A stretch of 64,000 nt of DNA from Spinellus fusiger (taxonomy: Eukaryota; Mucoromycota; Mucoromycetes; Mucorales; Phycomycetaceae), in contig JALLLS010000028.1 in assembly GCA_025094145.1 (NCBI GenBank), positions 1-64,000 on the forward strand, read 5' to 3'. The notes under the pieces are model-generated. The model searched no databases and had not been told where the DNA came from. It saw nothing but the letters and a program-made list of their open reading frames with translations. A program made the translations under genes and the position numbers. Shown here one piece after another: positions 1-64,000 of the stretch (positions are counted from its first letter, which is position 1; each line of letters opens with the position of its first letter).

Positions 1-1214
1 CAGCAATGCACATGCTCAAGTATCCTCAACCTATTCTTATGCAACTTTGATATGTCTTCCCCTTCTATGCACATCAACACTGATCTTTCCCTTGGGTCTG
101 ATCATCATCTTATGTCACTTTCTTTTTCTTATGATATGTCCTTGCCTTCTTCTTCATCTTCTTCCCCTTCTTCTTCAACCATCCACCCAAGGTGCCTCTG
201 GAATCTAGCACATTTGAAAGAACAGGATCCATGTGACCTCTATGCCAACACCTTTACCACTCTTTCCTCCCCCCTTTCCACTCATTTACACTCCCTTGTC
301 ACCTCCCCTCCTTCATCACACCCACCCATTGATGATCTCAATGATCAGCTCAATGAGTGCATCTATACATCCTTGGACACTGCTCTGGGAACCAAAAGGC
401 CTTGCCCCTCCCACTGGAAGAAGTACTGGACACCTGCTCTCCAACAAGCTGCTGAAAACAGAGAAAGTTGCTATAGGCAGTGGCAGTATGCAACAGGTAT
501 TGACAAGGTGCACTTGTGGACCCAACACAAGCAAGCACATGCCAGATTCAGGTCTGATGTCCAGGCAGCCAAATGCCAGTCATGGCAGAACTTTTGCAGG
601 TCTCTGGAGACAAACTTTGCCAAGGCAACAGCCAAGGTGAAGCAGCTCAAGAAATGTCACCAGTCTTCACTCTCCTTTTCCCATGCTGATGGTCTGTCCA
701 AGGCAGTAGAGGTAATGGCTTCTCATCTTGCACAGGTGTATAGTGAAGATATCTTTCCTTTGTCCTGTCCTTCCCCTCCTGGTCCCTATGCTCCCCTTAT
801 TCCCTTTCCCTCCCCTGACTCTCCTTCAAGCACCTCCCCTACCTATGTATCCTCCCCCACCCCCTATGTTCCTCTTTCATATTCTTCCCCTTCTGTAGCT
901 AGTGTCCCTTATGAACCCCTATGCTCCCCACCCCTATGTCCCTCTGGTACCTTCAGCACTATGTTCTCTACTGCCATGGTTAGCAAGTGTATCAAGCTAT
1001 TACCCAACAGAAAAGCACCTGGCTCTGATCACTTGAAGGCTGAGATGCTGAAGCCCATTATCCCCATTGTTTCCCCAATCCTTTCCCTTATGTTTTGATT
1101 ATGCTGGCAATGGTCCTACACTCCTTCACTATGGCACCATGCTGCAGTCTTTTCCATTTTCAAGAAGGGTGACTCAGCACTACCAAGCAACTACCATCAT
1201 ATATCCCTATGTCA
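1..1214 (+). pseudogene. LINE (non-LTR retrotransposon) ORF2 fragment: endonuclease C-terminus and start of reverse transcriptase
   Basis: An open frame at 52-1098 carries the end of an apurinic-type endonuclease (SDHHLM, the usual SDH catalytic motif) and then the linker leading to a reverse transcriptase (PNRKAPGSDHLKAEMLKP, like the conserved NRKAPGPDxLxxE stretch). After a stop at 1098 the same kind of protein continues (W..A..FSIFKKGD....NYHHISL, the RT PIFKKGD-NYRPISL motif). The fragment is then cut at about 1214 by an LTR-like repeat. The 5' part lies outside the window. It resembles the second LINE at 16233-19962 in organisation but differs in sequence, so it is probably another family. 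It is a dead copy. Confidence 0.75.
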
Positions 1215-1762
1215 TGTTCCAACTTCAATCCAAAGATTCTCTATGAATAAGTCAACACAAGTAGTGTACTGTGACATTCAGAATACTCTATGAAAGCTTG
1301 AGTGTACACAAGTAACATAGTACATCTCTGTATCATCTCACTGATTGGTTGTAACTACAAATCACCTTCTAAAGCTCAGTGTACTATCAGACACTTAACA
1401 AGAGCTATCTTCATTAATAATCCTAACAGAACAATATTGACCTATCAGAGTCAATTGAGTAAAGACTCATAATAATTAATGGTTTCAATAATGGAGTGCT
1501 TATCCCAGGAACCAACCATAAGGTCAAAGAAAGTGAATTCTACCATAAGGTAGAATGTCCCCACCAACCATTTAGTTGTAATTGTGAAGCAGCCATAAGG
1601 TTGACTATCATGACTACCATAAGGTAGAATAGATTATCCTACCATAAGGTAGAAGCCACTGAAGAATAAGCACCCACCAAAAGTATAAATAGTGAACCTT
1701 TCTTTACTCAATAAAAATTATCTTTGTTCAGTCTTGTTAATCTACCTGTCCAAACAATCTCA
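1215..1762 (+). repeat. LTR-like unit, copy A
   Basis: The unit starts at TGTTCCAAC and ends CAATCTCA. It contains a TATAAATA box at about 1682 and AATAAA at about 1711, the order expected for U3 and R of an LTR. It also contains five copies of CCATAAGG (1516, 1543, 1593, 1617, 1642), several of them in short hairpins with CTACC/GGTAG arms. Other copies are at 2378-2930 (-), 7382-7934 (-) and 12655-13207 (+). Copy A lacks the first five bases seen in the other copies. The left flank is LINE sequence and the right flank is the inner part of the inverted repeat. Confidence 0.75.
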
Positions 1763-2068
1763 GTTGGTTTTGTAATAAAAAAAGTATCAAAAAAGATAGG
1801 ATTAAAAAAATATTAAATTCAAAAGGGAATTAATCAGACTCAAAACAAGATGCTTTTATTAAAACAATTTTGACATGTCTATTTAGTATAAATAGACAAG
1901 TGGCTGTGTACTGAATATGATCTATTACTGTTTTAGGATGCTTGTCAAATAATGGCCTGTTCAGTAGACTTTAATATGCATTGTCTTAACTATGAATTAT
2001 GTTATAAAAAGGAGACAACTTAATAATTGGTCTGTGACTGCTACTGTTGTCTTCATGATTACAACAGG
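1215..2068 (+). repeat. Left long terminal inverted repeat of the Rep-PolB element
   Basis: This 854 bp stretch matches the reverse complement of 7076-7934 over its whole length with only scattered differences. Its outer 548 bp (1215-1762) is the LTR-like unit found four times in the window. Its inner 306 bp (1763-2068) is found only here and in the right arm. The arm ends inside the Rep reading frame, so the first 14 codons of Rep are part of the repeat. Confidence 0.85.
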
Positions 2069-2380
2069 AGAAACCAAAAGGGTTTTGTTACTTATTTTTT
2101 ACCAGTAGATATTGATGAGAGGAAAAAGTTCAATGAAAAAATAAATCTTAAAAATATCTTAAACTTTTATAAATGTGGTTCTACCAAAAATGCAGATATG
2201 TATAAACCAAATGAAACACATTTAAAAGGGTTCAAGGGTTTTAGAGACAACTTGAAAGAATTTATGGCAGTAAAGGAGTACCACACAAACAAAGATGGTT
2301 TAAAAGATATGGATAGGCCACACTACCATATCTACTTTAACTGCTATAATCATGTGATTATTCAGACAAGTAGAAAGTAA
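2027..2380 (+). pseudogene. HUH-type Rep endonuclease fragment
   Basis: The frame of 117 codons ends in an HUH-like signature, DRPHYHIYF, in which two histidines flank a bulky residue, preceded by EYHTNKDG. This is the metal-binding motif of rolling-circle replication initiators. Upstream residues (FVTYFLPVD) could hold the first Rep motif. The frame is cut at about 2378 by an inverted LTR-like unit and appears to resume after 2930. The catalytic tyrosine motif cannot be placed with certainty. Homology to CRESS-virus or parvovirus-like Reps is inferred from the HUH motif plus the SF3 helicase downstream. Confidence 0.5.
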
Positions 2381-2930
2381 CAAGACTGAACAAAGATAAT
2401 TTTTATTAAGTGAAGAGTGGTTCATTATTTATACTTTTTGTGGGTGCTTATCCTTCAGTGGCATTCTACCTTTTGGTAGTTAATGATTAGTCCATGGCAT
2501 AGCTTATTGATAGATGCAACCATATGGTTGGTGTAGATAATTTATCCTATGGTAGTTTACATAGGTGTAGCTTTATGGTTGGTGTAGGTGTTCTACCTAA
2601 TGGTAGACTACATGTTGGAGCCTTATGGTTGGTTCATTGAATAAGCACACCATTATAGAGCCATCTATTATGTCTTCACTTTTAATTGCCTTTGATAGGT
2701 CTTATTTAATCCACTAAGGATTTATAGATGAAGGCAGCTCATTAAGTGTCCAATAATAATTTGAGCTTAGAAGGTTGATTTGTAGTTACAACCAATCAGT
2801 GAGATGATACAGAGATGTACTATGGTACTTGTGTGCACTCAAGCTTTCATAGATTATTCTGAATGTCACAGTACACTACTTGTGTTGACTTATTCATAGA
2901 GAATCTTTGGATTGAAGTTGGAACACAACA
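2378..2930 (-). repeat. LTR-like unit, copy B (inverted, most diverged)
   Basis: This is the reverse complement of the LTR-like unit, from ...CACAACA at 2930 back to the polyadenylation region near 2378. It is more diverged than the other three copies, with altered hairpin motifs (ACCATATGGTTGG-type variants), and so is probably the oldest insertion. It lies inside the Rep gene and separates the HUH motif from the rest of Rep. Confidence 0.75.
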
Positions 2931-3307
2931 AATCAAGTAAAATTGTCCAATAAAGATTGTTTTGACATTGAAGGATTCTATCCAAATATTAAAAAGGTGA
3001 ATTATAAAAAAAGTCTCATTGAATGTATTATAAAAACATTGAATCAAGATTATAGTAACAAAGATAATTGTATCCTCTATAATTTTGATCCCAACTATGT
3101 TTTAAAATCAATGAAAGACAAGAAAAAGCAGATTGGATTTGAACTAATATATAATGGTATGGATATTGTAAATTTTATTGAAAATATCCTGGTACAATCT
3201 ATGATATCCACCAACTTGAATACGGTTTAAATTATTACAATCATGCAAAATGAAAGAAAGAAATAAAGAAGAACAAGAAAGATCTAAAAAAGATAACACT
3301 GTTTAAT
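2931..3307 (+). pseudogene. Rep middle region, between HUH domain and helicase
   Basis: The frame 2943-3230 gives a lysine- and asparagine-rich protein of 95 codons starting ...DCFDIEGFYPNIKK. Near 3185 the coding sense shifts to another frame, which continues through one stop at about 3253 directly into the Walker A region of the helicase. I recognise no family-specific motif. The position between an HUH motif and an SF3 helicase matches the linker of Rep proteins. Confidence 0.45.
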
Positions 3308-3960
3308 TTGGACTTTGAATTTACAAATGAATATAAAGAACCCCAAGTATTTATTTGTGGCCCTAGTAATACTGGTAAAACAAATGGTGTTATTAAAGTA
3401 TTAGATAAAGTTGGCCATAATGGCTTTGAAATACCATCTGCAAATAATTCTTGGAATGATTATGATGAGGATATTATAGATTACCTCTATTATAATTAAT
3501 TCAAAGGGCAAATTCCAGTAACCTTCTTGAATAAAATCCTCCAAGGACCAACTGAAAAACAAAGGCTGAATATACCAAACCAATATAAAACAAATTATAT
3601 CAAAAAGAAATTGCCAATATTTCTTCTATCAAATTATTTTCCCTGTGAATGTTATGATACTAACATGGAGAGCAAAAATAGAATTAAAGTGCTTCTAAAT
3701 TGTTTGATAGTTGTTTGGGTAAACATGAAACACAAAGCCTTTGTAGTTCATGCACCAGAATCAGTAAAACATAAATACAAAGTTTATGATTATTTCTGGG
3801 GAGAAAGTGCTATGGAACTAGATAAAGATTTCTTTAAAAAAGATGAAGAAAATTATCATGATAATAATGATAATAATTCAGATAATGAAGAAAACTCTGA
3901 TGACAATAATAATAGTGGAAAAAATGTTACCAATGATAAGAAAGAGATAACATATAAAGA
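3308..3960 (+). pseudogene. Superfamily 3 helicase domain of Rep
   Basis: The sequence shows Walker A GPSNTGKT, a Walker B-like hydrophobic stretch (DIIDYLYYN followed by FKG after a stop at 3497), and the SF3 motif C as PIFLLSNYF, with a basic residue pair further on as in an arginine finger. This order and spacing is that of SF3 helicases of small DNA virus and plasmid Reps. The Walker B acidic residue is lost to the stop codon TAA. Downstream is a very acidic, asparagine-rich linker (3840-3925, D/E/N runs) that leads without a stop into the polymerase region. Confidence 0.65.
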
Positions 3961-5700
3961 TCCAACCGTTACATCGACACTAGATAGTGTTGATATAAGC
4001 AAGAAATGGATGAACAAAAAAATCCACAAAGAAAAAGAGTTGAACAGAAAAATATTCTCTTTTGATTCAATTTATTTTCAGAACTGTAAGGAAAATGTAG
4101 TAGTATTTGATTTTGAAAACATTTTCAATGGTCTAAATATTTGTGAAAGTAATTTTTATAGACTCAACTATTGGTATGATATCATTTGAATACTACAAAA
4201 ACAATTTATTAATAAGAAAAAAATGTTGGTCTGTTAAAAAAAATTTAAACAAAAAATTCCTAAACAATAAAAGAGGAATAACAAGATGGTTTGAAGGGGA
4301 TAATGATAAAAAGGATATGTTCAATGCATTTATAAACTTTCTAGCATCAATAAAAAATTGTTTTCTTGTAGAATTTAATAGCTTGATGTCAAAACAATTT
4401 GCCTCAAAAGATAGAAAAATCTGCAAACCATTTGATATAACCTGTCTAATTCTGAAATTAGGAATAGACCTAAATATTAGAGGTATGTCTGATAGTGATG
4501 TGGACTTTAAAGGTTATATCAAACTTATTGAAGGCATCTGGCTATTAGATACATGGCATATCCTTTCATTGACAAATGTCCTAAGAAAAGCAGAAAAACT
4601 TTATTTTAAAGATTTCCTAGATGGTTGGAGTGAATTTATTTACTGCAAGGAAAATAATACTTCCCCAAACAAATATACTAAAGAACAAAAAACTTTTCTA
4701 AAAAAAAGCAGAAATATAAAGTATCATATACACAAATTGATATGGAGTTATCTGGTGAAAAAGAAATTTCTTTAGTAGGGTCATATTGTTCCAAAGATAT
4801 AACTCTTACATGAGATCTTTTCAAGAAATGCTTATTCTTCAAAGGTATAAAAATGGTATCTCAGCAATATTACAACAATGAATTTTCAATAATTTATCTA
4901 TTCAGATCAAGTATCTTAAATACATACTTGAAGAAAAAAGAATATAACAATATATATAATATCTATACAACTAATAAAAATTATAAATTTTTAATTGTTG
5001 GTACCAAAGTAATAAATCCTAAACAAGAATTTTATGAAAATGTTGATACAATGGACTTTGCATCTTTGTACCTTTCAATCATTATCAAAAATAATATTTC
5101 ACCTGAAACCTTTATCAAAGTAATTTATAAAAGTAAAATTACAAAAGAAGATCTAGCAAAAGATAGAAAAACATATAATATTTGTGATTGCCATATGAAT
5201 ATAAATATCATTAACACTAATACTAGCAATAGTGACCACAATATAAGAATGATGAAATTTATAGATTTAATTAAAAAAACTAATAGCAATAAATTCTATT
5301 CTTATTTCTACAAATCCAATATAAAATTTGGCATAGTAACAGATCTTTTAATAAACACAATTCAAACTAGATTTAAACTAAAAAATATGGCAAAAAATAC
5401 TAAAAAGGGAAATCCTATTATATACATTTATAAAATCAAACACAATGCTTTAAAAACAAACATGAATGCAACATAAATTATTTGCTGTAAGTTTTAATAA
5501 AATTTATAATCTATTTGTTGCAGGCGCAGTTACTGGAGAAAATAAAAAATATATAGAATAAATGGATAGACATCACTTATTTGCATGGACAGCTGTGGAA
5601 GAAGTGGGATATGATAAAGTTACTAAAAGTATTTACAGTAATGGAATGTTTCAGAAAATAGTATATATAATAGCCAATTGCATATTTTAATAAAAAAAAG
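3961..5700 (+). pseudogene. Family-B DNA polymerase, exonuclease domain and palm motifs A and B
   Basis: The exonuclease starts with VVVFDFEN (DxE of Exo I) at about 4098, in the same open frame as the helicase C-terminus. A shift to a second frame occurs near 4150. That frame carries YCKEN near 4640, resembling Exo III YCxxD with D changed to N. Palm motif A is DFASLYLSIIIKNNISPETF at 5053, matching DxxSLYPS with P changed to L. Motif B is KTNMNAT at about 5455, like KxxxNSxYG, and is cut by TAA at 5473. A GTAAGT...GCAG pair at 5486-5534 could be a 50 nt intron. Coding-like sequence goes on to about 5685. Family assignment is firm; the subfamily is not. Confidence 0.7.
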
Positions 5701-5754
5701 AAGTCAAAACAAAAACCTGGATTCCTAAAGTAGGGTAGTTTATACCCAAGGTCA

Positions 5755-6045
5755 AGTTAAGTTGTTGGTTCTTGCTCTGGTTTCTATTTGTTCTCTTGTT
5801 TGTTTGTTTTGGTTGTCCATGTATAGAAGAAGTCTCTGTTACCTATTCTTTTGTTCCTCCCCAGATCTGCTCCCAGAGTGTCCCCTTCAGACCACTACAA
5901 CCATAGTCCCTGCAGCAATAAGAACTAAGTTCCCCCTACACACCACACCAGATCTCACCCAACCCCTATATATACAAGAGCAGCTAGCCTTTCTCTGAGA
6001 TCCTGCAAGTCTTAAAGAACAAACCCCTTGCCCAAATATATAAAT
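5755..6045. repeat. GC-richer insertion inside the polymerase gene
   Basis: About 290 bp with a clearly higher C and G content than the flanking AT-rich polymerase sequence. It begins near TGTTGGTTC (5762) and has a TATATATA box at about 5969. It lies between palm motifs B and C of the polymerase. Size, TG start and TATA box suggest a solo LTR of another retroelement. I could not find a clean target duplication or its partner in this window. Confidence 0.4.
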
Positions 6046-6565
6046 ATTTAATTTTTGTAGAAGAATACATGCTAAATAAAGAAATTTCAGTGTTATATAG
6101 TGACAGATAATATTTTCTACATAAATCCAAACAAAGAAAATAACATTCTCCAAGAAGTAAATACACTTTTAAAAGATACATTTGGTGAATATAATGGAAA
6201 ATAATATCTTACAATGAATTGAGAGAAAATTATAGATAAAATCTATTTCCCAGACAAAAAAAAACTATATAATTCTTAAAAATAATAATCTTTACATCAA
6301 AGGATTACAAACATCTTTAATTTCATCAAGTCTAAAAGATATATTATACAACCTGTTTAAAGACATATTATTAATAACAGATAAAACAAAGAATAATGAT
6401 ATATTATTTCAATGTTATTCAAAAGTTTATAGTATGAATTTGAAAAATGTACAATTCTGTAAGGAGAACAATAAGGACTATACAAAGAAAGATCTAATGA
6501 AACTAGTAGAACTTTATGATCAAAACTATATCAATGAGAATAATATTCTACCATTCTATTATTGA
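6046..6565 (+). pseudogene. Family-B DNA polymerase, palm motif C and thumb remnant
   Basis: In one frame, 6098 onward reads VTDNIFYINPNKENNILQEV, which matches the YxDTDSxF motif C of family-B polymerases with the first aspartate lost and S changed to N. Further on, near 6290, KGLQTSLISSSLKDILYN resembles the thumb region KGxxxxRxxxxxxxK. Multiple stops are present. It is the continuation of the polymerase at 3961-5700 after the inserted piece. Confidence 0.55.
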
Positions 6566-7075
6566 AAATAGTGGGCTTGACCACCTATTCTTGTAGAACC
6601 TATTATAGTTATTCCACATATGTAAAATGTATATTAGCATAAATAGTGAGAAGAAATACACCCTTTGCATTTTTGAGAAATATAATCTTATTATTCCAAA
6701 CAGTACACTTTTGCTTAAGGATTTCAAACACTATAAAAGTTTTGGGTTAGAAAAAGACACTAATAAATATTGTAACTCTGGACAATAGTGACAATACAAG
6801 AATTGTAAATTCAATGAATATCATGCATAAACTATTAGGATCTCTGGGTTATAGGAAACTATTAGACAATATTAAAAAATTGTTTACAACTTGGAAAAAA
6901 AATAAAAAGAAACATTAAAAAGAGTTAAATATAAATAACTTTATTGAAGGTTTAGATGTCTAAACATTAATGAATAATAGCTGGAATGATATCATAAGTG
7001 GTTAAAGGTTGAATAATTTAAAGTACTTAGTACAAATGGTTTATGTTATTTTCATTGCTCAAATAAAATAACCAA
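6566..7075. other. AT-rich tail of the Rep-PolB element, no gene recognised
   Basis: The stretch is AT-rich like the polymerase region, with short broken frames in several phases (for example around 6680-6780) that may be the end of the polymerase or a small extra gene. I see no motif. It ends at the right inverted repeat. Confidence 0.5.
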
Positions 7076-7934
7076 CCTGTTGTAATCATGAAGACAACAG
7101 TAGCAGTCACAGACCAATTATTAAGTTGTCTCCTTTTTATAACATAATTCATAGTTAAGACAATGCATATTAAAGTCTACTGAACAGGCCATTATTTGAC
7201 AAGCATCCTAAAACAGTAATAGATCATATTCAGTACACAGCCACTTGTCTATTTATACTAAATAGACATGTCAAAATTGTTTTAATAAAAGCATCTTGTT
7301 TTGAGTCTGATTAATTCCCTTTTGAATTTAATATTTTTTTAATCCTATCTTTTTTGATACTTTTTTTATTACAAAACCAACTGAGATTGTTTGGACAGGT
7401 AGATTAACAAGACTGAACAAAGATAATTTTTATTGAGTAAAGAAAGGTTCACTATTTATACTTTTGGTGGGTGCTTATTCTTCAGTGGCTTCTACCTTAT
7501 GGTAGGATAATCTATTCTACCTTATGGTAGTCATGATAGTCAACCTTATGGCTGCTTCACAATTACAACTAAATGGTTGGTGGGGACATTCTACCTTATG
7601 GTAGAATTCACTTTCTTTGACCTTATGGTTGGTTCCTGGGATAAGCACTCCATTATTGAAACCATTAATTATTATGAGTCTTTACTCAATTGACTCTGAT
7701 AGGTCAATATTGTTCTGTTAGGATTATTAATGAAGATAGCTCTTGTTAAGTGTCTGATAGTACACTGAGCTTTAGAAGGTGATTTGTAGTTACAACCAAT
7801 CAGTGAGATGATACAGAGATGTACTATGTTACTTGTGTACACTCAAGCTTTCATAGAGTATTCTGAATGTCACAGTACACTACTTGTGTTGACTTATTCA
7901 TAGAGAATCTTTGAATTGAAGTTGGAACACAACA
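7076..7934 (-). repeat. Right long terminal inverted repeat; includes LTR-like unit copy C (7382-7934)
   Basis: Reverse-complement partner of 1215-2068. Inner part 7076-7381 mirrors 1763-2068, and outer part 7382-7934 is a complete LTR-like unit ending GAACACAACA. Its CCTTATGG motifs and hairpins (about 7494-7630) mirror those of the left arm. The near-identity of the two arms contrasts with the decayed interior, which suggests that the arms exchange sequence by gene conversion or that the right arm arose late. Confidence 0.85.
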
Positions 7935-8037
7935 CTATAGTAATAGTATAGTATTAGCTACAGTATTATTAGCTATATTATTATAATAAACAATTTTATC
8001 CATTAACAATTTTGTTCATAAACAATATTATTTATTG
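7935..8037 (+). repeat. AT-rich dispersed repeat W, copy 1
   Basis: The block starting CTATAGTAATAGTATAG and running to ATTTATTG is repeated with few changes at about 24795-24897. The gypsy 5' LTR starts directly after it, so this copy was the target of that insertion. The LTR-like unit copy C abuts its left side. Confidence 0.7.
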
Positions 8038-8317
8038 TGTTGGATAATCACATTTCCATAAACAGAAATATCAATCATCCCAGTCAACAGAAACACAAAT
8101 TGCCTAAATGGGACCACATGGTAGAAGATGAGTTAGTAGCAAGGCATATATCTCAGGGATGATACTGTAGTAACAGGGGCCTTTTCCATAGCTTTTATTA
8201 GTAGACAATATCAATTAGAAAAGTATAAAAGAAGAGAGAAAGACCCATCAATAAAGATCAGACTTTGTTTACTCTTTGAACTGTCTGGATTTCCTTTGGT
8301 TAAACCCAAAGACAACA
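8038..8317 (+). repeat. 5' LTR of the Ty3/gypsy element, followed by a primer-binding site
   Basis: The 280 bp begin TGTTGGATAATC and end AAAGACAACA, giving a perfect TGTTG/CAACA terminal inverted repeat. A TATAAAAG box is at about 8223 and AATAAAG at about 8250. Two bases after the end comes TGGTAGCTGAAG (8320), which has the TGG start expected of a tRNA primer-binding site. The sequence is unrelated to the 550 bp unit at 12655-13207, so the latter is not this element's 3' LTR. Confidence 0.65.
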
Positions 8318-8646
8318 ATTGGTAGCTGAAGTATAAGATTCTCTGACCTTTTTTTTATTTTGCCCCAAGATATATAAACACTGCCAAAGAGCAAGGACCC
8401 AAAGATACCTACAATCAAGAAGACAAGAACCAGCTTGAGGTAGAAGAAAAAACACAAGAACTCCTGCCCTAGGAATATCAAGAACCATACAGAAGAACAA
8501 GACTGGTACCCCATATCCCAGAAGAATACCAATTAGAACCAACCCAAGAAAGAATAACTCTGTGGGAAAAGTGTACAAGAATCCTAGTATCTGAATTCCA
8601 GACATCCTACCCAATTAAAGAAATGTCTTAAGAAAACAGCTAGACT
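8318..8646 (+). other. gypsy leader between primer site and gag
   Basis: About 330 bp between the presumed primer-binding site and the first gag methionine at 8647. It holds no gene; it is ordinary untranslated leader, possibly with the packaging signal, which I cannot identify by eye. Confidence 0.4.
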
Positions 8647-9495
8647 ATGTTAACAGAAGCCCTAACCACAGCATTCAAGGCCTTAATAGAAAACCAGACC
8701 AAGCCTATCAATATTAGTCCACCAGAATGTTACTATGGAGAACAAAATGCACCACAAGTAGAAGGATGGGTAAAGGCTATAGAGAAGTACACCAACTTCT
8801 ACAAACATAATGATCTCAAGAAGATAGCTGTTACCACTAATCTCCTAAGAGATAGAGCCAGGCTTTGATGGCAGTATGTTGAGGCCACAGGACCAACTAT
8901 TGATACATGGAGCACTTTTGTTGCTCTCTTGTATAAAGAGTTCAGACCAATCAACTCCACAATAATGGCCAGAGACCATATTGCCAGTCTCCAACAGAGA
9001 AGGACTGTGGAAGAATATGTCAATGCATTTAGGAATGCCATGTTGGATGTACCCAATATGACAAACACCAAAGCCTTAGACAGCTTTTTCAGGGGGTTAT
9101 GCACCAATGTGAGAACCAATGTTATGATCCATGGGCTGCAGCTACTCAGGGAGGCCATGAGGATGGCCTTAGCTCACAAGAATGAAAGTCAGACTGACCA
9201 GAGAAACATGTTTCCTTCACAAGGTTTCCAACCTTTTTGCCCATCCACCCAGCTAACTGCATACTGCCCTAGACCAATGGAGTACTCTGAGGCCACCCCA
9301 ATGGACCTGGATATTATCCAACAAGGAAGCCATCCATATCAGCCTAGGAGTCTCCCACCAAGAACAAGAACATTTAACTCCAAATCTCAGGATCACTCAG
9401 GGGTAGTCTGTTTTTGGTGTAAGAAGACAAGACACATGAAGCATAACTGCCAAGCAAGACTGAATGCCATCAAGAAGCTAGATAAAGACTACTAA
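8647..9495 (+). pseudogene. gypsy gag
   Basis: Two frames in the same phase (8647-8868 and 8929-9495) are separated by a TGA at 8866 between RARL and WQYVEA, where an arginine codon CGA is likely. The protein is a retrotransposon Gag capsid (IASLQQRRTVEEYVNAFRN and similar). Its C-terminus has one zinc knuckle, CFWCKKTRHMKHNC (CX2CX4HX4C) at about 9410-9455. Gag ends with TAA at 9493, and the pol frame is -1 relative to it from 9486 across an A7 run. Confidence 0.75.
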
Positions 9496-10172
9496 AAAAA
9501 GCAGGATTTTCAGAATGCACAACCATAAATGGAGGTTGGTTGTGTGCCATCCAAAATGCCTCCAAGGTGAACAATGACAACAAATACCATACTTGTGATG
9601 AATATGGAGAGTACCAGGATTATGACAAATATGAGGAGACAACAAGAGAAGTGTTTAGTGAAACGTTTAAAAATAATAAACAATATTATGAACAGTATAG
9701 AATGGAGGAAGATAAAGACCTCAAAGCCTTCTTATTACAAGAGCAATCTTATCTAGAAAAAATATACACCACTGAACACACTGAACTGCCTCTCTACCCT
9801 GTCCAGCACAATGGAGAACAAATATTGGTACTCATTGATAGTGGAGCTAGTGCCAACTACATCTCTCCACAAGTAGCCAGATATGCCTGGGAAATCAGAC
9901 CTATAGCCAAGAAAACAGTTGAAAAAGCCAGAAGACATGTCATTACCATCAACCAAAAAGCAACCATGGACATATCTCTCAATGGATATCAGGATACAGT
10001 GGAAGCTTTTATACTACCAACAAAATTTGCACTGATCTTAGGACACACCAGGTTAAAGAAGACAAAACCTCACCCTGACTGGCAAACCAACCAATAGACT
10101 CTCTATCAAAACAACCAACAGTTTACCCTGCACCCTAAGAGAAGAAAACCCAAAATAGACTAACTCAATTAT
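9486..10172 (+). pseudogene. gypsy aspartic protease
   Basis: The pol frame opens at 9486 and continues to a stop at 10095. The protease signature VLIDSGASANYISPQVA at about 9829 has the DSGA catalytic loop of retroviral-type aspartic proteases, and ALILGHTRLKK downstream corresponds to the conserved LGxxWL region. Stops at 10095 and about 10160 separate it from reverse transcriptase; the first could be CAG changed to TAG. Confidence 0.7.
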
Positions 10173-11570
10173 ATGATATTGGCCAAACAAGCAAACAAGC
10201 TCATATGCAAGGAAAAGGCCAAATACTATCTACTCCACCTGGAAGAGATAGCCCAGACAACACCTATAGACCCTTTTGCAAAAGACTTGGTTAATGACTT
10301 TCAAGACGTATTCCAAAAAGGGCTCCCTGGTATACCGCCCAAAAGAGACATACACCATGTAATTGAGACAGGAAATGCCAACCCTATCAGTAGGCCACCA
10401 TACAAGATGAGCTCTAAAGAACTGGAGGAACTAAGGAAACAACTCAATGAATTACTGGAGTTAGGCCTCATTTGACCAAGCACTTCACCTTGGGGAGCTC
10501 CAATCATGTTTGTAAAGAAGAAGGATGGAACCATGCATATGTGTATAGATTACAGAGCATTCAACAAAGTAACTATCCATAATAACCATCCACTACCACG
10601 TATTGATGAATGCCTGGAGCATCTAAAAGGATCAAGGCACTTTACCAGTTTGGACTTGAAGAGTGGCTACCATCAGGTACAAATCCAACCAAGAGACGTG
10701 CCCAAGACAGCCTTCAATACATGATATGGACAATATGAGTTCTTGGTACTGCCTTTTGGTCTTACTAATGCACCACCTACCTTTCAACACCTAATGAACA
10801 AGGTCCTTGGTGATTGCCTAGACAAGTTTGCATTAGTATATCTGTACAACATCCTAATCTTCAGCAAGACACAAGCAGAACACAAGATCCATGTACACTA
10901 TGTACTAGAATGCCTGAGAAAAGCCAAACTGATAGCCAACCTTAAGAAATGTGAATTTAACAAGAAACAGCTCACGTTCTTGGGATTCCAGGTACTCCAA
11001 GAAGGCATACTCCCCTCACCAGACAAGATCAAAGTAATCAAGGAATGGAAACCTCCCACCAATGTGCAAGAGGTATGCCAATTTATTGGCCTTGCACAAT
11101 ACTATTAACACTTTATCCCAAAGTTTGTAAGCATTGTAGCACCTATTACTGATCTTACACTAGGTGTAGGGCCAAAAAAGAGACCTGTGGTGTGGACCAA
11201 AGAATGTCAGAGTAGTTTCAAACTACTAAAAGAAAAGCTAAGCACTGTACCCATACTCCAAGCACCAGACATGAAAAAACCTTTCTGCATAGAAACAGAT
11301 GCATCTGATTATGGGGTAGGAGCAGTACTATTGCAGGAAGATAAAGAAAACCAGTGGAAACCTCTTGCCTTTGAATCCAAGAAGCTCTCCAAGGCCAAAC
11401 AATCCTACCCTGCTCAGGAAAGGGAACTGCTAGGAATTATGCATGCACTGAGAACCTGGCACTGTGTGATCAAAGGGCAAGCATACAAGGTGTATACAGA
11501 CCACTTACCTTTATAATATTTCTGGAGCCAAGTAAAACCTACACCTCAACTTGTTTGATGGATAGCAGAG
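10173..11570 (+). pseudogene. gypsy reverse transcriptase and RNase H
   Basis: Typical Ty3/gypsy RT motifs occur in order: [70 protein letters not shown] and LGFQV. The catalytic box reads VYLYNIL instead of VYLDDIL, so both metal-binding aspartates are lost. RNase H follows with ETDASDYGVGAVLLQ at about 11296. In-frame stops are at 10474 (LI*PS), 10723 (NT*YG), 11106 (YY*HF) and about 11514 and 11557. Several sit where an arginine CGA is normal. Confidence 0.85.
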
Positions 11571-12654
11571 ATGGAGTTATACAACCCCAAGATTGTCTAC
11601 AAGCCTGACAAAGAGAACAATGTCCCTGATGTGCTCTCCCAACTGGAACAAGGAGAATCCAAAGAAAGTAAACCCATGGAACCCAAGTATCTTTACAGCC
11701 TTGCATTAACTGATCCATCTGACTGGCCACAATACTACCTCACACCCAAAGAAGAGTGGCCTGAAGAATACAAGGAACAGCTGAGCAAAGAGAAACACCA
11801 TTTCTTTATCACTGAGGACACTATCTATAGAAAGACAACCTCTAATGAAACTGAAACCAAAATCCAATATGCACCTTATGTGTGGCAAGCAGACTTGGTG
11901 AACAACTTCCACAAAGCATTTAGACACACTGGAGAATGAACAATCCACAGTCTACTTAGCAAACAATGGTGGTGGCCAGACATGCAAAAACAGATACAAG
12001 AATGGATCAAACAGTGCCCACAATGCCAAATAGCAGCCAATACAGAAAAGAATGTCCACCATGCTCCTATGACTCAACTGGATATACCTCCTCCATTTTC
12101 CAGATGGCACCTTGACTTCATAGGCAAACTCCCAACAACATCAAATGGAAACCAATGGATCCTTGTTGCAGTAGACTACATAACTAATTGGCCAATTGCA
12201 AGAGCTGTTCCCACAGCAACAGGAGAAGCCATAGCCCTGTTCTTATATGAACAGATTGTTATGCAATTTGGGTGCCCTGCAGAGATCCTGACAGACAGAG
12301 GATCAAACTTCATGTCACAAGTCCTAGTACACTACACCAAGAAGATCCAACTGAAATACAAACTCACATCAGCCTTCTACCTATGGACCAATGGAAAATG
12401 TGAACGTCTCAATGGGATACTGAAACAGATGCTATGTAAGTATATCAATGGAGACATTCACTGCTGGGATGAGTACTTGGATATGGCACTATGGGCCTGC
12501 AGGATCAGAAAACACAACACAACAGGGTTTAGTCCATTCTACCTAACATATGGACAAGAACCTAGGCTGCCTGGAGATGTGTTCAAACCATTCTTAGACC
12601 ATCCAGGAGGATCAGAAACAACTAACACCAGCAACACAACAGCCCTGAGAAGAC
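11571..12654 (+). pseudogene. gypsy integrase, C-terminally truncated
   Basis: The HHCC zinc-binding region is visible (FHKAFRHTG then, after a stop at about 11937, CPQCQ at about 12016). The catalytic core follows with WHLDFIGKLP, LTDRGSNF and a glutamate in ERLNGILKQM, giving the DDE triad. The frame ends in unrelated repeat sequence from 12655, losing the C-terminal DNA-binding part. Confidence 0.8.
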
Positions 12655-13207
12655 TGTTGTGTTCCAACTTCAATTCAAAGATTCTCTATGAATAAGTCAA
12701 CACAAGTAGTGTACTGTGACATTCAGAATACTCTATGAAAGCTTGAGTGCACACAAGTAACATAGTACATCTCTGTATCATCTCACTGATTGGTTGTAAC
12801 TACAAATCACCTTCTAAAGCTCAGTGTACTATCAGACACTTAACAAGAGCTATCTTCATTAATAATCCTAACAGAACAATATTGACCTATCAGAGTCAAT
12901 TGAGTAAAGACTCATAATAATTAATGATTTCAATAATGGAGTGCTTATCCCAGGAACCAACCATAAGGTCAAAGAAAGTGAATTCTACCATAAGGTAGAA
13001 TGTCCCCACCAACCATTTAGTTGTAATTGTGAAGCAGCCATAAGGTTGACTATCATGACTACCATAAGGTAGAATAGATTATCCTACCATAAGGTAGAAG
13101 CCACTGAAGAATAAGCACCCACCAAAAGTATAAATAGTGAACCTTTCTTTACTCAATAAAAATTATCTTTGTTCAGTCTTGTTAATCTGCCTGTCCAAAC
13201 AATCTCA
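12655..13207 (+). repeat. LTR-like unit, copy D (solo)
   Basis: A complete 553 bp copy of the LTR-like unit, from TGTTGTGTTCC to CAATCTCA, with TATAAATA, AATAAA and the CCATAAGG hairpin cluster. It is almost identical to copies A and C. Its left flank is gypsy integrase and its right flank a DDE transposase, and the flanking five bases (AAGAC and CTGCC) are not duplicated, so it probably formed by recombination between copies. Confidence 0.8.
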
Positions 13208-14811
13208 CTGCCACAATGGCATTCAAAGAACAAAACAGGGTTGAGAATATGTTCTTTCTTTGCACCAGCAACAAGTTGTTGGCAATAGAGATGCTTCTGG
13301 AGCTGGTAAAGGACTTGGAGATGTTGGAGAGGCATTGAGATGTTTGATGTGGAGTTTGGAGAATCTGTCCTTGTTGTTGGTGTACTTCACCTCATCATGG
13401 CAGACAATCCTATGCATGCAGCTGTGGCATGTAGTCTTGGTGGAAGTGCCAATCTACCATGTAGAAAATGTTTCTGGAGGAAGGGAAGTGGAAGTGCAGT
13501 AGTGGATGGTGCCCCTGCCAGAAGAAGAGAAGAGTTGGTGGAGATGTGCCAACAGTACAACAACAACCCCAACAATTCCAGCCCCAGAAGTAACCCCAGC
13601 ACTGGCTATAAGCTAACTGGTGGTGAAGCCCTCTTGTCTCTCCAGTTGTAGATCCTTCCAAGGATTGCCCAGTAGAAATCTTGCATACTATCCTCCTTGG
13701 TGTTGCCAAACACCTTGTGATTGGTATGGTGCCATTTTACACAGAAAAAGAAGTCAAGCACTTGGAAGAAAGCTTCTTCAACTACAACTCAAAGGCTTTC
13801 ACAAGAAAGCACTGCACAACTTTTTGCCTCTGTGGCTCATATCTCGGAAGAGATTTTAAGATCATTGTTCAGCAGATGCCCACCATTTTGAATCAATTAA
13901 TTCAAAAATGACTCATCAGCAACAATACTTCAAAGGCAATCATTTTTAATTGTTTTGTTAAGCTTGGTTCTCTTGTATCCCTGTTATACATGCAAAGAAT
14001 TGAAACATCCTTAGATGTTTATTTGAAAAATGTTGAGTCCATTGTCACAGATTTGAAGAGATCAATTGCCAACTACAATGCATTGGCAGCACCCAGCAAG
14101 TCTGCAAAGAAAGCAACTATTGGCAGCACTCTCAAGTTGCATTTGCTTGGTCATCTTTGTGAAGACATTACTTGCTTTGCCTTGCCCATTCGTTATGAAA
14201 CAGAAAGAGGCAAGCAATTCAACAAGTTTATCTGTGAAAGAATAATCTTCACCAACAGATGCTCACCCTCTTGAGATGTTGCCATTTCCTTTGGGAAAAA
14301 GTACATGTTGGTACACATCTTCCAAGGTAGGTACTGGCAGGTACCAGGCTATGGTGGTCTTCTCACTGCTGGTGCCAAGGTTAAGCTGTTCCAACAGTTC
14401 TGTCCTCTTGTTCTCTCCTGTGAGCCTGCTGATAATAACAGCAGCTCCAAAAGTATTGTTGTTGGTCTTGCTGGTTTGTTTTTGTTGTCTTCTGCTGTCT
14501 TGCCTGTCTTTGGTAAGATTGTTGCCATTGAGAAGAATATTGCCACAATTCTTCCATACAACTTCAAACTAGCCTCTGACCAAAACTCACTCACTCACTC
14601 ACAACATCTGGCTTTTGCCAAAGAAACCCACAACCTTTCCTCTTTTTTTGCCATTGGCCTTAAAGATAACATTGGAAACAATGTTGTCTTGCCCTTGAGC
14701 ACCACTGTTGAGGTGAGCTATGATGGTGTAGTAGTTGTAGGGGCAGTTGACATTCAGTCAATGAATGAATGCACTGTGCTCAATGTAGGTAAGTTTGGCT
14801 CTCTCTTTTGA
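13208..14811 (+). pseudogene. Tnp2/Plavaka-type DDE transposase (EnSpm/CACTA-like), frameshifted
   Basis: Fragments in several frames carry the signature blocks of this fungal transposase family: LIMADNPMHAAVACS with CRKC (13395-13470), PVEILHTILLGVAKHLV (13672), LGRDFKIIVQQMPTIL (13850), LKLHLLGHLCEDITCFALP then ERGKQFNKF and TNRCSPS (14130-14273), and a C-terminal region to 14811. The 5' end is missing at the copy D junction. At least four frameshifts or stops are present. Terminal inverted repeats are not visible. Closest described relatives in fungi are the Plavaka and other Tnp2-type elements; the exact clade is an inference. Confidence 0.65.
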
Positions 14812-14996
14812 ATAATGACCACTGGTGTTAATTCAGTGTGAGTCCTACAATAAATATTTTTAAACATTGTTATGCTGCAAATACTGTGGGTTTAAGGGTA
14901 ACATATTATGTTAAGTGAGGAATATCAGTGACTGAGTTATAAAATTAAGAATATTCTTGTTCTATTTCTTGTCTTTACAGCCACCTTTTCATTAGC

Positions 14997-16236
14997 ATGG
15001 CTCTTCCCAATAAAACTCTGGAAGGCACCCCTAAGCAACCACCATTGCCTACTACAACCACCACCACACCAACCACCAGGACTCTACCTATATCCTATGC
15101 CAGGGCTGCTCAAAAAAGTATCCCTACCACCTTCACTTCTGTGTGCACAGAGGTAGTCATTTCAGAGAAGAACCCACTTGTACTCCCCCATCAAGGGCAG
15201 TTAGGCACCACTGCCCATTCAGTCTTCTACTCTGTTCCCACCAAAGACACTGTCTTCAGAAGACAGTTCTGGGATGCCTTGTGTGCACTCTTCCCCCAAG
15301 GAACTAACCATGGTGTTAGTGTTCAGGAAAAGGATGGCAAGGAGACAGTGGAAGTCCACTTGCCCAACCAAGCTGCTTGCAAGCAAGCTATTTCTTCTCC
15401 CCTTGTCCTGAACAGTCCCTCTGTCTTTGCCTCTTCTGCTGTGTCTGCTGAAGACAAATTGTTGAAGGTGAATCTCACCAAGATTCCCTTTGGAAGCTAC
15501 CTTGATATCAAGGAAAATCTTTTGCTTTGCCTCTCTTCTTTTGGCTCTGTACAGGAGATGGTCTTGTACAAAGAAGATGGTTTCTTTTGTGGTGCAGGCT
15601 ATGTTTACATAGCATGTCCACCCAACACCAACAAGACCCTGCTTCCCCTCCAGCACTGCATTTCCTACAATGCCACCACCACCATCCTGGCCACATAGAA
15701 TCACATGGGTATCCATTGCAGATACTGTAAAGAAATGGGCCACAATGTGGACAACTGCCCTGTGTGACCCTCTTTGGGGTGCAGCTGCTACTCTTGTGGA
15801 GAGAAAGGGCACTTATAGGTTAAGTGTACAAGAGTCCCTGCTGCTGAGGCACTCCCCAACACCCGCCAATGCAAAATGGCTAAGAAGCCAGAGATCCCCC
15901 TGTCCCCTCCCTCACCCACCACCATCCCTGCAGCAGTGCCTGCCAGTACAGCTGTGTCCAAGCCTGTGATTGCAGTGACAGCCCAGAAGACTGGTGAAGG
16001 CACAACCACCAGCCTTCCCTAACCCACCCAACACCCACTACACCACCCCAGCCACCAACAATGTTCCTCTGCTTACCAAGCAAACAGTGTTTGAAGGGTA
16101 CAAGCATGTGGATACTTTGAACCAAGAAGAGTTCTATGTGGACCCTCATGCTGATAATAATGAAGAGAAAGAAGAGGACTCAGACCTTGAGATGAGAAGT
16201 GAAGATGAAGAGGAGACCCCACCACTTTCTTTATGA
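14997..16236 (+). pseudogene. LINE ORF1 (nucleic-acid binding protein with zinc knuckles)
   Basis: The frame begins at 14997 and, ignoring nonsense codons, runs in one phase to about 16020. It contains a hydrophilic N-terminus rich in threonine and proline, an RRM-like middle and two zinc knuckles: CRYCKEMGHNVDNC at about 15718 and CYSCGEKGHL*VKC at about 15786. In-frame stops at 15696 (TAG), 15765 (TGA), 15817 (TAG) and 16019 (TAA) are each one C-to-T change from a sense codon. A further frame 15994-16236 gives an acidic C-terminus. Its stop TGA overlaps the ORF2 start as ATGA at 16233-16236, a layout typical of coupled ORF2 translation. Confidence 0.75.
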
Positions 16237-19200
16237 TTAGAGTAGCCTCTATGAATTGCAGAGGGCTGGTGAAAACTGGCCACTCCAACACATGCTCCTT
16301 ATACATCAGATACCTATGCTCCATGAAACTCAACATCCTTGCCCTACAAGAAACCCACACCTCCACCTTCTCTATGCAACATACCTCTGACCAACAATTC
16401 TGCTCCTCCTCCTCACTATGGTCACCTCACTGTGGCCTAGTCTCATTATCCTCTGACATCACATTCACTAACCCTCTCTTTAGCCTCTGTGGCCACTGCA
16501 TTACCACTACAGTGGTGCATGCCAACAAGCTCTTCCTTCCTTTTTGCATCTGCATGATATATGCTCCAGCTACTTGCAAAGATTGCTATGCTTTCCTTCC
16601 TTCCCTCCTCACCAACAGATGCCTTCTTCCCTCATCCCCTGCCAACTTTATCTTGTTGGGTGATTTCAATTACTTGTACACCTCCACCACCTCTCCTTCA
16701 AGACAAGCACCAACTCCATGGTTATGGTATATATAGTCTTTCTTTAATGATTCTGTTACTGCCGAGGGAGATAAACCCCTTCCAACCTTTCACTGTTCCT
16801 TTTCTTCATCCACCATTGACTACATCTTCACCACTCCCAACATCTTCTCTTCTTGTTCTTCCACCTCTGTCACATATATCAACCAGCTTTGGTCTGATCA
16901 TTGCTTGGTATCTGCATCCTTCCTTTTCCCTGCTGCTCATGCCCTTGGTAAAGGCCTCTGGCATGTCAATCCTTGTCTTGCTCATAACTCTTCTTTTACC
17001 ACCAAACTCAACATGCTCATTACTAACTACTTCCTAACCCTATCACCAATGGATTCTCCACAGATCCAATGGGATAACCTCATCCACAAATTCTGCCACT
17101 TTCCTTCCCAGAACTTCCAGCTGCCAGTCATCAAACAAATGCTGCAGTCTGTCCAGAAAGAATGGGTAGAGAACCAGGCTCTCAGAGCTGGTCAACACTG
17201 GAGAGAGCAGGGAGAAACCTCTGCTGGGTATTTGAAGCATACCATCACCACCTGCCAATCCCATAAGAATATGCCCAGCCTTTGCCACCCTACAACCAAC
17301 ACCCTATGCACAGATCCCAAGGATATGACAGAAGCAGCAGCAGCATTCTATGACCAACTTTATGCTCCTGACCCTGTTTCTGATTTGGCCATCCACAACC
17401 TTCTATACCATATGCCCCCCAACCTCACTCTTCATCCATCCTTGTTTTCTCTTCTTTCTGCTTGTTTTTCACTAGCTGAGATCTGTTTGGCTGCCTCTTG
17501 TGCTCCAGCTACCAGTAATCCTGGCCCTGATGGCTTGCCTTACAAGATTTTGGTTCTCATCATCACCCACCCCTCCTGCTCCTTCCTGGTGGATAGAGTA
17601 TATAATCAGGCACTTCTCTTGGGGATTTTCCCTGCCTTGTGGCAAGAGACTTGTCTCACTCTGCTGCCAAAGAAAGGAGACCTTTCTGACTTGAAGAACT
17701 GGCACCCCATTGCACTCATTAACACTGACACCAAGGTCTTCACTAGGTTGATCAGTGGCTGTATGATCCCAGCTGTAGGTACAATTGTCTCACCATACCA
17801 AACTGGTTTTGTTTGTGGATGGTTCATTGTGGATAATGGTCTTCTTACCAAGGCCATTATGGAGCAGGCCTGTATCCAGAACTCTCCAGCCATAGGACTC
17901 TTGTTGGACCAGGAGAAGGCTTATGACAGGGTTCACCCTGATTACCTATGCCAAGTCCTCTGTCACTTTTGTTTTCCCCCTCTACTCATTACCTGCATCC
18001 ATAACCTCTTTTTTGCCACTAATATTAGAGTGAATGTCAATGGACATTTATCTTGACATGTCAAGCAATCTAGGGGTTTGCGCCAAGGAGATCCTCTCTC
18101 ACCAGTCCTCTTCAATCTTGCTTTTGAACCTCTTCTATGCAGACTACTGCATGATGACCAGTTCATTGGCTTCTCACACCCACTTTCATTAACTCATCCA
18201 ACCACTGCTCCTTCTCCTCCACCACCACCACCTGTCAAATACCTTGTCTATGCTGACAACCTCCTTGTCTTCCTTCCAGATCTGCCTCAACTCCACCATC
18301 TCAACACCCACCTTGACACCTATGCCACTGCCTCCAATGCCAGAATCAATATGCACAAAACAGAAGCCTTTTCTTTGTCTGGATCACCACAACCAACATA
18401 GACTACAGTGCTTCAACAATGCAATATAACTTCATGGCATGATTGCTACTCTCCTTCCCCTCTCTGATACTTGGGTTTCCCTCTCTACAACTCCTCCAAA
18501 TAGAAACAATCCTTCCTTGACACTCTCCTTTCCTCCATTCACTCTTTCTCCAACATTCATCTTTCTTGCCTCTCTCCATCCGTGGAAGGGAACTGTCCTC
18601 AACACCCTCATTCTCTCCAAGTTATGGCATGTTCTCTATGTCATTTCTGTCCCTCTCACCTTCCTCACCCAAATTTGCTCTTTGATGTCAAAATTCCTCC
18701 AGCATAGGATGTTTCCTCTGGTCAAGCTTGCCACCATGTGTGTCCCTCTCTGCAAGGTGGTCTAGGTATCCTGGATCCTGGCCTTCAGCAAGCAGCCCTG
18801 CAGCTTTGGTGGCTAGCACCTATGATGTCCTCTTCCTTGCCATCCAGTTTGGTTCCTCCTTGGTGTCTTTCTCTCTTCAGCAAGCAGCCCCCAACACCAA
18901 CCTCACCTCATCCTCCTATGCCCCAACCTTTGACCCACCACCTATTGCCATATGGACAGCGCCTTCTACAATATCTTTGCTGCCATTGACACTATGCCCC
19001 ACAGCTTTCTTTCTGCCATTCCAGATATTCCAACATGTCTCACCCTTCTGCTGTCCTTTACATGCACCCCAGTCCCATCCTCCACCCTCTTCCCTTGTTC
19101 ATGGTGCCACCTTCTGGTATCCAATGCCTTTATCACTGATACAGCATCAGGGTTACTGCACAGACGCTCCGACAGAGATACTAAGATTGCCATACATCAT

Positions 19201-19962
19201 ACACAAGTTTTTCTGGCAACTCGACACACACTCTTGTTTCCTACACCCTTTCCTTCTTTGCACCACTTTCCCTCCGAGCAAATATACCACCTTCATCCAG
19301 ATCTTCCCCCCATCTTGGGTGACAGCATGGATCCACTTCCTTTCCTGTCAAGTCTTGTCCCCCTCTCTCATGGTCTTGTCTGTCTTCTTGCTCCTTCCTC
19401 TGCCTATGCTCCACCAAAACCCACCCTCTTCCCACCTATGACCCCCCACTAAACACCAAGCAGTGGGTTCCTTCTGGGCCTTCCCAATTCACCACAAGTC
19501 TGCACCCTATGGTTCCATATCATCCACAAGAAGCTCCCATTCCACTCTCTTCTCCATACCATTATGCCTCTTCTTTTCCCTACACCAATATGTCCTATAT
19601 GCAATATTGAAGAGGATACATTGGAACATTTCCTCTTTCTATGTCCCATCAAGTTCTCAGTCTGGTCTTTGTGCTGGCTCACACATTTCAACACTACCTT
19701 GAAACTGCCCAGCCTTTGAAAGGCCTTCTTCTCACTTTCCCTGCCAAGTTCCTGCTCTCACTCTCCCTCTGTCACCATCTTCAGCAGTTTCTTGCTCTCT
19801 ATCTGGCGCCATCATTGGCTCAATGTTTTTCAGAACCAATCCTTCACCTCTTCTCTTGTTCTTTCCTCTGCCAATAGACTCTTACAGCAATTCACAGCTG
19901 AAATGCACATTGATCTTCCTTCAGCAAAGGCTCTGCTCTCCCCCCAAGCCCTAACATCATAA
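16233..19962 (+). pseudogene. LINE ORF2: endonuclease, reverse transcriptase, C-terminal zinc finger
   Basis: The endonuclease starts with RVASMNCRGL and ILALQETHTS and has FILLGDFNY and SDHCLVSASF. The reverse transcriptase shows GPDGLPYKIL, LTLLPKKGDLSDLKNWHPIAL, LLLDQEKAYDRV, GLRQGDPLSPVLFNLAFEP and YLVYADNLLVFL. The catalytic YADD is changed to YADN. A C-terminal CCHC finger, CPICNIEEDTLEHFLFLC, is at about 19588. The last stop is near 19960. Several frameshifts (for example near 16730, 18050, 18400) kill the gene. An A-rich tail follows. Organisation resembles L1/Tad-like elements of fungi; the clade is not determined. Confidence 0.85.
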
Positions 19963-21083
19963 AACAGAAAAAAAAATTCAAAATCTCAAAATCCAATAAT
20001 TTAGGAAAAAAAAAACTAGTGACTCTCTACAGCTACTTTGCATAGATTTTCATAATAAAATTGAGCTCAGGTTCCTTTATAAAAAAAATGTCTTTACAGC
20101 CAATTTTCTACTTTATAATTGCAAAGTCAATTATCTTTGTTCTGATAGGCAGGCAGAGTTTGAAATCGACCCTCTGGACAACAAAAAGGCATTTTCAAAC
20201 ACATTAGCCAATCATAAGAAGATTTTGATTTTATCCTCAGAATATTTCCTTATATATCCCAAAAATCTCCTTGTGTGTAATATTGGTACATTGTGATCAA
20301 ATGAGACTAGTAGAGCTCATGAGGGAGTTGTCTATGACACTAGTGCTTGGGATAGGAACAGAACAAAAGGGGGTACTTAACAGGAACAATTGGTACAGTT
20401 AATGCAGAGTGATAACAGATCTTGTAGACAGCTTGCAAACCAATGACAAAAGGGAATCCAGATAGATACTGATCAATTGAGTGGTAGGATTATTTCCTTG
20501 ACTTAATGTATAGATTCTGTAAGTATATGACAAACAGACACAACCAAATCAAAGAAACCAAATCCAATGTTCTTTATTGAAGACTTAACTGTCTAGTTTT
20601 ATAGCTTTTCTACTATGGTACAAGGGGGTGTTGGGGTGTTCTTGGTTAGAGTTGAAGGCTCTTCTCCTGACAGTCACGTCTCGAGGGAGTAGACAGTCCT
20701 CATTGATTGACTTTACAACACTTTCATCTTACTAGTAGCTCCTTCTATTATCACAGTGCCTTATACTACACATGTTGATAATCACAATAGAAACTCCAGA
20801 GTCTTGTGTTATTATTGATGCCATGAAGAGTACAGTTTAAATATAATCACAACTTGGGATGCTTACTCAGCAGGAATAAAGACATTAAGACCTTTACAAA
20901 TCCAATCAAAGAACAGCATTAGCAAAGAATAAGGAATAAAGAAGTGTATCTATGCTATTTACAATATTATATAGTTCTATTCCTTCTTGAAAAGAGCATG
21001 ATTACATATAGGCTATTAGGTAGAATGAAGAAAAAGGAAGCAGAAACAGAATGAAGATTACCATATGAAGTAGATATGAAAGA
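19963..21083. other. LINE tail and non-coding repeat-like spacer
   Basis: The first 150 bp contain A-rich runs that probably belong to the LINE 3' end. The rest (to 21083) has no convincing reading frame. It is less CpG-poor than the LINE and marks the boundary to normal chromosome. I see no recognisable element. Confidence 0.4.
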
Positions 21084-23798
21084 TCAGAAGCGTGATGAAG
21101 GTTCATCTAATATCAACAGCATCCATTGTTTCCATCCAGAGACCCATCCTGAGAACCAAAAGTGAGATGCCAGTGGTGGTAATCCTCCAGGGTAATAACC
21201 AGTATAGTAATTAGAAGGTAGGGAAGAAGTGAAACTCCAAAAAGAAACTGCAAACTGCCCCACACCATACAAAGCCAGAGCGTACATAACCCAGTTTACT
21301 GTACTATGGACAAACAGACGGCTCCATCCATGGCTGTATTTGCGACCCAATAGGCTTGATTGTGTCATGGCATTTGATAGTAGACTTAGAATGCCAGTGC
21401 CCTGTTTACTAGATTCCTCAGGCAATTGTATTGCCTTGCTCTGTGAACCAGGATTCTCCATGCACTGTGGGCACAATGAAAAGGATTTCTCAAGTGTGAT
21501 AGGATCTACTGTCTTTTTGGACAGGGCTTCTAATGCCTCATGCTGTGTTGCATGGAGAATCTCCAATGCCGCCAGTCTCTCCTTTAAGCCACGCTTTTCT
21601 TCATAAGCTTTCTTAAGCAGATTTTGAACTGCTGGATTTAGACTATAGTTACAGTGGATCTAATTTTGCTCTGTACCTGTAGCTAGTTCTTGTTGACATG
21701 CAGTCCATTTTCCTTCTGCTATCTGAAGCTCCTCTCTCAACTAACCCCACCCAATAGAAATAAGAGTTAGTTGAATATGCCATGCTATTCAAGTAATGCA
21801 TACATGGTCTTCCTCCTCCACAGTCATAGCTTCCTTAGCAGCAGTACTCTTCACATGTATGTATTCTGTGTCTTGACTCATTTCGGTCTTTAATGTCTAT
21901 CCTGCCATTACTACACATTTCGCTCTGCATTTACATTTACCTGGCCATGGGTAAAGGCAAACATGTGCTTTTTATTTTTGGCATCCTCCAATTCCAACTT
22001 TAGACGATCGATAATCTCCTGAAGAGAGTGATTGACAGACTGAAGGTTCTCATAGTCCTTTCGTACAACGCCCTCCTCTGCCAATGCAGCTTCTAATTGA
22101 GCCTGATTGACAAGTATATCTTCCCGTTGTTGTAGCAGTAGCTTTAATTCTTCCTGTCCATTCTTCCATCTGAGTTCAATACGCATCAACTGCTCATGTA
22201 TTTCTATCATTTCCTGTTTTGTTTTGGCCAATTCCACTATCATTGCCATTTATCAGAAGTGTCCTATTCACCCATTCTAACCTACCACATTTATCCTCAA
22301 ACTGTGTTTTTGCCTGTGATAACATCTGCTTCTGTTGGGCTTGGACATTGGTAGAAGAAGAAAGACGATTCTCAAGCTTATCATAATGAGTGAGTTTATG
22401 TTTTCTCATATTTCCACCTATTCCACCCATAGTGTATCTACATAGTGTATCTACATAGTGTATCTACATAGTATATCTACACATCTATCTATACACCTAT
22501 CTATCTATACACACACACACACATCTATATTCTTGCTTTATCATGGACTTACTGTAGACATTTGTTCTAATTGGTATTGTTCTGTCTGTTTATTTTCTAC
22601 CATGATAGTTTCATAGGTAGTTATCTTTTGTCGCGCCTTGTCTAATTCACTTTGGAGTTGAGCAATCTGTTCATCACTGGACCGTGCAATCTGTTCGACC
22701 TCCTTTAATTTCTTCTCAAGACACTTCTTTAGATCCTTATTTTCCCTTTCACATTCTGCAACATAGAGTCGTGACATGCGAGAATCATTCTAGAGTGACA
22801 ATGGATTAGAAACAAAACAAGCAGTGTTGGCTGCTTACACCCTGGCTGTGCCTTAGTGTAGATGTTTCTTTAGAATGGCTGTTTGTTTTATTGGCGTAGG
22901 TGGATTGCTTAGGATGAGTGTCAATGGGCCGGTTGCTCTGCTCAGCCAAACCATATAGGCTGTTTTTTTGTAGTTCTGGGGAGGAGTCTGGAGAGTACAT
23001 TTGCCTTGAATTTGATGTATTCTACATGGCATCAGGTCATTGATCTTTTATACACTATAGAAGCTATCCTCTTACTTGGTAGATCTTTGAATGCACTGAG
23101 GGATGGTCTTCACTTCCATCGTCTTCATAATAATCATCCTCCTCTTCTTCTCTTCTTTTACTTCTTTCATCCAAACTCTCTGTGTCGGTCTCTGTGTCTG
23201 TGGTGGATCTCTTATGAGTAGCAGTGGAGATGTGAGGTCTTCTTGAAGGATAACCCAGTAGATCAGATGAACGTGGACGAGACGCAAAAGAGGCAGCATT
23301 GGTAGACACAACAGGAGGAACCGGAGGAGGAGGAATCGGAGGAAGAGAAGAAGAAGAAGGAGAAGAAGGAGAAGAAGGCTTGTCTGTGGTGTGGTCCATA
23401 GAGGACCTATCTGTCGTTACCCTTGCACGCTTGTTAATCACCCGCAACAGATTGCCAAAGTCCTTGGGCTCCATTTCCAACTCCATATTGTACCGACAAA
23501 ATGGCTCCAATGCCTTTTTTTGTTCTCTTGTCAGTACCACACACTTGTTCTTCTGTTCATGTTCTCCAATAAACTGTATCCACTGCTTCAAAGTGGCTGT
23601 CCCATGGAATTCCTCACCACAGCGCTTCCATAGAGCGTTGATCTTGTTCATGACCAGCTGGTCTTCTTCATCTGACTCCTCAGCATCCGAAGTCTAACAC
23701 ATACAAAACTGTGTCAATAGCCGTGCACCTAAAGACACACCTACAACAATGCTTGAGTCCTGACTCTGATAGTAGGTACTAAGGTTCTCTTCAAGCAT
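21084..23798 (-). CDS. Coiled-coil protein with C-terminal membrane segment, nine exons, function unknown
   Basis: Exons by splice sites and phase: 23798-23745, 23693-23076, 23021-22839, 22789-22553, 22463-22286 (start uncertain), 22236-21942, 21896-21804, 21740-21677, 21631-21084. Introns are 45-54 nt apart from the fourth, which holds CA and TATC repeats. The product is about 755 residues. The N-terminal 100 residues look folded (ALWKRCGEEFHGTATLKQWI). A Ser/Pro-rich and then acidic stretch follows. The middle is long coiled coil (LKKCLEKKLKEVEQIA, LQSELDKARQKI, LQEIIDRLKLELEDAKNKK). The C-terminus has a hydrophobic segment (VNWVMYALALYGVGQFAVSFW) near the end, suggesting a tail anchor. A membrane-attached cytoskeletal or spindle-pole/nuclear-envelope tether is possible, but I do not recognise a family. 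Confidence 0.7.
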
Positions 23799-24794
23799 AG
23801 CACGTGTGTTGGCAGACAAAAGACCCACAGATAGTTATACAAAGGAGAGAGAAAAGAACAAGAAAGATAAACAAACAAAAACACAAAACACAAAGAAAAA
23901 AGTCCGTTCAACCCATTCACCCTGTTTTATTTTTATATTTTATATTTCTCACTGCTTACACGCACACGCACACACACGCACACACACTATTTTACACACA
24001 CTATTTTACACACAAGGGGCAGGGGAAGATTTGTCTGGTGGTTCTTTGTCCAGTGTACACACCAGGAGGTCTTTAGGATATAGAAGGAAATAGTCGAAAT
24101 ACAATTGTTTAAAAATGACATGGATTTGAAAAGGAGCAAAAAAAGTGAAATATATTCATGTTAGTTCTTAAATAAAGATTATTATGTAGATTTACCTGTA
24201 GATATCTGAATCCCGAAGGAAACCACTTTCGATGTGGCGATATATAATATAATATAATATAAATAAGAATATCTATTCTTATGTGACTGTATTGATACCC
24301 TTTGATGCATTCACATCTCTTCTAAACAATTCCGCAACTTTGGCAAGCGTGGGTAGTGTTGAGATTCACTAATACCTCAGTGAGGATATTTGTGTTATAA
24401 GTGTGGCAGATCTTGAGAATAAAAATAAGAATAACTGTTAGAAGAGCCTTTCATCTGGGCTTGAGCTCATTGTAATCCATAAGGCATAGTACTGACTCTT
24501 CTTCTAATAGATGATATATGACTCATTATTCTCAAGACAAGTATGAAGTACAAGGTAAGCATACTATCTCTCAAGATTGAATTATTACTAATACACTCTT
24601 CTGTTATTAGGCAAGTAAAGACTCTTTCTCAAGTCAGTCCAAGGTGGTCTATTCTTCCTTCTATACTGTCTAAGGTGTCTAGGCTGTCTAGGGTATACTC
24701 TTGAGCATAGTTATCTATCTTCCAATATTAAGGTATAAGGCTTCTAGAGTATAGATTCTATTGCTATGAAGGAATATACCTAGAACAGCAGTAG

Positions 24795-24897
24795 CTATAG
24801 TAATAGTATATTATTAGCTACAGTATTATTAGCTATATTATTATAATAAACAATTTTATCTATTAACAATTTTATTCATAAACAATATTTTTATTGA
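24795..24897 (+). repeat. AT-rich dispersed repeat W, copy 2
   Basis: It matches 7935-8037 for about 100 bp, starting GCTATAGTAATAGTAT and including GTTCATAAACAATATT-type sequence. Here it is uninterrupted and continues into TGATAATACAATTTG, so it shows the empty site of the gypsy insertion at 8038. Confidence 0.7.
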
Positions 24898-25107
24898 TAA
24901 TACAATTTGATATTGAGGTATTCCATAAAAGGTAAGAAAATTTCAGTTTTAAAAGGCGAAGATATCATCGCTTAAAGGCCAGAAATATCTCCTGGTGTGT
25001 AGAATACACCTATTAGGAAACATAGCACTCTGTCTAACAATAGGCCCAGTGTGTGCACGTGAGTTGCTGTCACTTATCTCCTCTTGGACCTATTTCCAGG
25101 CACATAT

Positions 25108-25230
25108 TTTAATATTTTTTAATATTATTGTTTTTAATATTATTGTTTTTAATATTATTGTTTTTAATATTATTGTTTTTAATATTATTGTTTTTAATAT
25201 TATTGTTTTTAATATTATTGTTTTTAATAT
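25108..25230 (+). repeat. 15 bp tandem repeat, about eight units
   Basis: The unit TTTTTAATATTATTG is repeated almost perfectly about eight times, then degenerates to TTTTTAATATTTTTG. It lies 150 bp upstream of the zinc-cluster gene start and could affect its promoter spacing. Confidence 0.85.
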
Positions 25231-25381
25231 TTTTGTCTTTCTTTCTCTTCTTCATCCTTTATTTTTTTTTCATAATAATATATATATATATATATAAGCA
25301 GTCTACCATCGACAGTATTCGAGTCAAGAGCAGGGAGTTTTCTCTATTTCTACTCTGGTGCCCACCCTCTAACGACTGCTG

Positions 25382-27230
25382 ATGAGCTCAGTGACAATAA
25401 AAAAGCCTGTTAAACGGCGGGCTCGCCTCACTCTCTCCTGTCGAAGGCAAGCTGGCAGTTACTAAGGCAACAGGGCTCTTTTGTCTCACGCACAACAGAT
25501 GTCGTAAACAGCGGTCCAGGTGTTCTAGGACACGACCTTCTTGTGATGAGTGCTGTCATGCCGGTGTTGAGTGTGTTTACCTTAATGCACCGGGAGATCT
25601 CGAAAGCACTGCTCTTCGAACCCGCTTCTCAGGCTTAGAAGACCAGATCCACTCTCTCATGGCAGAATTCCAAGAGATAGAAAGCCTTGTTAGTTATTCA
25701 CCAAAGATGAGCCATGATGCACTCCAATCTTGGACCATAACACTGACACGACAAGGGCTGTCGATTGATACACATGTCAACCGAGTGGAGTCTGTTTATT
25801 CTGCCATTCTTAAGTTTGCACTCGATAATACCCTGCCACCAACACCAACACTAACACCAACACCAACACCAACACCAACACCAACACCACTCAGAACCCC
25901 ATTGGATTGTGTTGCCTCCAAGTGTCTGGTACGCAACAATACAATCTTTCCTACCATTCGCCTGGGCCACTTTACTAGTCTGCTGTCCCTCACACACCCA
26001 GCCTACGACAAGGACGACGGCTTGGCACTGCCCTCTCTTCCCACCCACATTGTGACTTCTTTATTGGAGATGTACTCAACCTGTCTTTTGCATGGTGGTC
26101 TTCAGTCCTGTCCACACTCCCTTGCATCATGGGTGGACTTGACTTCTCCTGCACTCCCTCCGTCTTATGAACTCCTACTGGCCTCTATCATGAGCTACAT
26201 GCTTATTCATGCTTCTACATGGCACACCTACCTCTTTGATCCTCATGTTCCTCCAGAAAGGTATATGCATTTTGCTAAACAGTACCAGAGATATGCCACC
26301 CACCTTCTCTCTAGTCTCTATTTTGAACAGCCCTCCCTGGCTACATGTCATGCTATTTGTAATATCATTCTTTATCATATGGAGAGTGGCAATACGTCTG
26401 TTCTCTACATGTATTCTGGTATGGCGATGCGAATGGCAGCCTCCCTCTATCTCTTTACTCCTCCTTCTTCCTCTTCTTCCTCCACAGACAGCCACAGCCA
26501 TGGCCCCACACCATCTCATCTTCCTACAGATTCTTATGCGGCCTGCCTTGTTTCTTTTCTTTACTCACTCGACACAGCTGTTTCTCATTTTCACGGGAAG
26601 CCATACGAATCCTATCTGCAGTCAGCCCTCCTCAGATTCCCCTCTTCCCCTCCTCATAGCCACGATCCCTCCCGCTTCCGGTGGCTAGAGTACCAATCCT
26701 TTAAGATCATGCGTAGGATCCGAGCAGCCTGTTATGACAGCACAGTAGAAGAGATTCCCTATTCATCCATTACCAGCATTGAACAGCAGCTCCTTGCCTA
26801 TCGTGAGCAACTCCTGCCCACCACCACCACCACCACCACCACAGACCAGTGTCTATGGCACCATCGCTGCCAATCCATGCAGACCATCAAATACCATGGC
26901 CTGTGGATTCTACTCCACCACACCTACATGCCCACCCCACGCTCAGTCGAGAAATGCACAGAAGCAGCCTTTGCTATTGTTCATCTGTTCAAGACATGGG
27001 CCCCCATCACAGACTGCTACTTTAGACCCTGTGTCCATGAACTCAAACAGGCCAGTGAAATCCTCCTCTTCCACATGGACACCTCCTTCCAGCAGCAGGC
27101 ACTGGAGGGTCTCCACGTTCTTGTCAAGGCCCTTCTCCACACACCTGTCCATGCCATTGCACGCACACGACCCTTTGTACAACGGCTGCAACATGTATTA
27201 CAACGCCATGGACGCTCTTGTGAAGAATAA
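25382..27230 (+). CDS. Zn2Cys6 fungal-specific transcription factor
   Basis: Two exons, 25382-25446 and 25499-27230, encode 598 residues. The Zn2Cys6 cluster is complete (Cys 20, 23, 30, 37, 40 and 47; CX2CX6CX6CX2CX6C) only when the 52 nt intron is removed. That intron starts GC and ends CAG, a GC-AG intron lying inside the cluster between the first two cysteines. A short linker and dimerisation-like segment follow (RFSGLEDQIHSLMAEFQEIESLV). The rest resembles the fungal_trans middle homology region (HASTWHTYLFDPHVPPERYM, SGMAMRMAASLYLF). It should act in the nucleus on CGG-type sites. The regulated pathway cannot be told. A CCAACA/threonine-proline microsatellite at 25848-25890 encodes a TPT run. 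Confidence 0.85.
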
Positions 27231-27706
27231 GACATCAAAGCAGTGTATTTGTAGAAAGAGAAAGAGATGAAAAGGGAGAGGTGGCTGTGTTTAATAAAGA
27301 ACAGAGGAGAATAGAGTAGGATAGAACAGAGTAGGATAGAAGAGTAGAGTAGAACAGAATATAGAATATAGAATATAGAATAGAATATTTTTAAAGAAAA
27401 GAAAAAGATATATATATATATATAAGAGAGAGAGAGAGAAACACACACAAGACAGGCGTGCTCCCCCTTGTTCAATGTGTCGCCTGTTGTTTGTTGTTTG
27501 CCAAATGCTTTATAGATGTGCAGATATAAATGCCTATGGAGAGTGTTCACCCAAGACAGAAAGAAAGAAAAACATAAAAACATAAATATATATAAAAAAA
27601 TAAAATAAAAAAATAAAAAAAACAAATGGAAGAGGATTTCATAAGAAGAATACCTTGTCTTGTTTCCTCCTCCTCTTTCTTTTTCTTTCTTTTTTATATT
27701 CTTTTT
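27231..27706. other. Convergent 3' spacer, low complexity
   Basis: The spacer between the zinc-cluster gene and the SR-protein gene consists of GAATA/GATAGAA-type repeats (27300-27390), a TA dinucleotide tract with GA repeats (27410-27440) and A-rich runs. I see no gene. Both 3' untranslated regions must lie here. Confidence 0.6.
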
Positions 27707-28645
27707 CTAATGTTCAGGACTGCCCGAGTGAGACTGGGGTGACGTCTTGAGCTTTGGTGAAGGAGAGCGTGAAGGAGGTTGTCCAGGAGAAGGCGACCCA
27801 TCTCCCTCAGGCACTGGATAGGCTTCTTTCAAACGGGGCGAACGAGAGCGCGAGTCGTAGCGACAGCCATAAGGAGGCGAACGGCCCCGTGGAGGTGAAG
27901 GTGAACGACCCATGCCGGGTGGACGGAAAGGACTGCGTGATCGACTACGACTGCGGTGATAGGAGACGCGTCTTTCTGGACGAGGCGACATGGATCTTCT
28001 ACGACGAGGCGATCGGTCATAACGCCAGGATGCACTGGGGGCATTACGTGCCCACTATTAAGAAATCCACCCCAAACCCCCCCTTCACGCGTCAAAAAAG
28101 AAAAAAAAAGAGCAAGAAAAGAAGGGGATTTTTTCTTTTTTTTTTTTTGAAAAACTTTTACCTGGACACTGATAGTGTAGCCATCAAGACGACGGCCGTG
28201 CATTTCATTAAAGGCGTCTTCTGCATCACGAGGGTCTTCGAATTCTACAAAGGCATATCTACAACAATGAGCCTCCTTCTCCATGAGGGTGTTGTCACTT
28301 ACGGCTTGGAGGAGAAGCTCTTGGGAGCAGGAATATCACAGCGAACCAGTCTGCCATATCTTCACGGTAGACGTAAAAGGAGGAGAGGGGAGGAAGCATT
28401 AGTCGTCAGGAACAGGAGCAAAGTGGGTGCGTTCGTGCGTAGGCCGTTCCGTTCAACCCACGTTCTGTCTACCGTATCCCTCTCGTCTGCGTGTGCTTAA
28501 ACAAGGGTTCGACGGTAGCGTGTGTGCGTGCGTGGAAGGGTTTTTTTTATATATCTTCTCGTGTGGTGTACCTTTCAAACTCGTAGGCAAGATCTCTTGC
28601 GCGTGTCCTAGAACCAAAGCCAGCAACAAAGAGGGTGGTTCTCAT
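27707..28645 (-). CDS. SR-family splicing factor with one RRM
   Basis: Four exons, 28645-28572, 28359-28303, 28258-28162 and 28054-27707, give 191 residues. The RRM covers about residues 3-75: RNP2 is LFVAGF (5-10) and RNP1 KPYAFVEF (43-50), with the usual HGRRLDGYTISVQWA end. The C-terminal half is rich in RS/SP dipeptides (RSRSRSRSP, RSPSPPRGRSPP, PPSRSPSP), the phosphorylated domain of SR proteins. The protein should bind pre-mRNA exonic enhancers in the nucleus. It most resembles SRSF2/Srp1-like single-RRM SR proteins. The first intron (212 nt) is several times longer than others here, as is common where SR genes self-regulate by alternative splicing, though that is an inference. Confidence 0.85.
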
Positions 28646-28950
28646 GAGTGACGCCGTGCAGTGAGAAAGAGCAACAAGAAAGACAAGACGGTCTTTTTTA
28701 TATATTTTGCTGACATCACTCTCCCGAGTCAACGTCATAAAAAAAGAAGAAAAGGAAGAGAAAGAAGAAAAGACAGGCTGATTTTATTCGTGGTGTTCAG
28801 ACAAGGGAAATAGAGAAATAGAGAAATAAGGAAATAAGGAAATAGAGAAATAGAGACTAAAAAGGAGGAAAAGGGACATTGGACAAAGGGAAAATAAAAA
28901 CTAAGAAAGACAAAGGGAAAATAAGACAAAGAAAGAATAATAAAAGACAG
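28646..28950. other. Spacer between SR-protein gene and DUF3020 gene
   Basis: About 300 bp of purine-rich sequence on the + strand, including GAAATAGA and AAGAAAGA repeats. It must hold the SR promoter (pyrimidine-rich on the coding strand) and the 3' end of the next gene. No gene is seen. Confidence 0.5.
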
Positions 28951-30016
28951 TTATTGTCGCCATCCAGCATTCAACTGCATAAGTGTAAGGACAGCATCCA
29001 TAGGATATTCTGTCTTTTTTTCATGGACAGTGTCTTTGTCTTCTTCAAGTCCAGCAGCAGCAGCAGCAGAGAGAGAAGAAGAGGAGGAGGAAGACGTGGT
29101 AGAAGAGGAAGAAGAGGAAGATGTGGTAGAAGAAGAGGAAGAGATTTCTGCTGCCAAAGAAGACAGTGCATGTTCAGCTGTTACCATATCAGACTTGATG
29201 TCTTTGCCTGTATCAGAGGCATAGTCCATAGGCGGTGTAGGTAGTTTTGTACTGGTCAGTGCCTGGACATGGATGAGTTTCTTGGGCTTGGGTTAATATC
29301 AACACTCACCATCATACTATTATTCAACTGTTCTAGTAACTGCCGCTGTAAATCAGTAGGGAATCCTAGTATTTTGGCAGCAGAATCTGCATCCATTGAT
29401 ACAGGCGGATAAAAGGCAGGTGAGGTAGGCAGGCCTATAGCAAGGGACTGGCCTGGCACACTCAATACATTATCAACAATGTTCCTGCGTCTTTCTTTTT
29501 CCATACGCTTCTGTCGCCGCTTTTCGAACTCTTCATTCACCCAACCTGTCTTGGCGTCGTGCTCAAGAAGACCAAATAGCTTATTAGCACGCTTATTGAC
29601 ACGACAGCGCAGATCATTGTCCTTGTCTAACTGTTAGTTGGTGTGTCCTTGGTCAAGTCCCTCTTACTTCTCTCTTCATTGTGGAGACGCCACTTTTTCT
29701 TTCTTTCACGGTTAGCCATACGAATGCTGTCCTTTTTGACATAGTCTATTGGTCCTTCATTGTGGGTGCCTTGGGCCTGAGCCTGAGCATGAGCATGAGC
29801 CTGAGCCGCCGCAGCTAGCAGTCCTTCATGAGAAAGAGAAGTAACGCCGTGACTGTTGACAGCAGCCAGCATAGCTTCGTGTAATTGCTGATAGGGCTGG
29901 AATGCCGAGGACGGTGGTATGGGACTACTACTAGTCACAGCAGAGAGTGGGTCGGCGGGGGCGGGGGTAGCGCTGGACGTGCTATTGTCTGGCGTGGTCT
30001 TTTCTTGAGAGCCCAT
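28951..30016 (-). CDS. DUF3020-domain protein, likely nuclear regulator
   Basis: Three exons, 30016-29668, 29626-29310 and 29262-28951, give 325 residues. Across the first junction the protein reads MANRERKKKWRLHNEERNKD followed by NDLRCRVNKRANKLFG, which is the basic DUF3020 signature found in fungal putative transcriptional regulators. Before it is a low-complexity Ser/Pro region and an Ala/Gln/His repeat (AQAHAHAQAQAQ). After it come a basic helix (EEFEKRRQKRMEKERRR) and a C-terminal serine/threonine run (28990-29150). Nuclear localisation is likely from the basic segments. No biochemical activity is known for the family. Confidence 0.8.
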
Positions 30017-30257
30017 TTTATTATTATTATTACTATGACTATTATTAGGCTTGTTTAGCTTGGATGGACTTGCTTGGAGAGATAATAGAGTGAATAATAA
30101 TAATAATAATAAAATAATAAAATAATAAAATCAAGAGAAAAGATTCCTTTGGGTGGGATTGCTTGGTAGGAGAAAAAAAAAAAGCCTGCCTCTGTTGAAC
30201 ATAAAAAAAGTATCTGTCCAATCATAGGCATTTATTATAGTGACGTCTCTTTCTACA

Positions 30258-30810
30258 TCACGTGCATTCTAGACCTATGGCTTGGAGCTGATGAGGGGTG
30301 GCCGTCTCTACAAACAGCTGGAAGGGATAAAACAGTGGCTTTTGATGGCACACCTCTTCCCACGTCATCCAATGCCACTCGCCTTGTAATTTCTCAGGCT
30401 CCATGACTCTGGCATGTTGGCTCTCTTCATAACCCACCTGGCTATGCATAAACAGAGTGACGTAGTGCTTGTTATCAGCAGGCATAGGAGTGTTGATGGT
30501 GGCAATAAGCCGAGGGTCCTTTATGCTGAGGTTGGTTTCCTCAAATACCTCACGGATAATGCAGTCTTCAAAGGACTCGTTGTATTCAAGGTGGCCACCT
30601 GGTAGTTGCCAAGTACCTGCACCATGGGAACCATCGCGCTTTCCTACCAGTATTCGGGTGACATTGTCTTTTTGATACGTGACAAAACAGCCAATGCCCA
30701 CACGTACGATAGGTTCGGTAGTGACTATGAAGCAGGTGAATAACTGTAGTGGTGTCTGTAGTGGTGTCTGTAGCGCTATCTGTAGTGCTATCTGTGTTCT
30801 TACTACTCAT
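30258..30810 (-). CDS. Nudix hydrolase, NUDT15/plant NUDT1-like
   Basis: The main exon is 30724-30258. The best start uses a 7 nt first exon, 30810-30804 (ATGAGTA), and a 79 nt intron that contains an ACAGACACCACT repeat, giving MSITTEPIVRVGIGCFV and 157 residues. Without this intron the only methionine is in another frame. The Nudix box GX5EX7REUXEEXXU is intact except for N in place of the last glycine (GHLEYNESFEDCIIREVFEE). GTWQLPGGHLEYNES matches small Nudix enzymes that hydrolyse nucleoside triphosphates or dihydroneopterin triphosphate, needing magnesium. The substrate is not decidable. Length fits the family. Confidence 0.8.
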
Positions 30811-31049
30811 GACCAACAATGACTTGAAACAAGAACCTTCTTACACGTTGTACTTGTTTCTATGAGACGAGAAAATGGGCGACTCTTCTTGTCACAGTCA
30901 CATTCTATCCTTTTGGGGTGGAAATAGAAAAGCAAAAAAAAAGAGAGAGAGAAAATGAGAAAATGAGAAAGAGACAATTCCGTCTCAAAGGGGCATTTTC
31001 CTATACACACAGTTTCCTTTTCCTTCTTCTTTTCCTTCTTCTTGTTACC

Positions 31050-32312
31050 ATGTCAGTGGCCGATGATATGAGCCAAGCACTGGACGCTTATCTACAAGCA
31101 CGTCACAACCAAAGAACACCCACTGCAGACAGAGAATTCCCCGTCACTGCAACAGACAAGACGTACAACAACACGCCAGAACCCCCAGAACCACCTGCAC
31201 CACGGTATCTCTATAACAACGACACTGGACTATGGTACGACACCATGACAGGAGAATACTCAGTCTATGACTACACAAGCCAAATGTACATCCCAGTCAA
31301 GATAATTCATCAGGACGACGACGACGAAGACTCCAAAGAACCAAAGAGCGATGCAGTCCTTCGCCTAGTAGTGATATCTTCTGGTCTATTAACACCAGGC
31401 CATGTTATTCTTGTAGACGCCAACGGACTTACGATTGGCAGAGATAGAGCTGCCTGGGACACATGTCTCCGTCTAGCAGAAATGGCAGTGAGCAAAGTGC
31501 ATTGTCAACTCTACTGCGAGACAGATAAGAATAAGAAGGATTTCTTCCAAATCATCGACGTGGGATCACGCCATGGTACATTCATCAACGGAGAGAGATT
31601 ATCCAATGCAAAAATGAGTAGTCTTCCTAGACGTCTTCAGCACCAGGACACTCTTTCCATTGGGTCTACAGTATTGAAAGTGCATTGGCATGATCCAACA
31701 GAATGGCCTTGTCCTCAGTGTCAAGCAGCTGGCACACAGATTATAGCCACTGTTGTGGAAGAAAACAATAAACAGCAGCAGCAGCAGCACCACCACCAAC
31801 AGCAGCAGCAGCAGCACCACCACCACCACCAGCCCAAGGAGGATCTTGAGTTGAGTAGAAGAAAAGAACTGCTGCGTCTAAAGAATAGTCTGGCTCCCAA
31901 GAAGGAAAAGACAGTGTATGTGGATAGAGCAGAGACAAGGCGTCGACATGAGGCCAAACTCTCCTTTACCTATATGCAAACACAGCGGCTCAAGAGAAAA
32001 GCCAGAGATGAGAGTGAGGAAGGGATAAACACATCGCATGGGAGGGAGCAAGAGCAAGTGTTTATAAAGGTCGATGCAGTCACGACAGAAACACCTGTCC
32101 AGGGCGTAGGGGATCGTATGCTGCGTAAGATGGGGTGGCGAGAAGGACAGAGCCTGGGGAAGACAGGGACTGGAGGTATTTTAGAGCCTATTTGTCCTGT
32201 GGGGATGACAGCAAAGACAGGCCTTGGTTCTCAGAGCAAGCAGACTGTGTATGAATCACCAAAGACAAAAGCATGGAGAACAACGAAAGAACGATACGAA
32301 AGAATGCTATGA
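31050..32312 (+). CDS. OCRE, FHA and G-patch protein, AGGF1-like
   Basis: An intronless gene of 420 residues starting at MSVADDMSQALDAY. The upstream methionine at 30918 in the same frame would add a basic and hydrophobic stretch that looks untranslated. Domains in order are an OCRE aromatic repeat (about 51-85, PRYLYNNDTGLWYDTMTGEY), an FHA domain (about 105-200, GRDRAAWDTC, VSKVHCQLYC, RHGTFINGERL), a His/Gln-rich run (about 240-262) and a G-patch (about 350-395, DRMLRKMGWREGQSLGK). This is the architecture of AGGF1 and related RNA-processing proteins. FHA binds phosphothreonine, and G-patch proteins activate DEAH helicases. It is divergent from the Nudix gene, with starts 240 bp apart, so the two may share a promoter. 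Confidence 0.88.
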   Translation: MSVADDMSQALDAYLQARHNQRTPTADREFPVTATDKTYNNTPEPPEPPAPRYLYNNDTGLWYDTMTGEYSVYDYTSQMYIPVKIIHQDDDDEDSKEPKSDAVLRLVVISSGLLTPGHVILVDANGLTIGRDRAAWDTCLRLAEMAVSKVHCQLYCETDKNKKDFFQIIDVGSRHGTFINGERLSNAKMSSLPRRLQHQDTLSIGSTVLKVHWHDPTEWPCPQCQAAGTQIIATVVEENNKQQQQQHHHQQQQQQHHHHHQPKEDLELSRRKELLRLKNSLAPKKEKTVYVDRAETRRRHEAKLSFTYMQTQRLKRKARDESEEGINTSHGREQEQVFIKVDAVTTETPVQGVGDRMLRKMGWREGQSLGKTGTGGILEPICPVGMTAKTGLGSQSKQTVYESPKTKAWRTTKERYERML

Positions 32313-35300
32313 ATTTGTGTATTGCGTCTTTGGTCTTTCCTTTTTTCATTGGGAGAGACTGTTTATTTATTGATTGATGTGTCCTCTTGGTGGGGCTGTT
32401 GGTCTAGCGATGAAAGCAACAGAGAGTGAGAGAGAAGAGAGAAATGACACTAGCTTCATCCTTGGGGAGGAGGTGGTCATCTTAGCTTAGAAGGGGGGGT
32501 GGCTCACAGATCACTTTGGAATATAAATTAGACATGCTGCTTCATCTCACAGTTAGGAAAGAAAAGGCAGTCGTTGGTGAAGGAGAAGCGTCTGTCTATC
32601 CACCTGCCACAATGACTCACATAAGAACCTTTTTATAGGGAGATGTGTCTGTAGGTAGAGTATTACACAAAGATAGTGTACAGAATATCACACTATAGCT
32701 GCCAAGAATAAGTCAGAGCTATCATACCAAGAATAAGTCACTGTTAATTTGTGAATAACGAAGTAGACAACTCAGACCAACTCATTGAATGTTAATGTTG
32801 TAGATAGATAAGTGGATAAATAGATAAATAAGTGGATAAATAGATAAATAAGTGGATAAATAGATAGTTAAATAGATAAATAGATAGATAAATAGATAGA
32901 TAAATAGTTAAATAGTTAAATAGATAGTTAAATAGATAGACAAATAGTTAAATAGATAAATAAATAGTTAAATAGTTAGCTAAAAAGTGCTCATCTCTTC
33001 AACTTGCATAATTGGCAGTAACATGGTCATTTGTAGACTGATGTCTTATTGTCCATTGAACAATGGTGGTTTGCTCTCTTTCCTATTGGACTCCAAGAAC
33101 ACACCCTAGCCACTCAAGGAATAGCCCCTCTGTCCCACTCTGTTGGTGACAAAGCCAAGCAAACGATCCTCTGTTAAACCTATTTTCTCCTCAAATACAA
33201 ATGTGGAGAAATTCAGCCAAACAATAAGAAAAGAGACTAGAAAAGAAAGACAGCCCAATCAACAGTCAAAAGAGATAATAATCATCTCCCTCTCTTCCCC
33301 TTATATGAATATAAGATTCCCTTCTCCAGTGACAGACAGAAAACATAACCAATGTCAGCCAATAAAAGTAAAACTCTAATACAGCCTCAACCTTGAGTTT
33401 GTCCTGATATGCATTTGGGCGTAAAAAGTGTGGCGTTCATAGTAACACCCCCTTGATTCTCCACTCATTGCTAGTGAAACAAGTCATTTTAATCAGTTCA
33501 AATAGATGCATTTTTAATATACAAGACCACTGGTCGTATTTACCAATGACTGGGAAAGATACGATGTCCCACCCCATTTATATTGATATACAGATACATA
33601 TACAAATATTCATCTATTCATATCACTATTTATTCATCTTAATCCTCAGTTCCTTTGTGTTGCCTGTGAGTGTGTTTTACTCAAGCCCAGTGTCAGCTCA
33701 TCCACAATAATAAGTGGGAGATGTAATGGATACCTATCAAATGTATTTCTTCGAGAGACTATTCTATTTTTGTTCATACCAATGAATCTCTTATCTAGCT
33801 GTATGTGTTGATCAATGATGAATAGTAAGCAATCCAATCTTATATTACCTTTCTTATGATCTCGGGACAATGGAATGAAGACCGAAGACGGAAATAACAT
33901 AAATAATATATTAAAGATATAAATAACATAAGATGGAATGAAATTGAATAAGATTAAACCCTTTTTTGGTGGTAGAAATCTATATTCATATGGATTTGTA
34001 GTAATGCCATACTCACAGAGAAAGTTACCTCTTTCGCTTTCATGACAAGTATATTATTTGATGTCATCCCACTCAACTGTCTTTTGTGAGTTTAAGTTTA
34101 TAAATATACATTTTTAATACTATTCTTATAATAGTAGTCTATCTGTATACTTATTCTTCACTGCAGAGAACTATTTCACACATTCCATCAGAGAAACAAG
34201 AGAAAGTACACTTTGATTCAATAGAAGAAGAAGAAAAGAATAAATTAGACCCTCTCTCTCTTTGTTTCTTTTTCTTTTCTTGACCTTTGTTGTTGCTTAT
34301 TAGAGTCTTTCTTTTATTGTCTTGGTGTAAAGATAAAACAGAGTATATTCCAAATACAGATAATAATACTCGGTAGTTATTTTTGCCTTTTTGTTTCTCT
34401 TTCTTATTGCTACCTCTATAGAACACCAAACCCATAGAGTGTATCTGAAGAAGAGTATGATTGAGAGTGTTTTGTTTATTTATGGTTCTGATGTTCTCCC
34501 CTTTCTTTTTTCTTTCTTTCTTTCTTTTATTCTTTTCTTGAAGAAGAGCATCTTACATTTACTGTCATGATGTTATTTAACTATTAATTTTTAATATTTG
34601 AAAGGTGTACAAACTAAATAACACGAGCCGAGTTATTTTCAGGTACGCTCCGATGGAAGGAAAAGGATAGGAAAAGAAAAACAAGACCTCTATTTGTCTT
34701 ATTTTTATTTTATTTTATTTTTCTTCTTTTTATTTTTATTTTATTTTCTAATAGTAATAATAGTAATGGTAGTAGTAGTAATAATAATAACAATACTAAT
34801 AATAATAACAATAACAACACTAATAACAACAACAACACTAATAAACTAAAGGAGACAAAATATGTATATCTTACTGTGTTTCGGTGAATTCCTACCTGTT
34901 TGTCTCCATCTCATCAATAAGGTGACAGTTCTAGAAATTAAAATTAATTGTCAATGTTTCTGATGCATACATAGGAGTTACATATAATAAGCTAAAAAGA
35001 TTAAAGTTCAGGTTCATTCAAAGGGGGGCAGTGAGTGGTAGGAATGAAGTGATTTATTTATTTATTCATTATTCATTATGCACTCATTATTCATTATTGA
35101 TCGTAGTAGTGGTAGTGGTATTATTTGTTGCTATGGCTACTACTTTATGTTGCTATGGCTACTACTTTATGTTGCTATGATGACTACACTACGGCTACTT
35201 TATGTTATTGGTTACAATAGCCGCTAGTAGAGTCATGTGGTGGGTGCAGATGTGGCGGGGTTCTCGAGGTCCTATTCTCTTGTTCTTCTTTAGTCATTAA

Positions 35301-35620
35301 CAAACTTCATTTTTTTTTTGCCACCTGCTGTTTTATATGCTGCTTGTCGTGCACTGTCTCTTTTTATATCTAAAGACACCCTCCCCCATGAGCTTAGATA
35401 CTACTGACTCTGCTTCAAAGTGGTACATTTTATGCACTTGTAGGACAGCAATACATTCACTGATGTTGTTTAAAAAGTTACAAACAAATAGTCTTTATTA
35501 GAGAGTATTTTAAAATGGGATAGTTGTTGGATTGTTAGGAGTGGTTTCGTAAGAAGGAGGAGGATATATGTATTTAATAATAAAACAGAATGTGAATACA
35601 AGGAGCTCAACAGATCATGT
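32313..35620. other. 3.3 kb gene desert with simple repeats
   Basis: No supportable gene is seen on either strand. It contains GATAAATAGATA-type repeats at about 32800-32985, a TTTC/TTTAT pyrimidine tract at 34500-34530 and 34680-34745, TAATAATA repeats at 34745-34850, and a 22 bp tandem (TTGCTATGGCTACTACTTTATG) at about 35130-35200. Short reading frames (for example 33453-33710 +, 34151-34435 -) have simple composition, no motif and no introns that help, and I do not call them. Confidence 0.55.
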
Positions 35621-36860
35621 TTAAGCACTCTTCTCGATCTTGAAGCTGTTGGAGCGGAAAGTACAGCTCTTGGTTGTGTCCTTGCTGGATTCCACCTCAA
35701 GACTATAGTGAATAATAATAGAGTTAGCATGTGTGTAAGTGTGTGTGTGTATTATCTCTTGGGGAGAGTGTGTTGCTAGGCTGACTTATGGAGGGAATGG
35801 ACTTACGTGTAGAAGTAGTTGGAGGTGTAGTCCAACTTGTCCTTGGGCAATTTGAGGTGATCCTTGAGAGTGAAGACATCTACGAAGGATTCCTTGCCTT
35901 GCCAGACAGTGTCCACCAACACAGCAGTGGCCTCATCACTGCCCTTGTACAAGGTGACCTTGAGGAGACTGTCTGTCTGGGAAGAAGTGTCACGGCTAGC
36001 ACTCAGGCGCAGGTGGTCGTTCTCCTTGTAGGTAGCACCCTCCTGAGGGTAGTCTACAGTGAGACCGTAGCAACCTCTGAAGTGCTCAGGGTGGTAGTAA
36101 GAAGAATCATCGAGGCTCTCAGCGTAACCAATAGAGCCGTCGGCGTTGGTGTGGGAGCTGGAGGTGACCTTGAAGGTGTGGGAGGTCTGGATACAGTCGG
36201 GTCCGAGCATACCGCCGACCATGTTGGATACCCATACACGGTAGTAGTAAAGACCGGCAGTCAAGGTCTTGGGGAGAGTGTCGGGGAGAGAGGCTTGTTT
36301 GTCCAATTTGTATTTGCCACTCCAGATGTTCTTGATGTATTTGGCTTTACCGTTCTTTTCCACAGCATAGAGCTAAGATAGGAATAGAAGGAGTGAGTGG
36401 GATGGGTTCTTTTATGTTACTGTTGTAGAGGGACTACACTTACGTCAAGACCAGAGACAACCTTATCGTGAGCATCGGGCACTCTGGCTAGAGAGAGCAG
36501 AAGAAAGAAAAAGGTAAGATGGAGGATATTCTGTCATTTTGAATAGATTGAAAAATGTGTCTACTTACAGACGGTGACCTTTGTCTGGGAGCCAGCAACC
36601 ACAGCAACACTGGAGGTAGGGTAAGGGACCTCAAGACCTAAGCAACAAAGATGAGTTACACTGCTACAGTAGAGCATTGAACATTGAACATTGAACATTG
36701 AACATTGAACATTGAACATTGAACATTGAACATTGAACATTGAACATTGAACTACTTTACCAGAACACCACTGCTTTCTGGCATCAGCATATTGGTCGGC
36801 ATTGGTAAGGGCAGCAATGCTAAGGAGAAGGGCTGAGGTGGCGGCAAGAGAGAACTTCAT
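35621..36860 (-). CDS. Secreted protein of unknown function
   Basis: Five exons, 36860-36761, 36637-36569, 36487-36444, 36372-35807 and 35702-35621, encode 286 residues. The N-terminus is a classical signal peptide (MKFSLAATSALLLSIAALTNA, cleavage near residue 21). The mature protein has few cysteines (for example KQWCSG, GPDCIQ, RGCYG, KSCTF) that could pair. It looks beta-rich with two similar halves (KVTVC..., LYYYRVWVSNM; GLTVDYPQEGATYKENDHLRL, LKVTLYKG), as in Ig-like or fibronectin-like folds. No GPI signal is seen at the end (FKIEKSA). Codon use is strongly biased (GTC, AAG, ACC), suggesting high expression. It is probably a cell-wall or secreted protein; I do not recognise a family. 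Confidence 0.75.
36676..36752 (+). repeat. 7 bp minisatellite inside intron 1 of the secreted-protein gene
   Basis: The unit ATTGAAC (TTCAATG on the coding strand) is repeated eleven times without error in the 123 nt first intron. The intron is thereby more than doubled relative to its neighbours. Confidence 0.9.
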
Positions 36861-38828
36861 AGTGAATCGAATGTGGAAAGGGAAAGATAGCAGAATTAAA
36901 GTAATGGGGAAGGGTTCTTCTCTTATATAGTAGCTCCAATGTAACACAGATCACTCAGAGTGGCTGTCCACTAACAACACCACACCAAATCATTCTTGGC
37001 TGAGTATTCTTCCCTTTCCAAGCCCCACCAAGAGGCAATAAATAATATTCCAATTTTAAATTCTGGCAGTGGACTGTCTCTCATCAGTGCTCCTTTCTAT
37101 TCTTTTGTTGCTGTTGCCAGTCACTCTTTTGTTGCTAGACAGAATGTATTGACTTATTTATGACCACATTCCCATTTTAAGAAATGTTACTAGACTGTAT
37201 TGACTACTCTCTACACATGGGGTCTGCCCTGAAAAAGAACCGTACAAGTGCGTACCGTGTCCTTTGCTCACCATAATAATAGATTGAGACTCCGGTGTCG
37301 ATCTTAATGAGCTATTACCATTTGGATCTTTGGAGACATAAACCCACCCTACTCCCCCCCACCTATAAGAAATCCTGTTTCCATTTTATTTTTATTTTTA
37401 TTTTTATTTTTATTTTTTGTTATTTATTTTTTTGTCTATTTAAAAATAAAAAGAGCCAATGTTGTGTCGTCTATTTGTTATCGGAACTATTTTTATTTTT
37501 ATATTTTTATATTTTTGTATTTTTGTATATTTTTGTATATTTTTATATATTTTTATATATTTTTATATAGTTTTAAATAGTTTTAAATAGTTTTGTATAT
37601 TTTTGTATATTTTTGTATATTTACATTTTTACATTTTTACGTTTTTGTATATTTTTATATTTCATCTTCATTCTTTTTGGATCCATTAAAATTAACCACT
37701 GTCATTCTGGCGGTTGTTACAAGCCGAAGGTGACTATAAATAACCCCTGAACACAATCACCATAACAGGACAGGTTCTTTGTCTATGATTTGAGTAGACT
37801 TATTGCCACACAGACACTCTTTATTCTCCGCTACTTGAGCACTAGATTCTGAATACACAGCAAGGTGGGGGAGGGAACAAGAGAAAGTAGAAATGCCCAG
37901 GTAGAAATGCCCAGGTAGAAATACTCGAGTCAAAGTGAGTATGAAAACGACACCTACAAATGTGCTATTGTGTGCTGTTGTGTATACCAACATCAAATGA
38001 CAAACAATAGAAAATAGTAGAATCATCAAGGCATAGCTACCCTCATAATAGAGTCTGCTGTCACTGATAGAGTGTTTTGTAGACTACAACTGATAAAGAT
38101 GTATTTTTTTTTCTTTTTTCTTCTCTCTTTTTGCCAAGACTACCAAGGCTATGCACTTGAGACATGGCATCCAATGTGCATTCTTTGTCCTTGAATTAAG
38201 CGGTTATTGAAGCCAATAAGTATTCCCGAGGGGGTTGAAAGTGACTGCTCTATAGATAGGGTGTAGGTGAGTTTATGGAAGAATGCCCTCGGACGGAAGG
38301 AGAAAGAGAGAGCAGGGGCTATCTTCCCAAGTACAGCCACAGTGCACAGAGCCCTTTTTATTTATTTATTTATGACTGACGTAGGTAAAGTGAGTCTATT
38401 ACTTGTTTTGTTTATCTATCTATAAAAGAAGAGGGAAATAGGACGGATAAGTGTGTAAATGTAATGTGTCCTGTGTGTGCTACTGTGCCAAGTGTATTTT
38501 CACAATGTCCCACTTCTAGCAAGGGGGTGATTCTTTCTGATCTTGGTGGATACGAGTAGGAGGGTTTCTATGGACTGCAGTCTATTATTAAAGACAATGG
38601 AATAGCACACGCAATGGACACTGCACGCAATGGACACCTCTGAAAAGGTGTGCCTGTGTGTATTTGTACTGGGCACGCCACTGTAGTTATGGCTGATACC
38701 CTCCCTTTTCTTCTTTCTATTTGATTTGATCCTGCAAGGCGTACTTTGAATCTAAACTTGTCACGACGTGACTTGTTCATTGTTTACTCGTCTTCCACTT
38801 GTTGTGTCTACTGTTCGAGGATTCGACT
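36861..38828. other. Spacer between secreted-protein gene and mS37 gene
   Basis: About 2 kb with no supportable gene. The promoter of the secreted-protein gene lies just above 36861, with a TATATAG-type box at about 36926. From 37385 to 37670 there is a long TTTTTA/TATATTTTTG low-complexity tract. Short frames at 37757-38029 (-), 38149-38340 (-) and 38568-38780 (-) lack motifs. The last 250 bp hold the mS37 promoter. Confidence 0.5.
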
Positions 38829-39113
38829 ATGAAATTAAAGCAACTCAAGGTCAGACCCAAGAAGCTCCTTGACTCGAGTCCTTGTCTAGTGGAAATGGGC
38901 TCGTTGTTTGAGTGCTGGGCCACTTCAGGTGTTGATGACAAGCGATGCGTAGTGGCATCAAAGGCACTGTCAGAGTGTATGACAAAGCCTGTAAGTGCAA
39001 AAGACAAAAGACAAAAGACAAGAAATAACACCCAGTGTCTTTGTTAGGTGACCAAATCCAACCGCCAGAATACCATCAATTACCATTTGGCACGTTTAAG
39101 CAAGCATTTGTAG
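38829..39113 (+). CDS. Mitochondrial small ribosomal subunit protein mS37 (Mrp10/CHCHD1 family)
   Basis: Two exons, 38829-38990 and 39048-39113, give a 75-residue basic protein beginning MKLKQLKVRPKKLLDSSPC. It has a twin CX9C motif: Cys19/Cys29 and Cys40/Cys50, with the family phrase SPCLVEMGSLFECWATSGVD and ALSECM. Twin CX9C proteins are imported and oxidised by the Mia40 relay. mS37 then joins the head of the mitochondrial small subunit. The 57 nt intron splits the gene after KP. The end (NTINYHLARLSKHL) is like Mrp10, and the size matches the family. Confidence 0.85.
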
Positions 39114-40109
39114 AAAAGGACAATGGAACCACTGTCTTTTACTTTGAGACCTTCCCACCTCACCTCACCTTGCCTTGCCTTACCTCACCTCACCTCACCT
39201 CACACCCTAGAAACCAGCCCCTCCCCTTTTTTTTCCTTTTTTTTTATATTTTTAAAATATATATATTTATATATATATATTAAAAGACACTAGAGAAGAA
39301 GATCAATGAAAAAGACAATGCCATTTGAGTCTGAGATAAAAAATAAATGAGAGATCTATAGAGAGGAGATCTATAGACTAACACCAATACACCCACAAAT
39401 GTAGGGAAGCTGTTTGGTTGTGTAGGTAGAGACTGTGACTGCACTGATCATAGACGTCCTTGCACTGAACAATCATCAATAAACAAAAGATACCTTGGTG
39501 CTGATACACACTACAGTGTCAGTATCAGTATCAGTATCAGTATCAGTATCAGTATCAGTATCAATATCAATATCAGTATCAGTAACAGTAACAGTGAATA
39601 GCACTGGTATCCACAAGGAATCAGCCTATAGATTCTCTTTTCTCTCTTCTCTAGAACCGTCGCTGCTTCAATTCAGTCCTCTACAGACACCCACCATAAA
39701 ATATTTCAACTGTCATGATCCTTGTCCACCGGACTGTTCTTGAGTCCGGATGATTTGTACGGGCGCTTACTTCATTTGGCATTCTGAGCAGAAAAGGTCC
39801 CTCAGACGGAAGGCTGATTCCTTCCTTCTTCGAGTAGCCAATATCTCAAGGTAACGCCATCCGCTTGCTTGGAAGCATCCTCCCCTACATCCATTGCTTA
39901 TATCAGAAGAATGCAGAAATGGATGAATAGACCAATCTTCTTTATGGAATCCGCACTAACCTCTTTATGATCTCTCTTTTTCTTTCTTTTTTCATGTTAT
40001 TGTTGCTGATGATGTTGCTGATGATGTTGCTGGTGCTGTCTTTGCCTTTATTTCTTCCTTGACGCTTCTCTTGCTCATCACTCATTTCAACACCAGACTT
40101 TGATCGACA
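39114..40109. other. Spacer and uL22 promoter
   Basis: No gene is visible. A TCACC repeat is at 39160-39200 and a TA-rich tract at 39240-39285. A CAGTAT hexanucleotide array is at 39517-39590. The hairpin CCGGACT-GTTCTTG-AGTCCGG is at about 39729-39749. The pyrimidine-rich 150 bp before 40110 is typical of a ribosomal protein promoter and leader. Confidence 0.5.
39517..39590 (+). repeat. CAGTAT hexanucleotide microsatellite
   Basis: About twelve units of CAGTAT, with a few CAATAT and CAGTAA variants, in the spacer upstream of uL22. Confidence 0.85.
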
Positions 40110-40655
40110 ATGGTCAGATACGCTGCTACACCCGTCAACCCTACCAAGGCTGCCAAGTCCAGAGGCTCCTACTTGCGCGTTCACTTCAAGAACACTCATG
40201 AAGTTGCCGTGGCTATCCAGGGTCTCAAGCTCTCCAAGGCCTACAGCTACCTGAACAACGTCACTGAGCACAAGCAGGCCATTCCCTTCCGTCGTTTCAA
40301 CGGTGGTGTGGGTCGCACTGCTCAGGCCAAGGAGTTCGGTACCACTCAAGGACGCTGGCCCGTCAAGTCTGTCAAGTTCGTCACTGACCTCTTGAAGAAT
40401 GCCGAGTCCAATGCCGAGTCCAAGGGATTAAACGTTGAGGAACTGTACATCTCCAGCGTCATTGTCAACCAAGCTCCCAAGCACCGTCGCAGAACCTTCC
40501 GTGCTCACGGTAGAATCAACCCTTACATGACTTCTCCATCCCACATTGAGGTCATCCTCACTGAGAAGGAAGAGGCTGTCCCCAAGGCCAATGATAAACA
40601 GGTCGTCCGCTTGAATGCCCGTCAGTTGGCACGCAAGACTCGTCTCTCTGCTTAA
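40110..40655 (+). CDS. RPL17: 60S ribosomal protein L17 (uL22)
   Basis: One uninterrupted exon of 181 residues. The N-terminus [20 protein letters not shown], the phrase [20 protein letters not shown], and [20 protein letters not shown] with SPSHIEVIL are diagnostic of eukaryotic uL22. The protein lines the exit tunnel of the large ribosomal subunit. Codon use is strongly C-ending (CTC, AAG, GTC, CGT), and CpG content is normal, in contrast with the transposon region. The 3' flank has AATAATAAATAAA for polyadenylation. Confidence 0.97.
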
Positions 40656-40856
40656 GTTCATTTGCTATTCTCTAATAATAAATAAATAAAATAAAAGAGA
40701 GAGAAGGAAAAGATGACTTGACAATAAGTCCACACGTGTGTTTACGTCACCACTAAGATGTTCTTGTATAAAATGAAGTTTCTGACAGGTGTTCAATGGG
40801 ATTCCCAGAAAGGTTTTCTTTAGCAAGACATTCGTAGTAATAACATCAGTATTCGC

Positions 40857-43520
40857 ATGGGTGAAACAGTGAAATTGTATTTGTATGACTTATCCAATGG
40901 CATGGCACGTCAAATGTCCTTGGCATTGACAGGGAAACAAATTGGTAATCCTTTTCAGAGTGTAGCAGAGAGTGTAGCAAGGAGTGTAGCGTAGTCTTGT
41001 ATTGTTTTGTCCATCTTTTACCATGACAAGAAGAGAGAAAAAGTGTTCTTATTCTGTGCCATCCTTATTCTCATTCTACAGATGGCATTTGGCATACATC
41101 CGTTGTTCTCTATGGTCAAGAGATATACTACGGTCAAGGCATAAGTTATGCTGTTCCTGGTATTAAGACACATTTCCTTTCTGCAATAATTATAACAATA
41201 GCCCTACCATGGAGTCTATCATGTAGAACCATCACTCAACCTGTAGCATGTACTACTCATTAGGCACCACCCAACATGGACAACCTCTGCAAATATTTGA
41301 TATGGGAGAAACTCACTTACCAGTGGAGGTGTTGACAGACTATATCAACAGCCAGCACTCTGTTTATACGTAGGCCATTGGACCCTTACCTGCTTGTCTA
41401 TGAACTCACTCTAACTGTAGGGCTGAGAAATACCACCTGCTTGACTTTAATTGCAACACCTTCTCCAATGATCTTTGCCAATTCTTGACAGGAAAGACCA
41501 TTCCTAAGCATATTACTGATCTGCCAAATGAAATCATGAACACGTAAGCGAATGTATACAGTCTATCCTCTTTTATGTACTCACCATCAAAACAAAAAAC
41601 AAAACAAAAAACAAAAAAACAGACCCTTTGGACAGTCTTTCCTGCCTATGATTGAAAGCATGTTTGGCATTTCTCGAACAGCACCTGCCCCCTCCACTAC
41701 ACTCTCAGGCCCTACGCCTTCAGCAGACTCTCTTGCCCTTCTGCAGGGAGTGGCCTCCGCTGCGTTCTCAGCTGCTGCCTCTCGTCCTACACCTGTCCAA
41801 GTCGCTAATAACTTGGCAGAACTCGATAAATGGATTCATGCCTATGATGCTGTAGTTGTCTTTTTTACTTCAGACACATGTCCTCCCTGCCGAGTGATAA
41901 AGCCTGATTTTGAACACTTGATGGAAGAAAAGAATCCTGCTGGACATTTGTTGAGGGTTGTGGGTGTGGTTGTGGATACTTCCAAAGCTATGGATGTGAG
42001 TGCAGTGTATGGGATTCGATCCACTCCTACTTTTATATTCTTCCACAAGGCACAAAAGGTAAATGAGCAGACAATGAGTGTAGGAGTCTTATGGAGTCTT
42101 ATGGGATTTAGTATTCTGAATTCAAAGGAGCGGATTATGCAGAACTCAAGAGTTCAGTGGATTTGTTATTGTTCACTGCCTATCCTCGTAAGTATTCAAA
42201 AGGGAACGTGGAGAGTAGGAAGACTCAGTTGCCTTTGTTTATGTTGCTATGTTGCTATGTTGCTATAGCCCATCCTCACCGCAAGATCCAGTTGACAGCA
42301 GCTCTTGATATTCCCAGAAACCCTATTCTGTATACACAGACAAACAATGCAAGTCTTGTCATTAAGAAACTCGATAGTGTGCTTGCAGAGGCTACTAATA
42401 TAATACTCAAAGAAGAACAAAAGAAGGGCTTGGAACAGGCCAAGTTGTATTTAGAGAAGCCTGACCAAACCACAGTAGACATTGCTCAGTGGTGTTCTAC
42501 ACTAGGTAAGGCCCTTTCCATGTGCATCTGTGTATAAGAGAAAGAAATTAGTGCTATTTTGCTTCTTCTTTTATTTTTATTATTTTTATTATTTTTATTA
42601 TTTTTATTGTTTTTATTCACTTATTCATTCCTATATAGATGTACTATTGGAGGGATTACCTGTGGACCAACTCTTCCCTATCCTTGATATTCTTCGCTGT
42701 CTTATTACTACACAGCCCATGGTGGATCATTACGAAACTGATTGTAAGGCAGTGTTATATTTATATTTATATTGAATACTCACTACTTTATCTTATAGGC
42801 TCACAATTAATACGTATTTTTACCATTGGATATCAGCATGAAAATCTGAACAAGGCAACTCTCCTCATGATTTTACGATTGGTAAGAAGTGAATGCCCTC
42901 AAGGACTTTTCCTCACTCACTAAAAATACCCTATGGGATCTTAGGCATGCAATCTGTTTTCCAATCATAACTTTGTCACTACCTATTTCACCTCTCATCT
43001 TCCATCTTCCCATCGTTCTTCTCTCACTCAACTCCTTGTTGCTGCACTGCTTTCTCAAGACACCCAAGTACGCCAAACAGCTGCTTCTCTTGCCTTTAAC
43101 TGCTCTACTGTTGTGGCAAAAGAACGTCTTCATAAGGAAAGCAGGGATTTACCTACAGGAACAGCAGAACAGGAAGATGATGAGTGGCAAGTGGAAATAG
43201 TCAGTGCATTGGTGGATTCTCTTGCAAAGGAAACAGATGAAGAAATAGGTTGGTTTTTATTTTTATTTATTTTTATTATTATTATGGTGGTGGTGGTGAG
43301 TAACTCAACTCTTTTTCTAGTTCACCGATCCTTGGCTGCAATTACTCATTTGTTGTTCCTGGCACCTTCTGAGGCTTCTCTTCCTAGTCTGTTGGATGTA
43401 CTGAATGTGAAAGAAGCATTAGAAAACAAAAAGAGTATAGCATCTGCTAAAGTGATTGGACTTGCAAGAGACATTGATAGACTCATTCAACAGAGCTTAC
43501 AAGCATCTACCTTTGAATAA
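40857..43520 (+). CDS. PPPDE peptidase - thioredoxin - PUL domain protein
   Basis: Eleven exons: 40857-40944, 41082-41159, 41264-41369, 41421-41543, 41623-42058, 42112-42187, 42269-42505, 42639-42743, 42799-42881, 42945-43248, 43321-43520, giving 611 residues. The first 130 residues are a PPPDE (DeSI-type) cysteine isopeptidase, with the catalytic histidine in DGIWHTSVV (His34) and cysteine in LLDFNCNTFSND (Cys102). Residues about 185-280 are a thioredoxin fold with the motif CPPC (218-221). The C-terminal 280 residues are an all-helical PUL domain (LITTQPMVDHYETD, LTQLLVAALLSQDTQVRQTAASLAFN), a Cdc48/p97-binding module in PLAA/Doa1. The set suggests removal of ubiquitin or SUMO linked to Cdc48. 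This fusion is known in fungi and plants; substrates are unknown. Confidence 0.88.
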
Positions 43521-43629
43521 GTCTTTACATACTCTAACATTAACAATAAACACTAGTGGTGTAGGTATAAGTGCAATAAAATAATATACTTCTATGATAT
43601 ATATATAGTGCTTTATTCGTGTATTGGCT

Positions 43630-46600
43630 TCAACGGATGCTGGTTTTTTGTTTAGCGGCAATCTTTGCTGCCCTCATCATTACTCTGGTTGTTTTCCATT
43701 TCGTGTAAGGTGCTTCTGTCTGTACCATAATCTCTTCAAATAATGACTCAATTCCATATTGTTGGCAGAAATCCTCAATGCTTTTTGATCTGTCTACATC
43801 CTAATAAAGAGTATTAGTCATTGTATTAGTAAAAGCAATGATGACTTACTTCATATAAAGCTAAAATTTGGGTGCTATGGCTTGGTGTAGATATTTTGAA
43901 GCCCAACTTCTTTTTTGCCTTTTTTGTTTTTAAAGAAAGATTGGGAGAAGAAGGTGGGATAAAAAGGGGTGTAGTGGGTGCCGTGGAGGGCGTAGAAGAG
44001 GAGGGTGTAGCTACTACTGGTGTTATTGTTGCTGGCCTTGTTGGTACTGATGCTGGTACTGATGCTGATACTGATGCTGGTACTGTTGCTGGTACTGTTG
44101 CTGGTACTGTTGCTGGTGTAGGCTCTGCGGTTAAATTCTCAACCATAGCATTCTCAACAGTAAGACCACCCCAATGATTCTGTTCTTGATGTCCATTGGC
44201 AGATTGATGCTCATGCCCATTGGATGCATCTTTCCATACATACAAATCTGTAGTCAATGGTGAAGTATTATTCACTAATGTTGATCGAATCTCAAGATCA
44301 ACACCACTGAGATCCTTCCAAATGTCTTTTCCTGGGATGATGGTGGTCGTTGTCGTCGTCGTCGTTGTCGTCGTCGTTGCTCCAATGATAGTGGATTTAC
44401 TATCATCAAAATCGATGAGCTTAGCAACATGAGTCTCCTTCTTTCTATCTTCCATAGAGACTGTATTCTGTAATTCTTTTGCATAATTACTCCACTGTTT
44501 TGGTGTATTTTCACGTGAAGAGTTGGTTCTAGACTGTAGGCTCTTGTTGATGCCATTGCCTGCAGATTGGAACGTGCGTGGTCCTTTCATATTATAGGTG
44601 GGATGGGATCCATTTCTACCTATAGCCACAGGTTTATTATAATTGTTTTGGGAGGATCTCACAGCTGATATGGCCAATCCTAGTATTAGTACAAGAGAAA
44701 AGACACTGTCCATTTACCTAGAGAAGAAGAATTGTCATTGGTGCCATTACTATTGGTGTTGGTGTTATTGCCATTGCCATTGCCATTGCCATTGTAATAG
44801 GTTACTGTACGAATATTGGATCTTTCATCGTCACTGCTGCTGTCAGAGGTAGGTCGGTGGTCTCCTCTGCGTAGTTTTCCATTGACAGGAGAACGGCGGG
44901 TAACAGAAGAAAGAGGTAATACAGAAGAGGGAGCTTCAGATGGAAGTGGTGTCTTTTTTAGTTTATGCCAGTTGCCCTTGTCATCTTGGTCCCAGAAATC
45001 AGTTGTGGTTTGAGCAGTAATAACATCGTGTACAAATCCATTGGTCTGCTGCCAAGGAATATAGGTGCCTGCCACTCCCCAGCCATTCTCCTGACCTCTT
45101 GTCGGTAGAGGTTTAGACACAGGAGGTTTACTCTTTTGGCTGTTACCAAGAGATGTCCAGAGAAGTCTCTTCTGTACCAAGGTCTGTTCCTCAACATTCT
45201 CTGGTTTAGTGTTCTGAGGTGGTGAATCATGCGTCCATTCGATGCTGATAGGGGCTGTTCCCCAACCACCAAGGTTCTTGCTCACAGAAGATGGCTTCTC
45301 AACCGTGGGTCTATCAGGTATGCTATTGGTAAGTACTGGAGTGAAAAGGAATTGACTGTTTGATTTTTCTTCTGTTGGCTCTCTTTCTACAGTGGTCTCA
45401 AATACTTCTTCAGAATAGTATGCTTCTTCTGCAGTAATAATAGGCGTTGGTTCAGTTATAGTGGGGGCACTTGGAGTATACAACGGTGTAGTGTGGGTTG
45501 GCAGTACTGGCATTGTCTTTTCATCCATTGAATCCGGTTGATCTTCTACCCCATCATCTACTACTACATTGATGTAAAAGAAAAGGTATAATGTTATTTA
45601 TGAATAGACGTATTGACACAAACAGAGTAGTTCCTCACCTGTCAAGTAAGAAGAAAAGGAATCCAAGGGCTGTTCTGAATTTGTCCATGTATCGGACTCC
45701 TCGCTAGAAACATTGGAAGTAGACTAACTGTTAATCATCAAGCCAGGAATAGTCTCTTGTTACCTGGATAGTGTCAAGAATATGAATCAATGCGGACAAG
45801 CTTAGACCCACTTCTTTAGCAAGTGCTATGATATGTTCTCCTGTTAAATAGCGTTCTTGTACCAAGTGTTCAAGATCTGGATGAAGATGAGCTTCTGTTT
45901 CTCCAAAGGCTACAATGCCCCTTTTATCAAGAATTATGTTTCCATCTTCATTATCAGAACTAATAGAAAACTCCTTGATGGTGGATGTGTCAAGTTCAGG
46001 ATATCCCAACAGCTGTACTGATGAGAGAGAGTACAGCTGGCAACTTGAACAGAGTTGGTAGATAGTATTCGCTGACAGTTGTCCTGAGGATTTGATGCAT
46101 ATGTTTTTTATCGTTTTGTGCAGTGGTCTCTGAGTCATGGCAGACAAGGTTGCATCTCCAATGGCATTACAGTGAACAACGTGCAGTGTCTCAAGGTCTT
46201 CCAGGAACTCAAATGATCTTTCCAATGCATCATCTGAAATAGTATCACAATAGGCTATACCGAGTGTTTGAATATAAGGACAAGTGTTTACAATATTGAC
46301 AATAAAATCATCATCTATAGGCAGATAGGAAATGAGGAGTCTGCGCATGCTGACAGCCATAGGCCAGGAGTTGATGTCTAATAGATCCTCTTCTTGAGAT
46401 GCCTTTGGTAATGGCAGGCTAATGTCTCCTCGAATGTCCAATGAGTTGAGTGAAGCACAGTGGGATAATGCTACTCGAATGGTGTTTGATGTCAAATAAC
46501 TTGATCCTTCTATGGATAAAGAAGTCAAATGGGTGAATCTGCTCAATACAATCTTCATGTGGGCATCTTTGATAGGCTTTGCATGTGTAAAAACAAGTTC

Positions 46601-47365
46601 CTTCAATTCTAAAGTACTCTTTTCACAGAGATCTGTTAATCTATCAGCACTCATGCCTGAGATAGAGAGATGGAGCGACTGTAAATATTGACATTTGCTG
46701 TTGATGGCTGCAGCAAAACTACGGCTGATAAAGAACAATCCATTGAGATGCAATTTGCGTACTCTTCCAAACAGTGTGCATTTCTCGTTAAAGGGCACTT
46801 CACCAGCAATCGTGTCATGACTTGGATTCTTTTTGCTTCCAATAAGGTGAATCTCCACCAACTCATTTAAAGCAGCAGAGAAGTAGTCAATATGAGATGG
46901 CTCTAGTTGATGTCCATAGACTGTCAAACACTGTAGTCTTTCACATTTACTAACAATCGTCTTGATGACTTCTGGGTTGGCGAGCACTGTATTTTGCATG
47001 GCATGACAATTGAGGTTAGATACATCCATGGGCTTAAATAGAGTGGCTTCACCGGGTTCAGGTACGCACAGATTGAGGTGCAATACTGCAAGAGCACAGC
47101 TTCTTGATTGGCGAACTGCAGTAAGAAAGGCTTTAAATGACTCTGGACTAGAGAACACGGGAGTTTGCCATAAGGCAGATCGTGCTGCTGTCAACCATGT
47201 CGAATTCAACAAGCAGGCTGTGTACTTGTCCTTGGTGGTAGGCAGCCACTGACATATCTGCTCCATCACCTTATTCGGCAGACTGAGGAATTTTGGGACG
47301 TGTGTATCGACTGGAAATATCCATAACTCATCATTCTCATACATTTCTGTGTTGAACTTGTTCAT
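43630..47365 (-). CDS. F-box/LRR protein with long disordered C-terminal half
   Basis: Exons 47365-45764, 45723-45639, 45563-44718, 44679-43850 and 43800-43630 encode about 1177 residues. The F-box is at about residues 25-65 (FLSLPNKVMEQICQWLPTTKDKYTACLLNSTW) and binds Skp1 of SCF ubiquitin ligases. Leucine-rich repeats cover about 80-470 (LQSLHLSISGMSADRLTDLCEKS, LGIAYCDTISDDALERSFEFL). After about 535 the protein is disordered and rich in Ser/Thr/Pro, with repeated WG motifs (GGWGTAPISIEW, NGWGVAGTYIPW), an NGNGNGN run and a threonine run. A short folded end follows (SIEDFCQQYGIESLFEEIM). The junctions use tiny introns of 38-75 nt; if the 40 nt intron at 45763-45724 is retained, a stop truncates the protein at 544. 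That the two halves form one gene is likely but inferred. Confidence 0.75.
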
Positions 47366-48077
47366 ACTTTATTTTTTTTGTTTTTCTCTTACTCCTGAAA
47401 ACAAAGCAAAAGAAAAAAGGGAAAATGGAAGAAAAGCAACAACAACAGCAGCAACAAAAAAGAAAAGAAAAAAAGAAAGCAAAAGAAAGTAAGAAAACAA
47501 TCAAATTATCCCATACGACTTGTATTTTATTTTAATGCCTATTCCTGATTACCTGTGACTCTCTCATCATGTCACGTGCATGGTCTGTCTATATATCTAT
47601 AGATTATAACACTGTATTTCCTTGCTGTGTTCAAATAGTGGATGGGTGTTGATATACCAATGTACCTAAGGGATCCATAGGTAGATATAGGTGGACACTA
47701 TAAAGATGAGTTTATTTATTTATTTATCTATTTATTTATTTATTATTATTATTAAAATTGATCTATGTGTTTATGTTCTTTATAAAGTATAAGAGCAGGT
47801 CAGGGTGGGGTAGTATAGGGATATATTTCAAATAGAACATGTTTACAAATACCACATTGCTTGAGAAAAGAGAATAGGATTGTATGTATAACCTGGTTTC
47901 TATAATAGTAATATTAATAGTAATTGTAAGGAAAGCTTCTTTAGTTGGCTATATCTCAATATGCACCTGGACACACTTGTAAACATCAATAAATAATTAT
48001 GAAAACGGTAGAACAATAGAACAATAAGCAGATAAAAACATAGAATTGTATATACACATAAGAATGAGTGAAGTCTT
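47366..48077. other. Spacer between F-box gene and importin gene
   Basis: The promoter region of the F-box gene is A-rich with CAACAACAG repeats at about 47440. A TTTA tetranucleotide tract is at 47710-47745. The importin 3' untranslated region runs into it from the right. No gene is seen. Confidence 0.5.
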
Positions 48078-51000
48078 CTATCCATCCACTGTAGTAGTCA
48101 TTGTATGACGACTCTGTTCAGCTATAGAGAGAAACCCAATGATTAATTCTTGCTGTTCAGAATTTAGGCCCTGGGTAAGAAGTGCATAGGATGTGGGATT
48201 GGCATGTTGAAGACCTAATCCAGTAAATACAGGACATGATACACATTTCTATTTACCTCTAAAAACATGTTCAAAGCGAACATATGGATTAATCTCATCC
48301 AAAGGAGACTCAAATAGAATCTCTTCTTCCATCTCATCCTCAGGCTCACTAAAAGAACCCTCCTCCTGCTGTGCTAAGTACTTGAGGTATTCACTGTTAT
48401 TGTCTTGTATGTCTTCGTCTGTGGATAAAGATACATACATACATAAAGAAAAAAGACAAAGACAAAGGATTCAAGTCAGCCTGTGTATAGATTGATAGAT
48501 ATTCTCCATGCTGTTCTCTAAAGGCAACTTACCTCCATTGTCCACGTCTTTATCATCAGTACTGGCCGATTCAAATGTATTCAAAGACTCCTCTTCTCCT
48601 TCTCCTTCTCTTTCTTCATCATAGTCCTGTCCATAGAAACTCTCCATGGCTTCACGATCTATCATAGCATAAGTATCTCTACGACTAGAACAACAACAAC
48701 AATGGCTTACTCTCAATGGCTTTGGGGAGGGTCTTGAATACACTAATTATACTTTGTAATATCTGGGGCCATCCTGTCTGCAATGATGGCGGAATGTGCT
48801 CTGTTGGCACCTCAAGCAATGCACAAAGAGAAACAATAACCAGCTTCTTGTCATGGACTCTTATCCCTTGGTCAGATATAGCCACAGCACTATTTCTTAC
48901 CTTGAGAATCTATCAAGAGTTGTAAACCACAGACTAAAGAATCCATGTGTCCATTGGTTCTTCTCCAGAAGTTCAAGAGTCAACTGTGGATTGTAATAGA
49001 GACAATTTACAACCACTTCAATGCAGTACACTCTGAATTCAGTGGACTTGATAAACCCAGTAAAGATGTATTGAAAGGCAAGATTGAGAAATGATGGCAC
49101 ATAGGCATCAACAGACCCACGACAGTTCAACAGCATAGACTCCATTAACTTGCATCCACACACTTTCCCTGGCTCACCCACACGATCACTCTTCATTACA
49201 GTATCAATGATTTCCATCATTCTATACTGTACAACTTCATTGGCTACAAATACATTTTTACCATAGGAAATATAGTTATCAAGAGGGGCCAGCATTTCAT
49301 CAATAAAATCAATGCCAGAAGGAAACGCCTCGTAGATCAGATCAAATACATTCCACATGGTACTAGTCACTCTTTTCGATGAGAAAGTGCACGAGTCGAT
49401 GATCTCAAATATCTCACTGTACAAATCTACAATTGTGTTTTTAAGTGTATAGGTAATCACAGGCAATAGGGCTTCTTCTAATTGTTGCAATACTTCTGGT
49501 GTACTCTCTAGACTCAATATGAGTGTACCAATGGTCTTTAATACACCCATGGCAGCCATTGTTTTATCATTCACTCCATCATAGTCTACTGGATCGTCCG
49601 CTGTCATTGTATTGACCTGTGCAATGTCCTCCATAATCCTCAGAAAAGTGTCTCTTAGCTGGGAACAGAGCTGGACAGCAAAGGGGGTGAGTTGTTCTGC
49701 AAATATCTCGACAAACTCCTCCATAACACTAGCAAGTGTGTCGATATCAATCTCATTGGTGAGACGGAGAAACTCCTGCATAATAAAGGGCAGTTGAGGC
49801 ACTATTGCCTCTCTTACTGGTATTCTTCATTAGCCTGCATTCGTCCAGTTACTTACCACTCTCATGGCGGATCATGGGCTGAAGTGCAAGTGCTGCCTGA
49901 ACTTTAACGGGGAGCTCCTCATCCCGAAGACACTCTAATACATTTTGATAAAGAGTGTCCAGATTCTAGTCAAAGTATAAGCAGTGGGTCCTTTTATGCT
50001 AGCAGCTTACCTGTTTGTTCTCAAAGTCCAGATCACTAAAGCACCGTGCAATATCACACGCCTAGTCATTAGCCTATACCGCCATGATGACTTACTCTTG
50101 CTCTTAGATAAGGAAATGGACTCTTGAATTCTGGGAAGACATGGGTGACAAAGAAGGGCTCCATCATTCCTGCCACATGAGATTTCTTCTGCATTATCTC
50201 TTGAGAAAGGGTGGCAATCATCCCCAAGGCACCATCTTTGTCGCGTCCATTCTTTTGTTCTGTGGGTGTTTCCAGGTACTTGTGGAGCACATTGTTGGTG
50301 AATCCCAATATACTCATAAAAGCATGTTTTTTACGGTCATGGGCAAGTCCAATCAGCAGATTGGTTACTGTCATTTGTGGAGAATGGAAGTCTTCAAGGG
50401 GATCTATACCAAGTCCACAGAACAGAGAGAGAGAGAGAGAGAAAAGAAGGTTGGATTCAATAGATCCTTTTCTAGGTGATGTTCTTACCAATCTTTTTGT
50501 GCACATATTCAACAGGATCTTCTTCCCAGAGCTCCTCATCCTCTACTGAGAAGCACAATTGTGGATAGATGAACTGTGCCACTAATATATCAACATGAGG
50601 CTTTAATATCTGCCAAGTGATCTTGTGTTTGACACTATAGCATGGTGAGTAGACATCCACCACAGTCTTCCTTTCTTTCTTTCTTTCTACTACAATATCT
50701 ATATTATCTATCTATCTATTTACCTATCATCAAAAAAGGCAGCAGAAAGAGCCAGACATTTACTAGAAATCCATGTTTCTTTTTTGATCCACCCATCAAT
50801 CTGCTTCATGTACATTTGGAGAATATTGGGAGCAAAGTTGGTGATAAAGTTCTTGGCAAACCCTGTGTATTTAGAAGAACTGGGAGGTAATAGGGCAGGA
50901 TTGCCATACTTGCTGAAGAGCTGATTCAGACAGTGGTAGGCCCATTTCTTTGTTTTCCACCAAGGATATTTTTCACGCTCTTCGCTGTCTGTAGGCAGCA

Positions 51001-52049
51001 CTTCCAGTGAGATGGGTTTGTCTACCAACTGAAGAAACAGAGTTCCCCAGGGCACAAGAGAATTGGGATCTTGCAGACACTTTGGTAGATCCGCCTAGGA
51101 TGAGAGGTTTTTGTTTTTTTGTTTTTTTGTTTTTTTGGAATAAGATGGGTAAGAGGTGAGTGTATAAAGTAGGTAAAGAAGAGCCACTGCATTGGAGGAG
51201 ACGGACTTACTAGAATACTTGCATGGTAAATCTTCAAAGTCAGTTTCAGCATGTCCGCTGCTTCCTGACTGTCGGATCCAAGCAGATTCGTAGCAATGGT
51301 CTGGATAGCTGGAAATGTCAGTCGAATGATCTGCTGTAGAGGTTCTCTTCTCTCCATGGATTTCCATCTAAGAGGTGGGAAGGGGGTTAGATAAGAAACC
51401 ATGGTAGAGATACGCTGTAGATGGATCTATACTGTGGCCCTACTTACTGGTACACCTTCACCACTTCACGAAGAGCAAGCAGCCCCACAAACACAAACCG
51501 AGGATCAGAAGAGGTAAGGGCATTTTGCAGTTCATTCACAAAGTTGGGCCAATGATCAGGGAAATCATTAGCAAGAATAACATTCAATGAAGACGTCAAT
51601 TGTACTCTGTCCTTGGAGTGAGTGGGGTGGAGTGGAGTGGAGTGATGGATGGACTTACTGAACAGCATTAGGTGCAGTCACAAGTGCCTGTAGAATAGAC
51701 TGCTTGACCATGGCTCTGTCTTCTTCACTGATGGGATGAGGAGTGCCTTTGTTCTTATCGCATGCCTTGTTCATTCGGTTCTTAAAGTAGATAGCGGCTA
51801 CCATGTCAACATGAGCTTATGTTTTTTACAAGTGTACCTGCTTGTCGTGCACCCAACTCCAATTCTTCTGAGGCTAGTATCTGAAGTACAATAGGCAAAA
51901 ACCCATTCTGGGCTTCCATCTACACTGGTGAGTCCTGTCTGTAGATAAAGACTGCTTACACTTCTGATATTCAGTTCTGCCTGTTTGTGGACATTAGGGT
52001 CAGACTGGTACGTAGCAACAAATAGCTGATAGACTGTAGCGTGGTTCAT
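48078..52049 (-). CDS. Importin-beta family nuclear transport receptor, importin-7/8 (Nmd5/Sxm1) type
   Basis: The start is [20 protein letters not shown] at 52049 and the stop TAG at 48078; about 13 exons separated by introns of about 40-110 nt fit a protein of about 1000 residues. The N-terminal importin-beta domain contains [34 protein letters not shown] and [14 protein letters not shown]. The middle has the family phrases [20 protein letters not shown] and [13 protein letters not shown]. The C-terminal part has the acidic loop [13 protein letters not shown] and the end [15 protein letters not shown] segment ([15 protein letters not shown]). Such receptors bind RanGTP and carry histones, ribosomal proteins and other cargo into the nucleus. 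Importin-7/8 rather than importin-5 or -9 follows from the WEEDPVEYV and acidic-loop features; which yeast paralogue it equals is open. Confidence 0.9.
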
Positions 52050-52613
52050 GAAGAAAGAAGTTTGGCTTGTAGAGTGTGAAATAAAGAGAGCAGAGAGAGC
52101 GCAGAGAGAGCGCAGAGAGAGAGAGAGAGAAGGGGGCAAGTTGTAAAGAGAAAAAGAAAAAGAAAAAAAGGGGGAATTGTGTCGCGTTCCCCTTGAGTTG
52201 CTTTTATTATTACGAGCACAAAGGAGACGCGTGTAGATGAGTGCATTGATGAGTGCATTGATGAGTGTGTAGATCATAGACATGCCTCTACTCATCTATC
52301 ATCTATAGCCTACATTGACCTATGTATTTCCCTACAATGGTAACCCATTCTACAGCTACACATGGGTTCTACATTTACTTTTTTGTTTTATTTTTTATTT
52401 TTTTTTGTTTTATTTTTTGGGTAGGTGTGTTTCTGTCTGTCTGTTGGAATAAGGGCCAAATGTGAACATGAAGGAATTAAACATGGAGGAATGGAAGTGT
52501 ATCTACTTTAGTCTGCCTACGTATAAGAGATGCCTGTAGGGATGCGGGTGTACGTGTGCTCTTTTATATATATATATATATAGTGTTATATATATATATG
52601 TACAGGCTTATCA
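52050..52613. other. Spacer upstream of importin gene
   Basis: The importin promoter carries a GAGA-rich stretch (52090-52130) and GTGCATTGATGA repeats (52237-52266). The CCT7 3' side has a TA dinucleotide tract at 52566-52600. No gene is seen. Confidence 0.5.
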
Positions 52614-54830
<2,217 letters not shown>

Positions 54831-55201
54831 GGAGCGCGACATTGAGAACCTTTTGACAATATGTGAAAAGAAAGTTTCGAAAATTTTATTTGCCACCTAC
54901 GCAAGGAGAAAGGCTCTGCGTGCACGTCACTTGTGCGGTGACTCAAAAAAGAGACAGACAGAGAGAGGAGGGTTTCCCTTTTGAGGCACCATGCCTTTAT
55001 TTCCATCTCAGCAGGAAAAGATGCACCTCCGTCCAAGTCTATCAATATGTTTCCTTCCCCACAGCCCAATTCACAAGAAAACGAGTGTTGATGCCTATAT
55101 AAAAACAAGCAAGTGCTGATGCCTATCTATAAAAGAGAGAAGAAAGAAAAAGAAAAAGAAAAAGAAAGAAAGAAAGGGTGTACAAAAATAGACATGGAAA
55201 A
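54831..55201. other. CCT7 promoter and TRM6 3' end
   Basis: About 370 bp between two genes on the same strand. It contains GAAAGAAA repeats near 55140-55175 and no gene. A short + strand frame at 54863-55102 has no support. Confidence 0.45.
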
Positions 55202-56901
55202 TTAAGCAGCTGTCTTTCGTGCTTTTCCTCTTTTACTGGATCCTTCGCCTCTAACAACTAACGAAGGATCAAATGTACAATTAATGACACGAAGACCACT
55301 CAGTATAAATCCACCACCGCCATTGGTTGTCATGTGAGGATGTGTACGTCCAGGAAGCACCTAAAGAACAAGAAAAAACAAGAAAGAATAAGAAAGAATA
55401 AGAAAGAAATGACCAACAGTCAAGTGGAACTTACTTGGTATTCACGCAGACTGCTCTCAGTGATATCCGAGTGAAGATAGTCACCTGACTTGCGCATCAT
55501 GTAAGCGGCATCCACCAGCATCTCCTTATAGAAGCTATAAACAACAACAGGCCGAGATCCCAACAGATACTTGGACAGTTCACGCAGCACCATCTCTGGA
55601 TTATACTGGGAAGAGATAATGAGACTGCAGCCTACATTAGTACAGTACAGATGGGGCGGGAAGAAAGATTATATCCCATAGAGAGAAAGAGACTTACCCA
55701 TCAAATTCACCCTCAAGTAAAAGATCTCTTGCACGCGTACGGGTCTCATACGACCGCCTTCTTCGGTTATAGGCACGCACCAATTCTTCAGACATCTCTG
55801 CCAATTCCTCGGGTGTCTTTTCATCCACCTTATCTAGTCCACACGTTATTCAACCAACACTCGTTCACAGGGCATCTTCTTACCATAGCCCTTTTCAGAG
55901 TTTATCATTGAGAATGGCACTGTGTGGATCGTATCAAGAATAGCCTTGGAGAAATTCATGTAGCGCACCACATCGTAATTGGAGTCTTTGCCATCATGAA
56001 GACCTACTAAAGCACCATAGCCTCCCATACGCTCAGCTACAGCCGAGATGATCAGTCCCTGAGTGTCATCCACTACCAGTAGTTTGCTGTAAGCACGGAC
56101 ATTGGCAAAACTCAATATTTGTGAGAGAGTATCAATACGCAAATGTCTGATCTTTTCTGGATTCTTGTTAAGAAAATACTGTGTAATGGAAAACAGCGTA
56201 GGGCGAACAGGTGTAAACACTTTGAGAAACTTCATCATTTTACGCTGAATATATTTAGCCTTTGAGAATTCCGTTTTCTTGTTGAATTCTGTATGGGATT
56301 CAATCATTTTACGAATGATCTCTTCTGTAGCAATATTGCCATCGAGTCCTTCTTGCTTAAGTTTCTCAACTTGTGCCTGGGACAGGAGTTGAACTGACTT
56401 GTCGTCGATGATGGTCTGGTTATTGGCCTCTGTCTCTGCTATGATAGAATAGACGGTGGGTATGTATATTTATATGTATGCATATTTATATGTATGTATG
56501 CATGTATGTATGCATGTATGTATATAGGTGTACACAGGCATGGCTAGGAAAGAAGAGTAGAGTTACTTACATACAATACTAAGAGCCATGTTGGGGACAG
56601 GACGAATATTGCCTTCTCTGTCATAGATCTCATAGGAAAGACCAAATGGCTGTCCTATCAGGTTATTGCACTGGAAAGAACCAAACTTTCCTAATGCCAC
56701 TGTGCTAGGATCCACATGTCAGTGCTAGTGGGTGCATAAAGACAAGTACCTGTCAGGCTTCATAGCCACTATCTTCACATTACCACTTGGCATGTGGATA
56801 AGCACAAACTGCATAGGCTGGATATGAGGAAGTTCATCTTCTAGGTCTTCAGAAGGTACAGTGGCTTCCATGGGAACGAGAGGAGGGCTCGCTTCAGTCA
56901 T
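55202..56901 (-). CDS. TRM6: tRNA m1A58 methyltransferase non-catalytic subunit Trm6 (Gcd10)
   Basis: Six exons, roughly 56901-56752, 56707-56573, 56440-55887, 55837-55699, 55630-55437 and 55362-55202, give about 445 residues. The N-terminus MTEASPPLVPMEATV leads into a beta-barrel-like domain (QFVLIHMPSGNVKIVAMKPD). The middle holds the phrases SQAQVEKLKQEGLDG, KTEFSKAKYIQRKM and FTPVRPTLFSITQYFLNKNP, which are diagnostic of Gcd10/TRMT6. The C-terminus has SSQYNPEMVLRELSKYLLGS and GGGGFILSGLRVINC. Trm6 pairs with the catalytic Trm61 to methylate A58 of tRNAs, including initiator tRNA, in the nucleus. It lacks a complete SAM site, as expected. The partner Trm61 is not in this window. Confidence 0.93.
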
Positions 56902-57599
56902 AATGTAGGGTCAGACAGATGACTACTAAAAAATAGCATGGTAAATGCATTATGTGTGGCTTTGGGATCGAAAAAACGAGTCACTAAGGAGAAAAGGAAT
57001 CCGTCGGCGTGTAGTGTCGTCCTTTCAATCTATTCCCATAAGTATACATTGTGTCTGGAGGTTGACATTAGGGAGCCTGTTACCACTAGTTGTCGTAAAG
57101 ACATTGTGAGATAGTGTAGTGTGACCACTCTATCTTCTTTGATGTTTAGTATAGACACTGTTAGCAATGACAATTAGCAAAGACCCAACATTATAGGAAA
57201 GAAATAGCAATTAGTATAAAAAGGTGGTTTTTCAACATCTTGAATTTATCATTAAATATATTTATAAATATAAAAGACATTAATTTGAGTCACTGCCTGA
57301 AGTAGAAACAAGCAGTAGATGCTATCGAATAATAAGGGATGATAATTCATAGTATTTAATAGCACACACCTAAAGCTAAAACACTAGCAGTATAAAGGTA
57401 TAAAAGACTATGAAATAATAAAAAAGAGAGTTTAACTATATATTAACTAACCAGATTTCCTTTGGAGTAAAAGTCTTTTTTCTTTTTAAATAAAATAAAA
57501 ATAAAAATAAAAGTTCTGGACTAATTTTATACCAAAAATAATAAACACTATTCTTTTTCTTTTCTCACACTATTTAACTTCATCCAACACTATGAGCAT
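56902..57599. other. Spacer upstream of TRM6
   Basis: An AT-rich non-coding stretch with the TRM6 promoter in its left 150 bp and A/T runs at about 57480-57560. No gene is seen. Confidence 0.5.
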
Positions 57600-58650
57600 C
57601 TTCACCAGAACCCTGAGATGTATGAGAAATAGGCCATCTTTGAAACTCGTACAGCCATATTGCATGAGGTGCTGAGTATGAACACCGCCATGGCCGAGGC
57701 ATCTTATATGTTCAGCGTGCCTGCTTCCACTGTGAGAAGTATAGTGAAGCAGTTCCAGAAGACAGGCTTGCTGATACCTTCTCCCAAGAGTGGCTGAAAG
57801 AGAAAGCGGGATGACAAGGTCTTTCAATGATTGAGAAGAACAATAATAAGCAACTCCCAAATAGAAAAGAAAGACCATCATAGCAGACCTGGCTATCAAG
57901 GCATCAAGGAAGATCCTGAAAAGATAAATTTGATAAAATAGGCTTCTACTTGTGAATTCCAGTAGTCAAGCCTTTTTTTTTGACAAAGAGAAATATGGAG
58001 GCAAGATCCCAGCGGGCCTGTGAGCCCATTGGTTAGACTCATGGGCAGTGGCAAGAAGTCGTCTGATCTAATCAGTCCAGGGTGGGGTTTATGAGCTATG
58101 GTAGGGGCATAAAATCCATCAGACTGTATTGCACGGCCTTTAAGCCTGAGAATGTCTTTGAGAAGAAGTTTAGAGGTGGTGGAGCGATGTTATATATTGT
58201 TTCAGTGGAGAGGATGTTGTGAGACTGGTCGTAGTGGAGGGTAGAATATACTTCAACAAGTATATCAATGTCTTGGAAGATATCTATTGCCATGGATTCA
58301 AAGATCTCTCTCATAAACCCTGGAGTCAGCTACTGCATATTGAAAGATAATGATAGACCCCATGCGAGTAAGACAACTTGAGAATGGAAGGCAGTAAATG
58401 GCATAAGTATTGACTTTTTACTGGCCCCTGCAATAATGATCTCAATCCAATGAGGTATCTGTGGGCCCACCTCAAGAAGATTATTGGGAAAAACAGGAGA
58501 GTATATTCTATCAAAGAAAGGTTAGAGGTTGCTCTGATGCTGGCATGGGGATAAATATCTAAAAAGGTGACAGACACCCTCATTGCTAGTATGGGACGGA
58601 GATGCCAGGCTATGATAGATGCCAAGGGTGGTCACAGTGGCTATTAGGTG
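57600..58650 (+). pseudogene. Tc1/mariner-type DDE transposase remnant
   Basis: The N-terminal helix-turn-helix is visible at about 57670-57800 (EASYMFSVPASTVRSIVKQF, then KTGLLIPSPKSG). At about 58100-58200 comes CTAFKPENVFEKKFRGGGAM, like the sheet before the second catalytic aspartate. NKYINVLEDIYCHGFKDLSH (58255) and DLNPMRYLWAHLKKIIGKNR (58439) follow; the latter is the SPDLNPIENLW block of the family. Frames change and stops are frequent, so the gene is dead. Terminal repeats are not recognised. Confidence 0.65.
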
Positions 58651-59536
58651 GCCTATATATAAATCTTCTTTTATGTATTACCAACACTACTATCTTTATG
58701 TATTGAATATTTCACGTCTTTAGCTAATGAATTCATGAAGTTATAACACTTAAGATAAAGTATGAATCCAAAAAAGGAAATCTATATTTGAAACCATCGA
58801 TTACATTTGTTGGGTTCCTTTATCTTTTAAACGGCTATGTGAATAGCATATTAAGGATAAGAATAGTTTTTCAATAGAAGCTTTCTAAATTAATGATATT
58901 ATTACTATTACTATTACTATAAATTCTAGTTGATTTATGAGCGGCTGGGCTGTTTGTATCTATTGTACTGGTTGGTTATAAATCATGCTTTGATTCTTGT
59001 TTTGCAAGCTATTTATCACTCACAAAATAAAATTGTTTTAAGCTATAGAGTGATATTTAAATATTATTTGATTTTTTTTATTTGAAATTAATAGATCTAT
59101 TTATAAAAAGATAATAAAAATAAAAATAAAAAAGTAGGCATAATGGCACAGCAAAACATTATTAAGAATGAAATAAAAAAAAATCAATATATACTTTTCC
59201 ATAGAATGATTGGATCCAATAAAAAGGTTTGGTATAGAGAGAGAGAGAGAGATAATTTTTGAATATCATAGAATAAACACCATAAAGCAAATATCAAACA
59301 AATAATAAAATAAACAAATAAACAGGCAAGCAAATAAGCAAGTAAATAAATAAATAAACAAACAAATAAAAACTGTCATATATAGTAAATACTCAAGAGA
59401 AAGAAGAGTTAAGATAATAATAATAATAAAAAAGCAATTCAAATATACTGTACGTTTGTTGATAGAGAAAAAGGAAAGAAATAAGAAAGATAGTGTAATG
59501 TAGAAAGATACACTTTCAGCAATAGTCATGAGATGC
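58651..59536. other. AT-rich spacer downstream of STE12
   Basis: Very AT-rich with A- and T-runs, GA repeat at about 59237-59251 and AAATAAACAA-type repeats at 59300-59370 (the STE12 3' side). A low-complexity frame at 59266-59529 (-) encodes only I/L/F/C-rich sequence and is not called. Confidence 0.5.
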
Positions 59537-62206
59537 TCAAAGGTGAGATAAGGATACCTCTACAGAGTTGTGGAGTGATGAATGAAGATGAGGAGAATAA
59601 ATATGGGGAGAATAAGAGGTGTGGGGAGAATAAACTAGGTTGGGCTGATCACAGTTTTGAGGCAAAGGCGATACACTGTTTGAGTCAACTTCCTCTGTAT
59701 CCATGTAATCATAACAATGATCATACTCAAAAGGAGGGTGTAGTCTGTCTTCATAAACGGGTGTACTATCAGAAAGATAGGACATAGTAGGCATTGGTAG
59801 AGCCATAATCTGATTCATGGGTTGTTCATAGGTGTATTGAGGTAAAGATTGCTGGTAAGGAAAAATGAATGAAGACGGTGAAGAAACTGAAGAATCAAAT
59901 CCATCTTCTTGAGGAGACAATGTGTTTTTTGAAGGTCTATACGTACTATAGGAATGTGTAGTGTCGTACATCATATTTCTCTCTTCAATTGATTCTTGTT
60001 TTATAGGCTCGATATTATACAATGATACGTCTGAAAATGCTTGTTGATCACCTTCTTTAGTTGTAGGCAGAATATGAATTGGGCGCTCATAATATTCTTT
60101 TAGTGAGAACTCTGACGCTTGTCTGTGATTCATTGAAACAGGTTGAACACCAGAGTCTATGATAATTTCTGAACTGGACAGACCACTGCTACAATGACTA
60201 TTCTTTGTGCGTGTCTGAAGAGTATCCAGCCTGTGTACACTTTTAAACCCATTACAAGAGGAAGATGCATCATCAACATTTGTTTTTGTAGAGTATACAG
60301 ATGTGTCTGAGTGATGGTATGTCTCTTCATGATGCTTTGATCCAATGTTATCTTTCACTTTATCACTCGTTTCATTGGTTTTCTTTTGGTGAATTTTCTG
60401 ATGAGTTTTTCTGTGTTGAGATAGATTATCGGATCGTGAGAATCGTTTTCCACACAGATGACAGATATAAGGTCGTTCCATAGTATGTGTGCGCATATGT
60501 CGTTTCAAATGCTCCAAACGCTTAAATAGACGACTACAACTTCCAAGAGGACAGGTAAAAACACGCTCACTGTCTGCTCTACCTTCCCTGTAAGCTGAAC
60601 GAGATAACAACTGAGATCCAGAATGAAGCACAGACATTGTCTGTTTTTCCCAGGTCAAAGATTGTTCACAAGGAATTGAATTTGGCTTATGTGAAAATTC
60701 ATCCGAGAGATTTTCTCCTGGATTATTCATGTCTACACCACTCATAGTATAGTTTAAATCACTTCCTATGTAAGACAGCGCGGGATCAGAGGGCGAGAGG
60801 TAGTGACAGCTTGTATGCCGACGAATGCGATCGTATCTACCAAAGCCAACATACTCTAGTCCACTCACTGGGGAGAGCATTCCTAGTTTGTGGCCGACAG
60901 TAGACGAGAAAGAAGTAGCTCGACGTCTACGCTGCTTATAGGAAGAAGATCCCTCAAAAAGAGAAAACATACCAAACAGTTGCTTTGTCTTTGTGAAAGC
61001 ACTTGATCCAGTCGTATTACAGAGGCTGATACTGTGAGAGTTGTTTACATCCATTTTTTCAATGTCTCTAGACATTAAATTCATATTGGTTTGTCGAATA
61101 TCCTTGGTTGAATTAGAGCAAGAGGATCTCTCTGGATTTAGTTTACTGTGTGTGCCATCCAACATGGTAAGAACATCATCAGCTACAGAAGTTGTACTTG
61201 ACTCGCTCTGATGAGATTGTTCATGACGAGGATAATCAAAGCAAAGGTAAGGGCCACAAGAATCTGGTTTAACTGATAGATTGTTCTGGTGCAATGGTCC
61301 ATTCAGATCCATTGAACAGTAGTCTATGTGTGATTCTTGCTCTTCTCCAGATCTCCATAAGGACGTCCATGTGTTTGCCTCTGTGGATACTGGGCTCTGT
61401 AGATACGTAGCCTCTGAGGACATCTCTTTTAATGAAGGTTAGCCAAAATCCATTTTGCTATGTGGATGAAGAAACTTACCCAATGTATCAATGACATAAG
61501 ACTGAGGTTGTGTCGATTGTTGATTTAATGCTTGAACATTGGCTGCAGCTGAAAGCGACATTGATTTTCTTAGCTGATCAAAGAGTTCCTGGGTGGCATC
61601 AAGGGACAACGAGATGGCTGGCTCAGTGATAGCTATACTTGTTACTTCTATGCCCATCTTTTCACGCTTCAAATCGCGTTCAAGGGCGTCCAGAAAGAGG
61701 CGATCATGCGGCACGGAGAACCAATAAAACACTTTTTGTTTCTTCTGTGTACGAATACAGCTGTTTTTATATAGCATATCCAAGAAATCAGACTTTGGTT
61801 CTTCAAGGCAGGCATCCACTCCAGGTCTTAGATTTCTCAAGTCGCTAAAAATGCCTTCTTCAAATTTCTTTAAATTGGATACAGGCCGACCAAAAGCATG
61901 AAAACGGTAAATGAGAGACCGAACAATATCTGTACCAGTGATGTGGAATAGGTTGTTCCACAACACACAGGAGATGTTTTCACCTGCTGGCAAAGCAAAT
62001 GCCTTTACAGATACATTTTCATCCCAGTCATTGGTGGCTGTGGCTAGGAAGTATTTCAGTTCATCTATCTGTGCTAAACGCTGAGGAGTGTCTTTTGCAG
62101 AAGGTGGAGGTAAAGAGTGTAGAAGAGCTGACGTGTCCACTATGTTTGAATCCTGTCTGCTATTTGGCTTTGGGATAGTTTCGGGATTTGAATTGATAGC
62201 TGCCAT
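59537..62206 (-). CDS. STE12: Ste12-family transcription factor with STE and C2H2 domains
   Basis: Two exons, 62206-61480 and 61425-59537, joined by a 54 nt intron, encode 871 residues. The STE DNA-binding domain is at about 33-205 (IDELKYFLATATNDWDENV, VLWNNLFHITGTDIVRSLIY, KKFEEGIFSDLRNLRPGVD, SDFLDMLYKNSCIRTQKK, FYWFSVPHDRLFLDALERDL). Two C2H2 fingers lie at about 530-585 (FTCPLGSCSRLFKRLEHLKR, CHLCGKRFSRSDNLSQHRKT). Ste12 with C2H2 is the usual form outside Saccharomycotina; it responds to a Fus3/Kss1-type MAP kinase in mating and invasive growth. The rest is low-complexity and Ser/Pro-rich. The upstream 1.8 kb is gene-free. Confidence 0.96.
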
Positions 62207-64000
62207 GTTAAGTAGTGAAAAGGTGAGAAGCGATCAATGGTGCACACACATATAAAAAGAACAAGAAAGATCCACACTAAAAATAGAATATAACTGGGGA
62301 TAAGGTGCTGTAGATAAGGTGCACACAAAGTTCAATGTGTGTAATCAATAAAACAAGTGCTTCTTCTATTGTGGATTGCTGTCGGTGTTTGATTCCTCAA
62401 TGGTAAGTGCACAAGTAATCGATACTTTATAATATGAGAAAGAGAAAGCACAAATCGGAGAGATAAAAAATGAAAGCTTTGAAAAGAAAGAAGAAGGAAA
62501 AGGGATCAAAGTCAAAAAAGAATGGTTAAAAGAGTGTGTCTTATTTGACTGATGATAAAAATAACAAAATGGGGGGCAACTCTAATGGCCACAATAAGAG
62601 AAATAGATGGATGTGTAGTGAAAAGTATAAAAAAGGGTGAGAAGGAGAAGGAAGAAGGGGAACACAGGAAGTTCAGTTGGATTTGCCAAAGTAGATCTCA
62701 AATAAATAAATAAAAATAAGGGGTTCTATGTGTGTGTGTGTGTTGATGTATCCACAAGTTATGGCTAATCTTTAACTAACAGTATGACCAAGTGATGACC
62801 AAGTGAAAGATATACCCACAAGTTAAGGATATACCCACAAGTTAAGGATGTACCCACAAGTTAAAGATGTACCCACAAGTTAAGGATATACCCACAAGCT
62901 ACTGATGCACATGCAAACGTGTGTAGTGAGAAAAGAAGAAGTTTTAAAGGATAAATATCCATAAAATCCAGGCTTATAGTTCATCTCAAATTGCCATTGC
63001 CTTGTTGTAATGATGACTGAGATGCACTGTGTTCTGCTTATTAAGGAAATAGGCATCCTTAATTCTATGGTATTTTATTATATATTTTATTTTAAAAAGA
63101 AACAATGTGTAAAGTAACATCTGTTTTCTTAGTACAAATATGATGAGAGGGACACACTCACAAGGGAGGGAGGGAGAGGAGAATTGCCTTAAGGATAATC
63201 CATATTACACTTTTAGAAGGTGTTATACAACTTGTGCCTCTACACAATCTATAAGACACATATAGAATAGCATGCAGGGTGTTTTTTATTCTCTCCACCT
63301 CCTCTCCCCACACCCCCTATGAAATCTGTCATCACCTTTTTCAGACTGTTTTGGAGGTTGGTTTGTACACTCTGTTGTTGTTATTTTGGCTGGCAGGTAG
63401 ATATCACACCTTGAATCAAGAAAGACAGGTTTTCTAGGGTGTAAATATATCTGAACATAGATAGATTATTATTGTGATTATATCTTGTATATCTTATATA
63501 TCTATCTTATATCTTATATATTTATATCTTATATATTTTATACAAGCCTGTCTGCCTAATCTGTTCATTGCATCATTGACTCATTTACCAGTTCTATACT
63601 CTGCTGATTTTGATACATGTACATGCATTTAAATGGCTGCCTACATGGCCACCTATACGGACAAACACATTTATAAACACATTCAGACACAGGCATGGAT
63701 GGATAAATAGGCAAGTAAGCAGGTAAGTCAATAGATTAACAAATTAACAAATTACTAGGTAAATAGACAACAGAGAAAACTCACTCCATCCATAATAGAC
63801 TCAGATCTCATCCACCCTATACTTACGTTGCTTCACAAGTGAATTGATTCACTCCAAGAACCCAAACTATGGGTAGACTGGCAAGAAGACACCCTACCAA
63901 TAAATTAATATTTCAAAGTGCGTCTACCATAAGACTGTGCAGCCCATATTATAAGGCTAATTTCATCTTTTCTTTCATTCTCAATGGACACGATGACAAA
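62207..64000. other. Long gene-free region upstream of STE12
   Basis: No reading frame or RNA gene is supported. There is a minisatellite at about 62808-62900, a GT run at 62731-62744, and TATATCTTA repeats at 63480-63545. A long 5' region is common for regulatory genes. The window ends here without another gene. Confidence 0.5.
62808..62900 (+). repeat. 20 bp minisatellite upstream of STE12
   Basis: Five units of a 20 bp sequence of the type TACCCACAAGTTAAGGATA, with unit changes A/G at one position. It lies about 600 bp upstream of the STE12 start. Confidence 0.8.

Follow-up and report, generated by a model that had tools for sequence, protein, structure and literature searches.

A decayed, probable replicase gene with a family B polymerase palm and putative HUH and SF3 parts in a fungal genome

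What kind of replicon left a stretch of AT-rich DNA with replication motifs between two long inverted repeats in a fungal genome? In the preliminary description of the window (the whole 64,000-nt stretch of DNA analysed), the locus was taken for an element with 855-bp terminal inverted repeats of its own and carrying genes for an HUH Rep, an SF3 helicase and a family B DNA polymerase (PolB), all in one direction. Our results lead us to regard it, with a probability of roughly 0.7, as the single, defunct remnant copy of a replicase gene of mobile-element or viral origin that combined HUH, SF3 and non-protein-primed PolB parts and resides in a fungal nuclear genome. Residence in a fungal genome, as originally proposed, is supported by STE in the same window (PF02200, E = 1.3e-54); a match to Fungal_trans there is weak, below its cut-off.

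The motifs and inverted repeats first described are all present, although the repeats proved to be built of dispersed sequences, as detailed below. All motifs lie on the plus strand: PHYHIYF at 2318, GPSNTGKT at 3359, PIFLLSN at 3614, DFASLYLSII at 5054 and TDNIFYI at 6103. In 5000 order-1 simulations, scanned with patterns chosen after the sequence had been seen, PHuHu occurred in 1.5%, D[FY]xSLY in 0.4% and TD[NSTA]u in 28%, with the SF3 A..C pair in 0 of 5000 and the full ordered set, likewise post hoc, in 0/5000. PHuHu recurs in the real window at 16355 and 26918; for Walker A and polymerase motif A, this locus has the only pattern matches in the window. The interior is indeed very AT-rich, with a GC content of 25.0% over four non-repeat stretches versus 41.1% for 14001-64000, which is below that of every other 3.7-kb stretch tested in 8000-64000 (minimum there, 35.1%).

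The PolB assignment is anchored by a single-copy, plus-strand piece at 4814-5473, containing motif A (DFASLY) and the start of motif B, which matches PF00136 in a Pfam profile search (E = 7.8e-13; 48.5 bits versus a cut-off of 23). The locus was recovered at 45.8 bits in a genome-wide PF00136 scan, which also located the presumed host polymerases on C13, C110 and C121. The piece further matches NCBIfam PolB models (E = 3.5e-7 to 8e-6), PHROG DNA polymerases (E = 5.6e-8 and 8.6e-8) and family B polymerases in the PDB (best E = 6.3e-5), and, judged by these similarities, it is certainly a family B polymerase palm. PF03175, the profile of protein-primed PolB, gives no match with the palm at E-values of up to 1; it was also without a match genome-wide, but the control matched nowhere in that scan either, which makes the scan weak by itself. 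The palm thus appears not to be of the protein-primed type found in bidnaviruses, Polintons and linear plasmids, and the likeness to bidnaviruses and Polintons drawn in the preliminary description is weakened, because the palm matches PF00136 rather than PF03175.

The remaining polymerase pieces lie on the same strand around the palm. A likely spliceosomal intron of 37 nt (GTAAGT...TTGCAG, 5487-5523) is located at motif B, the spacing of which is correct once this stretch is removed. Motif C (TDNIFYI) lies in a piece at 6097-6201 that has no match to Pfam, PHROG or NCBIfam profiles, and a piece at 6236-6562 contains the KKNYIIL region, which we take to be a PolB C-terminal-like motif and for which Pfam returned only a weak, unrelated match (E = 0.09). 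Upstream of the palm, where the PolB exonuclease domain would be expected, a 212-codon open frame (4137-4772) gave no PDB match and no plausible Pfam match, and 4131-4161 may be a short GT-AG intron of 31 nt or a plain frame change.

As for the Rep and helicase, motif, order and spacing point to HUH and SF3 identity, without significant profile support; the gene content first proposed is supported, firmly so in the case of PolB. The putative HUH (Rep-like) piece, a single-copy plus-strand open frame with RPHYHIYF (2069-2352), is cut by a repeat, R', beyond which the Rep frame resumes, by coordinates, in phase as an open frame with a YxxK-like stretch, YSNK, of which the tyrosine has a putative role (2936-3227, plus strand). 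There follow, on the same strand, a possible short GT-AG intron of 32 nt or a plain frame change (3225-3256) and an open frame with the candidate SF3 Walker A motif (ICGPSNTGKTN, 3254-3496) and an in-frame stop at its end; the starts of Walker A and motif C are separated by 85 residues. No PDB match below E = 0.3 was obtained with the HUH, Walker A, SF3/exo or exo pieces, and their Pfam, PHROG and NCBIfam matches are sub-significant (E = 0.01 or weaker) and fall in mixed or unrelated families, some of them P-loop and none SF3. The clean HUH piece (2069-2352) has no Pfam match; a weak hint of the HUH family PF23343 (E = 0.045) was dropped because the query had included repeat sequence. Predicted structures are of low confidence, with pLDDT of 31 and 41, the latter for the HUH piece.

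Helicase and polymerase seem to form a single protein, because a single-copy open frame of 229 codons (3500-4186, plus strand) spans SF3 motif C (PIFLLSN), an acidic linker and a PolB ExoI-like motif (VVVFDFEN); the longest frame in 1000 simulated sequences had 173 codons. Since the fusion is seen in a single broken copy only, it may reflect a lost stop between two genes. We found no description of this fusion in the open-licence full-text literature. In a locus so full of nested repeats, pieces of different elements might have come together by chance, but this is highly improbable, given that one open frame contains both SF3 motif C and ExoI, that the Rep frame keeps its phase across R', and that the pieces lie on the same strand, in the expected order and with equally low GC.

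The copy is dead: it is interrupted by stops, shifts of frame and three repeats of the host. R', a dispersed solo-LTR-like repeat (2353-2930, minus strand), is inserted in the Rep gene and occupies 2348-2935 together with the AATCA copies on either side of it (2348-2352 and 2931-2935), a target-site duplication of 5 bp. X, a dispersed solo-LTR-like repeat with AATA duplicated on both sides, is inserted in the palm (5552-6042), and Y, also dispersed, lies near the polymerase C-terminus (about 6557-6739), such that target-site duplications are exact at two of the three inner repeats (R' and X). Across the genome, X has identical 4-bp flanks in 20 of the 21 copies with both ends mapped, the palm copy included, and R, a repeat found in the flanking arms, has an exact 5-bp duplication in 7 of 30 copies and none in the other 23. 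Both R and X have the TG...CA ends and target-site duplications of LTRs. No second copy of the gene was found across the 38-Mb assembly: searches with the pieces for HUH, SF3, exo and palm each returned nothing but the query itself, and the DNA of 2931-7075 matches elsewhere in the genome at X and Y only. A mitochondrial code is not favoured, as the pieces repeatedly use TGG for Trp and the in-frame stops include TAA besides TGA.

The locus is best read, in our view, as what remains of a rolling-circle-type replicon with a PolB of its own in the replicase. The parent protein would have been one long chain (at the minimum, a helicase fused to the polymerase) with HUH, SF3 and PolB in that order. 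The HUH domain would nick the origin and hold the 5' end, the SF3 domain would unwind, and the fused PolB would extend the free 3' end, so that less host polymerase would be needed than in ordinary Rep elements; as far as is known, HUH-SF3 Reps rely on the polymerase of their host. Host LTR-type repeats inserted in the gene (R', X and Y) and beside it (R and S, the two repeats of the arms). Only tentatively do we extend this to a lineage of fungal replicons with a single intron-bearing HUH-SF3-PolB replicase of the non-protein-primed type, replicating by rolling circle with their own polymerase. If true, this would bring ssDNA-type replicons and PolB-bearing viruses together in one protein, a Rep with a PolB of its own attached, and would do so in fungi, a host group for which few DNA viruses are known; the fusion sequence would also serve as a concrete query for intact relatives.

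As regards origin, a sub-case of the rolling-circle reading is that a virus, parvovirus/bidnavirus-like or HelPol-like, left an endogenised genome fragment here, its capsid genes having been lost or lying beyond what is preserved. We consider this possible, though short of probable. The palm is PF00136-like, and a preprint (PMC11071296) reports parvovirus-like HelPol sequences with a parvovirus-type replicase and a DNA polymerase of distant similarity to cellular PolBc, as well as, in a Lactarius dataset, integrated bidna-class sequences adjacent to fungal retroelements. Against a virus, no capsid families were matched among the Pfam-scanned pieces of 2069-6562, in a copy that is broken and may be incomplete, and IMG/VR scans by protein and motif pattern, of limited sensitivity, yielded no relative. 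Given the state of the copy, the lack of capsid and integrase genes suggested in the preliminary description is at most apparent. The motif-pattern scans gave nine matches (L068 and L085-L092): by their frames, L085, L087, L091 and L092 look, in our judgement, like unrelated phage-type loci; the pattern match of L068 falls outside every listed frame with at least 80 aa; and the short tblastn matches of L085-L092 (E = 0.037 or worse) were taken as chance. In a set of 5.8 billion proteins, the palm and SF3/exo pieces had no homologue (E up to 10 in part). A transposon origin, which we consider about as likely as a viral one, would suit the likely intron at 5487-5523, which fits a nuclear gene, the presence of replication domains only among those seen, and the geminivirus-like elements of fungi and parvovirus-like elements of lower animals described in PMC3198968; it is opposed by the single copy and by the lack of terminal repeats or of a target-site duplication that could be assigned to the replicase element.

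Likened by description, the nearest published systems are the HelPol-bearing parvovirus-like sequences and the bidnaviruses. The former share a replicase and a PolBc-like polymerase with our locus, but they are reported as viruses with virion proteins, and a single fused frame is not described in the available text of PMC11071296. Bidnaviridae likewise combine a parvovirus-like SF3 helicase with a family B polymerase, which is, however, of the adintovirus type (PMC11071296), whereas here a PF00136 palm appears to be fused to the helicase and no capsid was seen. Polinton-like viruses, which like our locus occur as decayed endogenous copies, include one of Oxyrrhis marina in which a helicase is also N-terminal to PolB in one protein, but that fusion joins an SF1 helicase to pPolB in an element of ~25 kb (PMC12721341), unlike the combination of SF3-like, putative HUH and PF00136 parts seen here. 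Nor does the locus resemble a Polinton, given that the rve integrase match in the window (11982-12692) belongs to a Gypsy-type element and that the arms consist of R and S. The adintovirus-type polymerase of Bidnaviridae is protein-primed. Fungal mitochondrial and cytoplasmic linear plasmids are AT-rich and have PolB and inverted repeats, as here, but their PolB is protein-primed, they are not known to have HUH-SF3, and their repeats are true termini. We know of no CRESS-type Rep element or geminivirus-like fungal transposon with its own DNA polymerase. Such elements place Reps with HUH and helicase domains in fungal genomes, as is putatively the case here (PMC3198968, in the text of which "DNA polymerase" occurs 0 times).

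The inverted arms (1210-2068 and 7076-7934) are each 859 nt long, lie 5007 nt apart and differ by 3 mismatches in 859, at positions 1213, 1214 and 1230. This near-identity, together with a 48-nt spacer that occurs at no other genomic site at up to 3 mismatches, speaks for the original view of the arms as the element's own termini. However, the left arm consists of solo-LTR-like R (1210-1762), the spacer (1763-1810), S (1811-2066) and GG, and the right arm has the same make-up inverted, with S at 7078-7333, the spacer at 7334-7381 and R at 7382-7934. Because copies of R and S are scattered over the genome irrespective of the replicase gene, we reject the arms as element-specific terminal repeats; their breakpoints coincide with the ends of R and S, their outer flanks differ (CCCTA versus CTATA), and an element bounded by its own repeats is accordingly very unlikely. 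The near-identity is due to later gene conversion or duplication or to an assembly effect, the arms being presumably flanking repeat copies made alike rather than replicon ends. Long and nearly perfect inverted repeats that flank a gene are not necessarily its ends. Inverted R pairs were also considered as transposon ends and rejected, as the outer flanks of four pairs (in the window and on C120, C79 and C177), compared by eye, have no shared duplication. In a further R pair (C130, L066), the flanks are exchanged, as expected from inversion.

The window, in which the locus lies, covers positions 1-64,000 of contig C119 (409,762 bases), in an assembly of 38 Mb and 197 contigs. All motifs named in the preliminary description are located on the plus strand between 2318 and 6123, and the near-identical inverted arms were recovered at 1210-2068 and 7076-7934, with 3 mismatches. 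Along the gene, the motifs follow the order RPHYHIYF, Walker A ICGPSNTGKTN, PIFLLSN, DFASLY, and TDNIFYI, with PIFLLSN starting 85 residues after the start of Walker A. The palm piece (4814-5473) matched PF00136 (E = 7.8e-13), which bears out the family-B polymerase (PolB) of the proposed gene set, as well as NCBIfam PolB models (E = 3.5e-7 to 8e-6), phage DNA polymerase families in PHROG (E = 5.6e-8 and 8.6e-8), and solved family-B polymerases in the PDB (E from 6.3e-5); no match of this piece to the protein-primed family PF03175 was found. Presumed host PolB genes are located on three other contigs, C13, C110, and C121. Among HUH, SF3, and PolB, the polymerase is the only component proven by sequence profiles. 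The proposed HUH and SF3 content is supported by the presence and order of the motifs, but neither the HUH nor the SF3 piece had a significant match in Pfam, PHROG, NCBIfam, or PDB. A weak hint of PF23343 (E = 0.045) came from a query containing repeat sequence, and the clean HUH piece, with that sequence removed, had no match in Pfam. When the region was simulated 5000 times at order 1 and scanned with patterns defined post hoc, with the motifs already known, neither the SF3 pair nor the full motif order occurred (0/5000 each), and the single patterns PHuHu, D[FY]xSLY, and TD[NSTA]u appeared in 1.5%, 0.4%, and 28%, respectively. The putative HUH and SF3 identities rest on motifs.

The open frame at 3500-4186 comprises 229 stop-free codons that connect SF3 motif C, via an acidic linker, to the ExoI-type motif VVVFDFEN; across 1000 runs of dinucleotide-matched random sequence, with six frames considered, the longest frame had 173 codons. 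Because this frame spans both motif C and ExoI and exceeds the random maximum, helicase and polymerase lie in one frame in this copy. The HUH piece, up to 2352, is by coordinates in phase with the stretch that resumes at 2936, beyond R', an inserted copy of the dispersed repeat R. A 37-nt stretch, GTAAGT...TTGCAG (5487-5523), located at polymerase motif B, is likely an intron, because its removal restores the expected motif spacing; two shorter plus-strand GT-AG stretches, 3225-3256 and 4131-4161, may be introns or simple frame changes. The encoded protein would have acted like an HUH-SF3 Rep supplying its own polymerase.

The gene region contains in-frame stops, several frame changes, and repeat insertions, including R' (2353-2930), flanked on both sides by AATCA, and repeat X (5552-6042), flanked on both sides by AATA; the gene is therefore a fossil. 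Judging from its TGTA...TACA ends and 4-bp target-site duplications (copies in loci L034-L062), X is a solo-LTR family present in at least 39 places besides the window (at least 40 matches, from the best 40 of 191 candidates scored), with identical 4-bp flanks in 20 of the 21 copies with both ends mapped. Repeat Y (about 6557-6739) has at least 39 other matches (best 40 of 91 candidates scored). Matches of 2931-7075 elsewhere in the genome are confined to X and Y; the HUH (2069-2352), SF3/exo (3500-4186), exo (4137-4772), and palm pieces each matched only themselves, with no second copies in the genome, and no relatives were found in the collections searched. The locus is real and unusual, but dead and single-copy.

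The arms had been read as the element's own terminal inverted repeats, to which they are a poor fit: their limits are those of R and S, with GG added, the sequences flanking them on the outside differ from each other, and their outermost bases are two natural R variants, TGTCA versus TGTTG. In the arms, R (553 nt) starts with TGT and ends with CTCA, and S is a second dispersed repeat of 256 nt; a whole-arm genome scan gave at least 73 matches, mostly to R (best 40 of 583 candidates scored). Exact 5-bp flank duplications were found in 7 of the 30 R copies with both ends found, all from best-scoring loci, including R'; the other 23 copies, both arms among them, had none. For S, 3 of the 8 copies with both ends had exact 5-bp flanks, and the two arm copies did not. 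The arms fit two flanking repeat sets that gene conversion or a duplication has homogenised, or else a single assembly path used twice. The 48-nt spacer between R and S was found nowhere but in both arms when up to 3 mismatches were allowed, and might conceivably be left over from an end of the Rep-PolB element.

Assignment to the bidnaviruses, Polintons, or linear plasmids, which were brought up initially for comparison, is supported neither by the PolB type (no PF03175 match) nor by terminal repeats. The nearest published work found is that on HelPol polymerases named in parvovirus-like sequences and integrated bidna-class sequences reported from a Lactarius dataset (PMC11071296), an SF1-pPolB fusion (PMC12721341), and fungal and lower-animal transposable elements of Rep origin (PMC3198968). 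Searches of open-licence full texts yielded no description of an HUH-SF3-PolB fusion, which is weak evidence of absence.

The surroundings are rich in repeats. An R copy 99% identical to the arms (12651-13207) has no matching 5-bp flank and lies at the 3' portion of a Gypsy-type element, which carries gag (8929-9492), RT (10506-10721), and rve (11982-12692). The long frame 52-1098, which ends near the left arm and which we take to resemble a non-LTR retrotransposon, had no match in Pfam; a frame with a similar start adjoins the right R copy in locus L063. The window has a second AT-rich kilobase (34001-35000; 28.5% GC), in which nothing matched the Rep-PolB pieces significantly. The host is probably a fungus, given that one gene in the window matched STE (PF02200; E = 1.3e-54) and one matched Fungal_trans weakly, below the cut-off. 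R copies range from 505 to 658 nt, the variation centring on a mid-repeat block (about 1485-1660) of CCATAAGG/CCTTATGG-type short repeats. Close inverted R pairs, about 0.7-2 kb apart, are frequent (L063, L064, L065, L066, and C177:103263-105780), and in the L066 pair (contig C130) the flanks look exchanged between copies, as from LTR-mediated inversion.
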